From NCBI GenBank assembly GCA_036873755.1, contig JAVTVY010037103.1, positions 62,001 to 126,000 on the forward strand: DNA of 64,000 nucleotides. The letters run 5' to 3'. The stretch is from Hanleya hanleyi (Eukaryota; Mollusca; Polyplacophora; Lepidopleurida; Hanleyidae). Under the pieces are notes generated by a model. It was not told where the DNA came from. It made no database searches and worked only from the letters and a program-made list of their open reading frames with translations. A program made the translations under genes and the position numbers. Shown piece after piece: positions 1 through 64,000 of this stretch. Positions within the stretch are counted from its first letter, which is position 1. Each line of letters begins with the position of its first letter.

Positions 1-144
1 CTACGTCGGAGGAATGAGCGAGGACCACTATAACGTCATGACGTTCCAAAAACAACGGGAGGCAAGCGACGACATTTTTAAAGTTCTGGCCCTCGTTTTC
101 TGGTACATTTTGACTTCTCATATACCCAAAATAAAACAATAACC

Positions 145-991
145 CACAGGTGTTTGGCAAGCTAATTAGCTGGGGGGTATTGTCAACAATAGATCGGACA
201 AGGTGAATCACTGAAGTAAGACCTCCTCTCGATCATCCGTATATTTTCACAGAAATTAGCCCACCTCTATATTTCACCTATTTATTCTTTAGAGGTTAAT
301 TCTTCATGTTACCATCCAAAGATTCGCATAATCCATCAATTATGAGTGGTAAATCGTCCAAATACTCTGAATTTTAGCATCCAGACAACTTCCGTTACAA
401 CTTCGGCCAAACTCGGCAATCTCCGTTTTATTGCAGCACCGATATCAACCCTGGATATATTCACGGGTTTTATCCAAACAGGTCTCTACCAGTGCAAACA
501 ATCTTTACCATCTGTACAACGATCTCCAGCAGCTAATATTACGGGGTTATGAGCAGTGGTACATAACGAATAAAATTATGAAATGGATGAAATTAAAAAT
601 GGATGGAATTAAAAAATAATAAGACGTAGAGATTTGTTTGAATAAAGAGCGTGATATTGCAGCTGCTACGGAAAAACGGCGAGACTTGAATCAAGAAACT
701 GAACGGAGATTGCCGAGTTGGCCGAAGTTGTAACGGAAGTTGTCTGGACGCTAAAATTCAGCGTGTTTGGACGATTTACCACAAATAATTGATGGATTAC
801 GAGAATCTTTGGATGGTAGCATGAAGAGTTAACCTCTAAAGAATAAAATAGGAGGTGAAATATAGAGGTACATGTAGGCTAATTTCTGTGAAAATGTATA
901 CGGATGATCGAGAGGTCGTACTTTAGTGATTCACCTTGTCCAATCTATTGTTGACGATACCCCCCAGCCAATTAACTTGCAAACACCTGTG
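145..991. mobile_element. Foldback (long-TIR) non-autonomous DNA transposon with 8-bp target duplication
   Basis: The two ends are long inverted repeats: about 145-436 pairs with about 693-991, leaving a spacer of roughly 255 bp. Both termini read CACAGGTGTTTG when read inwards. Each end is flanked by CAATAACC (137-144 and 992-999), an 8-bp direct repeat as expected for a target-site duplication. Eight-base duplications are typical of hAT-type elements, but no transposase is present, so the superfamily is inferred. Small open frames inside it (346-619) are not gene-like. Confidence 0.8.
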
Positions 992-999
992 CAATAACC

Positions 1000-1680
1000 C
1001 ACAGAACTATTACCGGTATCACACATATTTGTAACAATTATAGAAGTTCTTGTTTTATGACATTTTAACAGAACATTGGAAAGCTTTTCAGTTCACCTTT
1101 AGGGATGTCCGCTGGTGGTATATCAAGTAATTAACTTTTGGAATATTGTGTGTTGTTGCATGCATTCATAATTGTGTAATATGAGAAAAAACGAAGAAAA
1201 AAATATAGATCGGTGTGCATTTTTTAACTGTAGACACTGTTAAGTGAACCATGGAGCCTACTATAGAGGCTCCATGAGTACGTGAACTGACCCTTGTTCC
1301 ATTTGATAACCTAGAAAACATAGGGAATAGCCCTGGTTTTGAAGCCTATTCATGAAAAAATCATATAAATAGTATTTAACTTTTCTTTTATTCTAACTGT
1401 TTGAAGACAATCACATTGTCTATCAAAATTTATCAATTTGGATGAATGTTGCTGCACAAAATTTTCAGTTGGAAGACTTAACTCTTTCCCTCATATAAGC
1501 GGGTTTTGACGACTTGTGTAGATCCTCATGTAGCGTGTTTTGACGAGTGTTCGCCTAACTCATGAAGACGGATTTTGACGAGTCACTTGATTTCCCATGT
1601 GGTCGATTATTCTTGCAATTTTTGGCGTTTACTTTGAGTAAAACCTAATTAAAACTATACGTTTTCAGAAAGCCAAAATC
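1000..1680. other. Intergenic, nothing recognised
   Basis: AT-rich sequence with no supported exon, RNA gene or complete repeat. A short palindromic pair occurs around 1249-1275 (GAGCCTACTATAGAGGCTC). Confidence 0.5.
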
Positions 1681-3360
1681 AGGCCTCTCGTTTTAAGGCG
1701 CACGATCGCGCTCCCGCACCTTCGCGCTGCTGAACTTGGAACTAGGTGCGCGACTATAGCGCACCTGGCATTTCGCGGTCGTTAAAAAACAGTAAACGCA
1801 GCTAAATTCATTACCAACTTACGTGTGCCATTAACTGCCTTCCGACAGCAATGCATGTGTTTACATCCGGTTAAATGGTCAGCGGTCGAAATAACGCCTG
1901 CCTACCTGCCGCCGGCAAGTGAATATTTCCAGCGACAACTTGTCTTGCAAAAAAAATCTACCTGTCGCATGCGGCAAGTAGGATTTTATATAGCAAAAAC
2001 GATAAAATGCGATCAATTTTCGTAAATACCTTTTAGAAGTCTAGATCTATCTGAAAGAATGGACAATCCAATAAATAATCCATTGAAAATTTATTTCAAG
2101 CCGATCTTTAGCCATTGTTGTTGGACCTTGTTGGTGATTTTCTCTATCAACATTTTCCGCGCCAAATTTACTTCCGGTTGCGCGTCACCTCTTGCGCGGT
2201 AGTCTGGTGCATGCAAAAGTCGGACCTGTTATGGAACGGAATCGGACTATCTGATGTTTTATTCTTCCAGTTGGTAAATAATATTGTTGGCTTCTTTTCT
2301 TTGGCTTCTATTCACAAGTGGAAGTTTTTCTATGCAGACATTTCAGTTAATTGATAATTCCAATGGGACTGGTGTTTGATTCTAATTTATTGGAATCAGC
2401 AATTAACAACGGGAGACTTCTGATAATATAAGTAAATATAGTTGGGATACTCCCCTTAAATTTTCATTCTTTAAAAAGGGTGTTAGTTGGATCTAAATTC
2501 TTTGATATAATGTCACAGCAGGCCTCTCGTTTTAAGGCGCGCGATCGCGCTCCCGCACCTTCGCGCTCCTGAACTTGGAACTAGGTGCGCGACTATAGCG
2601 CACCTGGCATTTCGCGGTCGTTAAAAAACAGTAAAAGCAGCTAAATTCATTACCAACTTACGTGTGCCATTAAACTGCCTTCCGACAGCAACGCATGTGT
2701 TTACGTCCGGTTAAATGGTCAGCGGTCGAAATAACGCCTGCCTACGTGCCGCCGGCAAGTGAATTTTTCCGGCGACAACTTGTCTTGCAAAAACAATCTA
2801 CCTGTCGCATGCGGCAAGTAGGATTTTATATAGCAAAAACGATAAAATGCGATCAATTTTCGTAAATACCTTTTAGAAGTCTAGATCTATCTGAAGGAAC
2901 GGACAATCCAAGAAATAATCCATTGAAAATTTATTTCAAGCCGATCTTTAGCCATTGTTGTTGGACCTTGTTGTTGGTTTTCTCTATCAACATTTCCCGC
3001 GACAAATTTACTTCCGGTTGCGCGTCACCTCTTGCGCGGTAGTCCGGTGCATGCAAAAGTCGGACCTGTTATGAAACGGAATCGGACTATCTGATTTTTT
3101 TTCTTCCAGTTGGTAAATAATATTGTCGGCTTCTTTTCTTTGGCTTCTATTCACAAGTGGAAGTTTTTCTATGCAGACATTTCAGTTAATTGATCATTCC
3201 AATGGGACTCTGGTGGCTGATTCTAATTTATTGGAATCAGCAATTTACAAGGGGAGACTTCTGATAAATATAAGTAAATATAGTTGGGATACTGGTTAAC
3301 TCCCCATAAATTTTCATTCTTTAAAAAGGGTGTTAGTTGGATCTAAATTCTTTGATATAA
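1681..3360. repeat. Tandem duplication, two 839-bp copies
   Basis: Copy 1 (1681-2519) and copy 2 (2520-3360) both start AGGCCTCTCGTTTTAAGGCG and end GGATCTAAATTCTTTGATAT. They differ by scattered substitutions and small indels. The unit opens with a GC-rich, CpG-rich stretch (GCGCACGATCGCGC), unlike the surrounding AT-rich DNA. Open frames within it (1825-2025, 2115-2354) are not conserved between the two copies, so they are not treated as genes. Confidence 0.8.
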
Positions 3361-3363
3361 CGA

Positions 3364-3473
3364 GTTCTAATTGCAGAAATTAGGGGGATAGTTGTCTTTG
3401 ACATATCAATGTTGACATCAACTTTCCACTGGTGCTCTAAGTTTGAAAGAACATGTGTGCCAAATAAAACATG
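3364..3473. repeat. Dispersed repeat, copy 1 of 2 (other at 6236-6341)
   Basis: About 105 bp starting GTTCTAATTGCAGAAATTAG and ending GTGCCAAATAAAACA matches 6236-6341 nearly base for base. The right-hand neighbours diverge immediately after AAATAAAACA, so this point is a repeat boundary or an insertion site. Confidence 0.7.
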
Positions 3474-3604
3474 AATTGCAGGCAAGCACCTAAAAGGTGC
3501 GTGGACCCCTCAGCCTGTTTTTTTTTTAGTCAAGTAGGATCAGGGCTGCATCTAGAGCCAGTTTAGTTCTGAAAAACGTATGGGCACCCAAAACTCAAAT
3601 GAAA

Positions 3605-3724
3605 AAATCGACCATAGAGGTCCATGTCCCCCGCTAGCAGCACCAGTTATGGCAGTTATGGTGGATTACATCCACCATAACTGGCGCTGCTGCTGCGGGG
3701 GCCATGGACCTCTATGGTCGATTT
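3605..3724. repeat. Long hairpin (inverted repeat with ~50-bp arms)
   Basis: The left arm 3605-3652 starts AAATCGACCATAGAGGTCC and pairs with 3675-3724, which ends GGACCTCTATGGTCGATTT. The loop holds a second inverted repeat (TTATGGTGGAT at 3657 and ATCCACCATAA ending at 3681). No coding potential. The structure is like a small foldback element. Confidence 0.75.
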
Positions 3725-3789
3725 GTTTTGGTCGATGATATCTCATATCATTGATGAAGAGTATGATTTGAAAATGGAGATATCCAACT

Positions 3790-4760
3790 GCTTATAATCC
3801 AATATCGCTGACGGCGGCCATATTAGATTACGCACATTGCTGAAAAACAATCCCAACCGTCCTCTCACCAATATCAAGGCACACCCCAAGTTTGAAGCTG
3901 ATCGGTTAAATCATTCACGAGTTATTGTCCGGACAAGAAAATCTAAGATCCAACTGCTTATAATCCAATATGGCTGACGGCGGCCATATTGGATTATGCA
4001 CATTGCTGAAAAACAATCCCAACCGTCCTCTCACTGATGTCAAGGCACTCCCCAAGTTTGAAGTAGATCGGTTGAATCGTACTCCAGTTATTGTCTGGAC
4101 AAGATCCAACTGTTTATAATCCAATATGGCTGACGGCGGCCATATTAGATTACGCACATTGCTGAAAAACAATCCCAACCGTCCTCTCACCAATGTCAAG
4201 GCACATCCCAAGTCTGAAGTTGATCGGTTAAATCGTTCACGAGTTATTGTCCGGACAAGAAAATCTAAGATCCAACTGATTATAATCTAATATGGCTGAC
4301 AGCGGCCATATTGGATTATGCACATTGCTGAAAAACAATCCCAACCGTCCTCTCACCGATGTCAAGGCACTCCCCAAGTTTGAAGTTGATCGGTTAAATC
4401 GTTCACGAGTTATTGTCCGGACAAGAAAATCTAAGATCCAACTGATTATAATCCAATATGGCTGACGACGGCCATATTGGATTATGTACATTGCTGAAAA
4501 ACAATCCCAACCGTCCTCTCACCGATGTCAAGGCACTTCCCAAGTTTGAAGTAGATCAGTTGAATCGTACTCCAGTTATTGTCCGGACAAGATCCAACTA
4601 CTTATAATCCAATATGGCTGACGGCGGCCATATTAGATTATGCACATTGCTGGAAAACAATCCCAACCATCCTCTCGCCAATGTCAAGGCACACCCCAAG
4701 TTTGAAGTTGATCGGTTAAATAGTTCACGAGTTATTGTCCGGACAAGAAAATCTTACGGA
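3790..4760. repeat. Tandem array of about six 156-166 bp monomers
   Basis: Each monomer contains CCAATATGGCTGACGGCGGC followed by CCATATTGGATTA, an imperfect palindrome, then the segment CCCAACCGTCCTCTCACC. Palindrome starts lie near 3795, 3961, 4117, 4282, 4448 and 4604, so spacings alternate between about 166 and 156 bp. Long monomers have AAGAAAATCTAAGATCC at the junction and short ones AAGATCC. Minus-strand open frames at 3915-4211 and 4237-4491 are products of the array. Confidence 0.85.
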
Positions 4761-5039
4761 ATTACGGACACCGGTGTTTCTAAGTAGCGGGGGACAACAA
4801 AAAATGAAAGCGATAGATATAATAGACTTCGTTTTCACGCGAGTGGTGTGCTGGGATTACAGCATGCAAGAAAGTGTAGCTTTATCAGTGGCAATTTATG
4901 CATTGCACAAGTGTGATAAGTTCAATGGCATAGAAACACACTGATTGACACTCTCCTAATCACTCGTTTTAAATAATTTCCAAGGTACAGTAACATGTTT
5001 GGTGACAAAAATTGAAGCATTATGTTGTACCAGTTAAAT

Positions 5040-5345
5040 GTGTGGACACAAATATGGTTCATGCAAAAGTTTTAGGATAAATCATATGATGTAAAATAGA
5101 ATGATTTAATAGCAAAATTGAGAAAAATGTTGTCCTTCATTTAAGGCGACGCGAAATTCAAACTAACAGGGGTTCGATACTGCAGGGATTCCCCTGCCAG
5201 TTATTTCATATTGTATTTCTGAAATAAAATATGGTTTGTGCAAAAGCTTTCTGATAAAACGTTGTAGCAAAATTGAAGAAAAATGTTGTCCTTCATTCTC
5301 CCCCCAACCCCCCGCCGGTTATTTTCTCTTGTACTTGGGAAATAA
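5040..5345. repeat. Degenerate direct duplication of about 100-150 bp
   Basis: The segment around 5052-5145 (ATGGTTCATGCAAAAG ... ATGTTGTCCTTCATT) recurs at about 5231-5300 (ATGGTTTGTGCAAAAG ... ATGTTGTCCTTCATT). The copies are diverged. Sequence on both sides (4761-5040 and 5346-5820) shows no supported gene. Confidence 0.5.
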
Positions 5346-5854
5346 AATAATGTCACCATCCTGTTAGTTATTACCATGAAAGGAAAAAAAAATAGGTGAT
5401 TCAGCATGTGTGTGAAAAAGCAATGTACACTGCATCTCACACATATCACATGAGGCTGAGAAGCTGTGAATAGGAAAAAGTCCAAAACTTTAGCATTTAG
5501 TGCCCCAGGGGTGGAGAAATCCCCCCAAGGGTAGTGCATAGGTTGAACAAGTGTAGCATCATGTAAGCTCTCAGAATATATGGGAATTGGGGAGTTCCAT
5601 CCAATGGTAATCTTGAATGGCCCAGGCTTTCTTGTACCAGAGAACCTTCAAAAGTCACAATGAAACATGCAACCAAGGGTTCCCAATGGGCATAGATAAC
5701 AGTGCAAAAAGCCAAGCCATCAATAAATAAAATAAAAAAAATAATTAGAAATCATCATAGCCATCTGAAAATCTAATCACTTCATCAGTCAACAGTCAGG
5801 AAGCTCTCACCAAAGTTTGGTCAGGCCGGACTTCATAGATCTGCAGATATTCAG

Positions 5855-5937
5855 CGGACAAGAAAATGTTGACGGACGGACGTACGTACATGGCAACGAC
5901 AAGACCCCACAGCCCTATGGGCTGAGGGGTAAAAATT
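5855..5937 (+). mobile_element. 3' end of a tandem-monomer element (GGAC run plus hairpin)
   Basis: Reads GCGGACAAG, then GACGGACGGACGTACGTAC, then a hairpin CAGCCCTATGGGCTG, then AGGGGTAAAAATT. This is the same order of parts as the right ends at 44464-44536 and 11030-11116. The element body to the left is not clearly delimited. Confidence 0.6.
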
Positions 5938-6177
5938 AATAATAATAAATTTAAAAAACACCCACCTCATTTTTTGAAAAGAAAAATTGCAGGAGAACCA
6001 CTCACTGTCAAATTTCACATCATTATTGGTCACTGTTCGTCTGTTATCAAGGGAGATAACCCATCACTCGCCAGCCTAGACTCATTTAAGGGGTGTGATT
6101 TTAGGTGTGCTAACCACACTCCTGAGAATAAATAAGGCGAGTGATTGTCACTCGCCTGTTGTCTCACAAAACAAGAG
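5928..6177. repeat. Dispersed 240-bp repeat, copy 1 (copy 2 at 11108-11358)
   Basis: Starts TAAAAATTAATAATAATAAA and ends ACAAGAGGCCTG. It contains the hairpin GGCGAGTGATTGTCACTCGCC. The two copies are near identical, although their left neighbours belong to two different element ends. Confidence 0.75.
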
Positions 6178-6235
6178 GCCTGTCACAGGTGCCATCTAAA
6201 GTTCACATGATTTAGTCAACAACAAAGCTTTTTGC

Positions 6236-6341
6236 AGTTCTAATTGCAGAAATTAGGGAAATAGTTGTCTTTGACATATCAGTGTTGACATCAACTTTCC
6301 ACTGGTGCTCTAAGTTTGAAAGAACATGTGTGCCAAATAAA
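6236..6341. repeat. Dispersed repeat, copy 2 (see 3364-3473)
   Basis: The match to 3364-3473 ends at AAATAAAACA, where the tandem-monomer element beginning ACAAGAGCCCAAGGGGC starts. This fits an insertion into a pre-existing repeat. Confidence 0.65.
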
Positions 6342-7776
6342 ACAAGAGCCCAAGGGGCTTCAATATACGCCCGTATATCTGGAATTACATTGGTTCAAAT
6401 TTCAAGATTGTTTGATAGCCTTGATTCCAATTGATCTAGCAATCCAGAGAAAGGTCTACAATTTTTTGCTTATAAGAATGTAACATATATCACATCTTAT
6501 ATTGAATGATAAACTAAAATGAGCTCAACTCTTGGTAACGCAGCAAGGAAGCAATCAGAGATTGCTCAATTGTATGCCCCCCTTCCGCTTTAATCCGACA
6601 CTGCTCCACCATTGTTCTGTTTTGTATTGGTCTGTGGAGGCCTAATTTGGCTAAATTATAAAAATTCTGTTTCAGTCACTTTTTTCGGCATGCCTCGCAT
6701 AATATATGTACATATTCCGCCCGGGGCTTTCGTCAAATATGACCTGGTTATGAGACCTACATTCCTTGGGAGTATACTGTGGTGAAATTATGAAGCGATC
6801 GTGAACTTTGAATTTTGCATCCAATTCACTCTTTTAGGGGCAATTTCATACTTCAGGACCTATGTGATCTACTTTGGCATACATGTGCTTTGGACAAATA
6901 AATATATCCCATTCATTTAGGTTTGATGAACAAAGGGTAACTCTTGAAAATATAACCGAAAGCAGAGAAACTTCATGCTGCACAACTATGGGGTACTGAC
7001 CACATATCATGCAAATTCCATAATTGTTCATACAATATTAACCGAGATCCAGCCCGGACAAGTCCCAATTCACAAAGATTTCAAGAACAAAAGGGCCATA
7101 ACTCTTGAAATATACGCGAAACGCGGAGAAACTTCACACTGCACAACTACAGGGCACTCTCCACATATCCTGCAAATTCCATACTTGTCCATACAATATT
7201 AACCGAGATCCAGCCTGGACAAGTCCCAACTCACAAAGACTTGATGAACAAAGGGCCATAACTCTTGAAAATATATGCGAAACGCAAAGAAACTTCACGC
7301 TGCACAACTACAGGGCACTGACCACATACCCTGCAAATTTCATAATTATCCATACAATATTAACCAAGATCCAGCCCGGACAAGTCCCAATTCACAGAGA
7401 TTTCAGGAACAAAGGGCCATAACTCTTGAAAATATAGGCGAAACGGGGAGAAACATTACGCTGCACAACTGTGGGGCACTGACCACATGTCATGCAAATT
7501 TCATACTTGTTCATACAATATTAACCAAGATCCATCCCAGACAAGTCCCATTCACAGAGATTTCAGGAAAAGGGCCATAACTCTTGAAAATGATACCGGA
7601 ACTCGGAAAAAACTCGACGCTGCACAACTATGAGCCACTGGCCACATTCCATGCAAGTTTCAATCCTGTCCATCAATTATTAACCGAGATATCGAAGGAC
7701 AAGAAATTCGGACGGACAGACGGACGGACAAAGCGATCGCTATATGCCCCCCCTCTAGTTAGAGGAGGGGCATAAC
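6342..7776 (+). mobile_element. Tandem-monomer element, family A, copy 1
   Basis: Left end ACAAGAGCCCAAGGGGCTTC carries a small palindrome. From about 6950, ~155-bp monomers follow (GGCCATAACTCTTGAAAATA ... GCTGCACAACTA ... CAATATTAACC ... GGACAAGTCCCA). Then come a GGACGGACAGACGGACGGAC run, AAAGCGATCGCTATATG and a terminal hairpin CCCCTCTAGTTAGAGGAGGGG with CATAAC. Related copies lie at 9013-9577, about 27240-29338 and 35700-36754. Open frames at 6975-7775 arise from monomer periodicity, not from a gene. The left boundary is less certain than the right. Confidence 0.75.
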
Positions 7777-10700
7777 TAGTTGACCTTGAAGCAATAGCTT
7801 AGAGCTCACATATCCCACACTGAAATCGACAATAGTCAAACACAAGAAAATAGTAGTTTTCCTGCAAATGAATTCCTTTCAGATGAGAGAATTTTTCATG
7901 AAGGAAGAAGAAAGAGATGAAGTAAACCTTTGTCCTTGAGTTAATAAACAGGTGTGAAGCTCATAAAGGACTCCTCTCCCCGTTAAATTTGTAAATGTAT
8001 GTTTTTTTATTTCGCAACAGTTTAACTAAATGAAGCGTTTCAAACATGGGAGACAACTCAACAGGACAATATCATATAAATGCAGGGGAAAGACTTTTGA
8101 ATATTCCAACAATATTCCAACACATTTAGTCAGCTAAGCTTGATTCATTTTTGCGACCTAGACCTTTGACAAATTGATCTCATATGTATGGCTCCACTTT
8201 GCCATGCGAGTAAGGTATACTCAAAGTTTGGTACCAATCCATACCTTGAAACTAGAGCTATCGCATGGACAACAAATTTTAATGGATGAATGGACAGAAC
8301 GCAACATCGCATTACACGACCTCGTCTTCGACAGGCATATGTCAATGTGACTTTTAATGATTTCTGATTTTGGGGTCACAGTGACCTTGACCTCAATTTT
8401 GATACACAACACATTGTCTTCCCTCAATCTAACAATGCACACAAAAAATCATGATTTTTAATGATTTCCTGATTTTGGGGTCACAGTGGCCTTGACCTTT
8501 GACCGTGACCTAAATTTTGGTACATGATAAACCGTCTCCCCTCAATTTCTCAATGGACACAAAAATTCATGATTTTTAACAATTTCACGATTTTGGGGTC
8601 ACAGTGACCTTGACCTTTGACCTTGACCTACATTTTGGTATGTGACTCATCATGTCCCCCTAATGTATCTACTGACACAAAAAATGTTATTTTTAATAAT
8701 TTCCTAATTTTGGGGTCAGTGACCTTTGACCTTGACCTAATTTTTGGTACGCATCACTTCATTTCCGCCAATCGAACCCACTCACAAAAAATTAGAAATT
8801 TTTAACGATTTCCTGATTTTTGACACTGACCTCTGACCTTGACCTACATTTAATATGCAACACATCGTTCCCCCCCTAGGGCATCCACTCACCAAAAATT
8901 AGAACTTTAGATAGAAAACTGTCAACGATCAATGATTTCCTGATTTTTGGCAACAGTGACCTTTGACCTCTGACCTCGACCTCAATTTTGGTACGCGACA
9001 CATCGTCTTGTCCAACTCACAAAGACTTGATGAACAAAGGGCCATAACTCTTGAAAATATATGCGAAACGCGAAGAAACTTCACGCTGCACAACTACAGG
9101 GCACTGACCACATACCCTGCAAATTTCATAATTATCCATACAATATTAACCAAGATCCAGCCCGGACAAGTCCCAATTCACAGAGATTTCAGGAACAAAG
9201 GGCCATAACTCTTGAAAATATAGGCGAAACGGGGAGAAACATTACGCTGCACAACTGTGGGGCACTGACCACATGTCATGCAAATTTCATACTTGTTCAT
9301 ACAATATTAACCAAGATCCATCCCGGACAAGTCCCATTCACAGAGATTTCAGAAAAAGAGCCATAACTCTTGAAAATGATACCGGAACTCGGAAAAAACT
9401 CGACGCTGCACAACTATGAGCCACTGGCCACATTCCATGCAAGTTTCAATCCTGTCCATCAATTATTAACCGAGATATCGCGCGGACAAGAAATTCGGAC
9501 GGACAGATGGACGGACAGACGGACGGACAAAGCGATCGCTATATGCCCCCCCTCTAGTTAGAGGGGGGGGGCATAACTAGTTGACCTTGAAGCAATAGCT
9601 TAGAGCTCACATATCCCACACTGAAATCGACAATAGTCAAACACAAGAAAATAGTAGTTTTCCTGCAAATGAATTCCTTTCAGATGAGAGAATTTTTCAT
9701 GAAGGAAGAAGGAAGAGATGAAGTAAACCTTTGTCCTCGAGTTAATAAACAGGTGTGAAGTTCATAAAGGACTCCTCTCCCCGTTAAATTTGTAAATGTA
9801 TGTTTTTTATTTCACAACAGTTTAACTAAATGAAGCGTTTCAAACATGGGAGACAATTCAACAGGACAATATCATATAAATGCAGGGGAAAGACTTTTGA
9901 ATATTCCAACAATATTCCAACACATTTAGTCAGCTAAGCTTGATTCATTTTTGCGACCTAGACCTTTGACCTCATATGTATGGCTCCACTTTGCCATGCG
10001 AGTAAGGTATACTCAAAGTTTGGTACCAATCCATACCTTGAAACTAGAGCTATCGCATAGACAACAAATTTTAATGGATGAATGGACAGAACGCAACATC
10101 GCATTACACGACCTCGTCTTCGACAGGCATATGTCAATGTGACTTTTAATGATTTCTGATTTTGGGGTCACAGTGACCTTGACTTCAATTTTGATACACA
10201 ACACATTGTCTTCCCTCAATCTAACAATGCACACAAAAAATCATGATTTTTAATGATTTCCTGATTTTGGGGTCACAGTGGCCTTGACCTTTGACCGTGA
10301 CCTAAATTTTGGTACATGATAAACCGTCTCCCCTCAATTTCTCAATGGACACAAAAATTCATGATTTTTAACAATTTCACGATTTTGGGGTCACAGTGAC
10401 CTTGACCTTTGACCTTGACCTACATTTTGGTATGTGACTCATCGTGTCCCCTTAATGTATCTACTGACACAAAAAATGTTATTTTTAATAATTTCCTAAC
10501 TTTGGGGTCGGTGACCTTTGACCTTGACCTAATTTTTGGTACGCATCACTTCATTTCCGCCTATTGAACCCACTCACAAAAAATTAGAAATTTTTAACGA
10601 TTTCCTGATTTTTTAATCACACTGACCTTTGACCTCTGACCTTGACCTACATTTAATATGCAACACATCGCTCCCCCCTAGGGCATCCACTCACCAAAAA

Positions 10701-10812
10701 TTAGAACTTTAGATAGAAAACTGTCAACGATCAATGATTTCCTGATTTTTGGCAACAGTGACCTTTGACCTCTGACCTCGATCTCAATTTTGGTACGCGA
10801 CACATCGTCTCC
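7227..10812. repeat. Large tandem duplication, two ~1.79-kb copies
   Basis: Copy 1 runs about 7227-9012 and copy 2 about 9013-10812; both begin CAACTCACAAAGACTTGATG. The join at 9008-9014 fuses a TGACCT-array monomer to a family A monomer. Copies differ by few substitutions plus a 12-base gain in the GGAC run (about 9500-9520) and a loss near 9970, so the duplication is recent. It includes the right end of family A and the following TGACCT array. Confidence 0.85.
8340..9008. repeat. Tandem array of ~110-120 bp TGACCT-rich monomers (copy 1)
   Basis: Monomers carry TTTTAATGATTTCCTGATTT, then GGGGTCACAGTGACCTTGAC and an ATTTTGGTAC tail. They hold closely spaced TGACCT half-sites; at 8957 there are three, each one base apart (TGACCTTTGACCTCTGACCT). 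Repeated as copy 2 at about 10141-10812. Confidence 0.8.
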
Positions 10813-11116
10813 ACCTGGCGTATCCACTCACAAAAAATTGCAACTGTGGATAGAAAACGTTCAGAGATATAGACCGGACACGAACACTTCAGTGATTTCC
10901 TGTTTTTTTAGGCCAGTGACCTTTGACCTGTGACCTTGACCTTCATTTTGGTGCGCGACACATCGTCTCCCCGTAGGGTATCCACTCACCAAAAATTGGA
11001 GCTGTGGATAGGAAACTGTCCCAGATATAGACCGGACACGAGAACCGGACAGACGGACAGACGGACGGAAACCGCCATCCCATAATACGACCGCCTTTTG
11101 GGCGGGCGTATAAAAA
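10141..11116 (+). mobile_element. TGACCT-monomer array with GGAC run and terminal hairpin (copy 2)
   Basis: Continues the array with further monomers (10861-11030), then GAACCGGACAGACGGACAGA, then a hairpin around CCGCCTTTTGGGCGG and GTATAAAAATT. This right end shows that the array belongs to an element built like families A, B and C. A minus-strand open frame at 10861-11361 spans this join and is not a gene. Confidence 0.7.
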
Positions 11117-11358
11117 TTAATAATAATAAATTTAAAAAACACCCACCTAATTTTTTGAAAAGAAAAATTGCAGGAGAACCATTCGCTGTCAAATTTCACA
11201 TCATTATTGGTCACGGTTCGTCTGTTATCAAGGAGATAACACATCATTCGCCTAGACTCATTTAAGGGGTGTGATTTTAGGTGTGCTAACCACACTCCTG
11301 ATAATAAATAAGGCGAGTGATTGTCACTCGCCTGTTGTCTCACAAAACAAGAGGCCTG
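11108..11358. repeat. Dispersed 240-bp repeat, copy 2
   Basis: Matches 5928-6177, ending ACAAGAGGCCTG. Sequence diverges on both sides of the match. Confidence 0.75.
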
Positions 11359-12830
11359 CAAAATTTCAATAAATCTGACTATATAGACTGTTGGTATGTT
11401 TTATGGTAAGGGTAAAATTAAATCGGGAGAGAAACAGAAATAATCGATGGAAAATGCGCGTTTTGACAACAAATTTATTTCATGTGCTCCAAGACAAACG
11501 TGCGAAAAATAGTAAAATCTACTTCCAAATTCTTGAATATTTTACGTAACGCGGGCACAAACTACCGAAGTATCTAACCTTGATGACCAACTCGTCAAAT
11601 CTGCCCATCTGAGTTTATTTTACATAATTTCCCGGGACCTGTTCATCTCCGTTATAAAATGTTAATGCGCGCATTCTTTTTTGGCTTTTGCCGACGCCTG
11701 CAGTGGCCATGGCGACCACGCGCAAACAAACAGTGCTCCAATCACGCCGGGCGTGATGAAAAAGTTTGTCAGCCTTGGCCAATCAGTGATGCTGTTTTAT
11801 TTTCACCTTCTAAATATAGGTTACCGTCTTCAATCTCCTTAAAGGAAGTATATGGGATTTTCCAGTTTTAGCTCGTTTAAAACCTGCCATCTCGTTATGT
11901 CTCTGTCAAATCCCGAATCTACGAAGAATTAGCTTTAGAATGGTATACGACAACCTAGGAATGGCAGCGGAACAACAACAACAGAACGCTGCAAAACTCA
12001 GCTAAAATGCGACAATTTCTTCGCTATTTTTCGTGATTTCCAACAGATGGAAAGCAAATACAACACATTTTCTCGCAAGATTACTTATTTTTAGAATAAA
12101 TGTTGCTGATGTTGATACAAAACGTGAACAAATTACGGAGAATGAGTCTATGGGAGATCATTGGTAAATATTTCTCCACATGACATGGGACATAAAATGG
12201 GATATTTTACATCGCTGGAGAAGTATGAAAATTGAAATGTGTCCATGAGTTGGAGACCTACGCCATTACAAATCTATTATGGGTCAGATAGAGAAAATTC
12301 GTCACAAGTCTAAGAGGGAAAGAGTTAAAGGAAATCCCTATCTTATACCCTAGGAAAGGGAGATAATCATACAGTTAGCCAGTTAACCGTCCAGCCGTCC
12401 TTTGGACGGCCCAAATAAAATTTTGGGGAATTTTGGACGGCCTTATATTTGCGTGGACGTATTGCTGGACGGTCAAGTGTCTTTTCAAACTGCCGATATT
12501 TTCTCCGCCAAGTTCATGAAAGAGTTCTTGACGGGATCCGGTTGAATCAGCCGTAAACTATTCTCCGCTCCTTCAACATGTATAACAATCCCTGCTGCAC
12601 GTAACGGACATTTTGATATTTCCCCCGTCAGCATTCGTATCTAATTCAATGCCTAGGTTTTAGATTCCACTCGGCAGAGTTGACCGACCGATAAAATCTC
12701 CGCGACCTATAAAATCTCCGCCACAGATTACTCTGCCTCGCATCTCTCATTAGCGTATAATATTTAATGCGGTTACCCCTGCTTGGAGACGACATACTTC
12801 ACACAAGTTCTCGTGTGCTGACTTTTCAAC
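11359..12830. other. Intergenic, little recognised
   Basis: No supported exon. Around 12392-12472 the motif GGACGG/CCGTCC recurs five or six times, including the small hairpin CCGTCCTTTGGACGG. An open frame at 11659-11871 shows no recognisable domain. Confidence 0.45.
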
Positions 12831-13160
12831 ATGCAGAAGATTACGAAGTTTTTCGCGTCTTGGAGCGCGAGGCAAAATTTTGAACAAAGTGATAACGAAA
12901 GTGACAGTGAGAAAGAAGACGAAGTGAGGGACAGAAGTCCGGTTAAAAAGGAAAATGCCACTAGTTCTGTGGCCCACAGTTGGGACGAGTCTGGGGACAG
13001 TCGCACGACGCTTCCACGTGTTAGACGTTTCCCGAAAGAGTGCCTTACCAAATACCCGTGAATAGATTCGATGACGCGGGGAATGTCCTTTTCTGCTTCG
13101 GTTGCCGAAAGTTTGGGGTGGCAGGAAGCAGGTCATTTGGAGAAGTAATTTCCGGTATGT
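12831..13160 (+). pseudogene. Broken N-terminal fragment of a hAT/TTF-zinc-finger type transposase
   Basis: An ATG frame at 12831-13061 encodes a basic start with ITKFF, then a serine/acid-rich stretch (NESDSEKEDEVRDRSP) and ends RRFPKECLTKYP before a stop at 13059. In a shifted frame, 13064-13160 continues with RFDDAGNVLFCFGCRKFG, a C-x2-C pattern like the TTF-type zinc finger at the start of hAT-family transposases. The premature stop together with a one-base frame change shows it is dead. No catalytic domain follows. Family assignment rests on this short motif order, so it is moderate. Confidence 0.5.
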
Positions 13161-13307
13161 CTTCGCGACAATAATTTAGTATGACACAGAACTCACACTG
13201 AATTGGTCCCAGTGATTTTAACTCGTCCACCCTTTCTCGACACAATGGATTCGTCCGTGGACATGCATGGGCTGTACTTTGGAGTCCAGTAAGCGGACCA
13301 ATTCATT

Positions 13308-13413
13308 TTCGTAGTAGGGGTGAAATAAAATTATAATGCATGCAGTTTGTGATTGTACAGTTTAGTAGGGGTGAAATAAAATTTAATGCATTCAGTTTGT
13401 TTGTACAGTTTAG
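13308..13413. repeat. Two ~53-bp direct repeats
   Basis: GTAGGGGTGAAATAAAATT followed by AATGCATGCAGTTTGT occurs twice in tandem with small differences. Confidence 0.7.
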
Positions 13414-13679
13414 TGCAATCAATTATGAAAGAGCAAAGACTAAAATTACTCAATGTACACAAAACTTGGTAAGAAGAATTAGTTATAATTAAGAATAAAA
13501 TAACAACTCTAAATCAATGAAGGAACATAAGTTTATTTCCAGAAACAAAATCAATGAATAAAATAGCATTATTATAAATATGCAGAACAAGTTCAACAAT
13601 TTATTTCATAATTGTAGGCTTAAAACTATGGCCTGAGTTTTGGTAATGCACATGACAAATAAGTGTTGTATATGCCTCA

Positions 13680-13810
13680 GATTCGATCTGAGAGCATTAA
13701 TGACCCCAGAGCTTCTGGGGCCCTGGGCGGGCCCCAGACCCCACGCCTAGGAGGGGGCCTCACCGGCGGCCCCCTGCCCCCCAGCCTTTTGGACTCCCTA
13801 ACTCAGAATC
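13680..13810. repeat. GC-rich interspersed fragment
   Basis: A G+C-rich island (CCAGAGCTTCTGGGGCCCTG, then GGCGGCCCCCTGCCCCCC) inside AT-rich DNA. In reverse complement its AGAAGCTCTGGGG resembles the GGAAGCTCCGGGGTCC inside the hAT-like element at 28561-29303, so both may come from one hAT family. Confidence 0.4.
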
Positions 13811-14951
13811 CTGGCTAAGCCTCTGGAGATAATCCAATAGGAAAAACTGGCAAGATGGCTGCCAAAGCCAAAAATCCCCAGCGGACAGTGATGGTGTGTA
13901 TACCTGGAGTATCAAATCCTGTGACAGAATATCTGGAAGATAGAGTCTCCTGGCCCTGAAATTTGTACTATTTAGCCCTTTCGCCGATTATTTCCCCTGA
14001 CAAAAGTGACCTGCTGACGATCAATTCCCTGAGAACTGTTAAAATTTGTATATGTTGTCTTTGGAATGCTAGAAATTGCGTTTGCGTCCGAGATTTGCAG
14101 AAAAACATAAGAAAACTGTCTCCACAATACACACTCCAGTGTTATTTGCTCTAGTTTTATAGCAAAATAAATAAAATAGCATACAAAATTAGGTTTTACT
14201 GCGAGAGAATGCGCTTTCCCCGGCTATCTCGACTTAAAAACGTCAAAATCCAACGGAGAAATCGTCTTTTTTCGACCGCATTTGACAGCGTTTTTCTCGA
14301 GTTTTACTGCCAATTTTCATGTTTGACCTCTCATTGGAAAGCGCAACCTTTCACCTTTCTACACAGGAAATAACCTGGAATGGATGGCAAAATAAAACGG
14401 AGGATACGATTGGATTAAAAAATGATGTCATTCCATCCTTCAAGCCACTGTCTACGCTCGTCTCAAATTTGTTGGCTGCTAGAGGTCACGTGGGCAAAAT
14501 TACGCATACCGATTGGCTCGTCGGCTCACTAACGCAGCTTGCTGCCGACATTTTGAAATGTGTTCGACAAACTTTGCAGATCAAGACTCGTAAAAATATG
14601 GAAATAAACTTTGCCGGTCGTCGTTGGCAGTTTCAGTTGTCTGGGGAATATTTACCACGCTTTACCAGTAATGTAACTTCAAAAATACAGGAGTTAAGAT
14701 GAGGTTTTCGATAATTTTTTCCATTTTTGCGGCTTGCTGCCGAGATGCCCGTCACACGGTATGTGGGGAAAAATGCGTTTTTCATTCCGATTTTTTTCGT
14801 TCAACATCTAAATTTGTTTTATTTATTTTTCAAACAAGCAAACAATTTCGAGAATCAAATTGATCAGGGTTTCCAGAAGTATACAGTGTTTGATAGGTTT
14901 CCGTTAAAACGAATGCAAAAAAATAAAAGTGCTGTACCCATCATGATAGCC
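13811..14951. other. Intergenic, no supported gene
   Basis: A 127-residue open frame (14319-14702) has no domain I recognise and no clear splice or promoter context. It is left unassigned. Confidence 0.4.
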
Positions 14952-17688
14952 AACACGGTGGGTAAGGGATTTTTCATACACGTCGATTGGAGGCACATAA
15001 TTCCATACACGGGCGGTTGAACGTCCACACAAGTGAGGAAATATGGTCGATTTGAGGCCCCCGGCTACCAAAACATAAATATTTAGCATGGAACACGACA
15101 GATAAGACGTGGTTTCTATAGCCTATCAAGTAACTAAGATAGTAAGGAAGAAGTAAACCTTTAAACTTGCCGCTAAAGCGGTCTAGATGTTCCTAACGAA
15201 GCCACACAAACTGACAGGTGCTCCCGGATTCAGCTTTCTACAGTCCCGCCGACTCATGAAAACATTGTCTAAGTGTGTGCAAGAGTTATTTGAAACCTCT
15301 TATGGGGTATAATTACGAGCATAATGAAGGTATTTTACATTGCAATATCGCTTGGTATCCATTTAACGCATAAAAACGCGCTGTGTACAAACATTCGCAC
15401 AGGTCCATACACGTGAGGTGGTCCGGCCATACACGGACGTTGTAAATCATTCGTATTGTGAAAGGATGAGAAGTTGACCCCTTCCCCCTTCCTAGCGCAA
15501 GAGTCTGAGTGCCTTACAGACAATGATTGCCACATAATAGCTATATTTAGATAGCGTTAACATGTTTGAGTAAAGAGCAAAACCAATACCGATAGGATTA
15601 AACTGAATCCAATTGTTTTCATCACATATCTTTAACAAATTAGCAGACATCTTTGTTTTATCCCCTAATTCAGTCGCAACGTCTCAGCATTACTATTCAA
15701 TTTGTAATACTAACTTATCACATGCGATCTGTCACATTAAGTAGCTGCTCTATTCCACAGTTAATATATTCAGCACGATATTAGAATGATCTGCTCTTGT
15801 CAACACAGGGCGATGTGTGTCGCTTCAGATCTGTTCCAAGTGTAAAAGACTTTCCACAGGATTCACACTTATGCTTCTTCACGTTCAGGTGGCGTTCCAC
15901 ATTGCGCATCGAAGTTGGTTTGATAGGAGAAGCCTCTGTTGGCTGAACAGAACGTGAAGAATGTTGATCCAAAAGTTATTGCACTGTTTCACTCAACCGA
16001 TTCCCAACGGTAACTTATTATGAACAAATACCGATACGAAGGTTTTGAATCCAGTTCTAACAAGGAGAGATATTTTGATGGCGAAATAATCAACAGCTCT
16101 GTCACAAAACGGGTTCTCGCTGAGCGTAGCTGTTACATTTTTCCCTCGCCACAAAAAGTGTTGCCTGGCTTGCGCATGAAGCAGACCTACTTGTATTCAC
16201 AAGCGAGCGAGTTGGTCAGGGCGGTGAGGCATGGATGCCGTTTACAAAGCCGGCGGCCGTCTGGATTGTTGTGGTAGTTTACAGCTACAATGTGCAGATG
16301 TACTTGGCTTGCACAGCTGGCAATTTTATGATGAGTATAATGGCCGTACCGGTTCTCACGGTGGTCGGTGTGCCACCGGAACTGTTTGACAACGGACCAA
16401 CTCGTTTCTCGCTGCCTCCCATTGTCAGAATTTCCCCAGACACCTGATAGTGCCTACGTGCTCATCTATTTAATTTAATAACTGAAATATTGAACAAGAA
16501 TACGTAGCGAAGACATGTTCAAGCTAAGTTAACTCACAGGGACTTGTATCATACACAAAATTACTAGTAAAGCCAGTAACTATAGATACTCTTTGGGGGG
16601 AGGGGGTGGTATTATACATATTCATCCATATATGTATATCCCCTTCCCTTCCCTGTAGATACTGACTGTACTTAGTACGTTTTTCTATGATACAAGTCCA
16701 CGTGAGTTAACTGACAGGAAAATCAGCTGACGAAAGCATAAACTGTGACACTGTTGTGTTTCCAAGCGTACAAAACTTGACCTACTATATGTCACGTGCT
16801 CACCATGGGTACGATACCTTGAAAGTGACATTCCCAACCGGAGCAGGTTCAGCGTTTGTCCACGAAGACGGGGGGGGTGGACGGCTATGAGTAACGATGT
16901 TGAAATATATTTTTCTCGCTATAAACTGAAGGAATAAACTGAACTGTATCGAGAGAAAAATGTTCACGTGTTATTGCGGAAAGGGGGAGGGGGCTAAACA
17001 CACTCGCCCTCAATCGAGGTTTTTTGTAGGCTAGCAAAACCCGCGAATGTCTGAAATTTTGCCCTATATGTAACATGCATTTGCACACGACAAGCATAAC
17101 ACGCAAGGTTGGAATTATTAATAATTCGTGTATTACTGTATAAACTCGTGTATTACTGTATGAGTTTAGCTATACGTTGACAGCGAGTGAACATTGACAA
17201 CGCCCGTGTATGGCCGGACCACCTCACGTGTATGGACCTGTGCGAATGTTTTGTACACAGCGCGTTTTTATGCGTTAAATGGATACCAAGCGATATTGCA
17301 ATGTAAAATACCTTCATTATGCTCGTAATTATACTTCATGAGAGGTTTCAAATAACTCTTGCACACACTTAAACAATGTTTTCATGAGTCGGCGGGACTG
17401 TAGAAAGCTGAATCCGGGAGCACCTGTCAGTTTGTGTGGCTTCGTTAGGAAAATCTAGACCGCTTTAGCGGCAAGTTTAAAGGTTTACTTCTTCCTTACT
17501 ATCTTAGTTACTTGATAGGCTATAGAAACCACGTCTTACCTGTCGTTTTCCACGCTAAATATTTATGCTTTGGTAGCCGGGGGCCTCAAATCGACCATAC
17601 AAGTGCGGATTTCCGCACTTGTGTGGACGTTCAACCGCCCGTGTATGGAATTAGGTGCGTGTGGAAAATCCCTTACCCACCGTGGCCA
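14952..17688. mobile_element. Pair of 491-bp inverted repeats enclosing 1.75 kb
   Basis: The left arm 14952-15442 and right arm 17197-17688 are inverted copies of almost equal length and high identity; for instance GGTCCATACACGTGAGGTGG in the left arm is the complement of CCACCTCACGTGTATGGACC in the right. CCATACACG/CGTGTATGG recurs near both ends of each arm. The interior carries a zinc-finger fragment (15781-15972, minus). The arrangement fits a foldback or long-TIR element, but no target duplication was identified. A simple inverted duplication is the alternative. Confidence 0.65.
15781..15972 (-). pseudogene. C2H2 zinc-finger protein fragment
   Basis: The 63-residue frame contains RHLNVKKHKCESCGKSF followed by LGTDLKRH. 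This is the end of one finger, a linker-like KKHK segment, and a finger with the C-x2-C, Phe, Leu and His pattern. The second zinc-binding histidine appears replaced by a cysteine (H-x3-C), which could still bind zinc. No neighbouring exon with further fingers was found, so it is read as a gene fragment, possibly captured between the surrounding inverted repeats. A single exon of a real gene cannot be excluded. Confidence 0.4.
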
Positions 17689-17699
17689 ACGGGTTTCAG

Positions 17700-18620
17700 C
17701 CCTCGAAATTTGGCGTAACCGAAACGATCGGTTAGGTGTCGGTTACGTGGTTGTAAATTCTGCAGAACGAATAATCGGTTACGTAAAAAATCAACTTGCG
17801 CTACAGTATGACGAGTGCCATTGAAAATGTCTGGCGACCAGCCCAATCGTTGCCTTACCGGTCTATATTTCTCCTCTATGGTATCTTCGAATCATGCTTC
17901 GGAGTTTATACACGTTTTTATTATGGAATTAGTATCATGAACGTGTGATTTTGCATCAGAAAGAAATAAAAACACGGAGGTTCGAAACGAAAAAAACTGA
18001 CATTCTGATGGCGCATAAAAACGGAAGCATGCGATATCAAGGGGACACAACTCCCAACATACAAAGCCTGAATTCATCCAATCAAATGTGGGTCAATTCT
18101 ACAGCGCGGGACAGAACGCACACGGAAGTGGATGGAAATCGAATTTCTCATCTCCGGATCATCCGGACCGCAGGTTCGATATGCAAAACGGCTCAAAAGC
18201 GAAAATTGACTCTCTGAACATAAAAACATTCCAGAAGTGGTCATTTCACGATGACTTTAGAAAAGTTTTGTCTGCTTTTGTTTTACTTTCTACACATTCC
18301 AGATTTTATTTTTTCCAACACCGTCCCTTTTATTCCATGCCTGGGTGCTTCTTGCTGAATTTCTGACCAATAAGTTGCTCATGTTACATCGCAGTTTGAG
18401 AATATTGCCGTCAGCTGCTGTTTCAAGGACTCTCAAAACAATTTTGTATTTTATTGTAATAATATATATATAATAATATATAATACACAATTTCTTCAGT
18501 TCCAGAAAAAAATTTGGCTAACCTGTTTACGTAACCAATGGGTTACGCAACCTAGTCCTACGTAACCGAACAATAGGTTACGTGAACATCGTGTCCCAGA
18601 ACTATTTTTGGGTTACGCAA
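17700..18620. other. Clusters of GGTTACG / CGTAACC motifs
   Basis: The 8-mer GGTTACGT or its near variants occurs repeatedly at 17715-17790 and again at 18528-18612 (GTAACCAATGGGTTACG, GTAACCGAACAATAGGTTAC), in both orientations. These look like the two ends of an element about 0.9 kb long with repeated end motifs. Open frames inside (17945-18366) are unassigned. Confidence 0.35.
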
Positions 18621-20028
18621 ATTTTTGAAATTTCGAGGCCTGGGTTTAAAGCTAACCCGGTCTACCGGGTATGGTCGTACGGGTACGCACTCTCGTTAGC
18701 CCTGTTTACCGGGAATGATCGGTGAAAGGGTTAGTCTAGACATCCACAATGGACAACCCACCCACGCAAGCTCTGAACATCCCGCCTCCGAATCGGATTA
18801 AATATAAACAACTTCCATGAGACACATTTCAGTGCACAGATCTTGTTGATCGACAGTTTGTGAATCTCGAGTTGACGAAAATTGATTGGTCACATGCATC
18901 CGCCCATCAGTTTCCTGAAAGCCGTACCGTACATCACTCTCTTGTTGGTCTCAATAGTCTTCGGATGTCTGGATTGACTCAACTCGAACTGTCAGGCCAT
19001 TTAGGGCTACGATGGATTTGATATTCAGGCTATGGTGTATATCGAGAATAGAATAACAGAATGTATATTGATGTTACACAATACTAACACTTCGGCTTAA
19101 GAGGTGATGGTGTATATTGAGATTATCCGCCATGAAAGTTTAGCCCGAAGTCTAATCTAACATTCAGGTCAAGAATAGAATAGAATCTATATTTTGCTGA
19201 TCACAGCGCCCGCAAGGGGCAGACAATCAATGTACAAAAGACGAAAGAAATAAAAACATATAAGAACCAACCTATCATTGTATTAATTCCACTACCCTGT
19301 ATCAAATAACTCCAACATTACATGTTACAACTGGTCAAGCGAACCCAGAAAGACTCCGGATATCAATGAAAATTTGACCCGAGCTCATGGAATATTTCAA
19401 GAGTGAAATCATCAGCAGAATTGGACGGGGCGAGCACCAGGATTTTTGGTCTCCGCACACGGAATGGGCACCCGAAAACACGGAAATAGATGGATGGACA
19501 AGGAACTGTCGACCGTGCATGCGTGGAGGAGTTCTCTGGGCCTGTGCTTGTAAGATATGGATAGATTGATATAACATTCAGGCTAGGTCAACTCAAAATT
19601 TGAAATATGAATTACTGTACATGCCAAAATAGATTCATTCTTCAGCTTGGCCTAAACTTTTCGTCAAATTATTTTACAAATGAGTAAAACACACACAAAC
19701 ACTGGCTTGTTGCATTGCCAGAAGATTTGCTGATTTTATTTTCTTTTCATGAAATTGGCCAAAGTTAACTGTACTTCTTTCTCGCTACAACTTACGCGAC
19801 TGTTGTTTATAATAATTAATTAAATCAATACCATTCCCTGTTGGGGCCCCACATGTGGCAGAGTACACACACATGCATGCAACTTGACATGTGTTTGTCC
19901 TCATAGTATACAGCGTGTGAGGCCCAGTAAGGGGCCATTTGACAGCTTGACAACGGCCGGGATGGAGTCGATGCTTTTGTGAAAACTATGTCGAGAAAAA
20001 TATCAAGAATTTGCCCAGCTATACATAC
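18621..20028. other. Intergenic or intronic, no supported exon
   Basis: If the divergent minus-strand gene starting at 20137 continues, this would be its first intron. No second exon could be recognised here. Open frames at 19335-19577 and 19825-20058 lack domain features. Confidence 0.4.
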
Positions 20029-20137
20029 CATCGAGATCTCCCAGCATAGCGTTGTCAATGTCTTGTGGCGGCTCTAAATTCGGCCCAAGATCGGGCAAAT
20101 TTTCCGCACCGAACGTCCAGTTTGCTTGCTCCGCCAT
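20029..20137 (-). CDS. First coding exon of an unidentified gene divergent from SQSTM1
   Basis: The start at 20137 has a strong context (AAGATGGCGG). The 36 codons encode MAEQANWTFGAENLPDLG and then an acidic, leucine-containing stretch (DIDNAMLGDLD). The exon ends at an excellent donor, G|GTATGT, at 20028. Translation past the donor soon runs into intron-like sequence. I do not recognise the protein. Short acidic segments of this kind occur at the N-terminus of transcription factors with activation domains, but that is only a suggestion. The remaining exons were not found, and may lie far to the left. The ATG is 511 bp from the SQSTM1 start on the opposite strand, so the two genes probably share a bidirectional promoter. 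Confidence 0.5.
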
Positions 20138-20423
20138 CTTGTGTTTCCCACTGAAGATAACACCACAGGAAAACAGCCAATGAAATGATTCGCGTGGATC
20201 GGGTGATTTTACGTCATCTTGACCCAAATGAATATGTTGGGGCCCCTGATCGGGTATTTCTAAATTTCGGCCCCAGAATGCGCATTTTGAAAACTTGTTA
20301 CTAAAAATACTATTCATAACAATGACCTCATCCCAGCGAGCAAAACACACGTGACAATCTGTCATTATACGAACAGACGGAAGCTGCGTACTGAACACAC
20401 ATTTGAACACATCTTAATCATAC

Positions 20424-20433
20424 TGACTAAGCA
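20424..20433 (+). promoter_or_regulatory. Antioxidant response element (NRF2/small-MAF type site)
   Basis: TGACTAAGCA matches the core TGACnnnGCA and also contains an AP-1-like TGACTAA. It lies about 75 bp upstream of the SQSTM1 TATA box. In vertebrates SQSTM1 is an NRF2 target through a promoter ARE; use here is inferred. Confidence 0.5.
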
Positions 20434-20483
20434 ATATTGACATTTTATACGCAAAACATTATTTCGTAATATAATTTAGTCCA

Positions 20484-20500
20484 GAATATTCCAGAATTTC
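20484..20500 (+). promoter_or_regulatory. Heat-shock element
   Basis: GAATATTCCAGAATTTC contains three alternating units GAA-nn-TTC-nn-GAA with exact spacing and a fourth unit off by one base. Three units suffice for HSF trimer binding. It ends only 8 bp before the TATA box. Confidence 0.6.
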
Positions 20501-20508
20501 TAGAGGAA

Positions 20509-20516
20509 TATAAAAG
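20509..20516 (+). promoter_or_regulatory. TATA box of SQSTM1
   Basis: TATAAAAG, 140 bp upstream of the initiator codon, followed by a purine-rich GGGGAAGGAAA stretch. Confidence 0.6.
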
Positions 20517-20648
20517 GGGAAGGAAAATAGAGAGCTGTCATAACAAGCCAGCGCCTGCAGTTTGGAGAAAGCACCTGTCAAATTTCGAAGCAACATAACC
20601 AACGTTGGGAAGAAAATATTTTGGAGACTAAACAAGAAGACAGCCAAG

Positions 20649-23600
20649 ATGTCACTGACAGTGAAAGCTTATTTAGAGAGAAATGGACAGGACCCTGAAA
20701 TCAGGCGATTCCCTGTCCCAGCTGATGTTTCAAGCAGTTATGACTACTTGTTCAAGAAAGTCTCCGAGGTTTTCCCAGGACTTTCCAGGGGAAACTTTTC
20801 TATGTTTTGGAGAGGTTTGTATTCATTTTCTTGAGTAATTCGCATCGTCTTTAAAAACACACACACAGTTTAGCATTATATGCATGTCTATTCTATCTGA
20901 ATTATGTAATATATTGTTGTAAAGAATCTCGGTAAATCAAGTTTGAATTTCTGAACGAAATGGAGTAAATTATGAGCTTCTTTTTTTTTCGACAATAAAG
21001 TTTTTTGGATATTGAAGGATTTTGAAATACCAAACTTGTTTTACAATAATGTGTGTATCATGTACCCATAATAATATCTGATTTTCTTGCAGATGACGAA
21101 AATGACTTGGTGAGATTTTCGAGTGATGACGAATTGATGTCAGCCCTGAGCTTTCGACAGGGTGATGTGTTCCGTGTGTTTGTTCATAGTAAGTAACTAT
21201 TCTTGTTCTTCTAGGTTTAATCTCTCAAACTATCCATGCATTACAAGCACAGGTAAAACCTGCTTGCCTCTGATGTCACAGTATAATGTTCATTAGCAGT
21301 AAATAAAAGAAATAATTGTCTTGAACACAAACTCAAATCTTTATTGTAGTATTTCCTGGTGTCAATTATCAATGTTCATCTCTTTCAGTGATTGGAGAGG
21401 CAACAGAGAATGATGGAGACCAACAAACTGGAGGTCTGCACCCCAATGTGGTCTGTGACGGGTGCCAGGGAGCGATATATGGGGCACGCTTCAAGTGCTA
21501 TGTCTGTCCAGACTTTGACCTGTGTTCAACTTGTGAACGTTCTGGTGTCCACAGTGAACATGAAATGTTGAAAATCCCAACCCCAAAGGACAGCTGGACA
21601 GTAAGTTACATTTCTTTTATCATTTTATTCCAGCTGCTGTAATGGTTTTCGGGACAAAGTGAGAATTGTGTAGAAGTTTACCTGTGGATGATGAAATATG
21701 CCTACTTAAATGGCATGTGTGACAATGAGTCACACAGAAAGTATGTCATGAAAACTTCAGACTGTCAACTTGTGCAGAATATTGGCTGCACCTCAATCTG
21801 TATTGATTTTAAACCTAAGAGTGGAAAATCAATGCTATGTAGAGTTAACCCAATTTAAATTTCTGCATCTGTCCTTTAAATAAATAATAGTAATTCCTTG
21901 AAGCTTAATAATATGAGTCACTAATTTTGTGAGGAGAGTAATGTATCTTGATAACTTTTTTTTCCAAAAACTTGAACCTTAATTCAATGAAAGTAAAAAA
22001 CCTAATTTATCTCCCTTGATGTACAGTAGGTGAGTTATCTCCCTTCATGCTATGTTTGTAAGATTGTCATTTCAAATGAGTCATTCTGTATAACAAGGAT
22101 ACAATCTCATTATTGATATAAAACTTCTTTTAAATTTAGGGTTTCATTCCACCGCCACCACACTTTCGCCGTTGGATGAACCGTTTTATGCGCCGCTGGC
22201 ATAACCATCATCCTCAGGGAGGGGCTGGCTGTCCCAGTGCTAACCCAGAAGAGAAAGCCACGGGCGAGGAGGAGCCCAAGGCTGATGGGGCAAATGCTGG
22301 GCCATCTGGGCCAGAGGGTCCTGAAAACCTGGGGGAGGCAGAGTTTGGTTCGCAGTACCTTCAAGATATCGGTGAATCTGTGGCTGCCATGCTAGATCCA
22401 CTTGGTGAGTTAATCTTGCATCCTGTCACTGTCGGGCCCAATCTAGGTAAACCAAGATGATATTATCAGGAAAATACCATCTAGATGTCACATAATATTC
22501 GTGCGAAAGTTTTACTGATATTCAACGAGATAAGCCAATGACGACACACAATTTGGCATTGATTGACGTTTAGTTCACGGAGACGAACAACTTACCGGCA
22601 GTCGGTCATTTGATATTTTCTACCATCTTACAAAAGCAGACATTTCGGCGGCAGTTAATCCTTTGAAGTTTATGCACAATGTCTAGACATGATGCCTTAT
22701 TTGGAAACTTTTCTGATTTCTGTTTACTTTTTTGGTCCACATGCTCCAGTTTATAATTACAGGGGGCGTATCTTTAAAGTTATTTCGCCCAGTTAGCCAC
22801 CTAATTGGCTAACAGATGTAGTTTGAAATTTGCACAGGATTTATATAGTGTTGACTCCACTTATAATGTTCAGTGATATTATATCTGAGTTAATTGAGAT
22901 TGAGGCGGGCTTTGTATTTTTACACGACTGATTGTATGCCTTAACCTTAAATCAGCCCAATCAGTACAATTTGTTCACCAGGTATTGATGTTACCGTTGA
23001 CGTCGAGCACCCAACTGGAAGACGTGGCCGTTGTGGCTTTGGCGGCCGAGGAGGGTTTGGTGTTGGACGAGGTGGGTTCGGAGGCAGAGGGGCATTTGGT
23101 GGCCGAGGTGGATATGGATTTGGTGGCCGAGGTGGTTTCAACTGCCCAGCTGGATTTGGAGGTCCAGGAGGCCACGGACCATGGGGACATGGACCATGGG
23201 GTCCTGGTCCATGGGGGCCTGAAGCCTGTGGAGGCAAGGGTGGAAGAGGTGGCCAGTGTAAGAAAAGAGGTGGAAAGAAGGCACAGGACAGCACTAATCT
23301 GAACACTGGTGCTGCAGCTTCAACTCCAGCAGCTGAGGCAGAACAAGTTCCAACTGTTCCTTCTGGACCGGCCCCATCAGCTCCAACAGTCAACCTCCCA
23401 CAGACTGACCCAACTGTACAGGACATCGCCATGGATGGGGACATGGCCGTCCCTGCTGGTGGAACTGAAACACAGGTGAGTCAGAGGTCTCCCCAGAACA
23501 CTGAAATTTCTAACTTCATCCCTTGTAGATGGCATTCAAGTGATGATATGCAGGCCTTCAAGTCTCATACGAAAATCGATGAGAATGGCAACAGGCTTTC

Positions 23601-24505
23601 GAAACAGCTGCTCAAACATAATGTCACGAAGATCCGATAAAACGTAGCTGTTCATTTCTGAACTTAATAATAACAATAATTTGTTATACTGACAGTGAAT
23701 GACATTTAATTCAGATCAATTGTGCCAAGCCTTCACTGAACTGAACTGTATCAATAATTAAACTGTGTTGCAGACTCAAGGTTCTTCATTATATCCTCGT
23801 CTGGATTCGCAGGACACCACTCGCCGAGAGGGTTCTCCAGATAACGACTGGACTGTTATTCTCCCCAGCCTGTCCGCGGATCAGACTATGGAGACAGACG
23901 GTGCAACTGGGGAAACTGAGCCAAGACACAGTGGTAAATATCTCCGCCAACTCTTCTAATACCGACAAATTAATGATTGATCTGCCATTTGCAACTCTTG
24001 TTCGGTCGTTAATAATATGGCGAATGTAAGTCAGTGAAATTGTATAAATTACATGTTACTCATATGATACAAGTATGAATAAACCATAACAATTTTTTCA
24101 ACATCAAGCTCAGTAGCTCATCAGTTGGTGGAGTGGTGGGCTTGTTAGCCAAATTCAGTGGTTCGATTCTTTAAGTTTAAGGTGATAGTTGTTTTTTTAT
24201 AATATTTGCCTGAAGATGAAATTATAAACCATAATAATATTGATCAAATTAGAACGAAACTATTCATCTCGGCACTGGCAGTAACAAATATCAATATTGT
24301 TTTACATTTTTTTTATTCATCAGATCCCAAAATTGAGAAAGTGCTGAGACAGATGATGGAGATGGGATTCTCTAATGAGGGTGGCTGGCTGACGCGTCTG
24401 ATCGAGATGAAGAATGGGGACATTTCTCAGTGTCTCGACGCCATCAAGCCCATGAGACAAACTAAACCTGCAGAGAAAGGCCCCAATGGAGAGCACAGAG
24501 TCTAA
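20649..24505 (+). CDS. SQSTM1: Sequestosome-1 (p62), selective autophagy receptor
   Basis: p62 links ubiquitylated cargo to LC3/GABARAP on growing autophagosomes in the cytoplasm, and scaffolds kinase and KEAP1 signalling. Coding exons are 20649-20814, 21093-21188, 21389-21600, 22140-22404, 22982-23475, 23774-23933 and 24324-24505. All introns are GT/AG and the frame closes at 524 aa (human 440). PB1 covers 3-87, with basic K6 and R19/R20 and the acidic patch DDEND. The ZZ finger has all eight ligands (C110, C113, C124, C127, C133, C136, H142, H145). A TRAF6-site-like segment [12 protein letters not shown] precedes [10 protein letters not shown], both conserved in p62. The LIR is DNDWTVI (434-440), a KEAP1-site-like DGATGE is at 453-458, and the UBA spans 465-508 with [10 protein letters not shown]. 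Odd: residues 260-346 form an RGG/FG-rich insert absent from human p62. Confidence 0.95.
24107..24175 (+). other. tRNA-like sequence in SQSTM1 intron 6
   Basis: TAGCTCATCAGTTGG (24114) resembles an A box and GGTTCGATTC (24160) is a good B box at normal distance, with GTT in the anticodon region. Acceptor and T stems do not pair, so it is a tRNA relic or the head of a tRNA-derived SINE rather than a working tRNA. Confidence 0.3.
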
Positions 24506-25930
24506 GTCTACCCCAACAGACCAATGTGCCGGACAACGAACCCTGAACTACCAATGGACTATCCGACCATGTTTATTGATCATACTATATATAACCTACC
24601 AATATAGTGCTCTCAGTCTATAACCATCCAGTTCTTGAATATGCATATGAAGTGCTAATACCTTTGTGATTCCGTCGACTTGTTTTTAAATTTTGTGCCG
24701 TGATTTTGGAATGGAAAAGCATCCATTTAGAAAGTTACATCTTTTAACCTCCTTAATCAGTTGGCTGATCAGTATGTCCTAGAATACCCTAGTTTATATT
24801 TTGGATTTAACTGGGAGTGGGGCTTGGGCTAATAGCCAAATTACTACAATTAATATTAAAGATAGGCATATGGGTTTTTGTTATACATCTTTGATGTAGG
24901 GATACTTGTATCATCAGAAATTTGTAATATGAAGCGAAAAGAATTACTTGTAAAGGTTATTGTTACGATATAAGTTTTGAATCCAGATGTTGTTTTAACC
25001 TTAAATGGGACACTTTTGTGTTGATATGAGGTAGTGAGGAAATCTAGTAAGGTACACAACGTTATTGAAGGTCATTAATTACAAGATTGGTTATACAGAT
25101 GGGATATATTGCTTAATATTGTCGGAATACATTGTATACGTTTTTTAAATACATTCTTGGAGTTGTTCTTGGGCTTAAACTATTAGCAGTGTAATAAAAA
25201 TATCTTGAAAAGCAATTTACTGGCTGTTTGTAAATTTTGATTCTCCATAGTTTATTTTCTTCTATCAAGAAGTTGGGCAAGAACTGCTTTAAACAACAGG
25301 GTATCATCTGACACCCTGCTAGCACAGCAGTATCCAAAATAATCATTTACGCTAAGTTGCATTGCAGCCCAGAAGCATATCAGCGCTGTGTCACTATTCT
25401 TAAAGTCGTGGTCACAATGAGATGTGTCACAGCACTCAAGCTCTGGAAACAATGGATGGAATCTTCCTACATTGTTAAATAAAAAAGTAGTACTGGACTA
25501 CAATAATAGTACTGAAAAATGTTAGTGAAATCTGTATTCCAATCTAATAATATACAACAATCTGGGTGGAACTCACAGATTGAATTCGATATTTTGAAAT
25601 CTAGAACATTTAAACTGAAACCAGAGCGGTTGAAATCCCCCAACTTTGAAAAAAAAGAAAGATTTGGCATGGGAGCGTAACGTTCAGTCCACGGCATGGA
25701 AAGCAATCCCATGCAAGATCTTGAGGCAAATTACCCACATACCAAATTTGGAAACACTCCATTCAGGTTTTCAAAAATATTGTCCAGAAACAAAATTTTA
25801 ACTTGATCCCCAGGTGGCACCACCTGTTGGCAAATCAGCATGAAAAACAATCTCAAGCAAGCTCTTAAAAGCAAACCTTTTCAATGTTCTGCTAAAATGT
25901 CAGAAATAAAGACCTTTGTAGTTATAGTTG
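24506..25930 (+). other. Probable SQSTM1 3' untranslated region
   Basis: No coding features. AATAAA occurs at 25193, 25478 and 25905. The last is followed within 20-30 bases by a GT-rich stretch (GTTTATGTGTG), the best candidate cleavage site. The extent is inferred. Confidence 0.4.
25905..25910 (+). terminator. Candidate poly(A) signal of SQSTM1
   Basis: AATAAA with a downstream GTTTATGTGTG element. Earlier AATAAA copies at 25193 and 25478 are alternatives. Confidence 0.4.
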
Positions 25931-26585
25931 TTTATGTGTGCTAATAGTTCTGTAGATTATTTTCTTCTTCCGAGTATACGATAGGCAAAACTTATACCAC
26001 CAGAAAACGGGACTGGCCACAACTTTCGAAAACGTCATTGATTGCCTCCCACTGTTTTTGGAACGTAATGACATTATAGTGGTCCTCACTCATTCATCTG
26101 ACGTAGCATGACGTCATGTAAATTGATACATTAACTTGAATGAAGGAGACCTCTATACGTCATAACGTTCTACAAGCAAAGAGAGACAAGTGATGTAAGT
26201 TTTCAATATGGATTTATAACACGATGACTTTAATATTGTTATTAGTACAATTTAGCAAAATATATTCGCCCCAAAATCGTATAATAGTTATATCATTTTA
26301 GAAAAAATTAAAAGCTTTACAGTTCACCTTCAAGCAGGGATCCCACATTTCAGAAGTTATTATCTGGAAACCAAGTCGGACGGACCCTAATACACTAGTC
26401 TCCCTCTCTCCATCAAACCCTTCGGGCATCAGGACAATTAAGAACATGACATGTCTGAAGTAGGGAGCGACCTCACAATGAAGGCCTCATTTGAATCTGT
26501 CACAAGTCACATGACCTCATAATTGTCCAGTAATATGGAGTCCATGAGCTTTGAGAGATATCTGCCATTGGAGATTACCAAGAAG
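25931..26585. other. Intergenic, nothing recognised
   Basis: Part of this stretch (AACGTCATTGATTGCCTCC, then TCATAACGTTCTACAAGC) is distantly like the first 90 bases of the window in opposite orientation, which suggests another dispersed repeat. Confidence 0.3.
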
Positions 26586-26690
26586 TTGTGAATGATGGCA
26601 ATGGACAAAATGGAAATCGGACAAAATGGCAATATTTTTTTAAAACTATCTGGATTCATTTTATGGAATATTTGAGATACTGTGTATTAT
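26586..26690 (+). repeat. Left arm of an inverted repeat (partner 29342-29490)
   Basis: Contains GGCAATGGACAAAATGG and repeated ACAAAATGGCAAT. The reverse complement recurs at 29342-29490 on the other side of the family A copy, with diverged sequence. Confidence 0.55.
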
Positions 26691-27239
26691 TGAATATACC
26701 CGATATCTGTGCAATACAGTCTGCATGTTCACCAACCACCACATCCAAATGGGCATATTTACTACATGTCATTACAGAATACAACCTGTAAGTCTTCAGG
26801 TCAACTTTTGCACAACAAATCTATGCTCGTACATCCACTGTCTACAATGAATCAGGTCTGTTATAAATCATCTTCCATGACATTATGGGTGTGGTCACCT
26901 CTTTCCCAAATGTGGGGAAGCAGTATATAAATCATACTATAAGGTACTCTTTCAGATGAATAAATATCTCGAGCTAATATTGCATGTCTAATGCAAGTTT
27001 TTCTCTGAAGTCTAAATAAGAATACTCATAAGTTAGAAATCCGGGAGGTTTCCCCCGAGGAAAACCCAGCAAAAATGTTGCTGGTTAACATGACTGAATT
27101 CAAAACAAACAAAACACAGGAAAGAAGCAATCAGAGATTGCTCAATTGTATGCCCCCCCCCCCACCCACCCACCATTCTAGGCAACTTGATCTCCTTTGT
27201 ACTCATGATGATAAAGCATGGTCTTATCAGTGGAATATT

Positions 27240-29338
27240 AACACAGCAAGGAAGCAATCAAAGATTGCTCAAATGTATGCCCCCCTTCCGCTTTAATCAG
27301 ACACTGCCCCGCCATTGTTCTGTTCTGTATTGGTCGGTAGAGGCCTAATTTGGATAATTATAAAAATTCTGTTTAAGTCACTTGTTTTGCCATGCGCGCA
27401 TAATACATATTCCAAGTATCGACCAACAAGTGATAATACAATGTTTTGATGCAAGATGGTTGCCGGGGCTTTCGCCAAATCCGAAAATGTGACCTGGTTA
27501 TGAGACCTACATTCCTTTGGAGTATATTGTGGTGAAATTATGAAGCAATCAGTGAACTTTGAATTTTGCAACCAATTCACTCTTTTTGGGGCAATTTCAT
27601 ACTTCAGGACCAATGTGGTCTGCTTTGGAATGTAGAATTACATATATATAGCCATTTTCCCAGTCCAAATCGGTTATGGACTGAGATCCAGCCTGTACAA
27701 ATAAATATATCCCATTCACTCAGGTTTGATAAATGAAGGGCCATAACTCTTGAAAATATAACCGAAAGCAGAGAAACTTCACGCTGCACAACTATGGGGC
27801 ATCGACCACATATCATGCAAATTTCAGACTTGTCCATACAATATTAACCGAGATGCAGCCCGGACAAGTCCCAATTCACAAAGATTTGAAGAAAAAAGGG
27901 CCATAACTCTTGAAAAAATATGCGAAACGCGGAGAAACTTCATGCTGCACAACTACAGGGCACTGACTACATATCCTGCAAATTTCATGATTGTCCATAC
28001 AATATTAACCGAGATCCATCCCGGACAAGTCTCAATTCACAATAATTTGAAGAAAAAAGGGCCATAACTCTTGAAAATATACGTGAAACGCGGAGAAACT
28101 TCATGCTGCACAACTATGGGGGACTGACCACATATCCTGCAAATTTCATAACTATCCATACAACATTAACCGAGATCCAGCCCGGACAAATCCCAATTCA
28201 CGGAGATTTCAGGAACAAAGGGCCATAACTCTTGAAAATATAAGCGAAACGCGAAGAAACTTCACGCTGCACAACTGCGGGGCACTGACCACATATCCTG
28301 CAAATTTCATAATTGTCCATACAATATTACCCAAGATCCAGCCCGGACAAGTCCCATTCACAGAGATTTCAGGAAAAGGGCCATAACTCTAGAAAATGAT
28401 ACCGGAACTCGGAAAAAAATTCACGCCGCACAACTACGAGGCACTGGCCACATTCCATGCAAGTTTCAATTCTGTCCATCAAATATTAACCGAGATATTG
28501 CGCGGACAAGAAATTTGGACGGACGGACAGACAGACCGACAAAGCGATCGCTATATGCCCCAGGGGCGTCACTAGGATTTCAAAAGGGGGGTGCGAATGT
28601 TTTCAATTTTGAAAGACGGATCTAGCGAAAGTTCATAGGGGGGAGGGGGGGTCGATTATCACAGCCCAACAGGCGAGGGTCCAGGGGCCGCCTAGGCCCC
28701 GGAAGCTCCGGGGTCCTAGATCGGCGGAGATGCGTTCTAAGCGTTTTCCCAGATATAAATCTGAACATAATGTGTGCAGATTTATGGTTCTATTTTCACG
28801 TTTGTTTCACATTTATAAGCACACCTAGCTTCGTTAGGAACAAGGTCACGTCATACGACATAGTCAGTGATCAACCTAACCTTCTTGGATACCCAGGGAG
28901 ACTTTCATTTGTTTTTGTGAAACAGGAGGTACGATCTGCAGTGGCTAAATTTGTGTCATCTATCACCACATCAATATAATGACAAATCAGTCCGAACAGG
29001 AACTGTGTTTTTTGTACATGCGTTGGTTCTTTTGGATATCCACTGCTCGTTGCATTTCTGAACTTAATATTGTGATTCTCCGGTAATTGATGGCTGATCT
29101 CTGTGCCGTGAACTGTGAAAATTAGGGGGTCCGGGGGCATGCCCCTGCCGGAAATTTTAAATTTTGACGCATTATTTCCTGCATTTTAGCGTATTTTAAA
29201 GCTAAACTGGGGTTTGATATCTTACATAATTTCCGTATTCCAATCTACGGGCAAGAAGGGGGATGCGTTCGCACCACACGCACCATGGGTAGCGACACCC
29301 TTGTGCCCCCCCCCTCTAGTTAGAGGGGGGGGGCATAA
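27240..29338 (+). mobile_element. Tandem-monomer element, family A, third copy, interrupted
   Basis: The body matches 6540-7776: GCAATCAAAGATTGCTC near 27255, CCATTGTTCTGTTCTGTATT, then five or six ~155-bp monomers (27735-28500), the GGACGGACGGACAG run and AAAGCGATCGCTATATG. The terminal hairpin is split: its left half stops at 28560 and CCCCTCTAGTTAGAGGGG with CATAAAT resumes at 29307. A foreign element occupies 28561-29303. A further partial head copy sits at 27120-27235. Confidence 0.75.
28561..29303. mobile_element. hAT-like non-autonomous element nested in the family A hairpin
   Basis: Ends are CAGGGGCGTCACTAGG at the left and GTAGCGACACCCTTG at the right, an imperfect terminal inverted repeat of the CAGGGGCG type common in hAT elements. 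Length is 743 bp with no transposase. It sits inside the terminal hairpin of a family A element, so it arrived later. The flanks (TATGCCC and TGCCCCC) are low-complexity and leave the exact 8-bp duplication ambiguous. Confidence 0.7.
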
Positions 29339-29341
29339 ATA

Positions 29342-29490
29342 TAATACCTGAGATACTCCACAGAATGCATCAAAATAGTTTGAATAAAAATATTTCCATT
29401 TTGTCAATATGCCATTTTTTCGGTTGCCATTTTGTTCATTTGTCATTTTATTTGTTTGTCGTTTTGTCCATTGCCATTTTGTCTGCTCCC
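29342..29490 (-). repeat. Right arm of the inverted repeat (partner 26586-26690)
   Basis: Repeats of CATTTTGT and GCCATTTTGTC, the complement of the left arm. The pair encloses the 26.7-29.3 kb cluster. Confidence 0.55.
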
Positions 29491-30520
29491 AAATGGGGTA
29501 GGAATGGCAAATAATGTACCTCTCCATATAGTTATCATAGGAGAAGTAATTAGTCTAGTTCTATAACATAGAGAATGTTATACAGCAAAACCTGGTAATA
29601 CCGCCACCTGGGTAAACCAACCAACCTCTAAATACTGACCTTTTCTGACTGACAATACAAAATATTTAAGACATTTTGAACCTTGATGAATGAGAACCTT
29701 GTCAAAACGTACACTATAATCTGGTCCCAAGCAGGGTCAGTTTACACAGGTTTCACTGTTCATGTATGTACACTCAGTTATAACTTGGACAGTCCGAGAG
29801 TATAACATCAAACAGGGACAACTAGTTCGCTTTTTGAAAGTACCAATAATGTATAACTGAATTATAGTTTACAATATTGACAGGATGGTTTATTTTTTTC
29901 CACAAATCCAACTGCTTCAACACGATATGATATGTGTGCAAGTATGGCAAAATATAAACATATTAATATCACAGTTAGGAATGCACAGCAATAACAAAAC
30001 GTTTGCATATAACTGACAAATAATTCTACCATGTATATAATGTACATATATATTACACTTATGAATTATTCAATGTAGTCACTAAGATCATTATATACAT
30101 ATTTTGACAGTGATATTCAGAAAATTGAGACAAACTGGAAATTTGTTGGTTACACTGTGGATCAGTATGGTACAACTCATTAGCACATCTGCTGGTATTA
30201 GATGGTTTTTATTTACAAACACGGTTCTTGCAATAGTGTACTATACTGTACATATAAGTTACGCACATCTGCCGATTATGTGTATTTGGATCCACAAGTT
30301 TGCTCATAAAACTATGAACCAGAATCCTGTCAGCAACTTATATTGCCAGTTGTCACAAATTGTAATTACAAGGTCTCTACTAATTCAGTCACTAAGACAG
30401 CTCAGCGAAAGTTCATTCCCATAACTGTTCTGAATATATTCGTCTCTAAATTGTTTCAAAATTTCAAAATTAGTTGGCTCAAAAAGATGTTAGTGAAGAA
30501 TGTGTTATCCATTCTGTGAT
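29491..30520. other. Intergenic, nothing recognised
   Basis: AT-rich DNA without supported exons, just downstream of the TTC29 3' end. Confidence 0.4.
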
Positions 30521-30525
30521 TTTGC

Positions 30526-30531
30526 TTTATT
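30526..30531 (-). terminator. Candidate poly(A) signal of TTC29
   Basis: TTTATT on the plus strand is AATAAA on the minus strand, 224 bases beyond the stop codon. Confidence 0.4.
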
Positions 30532-30754
30532 GGAGTTTCAAGCTCATCAGAGAGACTGAATCATAAGAGAGGATGACAGTCTGAGGATGCAGAACAATCA
30601 TGTTTGTCTCCAGCACATGAACCTCAACAAGTCGTCATCGGCCCGACCTTGTGTCTGCCAGGATACCAAATGTCTACCAGCCTCTGTCATACCCAATTCT
30701 GTCATAAAGTACAATGTCTTTTCACTATGTACATGTTCAGAGCTGAGATTGTTT

Positions 30755-33700
30755 TTATGATTCAGCTGACTGGTCCTGGCTACCAGCGGTGACTACCTCC
30801 TCTGTTCTCTCTGTGTCTCCCTCCTGTTCTGACAGGGGCTCTTTAGGGGGTGGGGGTGAAGCGGACTCGGTAACTGGCTCTGTCTCTTGCACTACTGAAA
30901 TTAAGCACACAAATGTTATTACAGTACATGTGGTGTTTTGATATTGCCAATTTCATTGTTATCACAGTGAACATCAACAGTGGTTCTCTGGAGTTTTGTA
31001 GTGTAAACTTCATTTCTAGTTGCATACCATACCAAAGTCAAAGACAAACAGTTCGATGAGCTATTAGACTGACCCAGCGTCATTTTTGTAAACCTAAGTG
31101 CAGTACAACATAATCAGTTAAATATTTCTAAATAAAACATGGTACATGGGGTTACAGAATACTATGCCAATCTTGGTTGTAGTTGCTCCAGATGAGAAGA
31201 TTTTCGGCTGGCAGTTCTACCCATCAGCTAAACTGTAACCTTGTAGGTAAAACTAACCTGGTTGAGGAATGTCCTTGCCAAATTCATCTCCTCGTGAACT
31301 CTTCCACTCGCCCAGTCTCTCCAGACATGGCCTGTTCCCTGCGACGATGTGCTTACTGAACCCTTGTAACATCTTGTGAGCCATAGAAATACCATACTGT
31401 ACACGATTTACACTGATAGCCTCGGAGTCATTGTGCGCACGAGACAGGTTATAAGCCTTACTGAAGTATTCTGTGGCCTCATCATATCTTCCCTGCATAG
31501 AAGAACATTGTAATGATTAGAGGTCAGAATGATACGATTCTCACATGCTCTAACATACACTGGATTAACCAGACCAACTAATCCACAAATCCCCCCCCAG
31601 TTATGTACATATCAAGAGAGTTGTACAGGACCCCAGGTTATGTACATACCAGAGAGTTGTAGATGACTCGAGGTTATGTACATACCAAGAGAGTTGTAGA
31701 TGACCCCAGGTTATGTACATACCAGAAAGTTTTAGATGGTCCTAAGTTAGGCTGGTTAAAATTAATTTCTTGTTTAGCATCATTTTTGAAAAAAATCTGG
31801 GTAGGGCGGGTGTTTTTTAAAATGTTTATTATAAAAGTGGCCCTTGAAAATATAATCCCAAAAGAAAATCTTGGCTCGTTGCTGGTGGATTTATGTTATT
31901 TTATCAAGGTTAAGACTACTTGTCTTCGCTATGTGTGTGGATACTTACAGCCAGCAATCATACATTTTGAAAATGGGAACAGCCAGTTACTCTTTTTAAC
32001 AAACATAAAGTTAGGGCCATTATGATGGCATCCGACTCTCTTTCTCATGCGACAGTCGGACAGAAAATGACACATGGTCTGAATGACATGCGATGGGCCT
32101 ACCAACACACTCCACATATAATTCTTTCAAACTATTAAATTTGTATGATGTGATACAAGAAATGAGGCTGGGCGATTCATGTCGATGATCGTGTTTTCGT
32201 GGACCCGATACACGTCCAAAGATGATGGGTGGCCCGGAAAAGGTCCGGTGACATGCGCTTTTTAATAGCGGGATTGAAACCGTTTCTGAGAAATGTTTTG
32301 AATTTCGGAAAAAATAAATATATACCAATTTGTGTATTTTCAATTTTGAATTCACACCTGAAGCCTGTTTCTGACATGGACACTGACAGGGAATTCTGAA
32401 AATGAACTACAACAAGGCAGAGTTGTAACTTGTACCATATAGAATATAATATCTCTTTATTGTATGCTTCCCAAAGGGTTGACGTTTACAGAGAAACAAT
32501 AAATTGGCAATGCATGGCAGCCTCGGCTATATATAGGTCGACGATCAGAAAATCTCGACTTCGTACTCCAAACTGCATCGCCGGGTGGTGGAAACTAGTT
32601 TATTGAACAGAAAAAAATTGGTTTGTGTCTGGATCTAGTTTCATTAAATTTCAGTGTACGATTTATTGAACACTACTTTTGCTTTGCTGTAGTAAGTAGT
32701 TCGACTTGGATCTCGGAAACTTGATTACAAAAATGCGAAAAAGAAAAAAAAAGCTTTGGGGTGGGCGAATATTTCGGGGTGGGTGGTGATGCTAAACAGG
32801 ATTTTTTTTTAGCCAGCCTTATGTACATACCAGAGAGTTTTAGATGGCCCCAGGTTATGTACATACCAAGAGAGTTGTACATGACCCCAGGTTATGTACA
32901 TACCAGAGAGTTGTAGATAGCCCCAGGTTATGTACATACCCGGGAATTCTAGATGGCTCCCAGGTTATGTACATACCAGATTGTTATAGATGGCCTCGAG
33001 GTTATATACCGTTCCGAGCTGTGAATGACCCCAATGTATCTACAAGAGAGCTGTAGATGTGTGTACCAGAGAGTTGATTATGGCCCCCAGGTTATGTACG
33101 TACCAGAGAGTTGTAGATGGCTCCCAGGTTATGTGTGTACCAGAGAGTTTTAGATGGCCCTCAGGTTATGCACATACCAGAGAGTTGTAGATGGCCCCCA
33201 GGTTATGCACATACCAGAGTTGTAGATGGCCCCCAGGTTATGTGTGTAACAGAGAGTTGTTTATGACCCCCAGGTTATGTACGTACCAGAGAGTTGTAGA
33301 TGGCCCCCAGGTTATGACAGGCTCTACTGAAGGCTTTCTCCTGTTGGTTATTCTCAGTCACCTCTACAAACATCTGTAGGTAATGGATGCACTCTTCAAT
33401 CCTTCCCTGTCTGAATACACAATGTTCATGTCACTAAAATATTAGACTAAGGGACGGTATCCAACCAGCGTTTGCTGTTGAGACGTTTTAAACGATGGAA
33501 AAAAACGCTCAGCTACTACACCCATCGTTTGCACCATCGTTTTTTTTGTGTAGCAAACGATCAAAAAACCATCACCGGAGACGGCCGAAGGTACCGCTGT
33601 CGTTCGGAAGAAAACGTCGTCGTTTGGAAGACACTGACAAAAGACGATCGCACGTGTTAAGCTGCGCATAAATACACACTGGGTGAACAGGCCGTGCCTT

Positions 33701-36700
33701 AGCTCTCAACTGCTCACATGTGTAACAAAATATAGCGCTATCAGCGAATGTGAAAACGGGTTTAACACAGGGGAAATAAATTACACTTTAATCGCCTTCC
33801 GCGTTTGTTTTAAAGGTTTGATTACGAGAAGTCGCTGTTTGTGTGCAAAAATTTTCTATGAAAATGACAACCATCTAGCTGTGATAATGGAAGTGTCACG
33901 TACGCAAATAAAACTGAATGGTTTAATAACACCCTCCCCATGTATGCACGGTGTAAAAAATTTCTTTGAATAGGCCGGAAAAGGTAATCAACAGATAACT
34001 CTGCCGATCCGTTTTTCACGGCCTCAAGCGACACAGCCGTTGTTGTTGTTTTTGCGTCTGTAAAGCGGGACTACTTTCGAGCCGATCGTTTGCCAGGAGA
34101 CTTTCAATCGTTTGCTAGAAAACGTCTGCACCTTTGTTCGAGGTGTGAAAAGACGACCGGCACCCTTACCGTAGGTTGCCGGAGATTTCCGGCGATCGTC
34201 TTTATCTGACCGGCGTTTTTTAAAAAAACGATCAACTCATACACCCATCGTTTGCATCGACGTTTTTTTTCATCGTTTAAAACGTCTAGCAAACGAACGT
34301 TGGATGGATACGGTCCCTAAGTAATCTTCTGCTTCCCAGTTTCTTCTCAGTGAATTTCTCAGCAATAATTTGGACAAAAATTAATATTTCATGTCACAAA
34401 TAGCACATGTGTACCAAGTCTCATAATCATACAATGAAACCTGACGAATTCAGTAAAATTCTCAGTACATTTTTGTCTAACGAAAAAACTCATAAATTGA
34501 CAAATTACCTAGTTCAAAACCTCATAATTTGGACACAAATTAATATTTTATCTCATAAATACCACAGGCAAATCTTCTAATCATGAGAAACATGTGTATT
34601 AAGTTTCATAATCATCCTTGACAGCTGACAACTGCAGCAAACTTTCTATGTACAGGTGTATATGTACATGTACATGTAGAAGGCCTACAATTTTGCTAAA
34701 CAAAAAACTCACATCTGCCATAATTTGGACAAAAAATAATATTTCATCTCATAAATAGCACATGTACATCCTCTAATCACAAGAAACATGTGTACCAAGT
34801 TTCATAATCATCCAATGACAGCTGACAACTGCACTATGTAGAAGACCTACAATTTTGTTAAACAAAAAACTATCATCTGCCATAATTTGGACAAAAAATA
34901 ATATCTCAACTCCTAAATAGCACATGTACATCCTCTAATCATAAGAAACAAGTGTAGCAAGTTTCATAATCATCCCGTGACAGCTGACAAATGCAGCAAA
35001 CTTTCTATGTACATATGCACTTCAGCTAAACGAAAAACTATCATATACATGTAGATTTTAACATTGGGGCACCCATAGAATCCCCTAGGATAGTGCCATG
35101 ACTGACCCCCCTGGTGGAATACGCACCTCCCATATTTTTTTAGTTTTTTTTTCTGAATTTTTCTTGATTATTTTTTAGAATTTGCTAAACCAAAAACCTG
35201 ATCATCTCCAGGGAGGGGACGACGACACGGATGATGACATCCTCTTTCCTCCTCTCAAAATATCTCGCCTTACGAGTGAGATAAAAATGTCAATAGTAGT
35301 GTCACACTGCATGTGCCACAATGCTAACATCACCTCCACTCAACTTACGCTCATACTATTCAGCTTGTATCACTGACGTCCCTGTTCCCCCCCGTTGATT
35401 CACATCGCCTCTTGGCCGTAAGGGGGTCCTTTATCTGGTTACCCAATCGCCGTGCCATAATAGCTCGGAGATAACCAGATTCCTCATACTAACCACGATT
35501 GGCTAACTACCTCACGTGATCAAAATTATGTCATACCTTCATGATAGTCAGATCACGACTCTCACGTAATGTGGAAGCCATGCCAGTATTTTGACAGCGA
35601 CACGCCCCCTTACCGCATCTCTCAAAGGAACTTTTCCCCGTCTTTATTAACAGTCAACATTCAATTCAAAATCTGAAGCAATTGAACCGCGTTTTTACGT
35701 TACCATTCTAGGCAACTTGATCTCCTTATATACTCATGACGATAAAACATGGTCTTATCAGTGGAATATTAACACAGCTCAAATGTATGCCCTCCTTCCG
35801 CTTTAATCTGACACTGCCCCGCCATTGTTCTGTTCTGTATTGGTCTGTGGAGGCCTAATTTGGATAATTATAAAAATTCTGTTTCAGTCACTTTTTTCGG
35901 CATGCCTCGCATAATACATATTCCAAGTATCGACCAACAAGTAATAATACAATGTTTGATGCAAGATGGTCACCAGGGTTTTCGCCAAATCCAAAAATGT
36001 AACCTGGTTATGAGACCTACATTCCTTGGGAGTATATTGTGGTGAAATTATGAAGCGATCGTGAACTTTGCACCCAATTCACTCTTTTGGGGGCAATTTC
36101 ATACTTCAGGACCTATGTGGTCTGCTTTGGAATGTAGAATAACAATTTTATAGCCATTTTCCCGGTCCAAATCGGTTATGGACTAAGATCCAGCCTGGAC
36201 AAAAAAATATATCCCATTCACTTAGGTTTGATGAACAAAGGGCCATAAATCTTGAAAATAAACGCGAAAAGCGGAAAAACTTCACGCTGCACAACTACAG
36301 GGCACTGACCACATACCCTGCAAATTTCATAATTGTCCATACAATATTAACCAAGATCCAGCCTGGACAAGTTCCAATTCACGGATATTTCAGGAACAAA
36401 GGGCCATAACTCTTGAAAATATAAGCAAAATGGGGAGAAACTTTACGCTGCACAACTGTGGGGCACTGGCCACATACCATGCAAATTTCATACTTGTCCA
36501 TACAATATTAACCAAGATCCAGCCCCGACAAGTCCCATTCACAGAGATTTCAGAAAAAGGGCCATAACTCTTGAAAATTATACCAAAACTCGGAAAAAAA
36601 ACTACGAGGGAACTGGCCACATTCCATGCAAGTTTCAATCCTGTCCATCAAATATTAACCGAGATATCGCGCGGACAAGAAATTCGGACGGACGGATGGA

Positions 36701-39700
36701 CAGACAGACAAAGCGATCGCTATATGCCCCCCTCTAATTAGAGGGGGGCATAACATTTACAGGGATTTATTTGTTAATTATTTGAAGGTATCAGTGAACA
36801 AATGTTTGCAATCAGTTGACGAACCTTACTAAACAATGGAGGAAGTTATCCAAAAATCTGTTCACTCTTAACTCAGAAATTAACGTAATTAGAGCTGTTT
36901 CGCCGCCTGTTTATTGTTAGTTTTGCCGTTTACGACATATGAACGTTTGAAAAGGGAGACAACTCATATTGTTTCACTAGTTTCTAGCGTTTTTCCACAC
37001 AGTTATCACCTATTAGATGGCATATACGCTGGGTAATTTATTACTGTTACCGAGAGACTAATTCTTGGCAGCTTAGCACCGTCATTTCATGGAAACATTT
37101 AATGGTGACTGGCCGAAAGACCTCTCACCCACTGAGAGAAAAGGTGTCGGATGCCCGGATGTTGGTTGCCGAGATAAACAAAGCGGACAAGACTCTTCCG
37201 TAAGAGTGATATTCATTGGTCATTGGTGGTTGACCTGTGCAGAGCGCCCCCTTACTGCCAAGAGGCGCGAAATATGTGATGTGAATCAGCGGGGGGAACA
37301 AGGAGAGTAGGGACGTCAGTGATACACGCTGTTTATCAGCGTACACTCAACTCAGAAGTCATTCTCCATGAACTCCTAACATAATTTTACCTCAACTCTG
37401 ACATATCTAATGGTGGCACCCTACAGTGGATTAACACGAATTGCAAAAGTCATCTAATGGTTTATTTCCATAAACATGTCAATTCACAGAGCATTATTCA
37501 TCAATGACATAATGCAGAGGGAAGCACATGTTCAGATGAGTTTGCTACAATAAGGCAATCACCGAGGTTTTTGTCACAATAAGGGAGGTAACTCTACTTA
37601 CTGCTTGAATGCTCTGGCTATGGCATCACATGCTCTGCCCACCCCTTCTGTGTCGTTTGAAGCTTTACATACTTCAAAAAATATATTCAAATGCTGAAAG
37701 GTAATCAGAAAAGATTTACTTCAAATCAACTTCATATCCCATCAGATAAAGGGGGAAAACAGTTCTGCACAAACATGTGCTTTACTTTTTTGTCCATTTA
37801 GAACAAGTCTTTTCCAATTTTAACTGCAGATTTGAAAACAAAGTTGATGAAACGTCGCATGCCTCAAAATCCTGCCCTCCAATCAGTGCCAAAATGTTGC
37901 TGGTCATTCACTGAGATGTCAAGATTCGCCAACATTTTGATATATCAACATTTTGAGGTTTTGAAGAATAAGTTTTTATTTCTTTTTTAGCCAGACTATG
38001 ACGAGAGTGCAAACCGAGATAATTGATCACATGGTGGATAATTGAACATGAAGTAGCAGTAACACAGCATCAAGAGTACTGACCCATGAATAAATCCAAA
38101 CATTTTTGTCATTATTGGTGTTGTTAACGATGTGATAATAACTGGAGGTTTGGCAATAAGCTATCTATTAATGCTGACCTTTACTGATAATGCCTCTTGC
38201 AAATACCTATTCAATTCTGGGATATTAAGATCTTCCAATGTTGTTTTATTTGGCAGCTTTTTTGAAGCCAATTGAAGTCCAATTTTCTGATCTTTCAATA
38301 TTGCCAACTAGAACATAAGCTAAGTGACTAACCTTGACATGACTTCACATGGCCAATGACTTCCAATTCATGACTCAAGTGTTTGATCTCAGGATGTTGC
38401 TAATGCTATTGCTAAACATGGTAATGCCCACTGTAAAAGATTACATTCACTTTCCTTGTCCCTCATATCCCTTCCTTACAAATTCTTTAAACTAGGACTT
38501 CAGTATGCCTGCTACTTTATAATATCCCAATCTCCACAGAATATCAATTCTCACCTGTAAAGCTGTGGCTCCATCTCCAATTTTTTCATAAGCTAAGCCA
38601 AGACGATAGGCTGTTTCACCTGCAAGCTTCCGTTCACCGCCTTGAAGAAATATTTGTCAAATTAAGTCATCGCAAATATAAGTAGTAAAATTTGGGAAAC
38701 TGTGGGATGGTGCATGCTGGAGGCCTGCATTGTAGTTGCCTGATGGAAAGGTCACTCTTCATAAATCTCTATCTTCACACTCCATCCATATATCTAGCTA
38801 TCAAGGGTCTAATGAGGTCAAGTTTTTGATCCAGTAACCCCAAGTGACTGACTGAAGAATTGCATAAGACATTTTAAACAGCTGAGAAGTTGGTTAAATT
38901 CTGATTCAGTAGATTCACATCAATGTATACAAGTTTGGGGTCACTGATCATGATTTCAGAGTGGATTCTTTAGCAACATTCATGAAAGGGAATTGGTAAA
39001 ATGCCTTTAACTTGATAAGAATATGAAGTGGTCAGTGTTGTGGTTGAATATTGAAGTCTTTCATTATGAAAAAGCTAAATTACAGAGAATTAGATGTACC
39101 TAAGAATAAATCATTACATGTCAAATTGGTTAGATAACCTCAGTGGTAAGAGAAAGACACTCACTTTCTTTTGCCATAGAATATGCTTTCTGAAAATAGG
39201 CCAGCGACTGTTCTGACTCTTCCTTCTCTAGCACATTGCCAATAGTGGTATAGATCCGGGACATATGTACACAGGCATCCGTGAACAGAGGCAGACCATC
39301 ACTCCGTATCCAGTCCTTGTTTTCTGAGGTCAGTTTCCAAAAAGCTTCAAAGTTCTCCACTGCATCAAAATAGTCACCTGAAAAAACAGTTCACAAATTT
39401 ATCTACAAATAGTTCAGGGCTGTTCCACGAGGGGAGGAACTTTTTTTTGCCCCAACCACCAATTATGTAATTTAATATAATTTTACCCCACCCATATTAT
39501 TGAATAGGATATGTAACCAACCACCACCAGATTTAGATATACAGTGTACTTTCAACCTAACAACCCATGTAAATAAAAAAAAATATATATGTATTTTCTG
39601 GATGGGGAGGTTTAGTCCATACACATAGGGTTTGGTATGGCCTGAATGCCACCCTTCATTTTAGCGTACTTGGTTAAGTTTTTCATCACTCCCTAGGCAG

Positions 39701-42700
39701 TCTGACCCTACGATAGGTCACGTGAGAACTACAGTACCATTGTTTTCATTATCTCAAAACTTGAGTATTGGCCAAGAATAACAATGTGACTAGTAGCATT
39801 TGGTATTTGCCTGATTCAGACATTTTCTTCTGCATATGCAGAACCAGCCATAGGACTGAAAATCACTACCAAAGGTAATTTCTGGTAAACATCTTCCTGA
39901 CTGCACAATTTTTATTGCAATCCATCAAAAACACTTCATTAACAAAAGGTTTTTGGTGAAAGAACTCGCTTTCAAGAGTTCGTTTACAACTTTTACAACC
40001 ACAACCATAATTGTTTTTCTTTTCCAACCACCACAACCCACATAACTCAGTTTATACAACAGGTAAGCACCCATGTAATTATATAACTCTTTTACCCCAC
40101 GACCCATACGTAAAAATATATAAAGTACCTCTACTTATTTCTGGAACAGCCCTCAAACAAATCAAACAGATTTAATAGTATTTTCGTTATTATGGGATTA
40201 CACTGTGTTAGTATAGCACAGGTTCTTACGCCACTGTTGGGTTAGGCAAATAATAATAACACCTAGCTGTGAAAATCCCAATGTCCCATTTTCCTTGCTG
40301 TCAAAAGTTCTGGTGCCAAGTGTGGTCAGTTTAGACTGGATTCACTGTACAATTTATTAGAATGCAATAGGATCAGCTTGTACAGGTAGTAAACTTTGAA
40401 GTGTAAAGAGTTGTGAAAATTGTCACCATTTTCTTCCTGAGCCAAGCCCACATTACAGTAACCCTCGGCCAGCATTCTGCCCCCGCCCTCTGTGATACGT
40501 CTACTGACATCTAGACAAGAGGTAAAGAAATGGTCCACTAGCCACTTGTCACTCGTTGTTTGAAAGTACTGCGCCAGCTCAAACCTCGAGCTATACACAG
40601 AAGCATAGTCCTCTGAAAGTTGAAAAAGAAATACATTAGTTTGCAATCCACAAACAGTGGTTGAAATATATGAAACAGTCCCATAGGCTAAGCAACCAGG
40701 GCAGGACAATTAGACTGAATCAGTTGGGGAAAAGTATGTCTTCTTGCTTGTGAGGCTGCATCAAAATTGGCCATTTTCCTAATTTTTACACAGCCATGGT
40801 TAGAGGTGATTTTATGTGAAAACGAGTTCTGTTCATTTGTTTGTCTGTCTATTGAGAGGAGAGGCTGGACGTAAGCAGTTAATTTCAATAATAAAAATTC
40901 AGTTTTGAGATTTTAACATTTTTTGGTTCTCTGAACCTATAATTTTCACTCAGCTTTATTGTTTTTGTCAAATAACAACTTTAAAGTAGAAATTTTAATT
41001 CTATTTTGACATGATTTGTGTTTAATAAAATATATTTATTAATCTTTGAATGGCTTTTTCTCAAAACATGTTGTCGCGGTGATTCATCGTCTGGGTAAAA
41101 ACTATTATCGATTAATATTTCACTAATCTTGATGAAATTTTAAATGGATTTTCTTTACACAATTATCTACTTTTCGAAGTCTTAAGGAGCTTGTGGATCA
41201 ATAAGAATATGACGGTGTTCAATAAAATGATTAATGTTGATGTGTTTTAACACAGTGGGGTGTAAAAATGAGATCATTGTATGCCCCTTCAATGTGTAGG
41301 CGGAAATAAACAAGTTTTATTAAATAAAATACACTTACTTGGTCAAACGATTTTTACTCAGCAACGCTTATGTAAAAAACCGAGATCTGTCTCTAGAGTT
41401 CTATTTATCCAAGCAGCCTGAAACTTTTCATGAAACCATCTTTCCTTCAGATCTACTTCTGTACACAATTTCATGATCATAGGGGGTTCGACTATGGTGA
41501 GATGAAATCACACTTTTAAGACCTCATCTCCCCTTAAGTTTTGTTGTCTGTGCAGTATCTCCAGTTCCTTTGGTACACAACTTTCATGTATACTTTGTGT
41601 ATACCGTACCCCTGGGGCAAATTTTGAGGGCAAAATGCTAAAAGTCTAGGTCACATATCTAGAATATGGATTATCACCAAACTTGTGAGTTTGGTAGTGA
41701 TACCCCAAACTTAGAGAAGTGAGTGAGTATGATTTTATGTCACTTTCGATAATATTTCAGTCATATCACAATGTTTGAGTAATATTTGTTTTCACACCCG
41801 AGACCCCACAGGTGATTCGTTTTCACACTCGGGAAACCCACGAGTTTTCCAGTTAGTCACCTCCAAACTTGAGGGAAAGAAAACATGTTGACTTTGAGGT
41901 CAGGTGAAGGCAAGGTTCACTGAAGTCTCAAACAGGACGCGCATCAAATTTATGCATATATTTGCAAGTCCATACCAAAATTCAAATGTGAGTTCGCAAA
42001 TAAATCTCGCCAAATGTGATGGGCTATCATGAAATGCTCCTGAAACCTTGAATATTTACCCAAGTGGTTATATCTAAATCTATATTGTACTTAAATTGAA
42101 CTTGTCCAATTATCCTGAAATAAATGAGACTATGACAGACCATGTCATTAGGCCTATGCTTAACAACAACACAAGAATTTTATCAACATCAGTTATTATA
42201 TAGACCCTACAATGCACCACAGTATCCCAGACATACAAGGATCAAATGGTAGAGTCAGCAGTCACTGACCTGATACCGGACATGACATTTTATAGCAACA
42301 ATTTCAGTGACTTGACCTAGAAAATCGAACCTCGTCTTGATGTTGTTGCCCTCTGGACTTTAGTGGGGCAGGGCTGACAGTTGGATATCCCTATTTACTG
42401 AGGGTGAACTACATGTGGACAAAATTGCTTCGTGTGATTTATTAAGACCATGTATTTCACTGCGTTGTCTCTTTTCGTCCGGCCATTTTAACCGGACGTA
42501 TGCCCCAGTAATCAGGAAATTGCTATCGGACAAGCCGAAAAGTGTCCAATCACAGAGAGTGAATGCCATAGTTCCTGCCTATCATGCCATGGCCGTGTCG
42601 ATATAACATACCAGCCAATGAGATACACGTACACATTCACTCAAATATGTGTCTGTGATGCATTGTAGGGAATATATAATAATGGACGTTGCCACAATTC

Positions 42701-45043
42701 CAGTGTTGTGGTTGAGGTAATGATATAACATCAAGCCTGCCACCCATCAGAAAGATTATTGAGTGACCACTACAAGAGAGAACTGACCTGAGAGTTCTAA
42801 CCACCAGGGCAAAGTTTCTGTCTAAGGGTTGACAGGTACAGACAATTATAGCCCTCGCATGACAGGATGATCAGATTCTCCTACCAAGGAGTGACTGAAA
42901 ACAATTGACTACTTCAGTGTTACCTTTTCTGTCAGCAGATTCGGCCATAGTAAGATGAAGTTTGAGCATGTCTAGTTTTTCCTGCTGGTCCTCCAGCTGT
43001 GGTAATGTCCACAGTATAGATTCTGATCCCGCAGCATGTCTCTCTTCTTGTTGACGTCGTATCAGGGCAAACAATTCACCATATGACTTGTGAAAACCCT
43101 CCTGTAACATGTCCAGGCACAAACTGTGCTTGTATGTGTTACGGTACCTGTCAGAATTAGCGCATAATGTTATTATTTAAACAAAAATGACTGAATGATC
43201 AGAAATAATGATAGAAGAGTTGCTGGTCATAATTAGTAATTACGAGCAGATAAAAATAATCTACTCCAATTGCAATAGTTAATACGAAGCTGCGCATCTG
43301 AAAACCCCTCGGCTCTGGGCGCCAGTCATTCATAATGTATTCAATTTGAACCAAGACTTCAGGAACACCAAGCAGTCAGGTGACAAATATACAGATTATG
43401 AAAAATTTTGAAATTAGAAATGGCCTCTAAGGTTTCCGTCAAATCAGAGAAACCGGTATTCATTACATAAGTCTCTTGATGCATGGACGATGTATACCAA
43501 ATTTTACATCGAGCATTTGAAAGTTATCGGAGATAGAGATCATTAATGATTTTGCATAAATTAAAGATGGCCACGCATGCATCCTTCCCACCACTCAGGG
43601 GAACTGATGTGGTTATTCATTGCAAGTCTCTTGATACATGGATGCTGTATACAAGTTTCATATAGAACACTGAAATGGTAACAAAGATATACATCATTAA
43701 AGATTTTGCATAAATTAAAGATGGCCACCAAGGTTTCGCCCAATCAGAAAAACCAGAACTGTCATTTATCGTAAGTCTATTGATGCATCGATGATGTGTA
43801 CCAAATTTTACATCGAGCACTTGAACGATATCAGAAATAGAGATCGTTAATGATTTCGCAAAAATTAAAGATGGCTGCCCATCCTTCCCACCACTCAGAG
43901 GAACTGATGTGGTTATTCATTGCAAGTCCCTTGATACATCGATGCTGTATACCAAGTTTCATATAGAAAACTGAAATGGTTTCAAAGACATACATCATTA
44001 AAGATTTTGCATAAATTAAAGATGGCCACCAAGGTTTCCACCGAATCAGGGAAACTGGTTTGGTCATTCCTTTGAAGTTTCTTGATGCATCGATGATCTA
44101 TACCAAGTTTCACAATCAACAGTGAAATGGTACCTGAGATACACAAGATTAATGGTTTTGCATAAATTAAATATGGCCACCAAAGTGTCCAACCAATCGG
44201 GTCCAGATTCAATAGGGTTCTGGGTCATGAGCATATGGATGTGCAGTGCAAGTTTGGTGTGCCTAGGGTAAGTCGTTCTAAAGATATCTTGGTAACGATA
44301 AAGCTGTGATGGTTTCGCATGAATTAAAGATGGCCGCCAAAGCTTTCAACCAATCAGGTCCAGATTCAATAGGGTTCTGGGTGACGAGCATATGGATGTG
44401 CACTGCAAGATTGATGTGCCTAGGGTAGGTCGTTCTAAAGATATCTTGGTAACAAGAAAGGAGTGACGGACAGACGGACGGACGTACATGACGACGACAA
44501 TACCCTTCGGCCAAATTTTGGCCGAGGGGTAAAAACTTCATCAATTATGAAGTTACCATACAGAGACCTGCATCAAGATTATTCAGTTAACAGAAATAAC
44601 ACAAATGTAATGAATTCATTCCTCGACAGTCGAGATCTCATGTCGAGAGCCTAAACTATGTTGAATATGCCAGTTATAGGTCACATGACTGTAACATGAC
44701 CGCGTACATGTTGAAATACAATACAGACGGTCGCCATCTTGGACATATAAACATGTTGACTTACAAATATTACAACAAACATATACAGAAACAACACTTA
44801 CATCGAGGTTTGTGCCTTGTTCAGTAGAGGTTGTTGAGCTCTTAATCTGTTTCTTTTTGCTTCTACTTCTCTGTCTTTTTTCCCCTGTACTTTTAAAGGT
44901 TTCAAAATTTGTCTGTTGTTGGAGGACTTTGAAGGTGGGGTGGGGACATTGTATCTTTGCAGATTGGATGCCTGGGTCATACCAGTCATCCCTGTCATCC
45001 CAGCCATTCCTGCTCCGGGGATTGGCGGCAAGGTCGCCGCCAT
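30755..45043 (-). CDS. TTC29: Tetratricopeptide repeat protein 29
   Basis: TTC29 is a TPR protein of motile cilia and sperm flagella; human loss-of-function causes flagellar malformation and male infertility. Coding exons on the minus strand, in order: 45043-44802, 43147-42924, 40612-40427, 39377-39165, 38640-38555, 37693-37602, 33410-33287, 31492-31258 and 30894-30755. All introns are GT/AG, every phase matches and the frame closes at 513 aa (human about 475). Diagnostic segments are KHSLCLDMLQEGFHKS (exon 2), DKWLVDHFFTSCLDVSR (exon 3), GERKLAGETAYRLGLAYE (exon 5) and GRYDEATEYFSKAYNLSR (exon 8), with TPR helices from about 195 to 440. The N-terminus has repeated GMTGM and a basic region; the C-terminus is a P/E-rich tail. 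The start is the first ATG after an acceptor at 45058, so a 5' non-coding exon is likely. Intron 7 is occupied by a minisatellite copied from the exon 7 donor. Confidence 0.92.
31600..33325. repeat. Minisatellite of 35-37 bp units derived from the TTC29 exon 7 / intron 7 junction
   Basis: About 18 units resembling GGTTATGTACATACCAGAGA plus GTTGTAGATGGCCCCCA: four at 31600-31748 and about fourteen at 32820-33325, parted by a transposon. On the minus strand each unit reads CATAACCTGGGGGCCATC, then TACAACTCTCTG, then GTATGTA. The first 30 bases are the last ten codons of exon 7 (HNLGAIYNSL) and the rest is its splice donor, so the array multiplies the exon end together with the 5' splice site. 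Confidence 0.9.
31750..32818. mobile_element. Harbinger-like non-autonomous element inside the minisatellite
   Basis: Terminal inverted repeats GGCTGGTTAAAATTAATTTC and, from the other end, GGCTGGCTAAAAAAAAATCC, both continuing into TGTTTAGCATCA. It is flanked by TTA on both sides (31747-31749 and 32819-32821), a 3-bp TWA duplication typical of PIF/Harbinger elements. Length 1069 bp, no transposase. Removing it joins AAGTTA to TGTAC and restores the minisatellite phase. Confidence 0.75.
33451..34317. mobile_element. Harbinger-like foldback element in TTC29 intron 6
   Basis: Ends GGGACGGTATCCAACCAGCG and, inverted, GGGACCGTATCCATCCAACG. The similarity extends inwards through AGACGTTTTAAACGATG and CATCGTTTGCA motifs. 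TAA flanks both ends (33448-33450 and 34318-34320), a TWA-type duplication. Length 867 bp. Its edge is 41 bases upstream of the exon 7 acceptor. ORFs inside it are not gene-like. Confidence 0.75.
34365..35315 (+). mobile_element. Tandem-monomer element (about five ~150-bp monomers)
   Basis: Monomers contain AATTTGGACAAAAAATAATA, CTCATAAATAGCACATGTAC, GTTTCATAATCATCC and TGACAGCTGACAACTGCA. The right end has GGACGACGACACGGATGATG, then a hairpin-like TATCTCGCCTTACGAGTGAG and ATAAAAATG. This repeats the order array, GAC-rich run, hairpin, TAAAA of the other families. Lies in TTC29 intron 6. Confidence 0.6.
35365..37335. repeat. Inverted repeat arms around a family A copy
   Basis: GTATCACTGACGTCCCTGTT, then GATTCACATCGCCTCTTGGC (35375-35412), is the inverse of 37250-37335, where ATGTGAATCAGCGGGGGGAA and GGGACGTCAGTGATAC occur. 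The similarity covers about 70-90 bases per arm only. Confidence 0.45.
35700..36754 (+). mobile_element. Tandem-monomer element, family A, fourth copy
   Basis: Begins CATTCTAGGCAACTTGATCT as at 27173, continues through CCATTGTTCTGTTCTGTATT and two to three monomers (36230-36660), then GGACGGACGGATGGACAGAC, AAAGCGATCGCTATATG and the intact hairpin CCCCCCTCTAATTAGAGGGG with CATAAC. Lies in TTC29 intron 6. Confidence 0.75.
39416..40153. mobile_element. Short-TIR non-autonomous DNA element in TTC29 intron 3
   Basis: Twelve-base perfect terminal inverted repeats, AGGGCTGTTCCA at 39416 and TGGAACAGCCCT ending at 40153. The sequence just inside is rich in AACCACC. The termini resemble hAT types, but no clear 8-bp duplication was found. 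It begins 39 bases upstream of the exon 4 acceptor. Confidence 0.55.
43296..44536 (+). mobile_element. Tandem-monomer element, family B, in TTC29 intron 1
   Basis: About seven ~150-bp monomers with TTGCATAAATTAAAGATGGC near 43551, 43708, 43858, 44008, 44158 and 44312, and TGATGCATCGATGATCTATA. The right end is GACGGACAGACGGACGGACG, then GACGACGACAATACCCTTCG, and the hairpin CGGCCAAATTTTGGCCG with AGGGGTAAAAA. Minus-strand frames at 43561-44544 are products of the repeat. An inverse copy of the end lies at 54596-54664. Confidence 0.75.
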
Positions 45044-45061
45044 CGTCACTGCTTGATCTAT

Positions 45062-45692
45062 AAAAAGATAGTGCCACGGCACTGTAGCGCTCATCTGGCT
45101 ATAACTGGAGAAAGTGGCTTCGAGAAATTTTTACTGAAGAACTGCAATAGATGAGTTTCTAACTTGCGTTGTCTCCCCTGAACAAAATGACAACATAGTC
45201 GATTTCACAGGAGGTCAAGCTGTAAATTCATGATTGTAATTGGAGGTTATGGAATAAAGGCAATTATACCAAAATATAATGTGTGATTGTCAGTAAGCTG
45301 TATAAGCAATAACCAGAACCAATTTTTATTATGTGATTGTAGTCGTTCGTCTGTCTGTCCACTTCGTGTCCGGACAGTACATGGGACAGTTTTAACCTGC
45401 GATTCCAATATTTTGTGGGTATATGCACCAGGGGGAGACATGTCGAGTACGAAATATGTGCGACTGGGTTGTTACGATGGCAATGAGATGTAACAGGACA
45501 TTTTTCCAATGAAAGTAATCTCTGGTGAGGTATGGCCTAACCAAGACATACCCCCATCTGTCTGCGAAGATGTAAAAGATAGTGCCACGGCACTGTAGGT
45601 CATCTGTCTGTAACTGGAAAAAGTAGCTGTGAGAAATTTTTACTAAAGAACTGCAATAGATGAGTTTCTAACTTGTGTTGTCCACCCTGAAC
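45062..45692. repeat. Direct repeat pair upstream of the TTC29 start (45062-45182 and 45568-45692)
   Basis: AAAAGATAGTGCCACGGCAC ... CTGCAATAGATGAGTTTCTA recurs with few changes 506 bp further on. The near copy touches the acceptor of the first coding exon (45058), so the duplicated piece may include upstream splice signals or leader sequence. Confidence 0.6.
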
Positions 45693-45739
45693 ACTATAAA
45701 ATGATCCATGCAGTTATTTCCTGAGATTTTATGATAAAG

Positions 45740-47369
45740 TTTCATGGGAAATTCAAGATGCGGCAATATTGGATTTTCGAAATGAACCAAAAAAAGGTAT
45801 CTTGCACAACTGGATCACAAGGGAACCTGTGTATCAACATCCATGCAGTAATATCCTAAGAATTCACGATAACAAAATTTCATGGGGAAATCCAAGATGG
45901 CCACCTGGTGGCCATATTCGATTTTTCAATCAGACCATATATGGTATCCTGCACAGCTAGACCCCAAGGGCAACCTCTGTACCAAATTTGAGAAAGATCC
46001 ATGCAGTAGTTCTGAGAAATCACGATAACAATGTTTCATCTGGAAATCCAAGATGGCCGTCTGGTGGCCATATTGGATTTTTCAATCAGACTACAAATTG
46101 TATCTTGCGCAACTAGACCCCGAGGGGAACCTCTAGATCTGTACCAAATTTGAGAACGATCCATGCAGTAGTTCCTGAGAAATCGCGATAATGTTTCATC
46201 TGGAAATCCAAGATGGCCACCTGGTGGTCATATTGGATTTTTCAATCAGACCGCAAATTGTATCTTGCGCAACTAGACCCCAAGGGGAACCTGCGTATCA
46301 AATTTGAGAAAGATCCATGCGGCTCTTCCTGATAAATCACGATAACGAAGTTTCATAGGGAAATCCAAGATGGCCGCCTGGTGGCCATATTGGATGTTCG
46401 AATCAGAGCAGAAAAGGTATCTTGCACAACTAGACCCCCAAGAGGAACCTGTGTACCAAATTTGAGAAAGATCCATGCAGTAGTTAACGAAAAATAATGA
46501 TGACAAGACTTCACTGGCAAATTCAAGATGGCCGCCTTGTGGCCATATTGGATTTTTCAATCAGACCACAAATTGTATCTTGCACAACTAGACCCCAAGG
46601 GGAACCTGTGTACCAAATTTGAGAAAGACCCATGCAGTACTTCCTGAGAAATTGAGATAACAATGTTTCATCTCGAAATCCAAGATGGCCGCCTGGTGGC
46701 CATATTGGATTTCTGAATCAGACCACAAAAGTATCTTGCACAACTAGACACTAAGGGGAACCTGTGTATCGAATTTGAGAAAGATCCATGCAGTACTTCC
46801 TCATAAATCACGATAACGAAGTTTCATAGGGAAATCCAAGATGGCTGCCTGGTGGCCATATTGGATGTTCGAATCAGAGCAGAAAAGGTATCTTGCACAA
46901 CTAGACCCCAAGGGGAACCTGTGTGCCAAATTTGAGGAAGATCCACAAAGTAGTTCCTGAGAAATTGCAATAACAATGTTTCATGGGGAAATCCAAGATG
47001 GCCACCTGGTGGCCATATTGGATTTGTGAATCAGACCACAACAGGTATCTTGCACAACTAGACCAAAAGGGGAACCTGTGTACCAAATTTGAGAAAGATC
47101 TATGCAGTAGTTCCTGAGAAATCGCGATAACAATGTTTCAATGGCAAATTCAAGATGGCCGCCATGGCGGCCATATTTAAAATCGTATCGACACGGCATG
47201 AACAAATTCTGGTGTACTCATTGGGGGGAACATGCATGCCAAGTTTCAGCTTAATCGGCCAAGCGGTTTCAGAGAAGAAGATGTTTACGGACGACGCACG
47301 ACGGACGACGCACGACGGACAGTCAGGCCATGACATAAGCCCATCGGGCCTTCGGCCCAGATGAGCTAA
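45740..47369 (+). mobile_element. Tandem-monomer element, family C, with a Helitron-like 3' end
   Basis: About nine ~155-160 bp monomers, each with CCAAGATGGCCGCCTGGTGG then CCATATTGGATT, TCTTGCACAACTAGACCCC and GATCCATGCAGTAGTTCCTG. The right end is ACGGACGACGCACGACGGAC twice, then hairpin GGGCCTTCGGCCC (47346-47358), AGATGAG and terminal CTAA at 47369. A hairpin a few bases before CTRR is the hallmark of Helitron 3' ends; the diagnostic 5' TC could not be placed. Open frames here come from the array. Confidence 0.7.
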
Positions 47370-48579
47370 CAACACAATAAATTCATGAATACAAACAATT
47401 CATCATCACTGCGGCACTGCTCATTCCTGAATCTCAATTCCAGTGTATGTCACCAAGGCTCCATCAGAAACTAGATTGCTTCAGTCTAAAATTGGATACA
47501 GTCTCTGATAAAGACAGGTTTAATATAAAGATAAGATCATACAGAATCAAATTATTTTTGTTTGTTTGTGATTAAACGGCTTATTAAAATATGAGCCATC
47601 CAGTATTTTCCTAACAACTGGTGAATGGTTTGGGGCCGGCGCCTTGTTTGCAGGTATGGCAGGCAGTATAGAAAAAGGCCCCACCGGAGCTATTATACAA
47701 ACTGCATTCTGGTTTTGGAAAGCTAATGATTTCACTTTCATTACCTCTTCGGGTTAGTTCAACAAGGACATGAAGGAGGAAGAGAATTTGGCTTAATCAC
47801 ATTTCATAGTTTGCAACATATTACCTGGTATACTTGAAATCCTCATAACATTTCAGCGTTTTATTAGAGATCTATTAAAAACTATCTGCAAAGTTGTGAA
47901 TTCAAACTTTATCCCATGTTAAATATATACAGCTGTGCTTCGGGTCATCTTGGTATTATGGCTGTTTTTGAGGCTTTTTGAGCTTTTTCAAACAAATAGA
48001 TAATATTTTGAACTGAAACTCTAGTAGAGAAATCTGCTACTCATGCAGGAAGCAGTTTTTGGTGTGCTTTTCATGTTCAACATGTCCAATGGCAATGCTG
48101 ATTTAGGTCGCTCCTGTGTCCCAGATGAAAACCCCACATTTCAAGGTGGCCAAGAGTGAGCAACACTTCTATTATGGCCATTTTGCGAAATAGATCCATT
48201 TTGCAGGGAAACTGTGAAACCTTTTTATCTAAATTGACCTTGTGTATATTATTCAGACATTACCTAGTCCACTGACCAAATTTCTGACAGTTTTGAGAAG
48301 TTTTTGGCAGAGAAAAAGTGGTCTACTTTAGGAACCTCAACAGCGTCTTCGAGTAATGGTAAATACATGCATTTGTATTGTAGTGGTAGAGAGTGGCATT
48401 TGTTTCAGAGTCCCTTGTTTCAGGATAATGATTCAAATCAACAATGAGACATGATAGAAATCTAGAGGAGAATTGCTGTGATTAATTGGTGGTTTAGGCA
48501 TCTTTCTATTATTCCCAGGACTTGAATTTCATTTTATTAGGAAAAATTTATCCGACAAGGCTGGAATTTAGAAATAAAT
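47370..48579. other. Intergenic, nothing recognised
   Basis: No supported exon or delimited repeat. Confidence 0.4.
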
Positions 48580-48967
48580 GGCGTAATGGCGGGTTTTTGT
48601 GGATACATCGCCTATATAGGAAGTGTATCCACATTTTCGCGAGACGTAAAATCAGCTATTTTTTCAAAAATGTGGATACACCTTCTATATAACTTATAAG
48701 TGATGTATCCTACATCTTATTAGCAATGTAAACAAATAAATACTTGATTCTAACTTTTAAAACCTAAATTTGAGAAATGTTTAGGTTGAATATTTTGACC
48801 GGGTGAAGTGCTGTCACAACTTTTTTTGTTCAAATTCTCGCCTGACTTTCCAGGGCTAAATCCAAATCAGAAATACTTGCATGTGTGGCATGAATTCTTC
48901 TGAACTCGGTTAATTATAAATTTAGAGAGTACATAGTTTTTTTTCTCATCGTATTAATGGGAAAGAG

Positions 48968-49435
48968 ATGCTATATGTCCCAAGAAACTTCAAACAATCG
49001 GAAGTCCAAATTTTACAATTCAACTGCAGATGGAGAGTAAGAAAAAGTTTGATTGGCCGAAATCTGTGTAATAGCCCCACCCAGCTATTATTCAACCAAT
49101 CAGAAAATTGGACTCTACAAGTCTCCAACATGGCTGACAAAAGTAACATCTTATTGATCAGAAAAAGTGGTCAGCTCCGGGAAACAACTGACATTAAGGT
49201 TTTCAGGAGGTTAATAAAAACGTGGACGGGTGATGCATGCAAATGCCACTTCTGCAAAATCTAAGTTTTATTATGCTACTGGGTTTTTTGCCCTTTTGCT
49301 TTTACCTTCATCGTTATTTTTAATTTATTTTTACTGTTATTTAACCTCAGATATATTAGCTCGGTAGAGCTAGCGTTGCAAATATTGTAATTCTGAGTAT
49401 AAATAAAGTTTGTATTGTATTGTATTGTATCTCTT
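48968..49435 (+). other. Unassigned segment with AATAAA and (TTGTA)n tail
   Basis: A 98-codon frame (48968-49264) ends with TGDACKCHFCKI but no domain is recognised. After it come AATAAA (49402) and TTGTATTGTATTGTATTGTA, the kind of short-repeat tail left by some non-LTR retrotransposons. It may be a small retroposed sequence lying inside the surrounding TIR element. Confidence 0.3.
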
Positions 49436-49479
49436 TCCCGTCCATCTCAACTTCCACTCATAAACTCAGTCGAACAATA

Positions 49480-49550
49480 CAGGGCTTGTGTTTTGAGGCG
49501 AGTGATTGTATCCTTTAACCTTAATCACTCGCCTCAAAACACAAGCCCTG
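49480..49550. repeat. Perfect 28-bp-arm hairpin
   Basis: Arms 49480-49507 (CAGGGCTTGTGTTTTGAGGC ...) and 49523-49550 (... GCCTCAAAACACAAGCCCTG) are exact complements around a 15-base loop. ACAATAC before and GCAATAC after suggest a short target duplication, so it is probably a tiny MITE nested in the larger element. Confidence 0.75.
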
Positions 49551-49897
49551 CAATACGATTATTTGAATGATAAGTTTCTAGTAGTTCAGTCTAACAGATC
49601 ATAAGTACCTCCTGCTGTTTAACTGCCAACAGATCGACGCCGAAAACTCGTTTAAGTTAGTTTTTTAGCTTCGTCTCGAGGAATCCGAAGTCCCAAGAAC
49701 TTTTCATAATCGTACAGCTTTTATATCGATGAATTATAAAATATAACAGTCATTACAATGTTAATAAAATGTGAATACATCGCCATTATAGTGTGTGTAT
49801 CCACATTTTTGGAAAACCAAGTTTTTGATGATTTTTAAAATATGGATACACATGCTGTGTTTGTATCCACAAAAACCCGCCAAATTACTGTTACGCC

Positions 49898-52800
49898 AAA
49901 AAATTTATCTGTAGTTATCTCTTCAAACCAGTAAAATTTTGTTCATTTCCGTGAACGTCATGCATGCAAAGGAAACGAAACGGCCATAATGGAAGATGAC
50001 CATAATAGCTGCAAGCTGACTGACCCGTTTCTGCTCACCGAGCCAGCAGAAGTGTCATAGCCTGCCCTTAGCCGGAATTCCGATCTGGCTTATTGACCGT
50101 ACCGTGTCATCCCCTTTAGATCAGCACAGAAAATAAAGGTATAATTAACTTCTCTTACGATTCACTGCTGTAATTATCGGATTTCCCCAACCAATGATGA
50201 TGTTGATCCGTGATTGCTGTTGTTGTTGTTGTTGTTCCACTTGTTGGAAATGAAATTATTCTTGGAAGATATCACAGCAGCCTATGATATCCTGCCTATG
50301 GAAGGATTGCAGCGGCAGAACTCATTCGGAGAACTGGGGAAATTGGGAAATTGACAACACAAAACCGTACAAAAAGACACTCACCAAGGGAAATTAAAGT
50401 AGATAAATAACCAAAATAGTGTATGAAATATGGCGGCGGTTTAATAACGGTTCCCATAGAAACTTATAGGACCGCAGCACAAATGAAACGTTGAAATTAT
50501 TGGTTTCGAACAGGTTAAATTTCTGATAAAAATCTAGCGGAAAATTGTGTCTAATTGAAAGTTAAAATATTTACATTTTATTTTATATTTTTCGGAGACC
50601 TTTTATACGGAGCCGTCAATATTGAAAGTTCATTTGTAATATGGGGTTCCGACTCTTGGTGCGGAGCTAGAAAGGGGAGGTAATACTGGTGAGTTAGACT
50701 TTTAGGTACACATGCTGTTCACTTTCGCTTTGCTTTGACTAGCTGTTGACAGGCTTTTTTTTGTCATTTTGACGAATCCACGACATTTTGGCAATAACTT
50801 TTTTCCACATCTGCAGTTACTACCTGTCATTCGATTTGAGGGAACGGGTTTTTCGTCAATACAGTAGTTTTGTGGGTTCCGGATCACGGGGAGTTGCGGA
50901 TCACTTTCCCAATAAACGCCTCATATTTCTTGCAATGAAGCATCTGCGTAAATCTTTTTTAGGTTTATTGGAACGTCTGTTTCTGTGGACTCAAATAAAT
51001 GTCAAACAACCTACCTGCGTTTTTTGTTTCTCGGTGAATTGGGCATGGTAATGCCCTCTGTACTACACAATGACAAATTGATGTGTGATTTCTTCAGTGT
51101 TAAATATACGAGAAATAAGGTGGGTTTAAGTGGTAATTTCGGTATTTATTTCAGTGATAGAATCATATTAATGGTCAAACAAAATATATAAAGATTTGCT
51201 ATAAATCTTAACTCACCAGCATTGTAAAATAATTCCACAATAGAGTTGTCAATTAAGGATCAACGATACACGTGCCGTTTATTCCGTGTGATTACGTACC
51301 CGAAAATTATTACATTGAAAACTTAGCACACGGACAAATGTCCGATGGCAAAGTTACTGTTTTAGAATAATTTTAAGTTACAGAAAAGGATAGACTTACC
51401 CACCCCCCCCCCCCCCCCCCACCATCACCGATACCATCACACCACCAAAGATTTCAAAATTTTCATCATTTGTGTTCAGTGTTAAAATTGAGAACAAATA
51501 TCAATGGAGTGGGGCAAATGTCCATTTAGAGAATTTATATATTGTAATCCTGGAGCTGCCAGTCAAATTTATTCGGCTGTCAGAAACACAATGGGAGTGT
51601 GAGTGTAAAGTTCTTAGAAATTTTGAATCTGAATTCCATGCAGTATAAGAGAGGAATCCATATCAGGTCCCATGGGGTAACATTTTCTACAGGTTTCTAT
51701 TGAACGTGGTCTGTTAGGTTCAATCTTAAATGAATGGTCTCGTTCGTGTACAAATAATCATGGTTCGAACTGCCGAAATGCTGCGAGAATTAATTAAATT
51801 ATAGTGAAGATAATTGCCATATATGGCATGGTCAGACAGATCGGGCCGACATTGTCTAATACTATGAAGAATTTCCGCCGCAGTAATGGCAATCCAACAA
51901 AGTCCAGATATGTTATAGGCCCCTACACCGTTTTTGCCTATTTGGATATTGGTGATTAATGCTCGCTCAGGTTGATAAATAAAATTTCATTTTCAGTGGC
52001 TGTAACGACCGCTAGATGGCGTGATCCGCTACTCACCAAAGTGATTCGCAACTGCCCCCGCTGGTGCACTGAGAAAGACGGGATTTTCTTATTTATTCTC
52101 GATCTTGATTAGAGAATTTTTTACATACAATTATCGACCACAGATTTTCCTAGAAAATAAGACCAAGAATCACTCTCTCCTAACAAAACAAGCGCCAGAA
52201 GTCCAAACATAAAAAGTGATTTGGAACTCCCCTATTAACTGTATATCGGAAACATCATTTCTCAGAGCAGTGAAAAGCCTACACTAAATTATATCTCTTT
52301 GTAATTTGTGCATTTTTATTCTGAAATTTAAAGGATATCTAGTCAGAATCAAAGAAATTTCAAGTACCTTGCAAGCACAATGGTGTTGAGTGTGCAATGT
52401 TGTAACATTGGGACTGGCCTCTATGACGTCATAATTATGTCGGGAAAATTCATATTGGTGAATTTGACCCATGTTTTAGTTGGATTTTCGTGAAAACCTG
52501 TTCCCTCCAATTGTGAGACAGACAGTAACTTAAAAAGACTAATTATGATTGGGTAAAAAATTACATTACCGTACTGTACTTGTTTTGAGATACATAATGT
52601 ACAGAAATATATGGAAGATATATTATAGATATTTTACCAAATTCACCATCAATCAAACAGATGTTTGTCAATGTGTAACAAATAAAATCATGCTGAGTGC
52701 TAAATCATGCTAAAATCTGAAACAAATATATAATCATACTGATCAGGGCTGTAAAAAATGTTCGTTTTACATGTAATAGGTCTAAATTATATTCTGTAAG

Positions 52801-54595
52801 TTACACATGTAGATTCATCTATTGACATTTTTTTATTTGTCAATTTTGACTGAATTTGACATATGGACAATCATAACAAAATTTCACATCTTGGTAACCC
52901 TATAGTCTCTCCACATCTTTAATCTTTAATTTTATCAGATTTGGGCCTGAGAAATAAAGGTGTCGAAATGTCACATGCAGAAATGCCATACCCACTGCTT
53001 TGTGGTGAAATGTTTCATGGCGAAATGTCATGAGCTGAAACGTCCTTACACCCATAATTTGCTACAGATCGCATCATGCTATAATTGTTAAGTCATCATT
53101 GATCAGTCAGTTGATATAATTGCAGAATTCATCACTCAATTGATGATATAATTGATTAAAGGAATGCTTCTATTGTGTACTTGTAAATAAAGTGTGCCCT
53201 TTTTCTGGCAAGGATGACGTCACTTGGTGCTCTGATCGTCTGAATACATTCCAATACTGTTTTAAATTGTCAATGTTATTCAATTTTAACATTTGACAGC
53301 TCATTGTGGAAGTCGTATTGAGCCAATCTGAAAATGATGCTATATAATCCTTAATATGGCATCATCAGTTCTAGCAGCCTCGTTTTCGTGTACCGGGTGT
53401 AGCAAATGTGGCAGCACTCAGATGCTCGGTGAATAAAATAATACTTTACTCTCTTCAGCTGGAAGAAATATTTGATACACTTTATTTTAAAATGAAATAG
53501 GACCCCATCCATGGGGTATCAGGGGTAAAAAGGACCAGGACCCTAAATGTGAGGTTCCTGGGTGTGAAAGAAATAGGAACTAAGCGCTGTGGTATGACTG
53601 GAATATTGTTGAAAGCGACGTTAAATCATATTCCCTCAATTTAAAGTAAAAACCTTTACAAAAGAAACGTATTTGAAATGAGTGAAGCATTCCGTTAAGT
53701 AATCACCAATCACTTGATTTATTAACCAATAAAATTAAATTGAATTAAGAATCCCTGAGTGAGGCCAGCTGTTAGATTTTCCTGGGATGCAAGTTATGCC
53801 AGAAGGATATTTAGAGGGCCTATATTATGCATGCCATGCTCCATACACGTACTTGATAAATGTCATCAATAAGCCCCATCATAATCCCAGAAGTACCGCA
53901 TATTACCGCCAGGCATGAAACTGAAGACCGGTTCACTCGCGTGCATTTTTTTCAAGAGCAACTCTGCAGTCTTTGGACCTTTCATTGTAGCAATGCATCG
54001 ATCGATATTTGCCTTGTTTTCTTGCTCTAATATTGTCATTTGCACTATGAAGACGCGGCATTATCGGCTCCTGTGAAAAATACATATGTGCGTGAATCTG
54101 CCCTTCAGTCTCATGAATGCCTGGCGTGCATATGCGCTAATGTGTCATACTTCTGGGATTACAAGGATGCTTATTCATTGCAGGTCAACAGAGTCCAGCA
54201 TAATGTGATTCTAGTCCATTTTAATTTTATATGCCCAGCATGTATTAACGAGGTCATATATTGCGATAGAGTTCTGTCATTTTGCAAGCTCTGCAAAATC
54301 TCCAGTTCTATCTAGGTTATGGATTGATACCAAACTTTGGGTATACCTTACCAATAGAGCCAGGAAGAAGACTATTTAGTTTGAGGTCAAAAGGTCAAGG
54401 CCACTGTGGCCCAACAATAGGAAATTACTGAAAACTTGTATGTCTGTTTAGGGATCTAAATTGTGATGACAGTTGGTGTATTGTACTATATTTTGAGACG
54501 TGTGTTTGTTTGTTCTCTATGCACTCGTAAACTGCCGGATGGAATTAAGATGAAGCAGTTGCATTCAGGGTGTGCCATACATGTACCGATATATG
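49898..54595. other. Intergenic, no supported gene
   Basis: AT-rich DNA. Seen: a short GTT run at 50218-50236, a poly-C run at 51402-51420, and GAAATGTCA-type repeats at 52965-53030. A 5' non-coding exon of SUPT7L may lie somewhere here but could not be placed. Confidence 0.4.
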
Positions 54596-55560
54596 TTTTT
54601 TACCCCTCGGGCAAATTTTGTCCGAAGGCTATTGTCATCAGCGTCGTCTGTCTGTGGACATGATATCTCAAGTAGGATTATAGCCAGGCATTGTAAATTC
54701 ATACCACATATATGCAGTTGGTGAAGGGTCAGAAGCCAATTTAAAATGACTGACCTTGACCTATTTTGTCAAGGTCAGATTCTAGTAGTTGCTATATTGT
54801 TTGAAGGATTAAAGCTAGGGTCTCCAAATTCATATTACATATGCAACTGGGGATTGACTAGAAACCTATCCCAGTTGACTGACCTTGACCTATTTTTTCA
54901 AGGTCATATGCTGTTTATTATGATATAACGTGAAGAAATATAGCTAGGTTTTCCAAATTAATACTATATTTACATCTGGCGATGATCCAGAGGTGTGCCG
55001 AAGATGACCGACCTTGACCTATTTTATCAAGATCAAATTCTAGTATTTGCTATATTTATTGAAGGATTAAAGCTAGGGTCTCCAAATTCATATTACATAT
55101 GCAACTGGTGATGGACTAGGAGCCTATCTCATTTGACTGACCTTGACCTATTTTGTCAAGATCATATAATGTTTATTATGATATAACATGAAGAAATATA
55201 GCTAGGCTTTCCAAATTATTACCATGTATATATCTGGCAATGGTCCAGATATGTGCTGAAGATGACTGACCTTGACTTATTTTATCCAGGTCATGTTCCA
55301 TTTAGTACAATATTCCATGAAGGATTATAGTACATTGTCCAAATTTATACCACATATGCCTGGACCTGAAGTCTATTGGATATCACTGACCTTGACCTAT
55401 TTTATAAAGGTCAAATTATATATGTTAAATCTAGGATCTCCGAATTCATGTTTTATATGCAATTAAGTTAGAATAGATCAGAAAATTGTTGAAGATGACT
55501 GACCTTGATCTATATTTCCAAGATCAAATTACTCGATTTAATTATTAGCTATATAAAAAG
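54596..55560 (-). mobile_element. Tandem-monomer element (family B type end), minus orientation, 129-bp monomers
   Basis: The left edge is the inverse of the family B end: TTTTTACCCCTCGGGCAAAT, then CCGAAGG and GTCATCAGCGTCGTCTGTCT. Seven monomers follow, each with TGACCTTGACCTATTTTGTC then AAGGTCA, starting at 54751, 54880, 55009, 55138, 55267, 55387 and 55500. The first five are exactly 129 bp apart, and two monomer types alternate, giving a 258-bp higher-order unit. Confidence 0.75.
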
Positions 55561-55927
55561 TTTATTCAAATTTGTCCCCATCAATTAAGACTTTAGCAAA
55601 AGCGAACCTGGCTCGACTTCCTATGTATTTCTAAAATGAGAGTCTACACTACAGTCAACCGTATCAGATCACATTTTTGTTAACCTACATAATGTTGTCA
55701 AAGTAGTACATTTTATGCAATGCATGATTTCTGAGTGTAGACAATAACTGATAGCCGAGGGGTATTGGAGCCCATTGGACTGTTTTTACTTTTCCTATGG
55801 AGAGAGAAAATTAAGGTTTAACATCGCGTTCAGTTGTTTTCCTATGTCATAAGTAGCCTACATCTGCGATATACCATGTAAAGCCAGTGGAGAACCTGAT
55901 GTGGTATACACATATAATGCCAGGGCT

Positions 55928-55949
55928 GTATGTATGTATGTATGTATGC
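55928..55949. repeat. (GTAT)n microsatellite
   Basis: About five GTAT units. Confidence 0.9.
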
Positions 55950-55970
55950 TCAGGATAACCAAGGACAAGC

Positions 55971-56410
55971 ATCAGATCCCACATTCAGTAGCATTAGCCA
56001 TTGTCCAAATTGTTTTCCAACATTGACATCTAAATATTAACATCAGATCCCACATTCAGTAGCAAGCCATTGTCCAAATTGTTTTCCAACATTGACATCT
56101 AAATATTAACATCAGATCCCACATTCAGTAGCAAGCCATTGTCCAAATTGTTTTCCAACATTGACATCTAAATATTAACATCAGATCGCACATTCAGTAG
56201 CAAGCCATTGTCCAAATTGTTTTCCAACATTGACATCTAAATATTAACATCAGATCCCACATTCAGTAGCAAGCCATTGTCCAAATTGTTTTCCAACATT
56301 GACATCTAAATATTAACATCAGATCCAACAGTCAGTAGCAAGCCATTGTCCAAATTGTTTTCCAACATTGACATCTAAATATTAATATCAGATCCAACAG
56401 TCAGTATCTA
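55971..56410. repeat. 69-bp minisatellite, about 6.4 units
   Basis: Units start ATCAGATCCCACATTCAGTA at 55971, 56042, 56111, 56180, 56249, 56318 and 56387. The first unit is 71 bp and the rest exactly 69 bp with almost no divergence, so expansion is recent. It ends about 480 bp upstream of the SUPT7L start codon and probably lies in a 5' intron. Confidence 0.9.
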
Positions 56411-56889
56411 GCCATCATCCATACAGAAATCCTGTCTATTTAAAAATACATGTAGTGTGAATTTCTGTGAATAAAACATGGCATTATGGTACATAACAGT
56501 ATGTACCATATAGCCTGCATAGAAAAGCTATGGAGGTATTTTAGGGCTACATCAGTAAAGTCTATCCTCAAAACCATAAACACAAACTTGCCTTATTATT
56601 CATGCCTTTTATAAAAAAAACATGTTTGGATAAATTATCTTATATGTGCATCAAATCTGTTGACCTAATTATCTGAAGGTATAAAACTCTATACTCTACC
56701 ATTCATAGAACACAGGTCGATGGATTTGCCCAACTCTGGCAAAAATAATTCCCTAGACTCAGCTAAATTGTCTTGACTCATAACTTCACCCTTTTTCTTT
56801 TTTTTTCTTTTTTTTGCAGAAAAGAGTGTTTTCAACATTGTGCTCTTCGTTTGAATTTGCTTAGTGATTGCAGACAAGAAGAAGATATA

Positions 56890-59800
56890 ATGACAACATA
56901 TTGGGGTGAAATCCCTGTGGTGCCAGACACTGACTCGGGTATTGCAGCCATTGAAAGAGAACAGATGACGAAACCCCGGCCTATGGACGTGGAGGGGCCA
57001 CGTCTTCACCAACCATCCAGTCGTCATAGCCCAGCTACCAATGAGTGAGTTACATTATAGTCTCTGCTGATGGTCAGTTTGTGTGATTAAACTTGCACAG
57101 TTGGAGGCTTTTATGGATATATTAATCTACTTCGAACACACAGAAAAAAACATCCTGACAGTTTTGATCACTGTTATTCAGTGGCTTGTTGCCACCAAGT
57201 ACAATTACTTTGAGTACAAGATAAAAATGAGATACAAGAAACCTTGTTTGGCAAGGCTGTGATATGTAAGACCTCCCAGTGAAAAGATAATATCCTGGAC
57301 AAAAGACCACAATACAACTGGCAGCAGATCCTTTGTCAATTATATTTTGTGAGTCGTACACCAAATCATTGACGTGTATTTACGGTAATTGTTTACGTAA
57401 CCTGTTTTCTGTGGTACCCGTGCATTGATAAAGCTTATGTAGCTATAGCTATTTTTCTACCGTGAGCAAATAGAGAGATCGTTGAAATTGTGCTCTGTCT
57501 GGGGTCCTCTTGAGCATATGGTATTTCTGTGTATTTCAGTCCATTGCCAGCAGAAAAGTTTCAGATAGACAGTATTACCCTTCATACCATCCGTCTGATA
57601 CAACACGCCAGAAAACTGAAACATCTTATCCAGACAGTGCAACAACAACAACAGGAGAATTTGGTAAGTTGAAGTTCATTCAAATCTGAGTACTGGTATG
57701 TGGAATACGATACAGATGACAGAAAGCCAGTTCCCTTGGATATGGACCTCAACCATTTTCCCATGCAGTCGCTGTGATATTGAGTGGGCTCAATAGTTGC
57801 AGCAATATATGATTGACATGTTGTTTGCTTCGTTGAAATTGATCGACGAGCAGAATAAAGTTTAGCATGTGACTATCATGTGTCCTATCATGAGTATCTC
57901 TCATCTGTATGTGTATTATACCTATGGGAAACTGTTGATGTTACATTTGGTATATTATTTACTTTGTAGAAAACTGGGGAAGCCGATATAACATACCCGG
58001 CCACACCTGCCATCCCAGAGTACAACGGGGAACCACCCAAACATACTATGTTAAAACCTGTTCCATTTATGCCAATCGAGATTGACAGGTAAACTTTGAT
58101 TGATCTAATCTATTTGACTGATTGATAAACAGTTGATAGCTTATCAACACAAATTAATACCTTTCCATAAGCTGTTACAATGTTATAGTGGTACACTTAT
58201 GATTGTAAATATAGACAGGAGTGGCATTGAAGGATTCCATGTGCATCAGTAATAGTGGCCCTTGTTTGGCCCGTTTGGGTGAATCAATGCAATTCCTGAC
58301 TTCGAGTCCCATTCCAAACATCTCAAACAACATACATATAGATATTTTCACCATCAAAAACTGTAACTTGAAAATGTGATGATATTCATTGGTCGATTGC
58401 AGTTATATTTCTTTAGGGAGCAACTTCAAATGAGGACTACTTTTCAGTCAAAACCCATCGATTATGTATAGGGCCTACCAAGTATCGTGTTGATTGGTTC
58501 AGCAGTTCCGGAGATAAATGCCTTAAAATGTTTTCATATCAATCCAAGATGGCCACCAGGACTTTTGACCAATCAGCTTGTCCTTAGGATATGCATTACA
58601 TTTCATTGGTCCTAATCACCATGTAAAGTTTTGGCTTCATCGGTAACATAAGGCAGAAGAATAATAGTTTACCAATTTTTAAATGGCTTTGGAACCCTAG
58701 CTAAAAAGTGTATTGTGCCAGCTGATTCCATTTGTGAATCTCACAATGTCTTTTTAAACAAGAACTAATGCATAATGTCGGTGAAAAATTGTTTTATTCA
58801 AAATATTACGATATGTTTAAATATATTATAAATATTTGTAGTTTTTCTCTTGAAAATTTCTTTCATTTTTCATATAAATAGCTTAATGTTTGTACATGTA
58901 TAACTTCACTGCTTGTTCACCAGCAAAAGTGATTTTGTCCGAGGTCAAGCTGATCCACCCCCTGTTATTGATGAGATAGCCTGTCGTAAGCTGTTGCGTC
59001 GCTCTGTGGCTGCCATCTGTGCACATACAGGCTTTGACAGTAAGTGTTGATTCAGGGCTTATCCTTATGTTCAATATTTTTCGGCAAGCTCAGACACCCA
59101 CTTACATGATTGGAATGGTCGAGTGGGTAAAATCAGAAGTACATAGTGACAAGTACACAAGCTCCATGTAGAGGTTAGCTGAAGCATTGTCCTCAGGAAG
59201 CTACTGTTTGAAATCACATGATTTACTAACGACACTGGTCGATCATGTGGTGAACTCGAATGACTCAATAAATCAAACAGCCTCTATCGGACAGCAGGAG
59301 AATGAGTTTTGTATTTGTCGTACTGGTCTGACTATTACTTCACATGTAATACTACGAAAGGATTGTTTTCCCAACTGGGAAAGACTTCTAGTAATTTGAG
59401 TACATGTATATATGTCTCAATCTCGCTGAGCAATTGGGAGTCACACTTTTACACATGTACTTCATTGACATTATAACCCACAATGCAACAGCACAATATC
59501 GCATTGCTTTGGGATTCACAGATTTATACCGATAGACGGTGCTGGCATTTTTTTCCAGAATCATGTGACTGCATATCAAAACTGTATGTAGAGTAGTCCA
59601 ATGCCACACGAAATGTGGTAAATGAAGGTTGTAGACTTCTGGAAATAATGAACTTCTGTTAAATGTAATGTCTTTCCCAAATGTTAACCCATCCAAGTGT
59701 TCAATAATATAGTGAAAATCGCCCCACACATTCTGCAGTATTGACAGGAGTTTGCCAACAGCAGATTTTGTTTCCTCTGAATATTCTAAATAACTCTCAT

Positions 59801-62800
59801 GCCAGTTTTTGTGAATTTGTTTCTTCATTATTAATATATAGATTTATATTTCAGTGCATCTATTCATAAACTGTTGTCTATGTTTGATGAAAACAGCACC
59901 AGTATTTAATTTTGGAAGTGGTCTCCCTTGATGTGATTTTTTTGCAGGAGTTATCTCCCTTGTTGTGATATGTTTGGTATTTAGAATAGAATTTGTACTG
60001 TTATATCCCTTGTGACCTCTCTAAACAATACATATTTGTAGACTCGAGCGAGTCTGTACTGGAGATGCTGACAGACCTGACCAGTGAATATTACCTCCAG
60101 TTTACCAAACACATGAGAGCAGCAGCCGATAAGCAGGCCATGGATGGCATGTCTGGATTCCCTGTGAGTCCAAGCTAACTGTAAATCTGTGACTACGGTA
60201 ATAAATCGATCACCCTTCTGTTTTACCACCTCAAATATTCCAGTGATCGATTTATTACAGGAATTAATGTAACTAGCATCTACGTGTAGTTCTGGTACTA
60301 GTGTTGCAGGGTGATACCATGACAAGGCTAGTCTATCAGTGAGATCTAGTCGCTAAATTAGACTGCTGATGTTTAAAAATACTGGAATATGAATATGGTG
60401 CAGATGAATATATACCATTGACACAATATAATGACGTAGGATATAAAACTGATAAATAAATATTGTATACATATAGGTTTCATGTTAACTTTTTATTAGA
60501 GGGGCTTCAAATTCAGCTGTGTGGATAATCATATACATGAACATGAACAACTTTTACTTCAATTCCAGGACATAATTGAGCAGGTTTTCCATGAAGTTGG
60601 AATTGGGAGTATAACAAACTTACACGAGTTTTACCAGACCCGAATACTGAAGTACCATGAAAACATGATACAGACATGTCAGCAGCTCTCACAAGACTAC
60701 GATAAACTGAAAAATCCAACTGATATTAAACCAGAGACTTTCACGCTTATAAAGTAAGTTGTGTGCCAGATTTCTTTTTACAGTGTTGATAAAAGAAGAA
60801 AACTCATTTTATTTGTATCTCGGGGGATAAATCTCAATTTTGTAATTATTCTACTTGAGAGGGCGACATGATTCAGATTGGCTGAATAAAGTTTATCTAT
60901 CTAGCGTATGATAGGTATTTGATTCTTGCCAAAAGCGTCAGCCTTGCTCCCCCCTTGCCACCCTCCACTTATAATACACACACACTGTATCTCATTCTAA
61001 TTGATTCATGCACTTTAGATCATGTGTTCATATTCTGCACAATATATCAAGTTCCCTCCCAAATATGCAAGCATCGATTCTGAGTCGTACTTGATTAAAA
61101 AAGTAAATGCTTGGTGCTCAACATTAAAAGGTTAGATCAAGGAATGATTGGCTCGGTGTCATGATAATATGACTGGGTGGAATGTAATGTCTGCCAGTGA
61201 CGTGATGCTTAATAAAAGTTTACTGTTTGTGGCTGATGTGATGTTTACAAGCATGCCGTGTTGCTCTGGTAAGTGTGAAGTTGAACAGTTTTGTTTTGTC
61301 TGAAGTTGCAAACTTGCAAGTTTACTTCGACTGTCATGCTGATCTCTGATTGGGTGATGAGCTTTCAAACAGCCACTCAGCCAATGAGAATCATAGAAAC
61401 ACACCAGATGAAATAAACATATTATTAGAAGTTAGCCACTTAAGATAGAAGGTGCAAAGTTACATGTGATGTTTTGATTCAGTCTCGGCATGTAATATCT
61501 TGTCACTGAAAGATATGTTGGTAAACTATCATGAAATCCTCTGTAATAAGGTGTCATATAAGTGTAAGGGGGTGAGGGTATAGGAATTAGTCCCATATGT
61601 TAATGCCAGTAGGAGCATTCGTGTGGAACTGATTCATCCAATATGCTCCTCTGCTATGAGGACTATGAAGATGAGGGCTCCAAATATGCTGAAATGTTAT
61701 AAATTCCATCCAGCATCTTTCATATAAACCAATATTTTGTGTCCTGTACGGATTGTCTGATCCTTTCTTTAGTTATCCAAATATATCCAGGGCATAAACA
61801 ATGTCCTCAAGTATTGATTTTAATGATCCCGAACACACACAAGATCGAATTGGTCTTGCCAGACTTCAACAAACAAGGTCCTGGACCTCCCAGGGCCGAA
61901 CTGGGACCTGCTGGACCTGAGCTTGAAAGGTCCTAGACCTTTTCACAATAGGCTCTGAACCTCCAAGGGTCATAACCAGACCTACTGGATCTTAACAACA
62001 CACGAGATCACGTGATACCAGTTCATGGACCTACCGACGAGATCCAAAAGTCTGAAAGGGTTGTCAGTACACCTTATTATGAACTATCCTTTGAAGAAGG
62101 AACAATTTTTTTTCCAAAACCAGTCCGGTGTAAGTGGATTTCTCAACAGTTATCTACATAATACTGATTATCCATCAGCTTACACTATAATAAGGTGACA
62201 ATGGAACTGCTGTCACATGTAGGTACCATTACGATATGACTGAATTTTTTTTTTCAAAGTGCTGCTGAATTCTGCTCATTTACTGTCCCAAATATTTTAG
62301 GTAGCTACTAGCCTTACTGCATCAGTGTTAACTTTCAGTTGAGGGTTCTTGTGTATTTGACACATTGTAGCCGTGTCCATTTCTAGACATCAATGGTTTG
62401 CTTTAGTGGCAAAAACCATACAGGATGTATTTTAATATCTGTACCACCTATTTGCTTTGATCATTGTATTGAAAGATAGACACTGCGCTGGGCTGCCTTG
62501 GTCTTCTCCCTGGGTTGCCTTGGTCTGACCCAAACCACTGATGTGTAGAAATAAACACTGCCACAATGTGTCAGATATACAAGGACCCTCAGCTGAAAGT
62601 CCAAGCTGAAGCAATAAGCATATCAACTCCATGCATTGAGAGTCTGTCAAAAGATGCCTTGTAATCGTTCTGTGAACATCATAAAGTTTGAGATGACTAG
62701 ATCAGAAAAACATGAGGTAGCACCATACAACCCCTCAGTCAGACAGTTTCAGTCACTGTATATTGGTACACACTGAATGGAAAATGCATATGTAAAAGCC

Positions 62801-63776
62801 TGGAAGAATTGGTTGAATGCAGAAGATGCTTTAGCAGTGGCTTATAAAAAAAAAATATGTTGGAATTCAGTGTGGGATGTTGGCAGACGAGATGTGATAA
62901 TAATTTGAATAAATTGCTAGTCTCTAGCTGGAATGGATTGACTTCTATAATGTTCACATCGTCATATGGACATTCTGTGTGACAATGCCATGAAAACCAC
63001 CAAAATGTACCCAAATTCAAAAGGCTTGTGGTTGACTACCCAACAATCCTGTATTTGAAATCTCTGTCTGGAACAGTTTGGCTTCTATCGCGTTCATGTC
63101 GAGCCTGCAACAAACATGCATACCAAATTTTAAGTCTAGCTGGAACGGTTCGGATGCTATCGCATTCACATCATCGTATGGACATTTAGTGTGACGTTGT
63201 CATGGAAACCACAAAAATCATCGCAATGTAACCAAATTTGATAGGCTTGTGGTTGAGCACCCAACAGTCCTGTATACCAAATTTAAAGTTTAGCTGCAAC
63301 AGTTTGGCTTCCATCGCATTCACAACGGCATACATGGATTTAATCTCTAGATGCAACGGTTAGGCTTTCTTATTGCGTTCATGTCGTCATATGGAGAATA
63401 CCAATTTTAGGATTGATGAGAACCTTCATAACAATGTGTGTTAATTTTCAGGATCAAGGAAGAACCGTATGCAGACATTCAATTCCCTAACTTAGATGAT
63501 ACAGATGAAGACCCGGAACAGTTGTTACAACTGGAAGGTTTGTCCTTACTCTTAACATACTGAGCGACTCTATCCCCATCCCCTGTAGGTGGTGGTGTAC
63601 ACCAGGAAATGTATGCTACACCCTAAGTGTTCAGATGACAACGCTATAGACACTGAACAATGTTGGTGAATTTTAGAATATAATGTAGGATTTGTTATCA
63701 ATGTGATTGTATGAGAGTAGAAATATTATTAGTTCATTTGATTCCTTCATCTACAGAACCTGTTAAGGGCTTGTGA
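56890..63776 (+). CDS. SUPT7L: STAGA/SAGA complex 65-kDa subunit gamma (SPT7-like)
   Basis: SUPT7L is the metazoan counterpart of yeast Spt7 in the nuclear SAGA/STAGA coactivator, where its histone fold pairs with a TAF10-type partner. Coding exons are 56890-57044, 57540-57663, 57970-58088, 58924-59039, 60042-60163, 60569-60753, 63452-63537 and 63757-63776; introns are GT/AG, phases agree and the total is 308 aa. The acceptor at 56820 implies an upstream non-coding exon. Conserved parts are YWGEIPVV at the N-terminus, TLHTIRLIQHARKLKHLI (about 63-80), SDFVRGQADPP, the histone fold (about 145-235, ESVLEMLTDLTSEYYLQF), the highly conserved QVFHEVGIGS and a sumoylation-type IKEE (275-278). The human protein is about 414 aa; the serine-rich tail after IKEEP is much shorter here. 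The exon 7 donor (G|GTTTGT) is weak, and reading through it meets a stop after nine codons, so the exact C-terminus is uncertain. Confidence 0.92.
58480..58670 (+). repeat. Solitary monomer-like repeat in SUPT7L intron 3
   Basis: CCAAGATGGCCACCAGGACT followed by TTTGACCAATCAGCTTG resembles one monomer of family B without an array or terminal hairpin. Confidence 0.4.
60198..60258. repeat. Perfect 16-bp inverted repeat in SUPT7L intron 5
   Basis: GTAATAAATCGATCAC (60198-60213) and GTGATCGATTTATTAC (60243-60258) are exact complements with a 29-base loop, 34 bases after the exon 5 donor. Confidence 0.8.
61868..61990. repeat. GGACCT/AGGTCC-rich short repeat
   Basis: AGGTCCTGGACCT, GGGACCTGCTGGACCT and AGGTCCTAGACCT recur within about 70 bases in SUPT7L intron 6. 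The collagen-like peptide it would encode is accidental. Confidence 0.5.
62925..63400. repeat. Degenerate tandem array in SUPT7L intron 6
   Basis: About five units with AGCTGGAACGGTTCGGATGC or variants (near 62929, 63068, 63149, 63294, 63352), TATCGCATTCACATC and TCATATGGACAT. No terminal hairpin or GGAC run is visible. Confidence 0.55.
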
Positions 63777-64000
63777 CCCACCTGAGTGGAATTTCAAACA
63801 GTCACTGTTATTTGTCATCTTCTTTTGATAACAAATGAACATGATCATCATACATTTATATATTTATATTGGAAAGTTTATTATCCCCTGCCAGACTCCA
63901 AATTTATCTGAAGGTATAATTGGGGAATAGTTTCCTCGCTATTGATTTTGAGGTAAAAAAGCCTGCAACAAAGAGTGAAATCTCCAGTTCCAGTTTATGA

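Follow-up and report, generated by a model that had tools for sequence, protein, structure and literature searches.

A minisatellite probably derived from an exon end and its splice donor in the TTC29 gene of Hanleya hanleyi

The TTC29 gene and the repeat array of intron 7

The window analysed here is a stretch of 64,000 nucleotides of Hanleya hanleyi DNA (assembly GCA_036873755.1, contig JAVTVY010037103.1, positions 62,001 to 126,000), which carries on its minus strand a gene of nine exons, as defined by homology, with a predicted product of 513 amino acids (Table 1). The gene is identified as the orthologue of TTC29, a gene of the animal cilium and sperm tail. A protein search with the product gave 67 matches, 59 of them at E <= 1e-99, and the named matches are mostly TTC29 or TTC29-like, with the others hypothetical, unnamed or uncharacterized; the product thus has TTC29 matches in many invertebrates, and the best named relatives are bivalve and gastropod proteins (52-55% identity) and one brachiopod protein (53%). 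The gene model is also colinear with solved TTC29 (three PDB chains of that name, the best over query residues 73-458 with E 2.4e-81), and TPR_8, TPR_1, and TPR_2 exceed their Pfam cut-offs in the peptide of exons 7-8. Exon 6 was located without a strict phase requirement. The gene identity and exon numbering given in an earlier note on this DNA are upheld by the colinear homology, the splice signals, and the reading frame. Exon 1 also has an in-frame coding repeat at 44976-45012 (18 bp, 2.1 copies; GMTGMTGMT).

Table 1. Positions in the window of the TTC29 exons, the units of the array, and the inserted transposon
Feature	Position	Strand	Remarks
TTC29 exon 1	45043-44802	-	Splice signals and frame
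TTC29 exon 2	43147-42924	-	Splice signals and frame
TTC29 exon 3	40612-40427	-	Splice signals and frame
TTC29 exon 4	39377-39165	-	Splice signals and frame
TTC29 exon 5	38640-38555	-	Splice signals and frame
TTC29 exon 6	37693-37602	-	Splice signals and frame; end phase is the phase required by exon 7
TTC29 exon 7	33410-33287	-	124 nt; acceptor TTCAG|ACAGGG, donor CTG|GTACGT; in-frame joins to exons 6 and 8; homology
Unit 1	33280..33316	-	37 bp: final 30 nt of exon 7 and 7 nt of intron
Real donor of intron 7	33280..33286	-	GTACGTA, G+1 at 33286
Units 2-14	32824..33279	-	13 units, 8 with GTAYGT; degenerate u8-u9 at 33005-33059
Transposon	31750..32818	.	1,069 bp; ends inverted (GGCTGGYTAAAA), flanked on either side by TTA; lies in unit 15
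Remainder of unit 15 and units 16-18	31606..31742	-	GTAYGT in u15-u17, not in u18
Terminal partial unit CATAACTGGGG	31595..31605	-	
TTC29 exon 8	31492-31258	-	Acceptor ATGCAG|GGAAGA, closes the array-bearing intron 7
TTC29 exon 9 (last)	30894-30755	-	

The 3' end of exon 7 encodes ...ACHNLGAIYNSL, its terminal DNA being CATAACCTGGGGGCCATCTACAACTCTCTG, which encodes HNLGAIYNSL and is followed by the donor GTACGTA. This exon 7/intron 7 junction is repeated head to tail, and parsing by hand gives 18 recognisable units and one partial unit, with u1-u14 at 33316..32824, u15 split, and u16-u18 reaching down to 31606. In Tandem Repeats Finder the array appears as two halves, 32819-33316 (37 bp x 14.1, score 421) and 31595-31738 (36 bp x 4.0, score 214). 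With u15 counted whole, ten units measure 37 bp, four 36 bp, two 35 bp, and one each 32 and 23 bp, where u8 and u9 are so heavily degenerate that the borders of u8, u9, and u10 are arbitrary. Identity to unit 1 is 51% for u8 and 60% for u9, and 78-97% for the other units, among which two sub-types are roughly discernible in the alignment, the exon-near units having five Gs and the far units four Gs and GTATGTA. The hexamer GTAYGT is intact in 12 of the 18 units including the real donor (u1, u3, u4, u6, and u10-u17) and missing in six (u2, u5, u7, u8, u9, and u18); its 12 coding-strand occurrences in the 652 array bases, of which 30 are exonic, compare with a mean of 0.28 and a maximum of 4 in 2000 single-base shuffles. 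Intron 7 comprises 1,794 bp, made up of 622 bp of array, 1,069 bp of transposon, and a remainder of 103 bp.

Most of what the earlier note had described is recovered by this parsing, namely about 18 units of 35-37 bp (16 of the 18 have that length with u15 taken whole, and the other two are the degenerate ones), a unit composed of ten final exon codons and the splice donor (unit 1 spans the exon 7 junction), and a train of donor-like sites, which two thirds of the units keep. The single array that it had placed at 31600-33325 must be revised, since 1,069 of those 1,726 bases (62%) are transposon, not repeat.

The array is also poor in AG dinucleotides, with 10 in its 652 bases where 35 would be expected, a number as low as which was reached in 0 of 2000 shuffles, and unit 1 has none at all. 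This scarcity can be explained by the composition of the founding segment, and its consequence is that the array supplies donors but few acceptors, so that new exons would not easily be made. The joints bearing GTATGTACATA (31602-31721 and 32820-32975) contain a 10-bp palindrome, TATGTACATA, nine of whose 11 occurrences in the window lie inside the array; it might promote slippage or pairing between units.

Direction of copying and the transposon in unit 15

The exon 7 end is conserved among 21 homologues, chosen from the 67 matches and aligned at the protein level (consensus ACHNLGNIYNSLG, window ACHNLGAIYNSLG); the encoded end agrees with the consensus at nine of ten residues, and the conserved stretch falls inside a tetratricopeptide repeat. 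Because unit 1 encodes a stretch that homologues conserve, the exon is the likely source and the array the copy, and there is good support for the array having arisen through tandem amplification of this junction. Copying in the other direction, with an intronic minisatellite invading exon 7 and replacing its end, could draw on the identity of u4 and unit 1 over all 30 exon bases, which would make exchange between exon and array possible, but the agreement with the homologue consensus and the position within a tetratricopeptide repeat make such an invasion extremely unlikely. Units 4 and 6 also encode HNLGAIYNSL in frame ahead of a GTAYGT donor, as would be expected if the copies were spare junctions, with the loss of unit 1 or its replacement by exchange being harmless and the array buffering the junction against mutation. 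Just two of the 17 copies qualify for this role, however, and in the neighbouring unit 2 the donor is gone and two residues are different, so that most exchanges would be harmful, and a buffering array is highly improbable.

Under the preferred explanation, amplification of the junction, a 37-bp segment consisting of the last ten codons and GTACGTA would have been duplicated in tandem at the exon 7/intron 7 junction and would have grown to 18 recognisable units, presumably through slippage or unequal exchange, with the array being intronic throughout apart from the exonic part of unit 1. A short DNA transposon would have inserted later, into unit 15. The insertion, flanked by TTA on both sides, sits inside one unit, and the transposon is therefore younger than the array. 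We consider it probable that this tandem amplification, the later transposon, neutral growth of the intron, and splicing mainly from the first donor together account for the locus, and neutral intron growth is the most likely status of the array itself.

Elements of the PIF/Harbinger group typically have terminal inverted repeats and a 3-bp TWA target duplication. The ends of the insert in unit 15 are GGCTGGTTAAAA and GGCTGGCTAAAA, and its ends and target site together place it putatively among the PIF/Harbinger-like non-autonomous elements. When the genome was searched with the whole array span, 40 of 1104 candidates were scored and at least 57 further matches to the element were obtained, with identities of 65-92%; all of these are confined to the transposon, give or take about 10 bases. 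Seven other copies were read, and these are only about 70% identical to the element in unit 15; four of them have the end pattern at both ends, and matching TTA or TAA flanks are found in three of these four (L004, L005, and L008) and not in L002.

Competing donors and their predicted consequences

Translation continued beyond the real donor runs V-R-T-stop, with the stop 9 nt into the intron, exactly as the earlier note had stated. Every later donor retains this stop, which leads to a truncated protein whatever the unit length. The note's argument that units of 36 bp keep the frame and those of 37 bp shift it is thus without consequence, as the stop comes before them, and the length variants that it had considered possible would, if made from later donors, all be truncations. 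With the real donor, exon 7 is 124 nt long, and donors in u3, u4, and u6 would extend it to a predicted 196, 233, and 307 nt, all ordinary exon sizes.

Pairing of the donors with U1 was calculated in kcal/mol. The real donor has a calculated pairing energy of -6.3 kcal/mol, which places it at rank 7 among the eight donors of the gene, and 11 of the 17 copies equal or slightly exceed it (-6.3 to -9.0 kcal/mol), so that strength by itself would not favour the real donor. The description of the copies as near-perfect decoys is accordingly apt relative to the real donor but not relative to the consensus, since the real donor is itself weak. Between equal donors the intron-proximal site is often favoured, and given this preference the use of the first donor is a prediction, not a given. 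By the naming of competing 5' splice sites used for DOK7 (PMC5585400), the real donor counts as intron-distal, and the choice that the array could test is thus use of the distal site, where the earlier note had spoken of proximal-donor choice.

The first donor is nevertheless most likely the main one in the splicing of exon 7, since an intact and conserved reading frame would call for a sufficient supply of productive mRNA. This choice probably comes from exon definition, the first donor being the one that belongs to the 124-nt form of exon 7, and use of a later donor would yield, through the in-frame stop, a truncated or degraded product. Alternatively, a sizeable and regulated share of transcripts could be spliced from the later units and, bearing the stop, be destroyed or truncated, thereby tuning TTC29 output. 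Such a role would fit the calculated pairing of the 11 copies, the identical stop that follows from each later donor, and the retention of GTAYGT in most units, but the array looks unconstrained, with six units lacking GTAYGT, two units wrecked, and a transposon inside it, and we regard this regulation as unlikely. A more specific form, a regulated cassette of poison donors in which unit number and accessibility set the amount of productive TTC29 mRNA and the number varies heritably between individuals, has a very low probability; if true, it would mean heritable variation in a protein of the cilium and sperm tail.

Local folding was also predicted for the donors, as a difference in it might spare the real one. 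The real donor has the second-lowest opening cost among the 12 GTAYGT sites, a position (rank 1 or 2) that it also takes in 18 of 100 shuffles in which the donors were fixed and the remainder shuffled. The mean opening cost of the copies is higher than in all 100 shuffles, but with u11 omitted 20 of 100 shuffles are equally high. At three folding-window sizes, the gap between the copies (median) and the real donor is equally extreme in 6 of 100, 23 of 100, and 1 of 60 shuffles; the copies are more open than in most shuffles at the smallest size (93 of 100 shuffles at least as high) and more closed at the largest (0 of 60). The comparison with shuffled sequence therefore varies with folding-window size and with one unit, u11. 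Taken in isolation, the 15-nt donor stretches do not fold.

A minisatellite with multiple splice donors is already known from the human gene IFI6 (6-16, G1P3), where it was reportedly described by Turri, Cuin and Porter in 1995 in Nucleic Acids Res 23:1854. Its units are said to be 12 bp long and in frame, so that later donors add codons. Two downstream repeat units of IFI6 act as donors and produce three mRNA species, according to a later paper (PMC4526556). As in IFI6, the TTC29 minisatellite starts at an authentic exon-intron junction and its units bear donor-like sites; unlike in IFI6, the units are mostly 35-37 bp long with ten exon codons, each later donor would bring a stop, and the host is another gene. 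The TTC29 case would thus differ from the known one in unit, coding content, stop, and host gene. Competing donors at one exon end also occur as GYNGYN tandem 5' splice sites (PMC1779574) and in DOK7 intron 4, where two donor sites lie 11 nt apart (PMC5585400). The end of TTC29 exon 7 similarly faces competing candidate donors, but in contrast to DOK7 there are up to 12 donor-like sites across 1.6 kb, transposon included. The tandem duplication of exon sequence with a splice signal resembles intron gain through proto-splice sites, although in TTC29 an existing intron was lengthened and none was created. Intron gain of that kind involves a duplicated AG|GT serving as acceptor and donor, which unit 1 does not contain; lacking AG, unit 1 supplies donors only. 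Earthworm metallothionein introns and chicken MUC2 were considered as parallels and set aside, as no such donor array is described in the available parts of those sources. A literature search, covering its sources in part, gave no comparable donor array beyond IFI6, which is not proof of absence.

Competing donors in near-identical local context are normally studied in minigene constructs. TTC29 offers up to twelve natural donor-like sites that differ chiefly in their distance to the upstream and downstream acceptors, with the productive donor being a weak and intron-distal one. If donor use were counted in ciliated tissue or testis, the counts would measure the weight of position versus local sequence in donor choice, and they would also gauge how much wasteful splicing is tolerated in a gene. 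In this gene, a coding exon end has been turned into one member of a repeat array. As a comparable human array is known, the case is a natural experiment and not a new kind of thing.

Related sequences in the genome and neighbouring repeats

The genome searched was the 2.48-Gb assembly of 52,793 contigs. Haplotype or paralogue copies of the junction were looked for with three queries: the near half of the array with exon 7 gave no second TTC29 junction (four of four candidates scored), nor did exon 7 with the flank upstream of it (a search swamped by a transposon, with scores for 40 of 3466 candidates), and a protein query with exons 7-8 (11 of 11 scored) gave no second copy, returning the gene's own two exons and one weak match (29%, E 2.2e-4). 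Two weak matches to the array lie elsewhere (73%, E 4.8e-6), in L011 at 1444-1807 and in L012 at 1417-1780, where arrays with a 21-bp unit have TGTACATAACCT in common with the TTC29 unit. The repeat tables of L011 and L012 are identical with an offset of 27 bases, and the two may be one place assembled twice.

Such apparently double-held stretches, and the tendency of short repeats to collapse or expand in assembly, would be in keeping with a unit number in TTC29 that is an artefact of assembly. The units, however, differ from one another at many positions and the transposon anchors the interior of the array, so that the exact count alone would seem to be at risk, and an artefactual array number is very unlikely.

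Other repeats surround the gene. About 40 bp upstream of exon 7, at 33450-34321, there is an element of roughly 870 bp whose inverted ends measure about 60 bp; it has one whole match elsewhere at 98% identity and at least 38 more over about 560 bp at 99-100% (40 of 3466 candidates scored), and this high identity of its other copies makes it look young. Four arrays with a 161-bp unit (6938-7690, 9012-9490, 27736-28510, and 36233-36598) share TAACTCTTGAAAATA in their printed consensus, and the unit is classed as a dispersed satellite-like repeat. The most uniform among the listed arrays with units of more than 60 bp is a 69-bp repeat at 55970-56415, with 6.4 copies and a 97% match.
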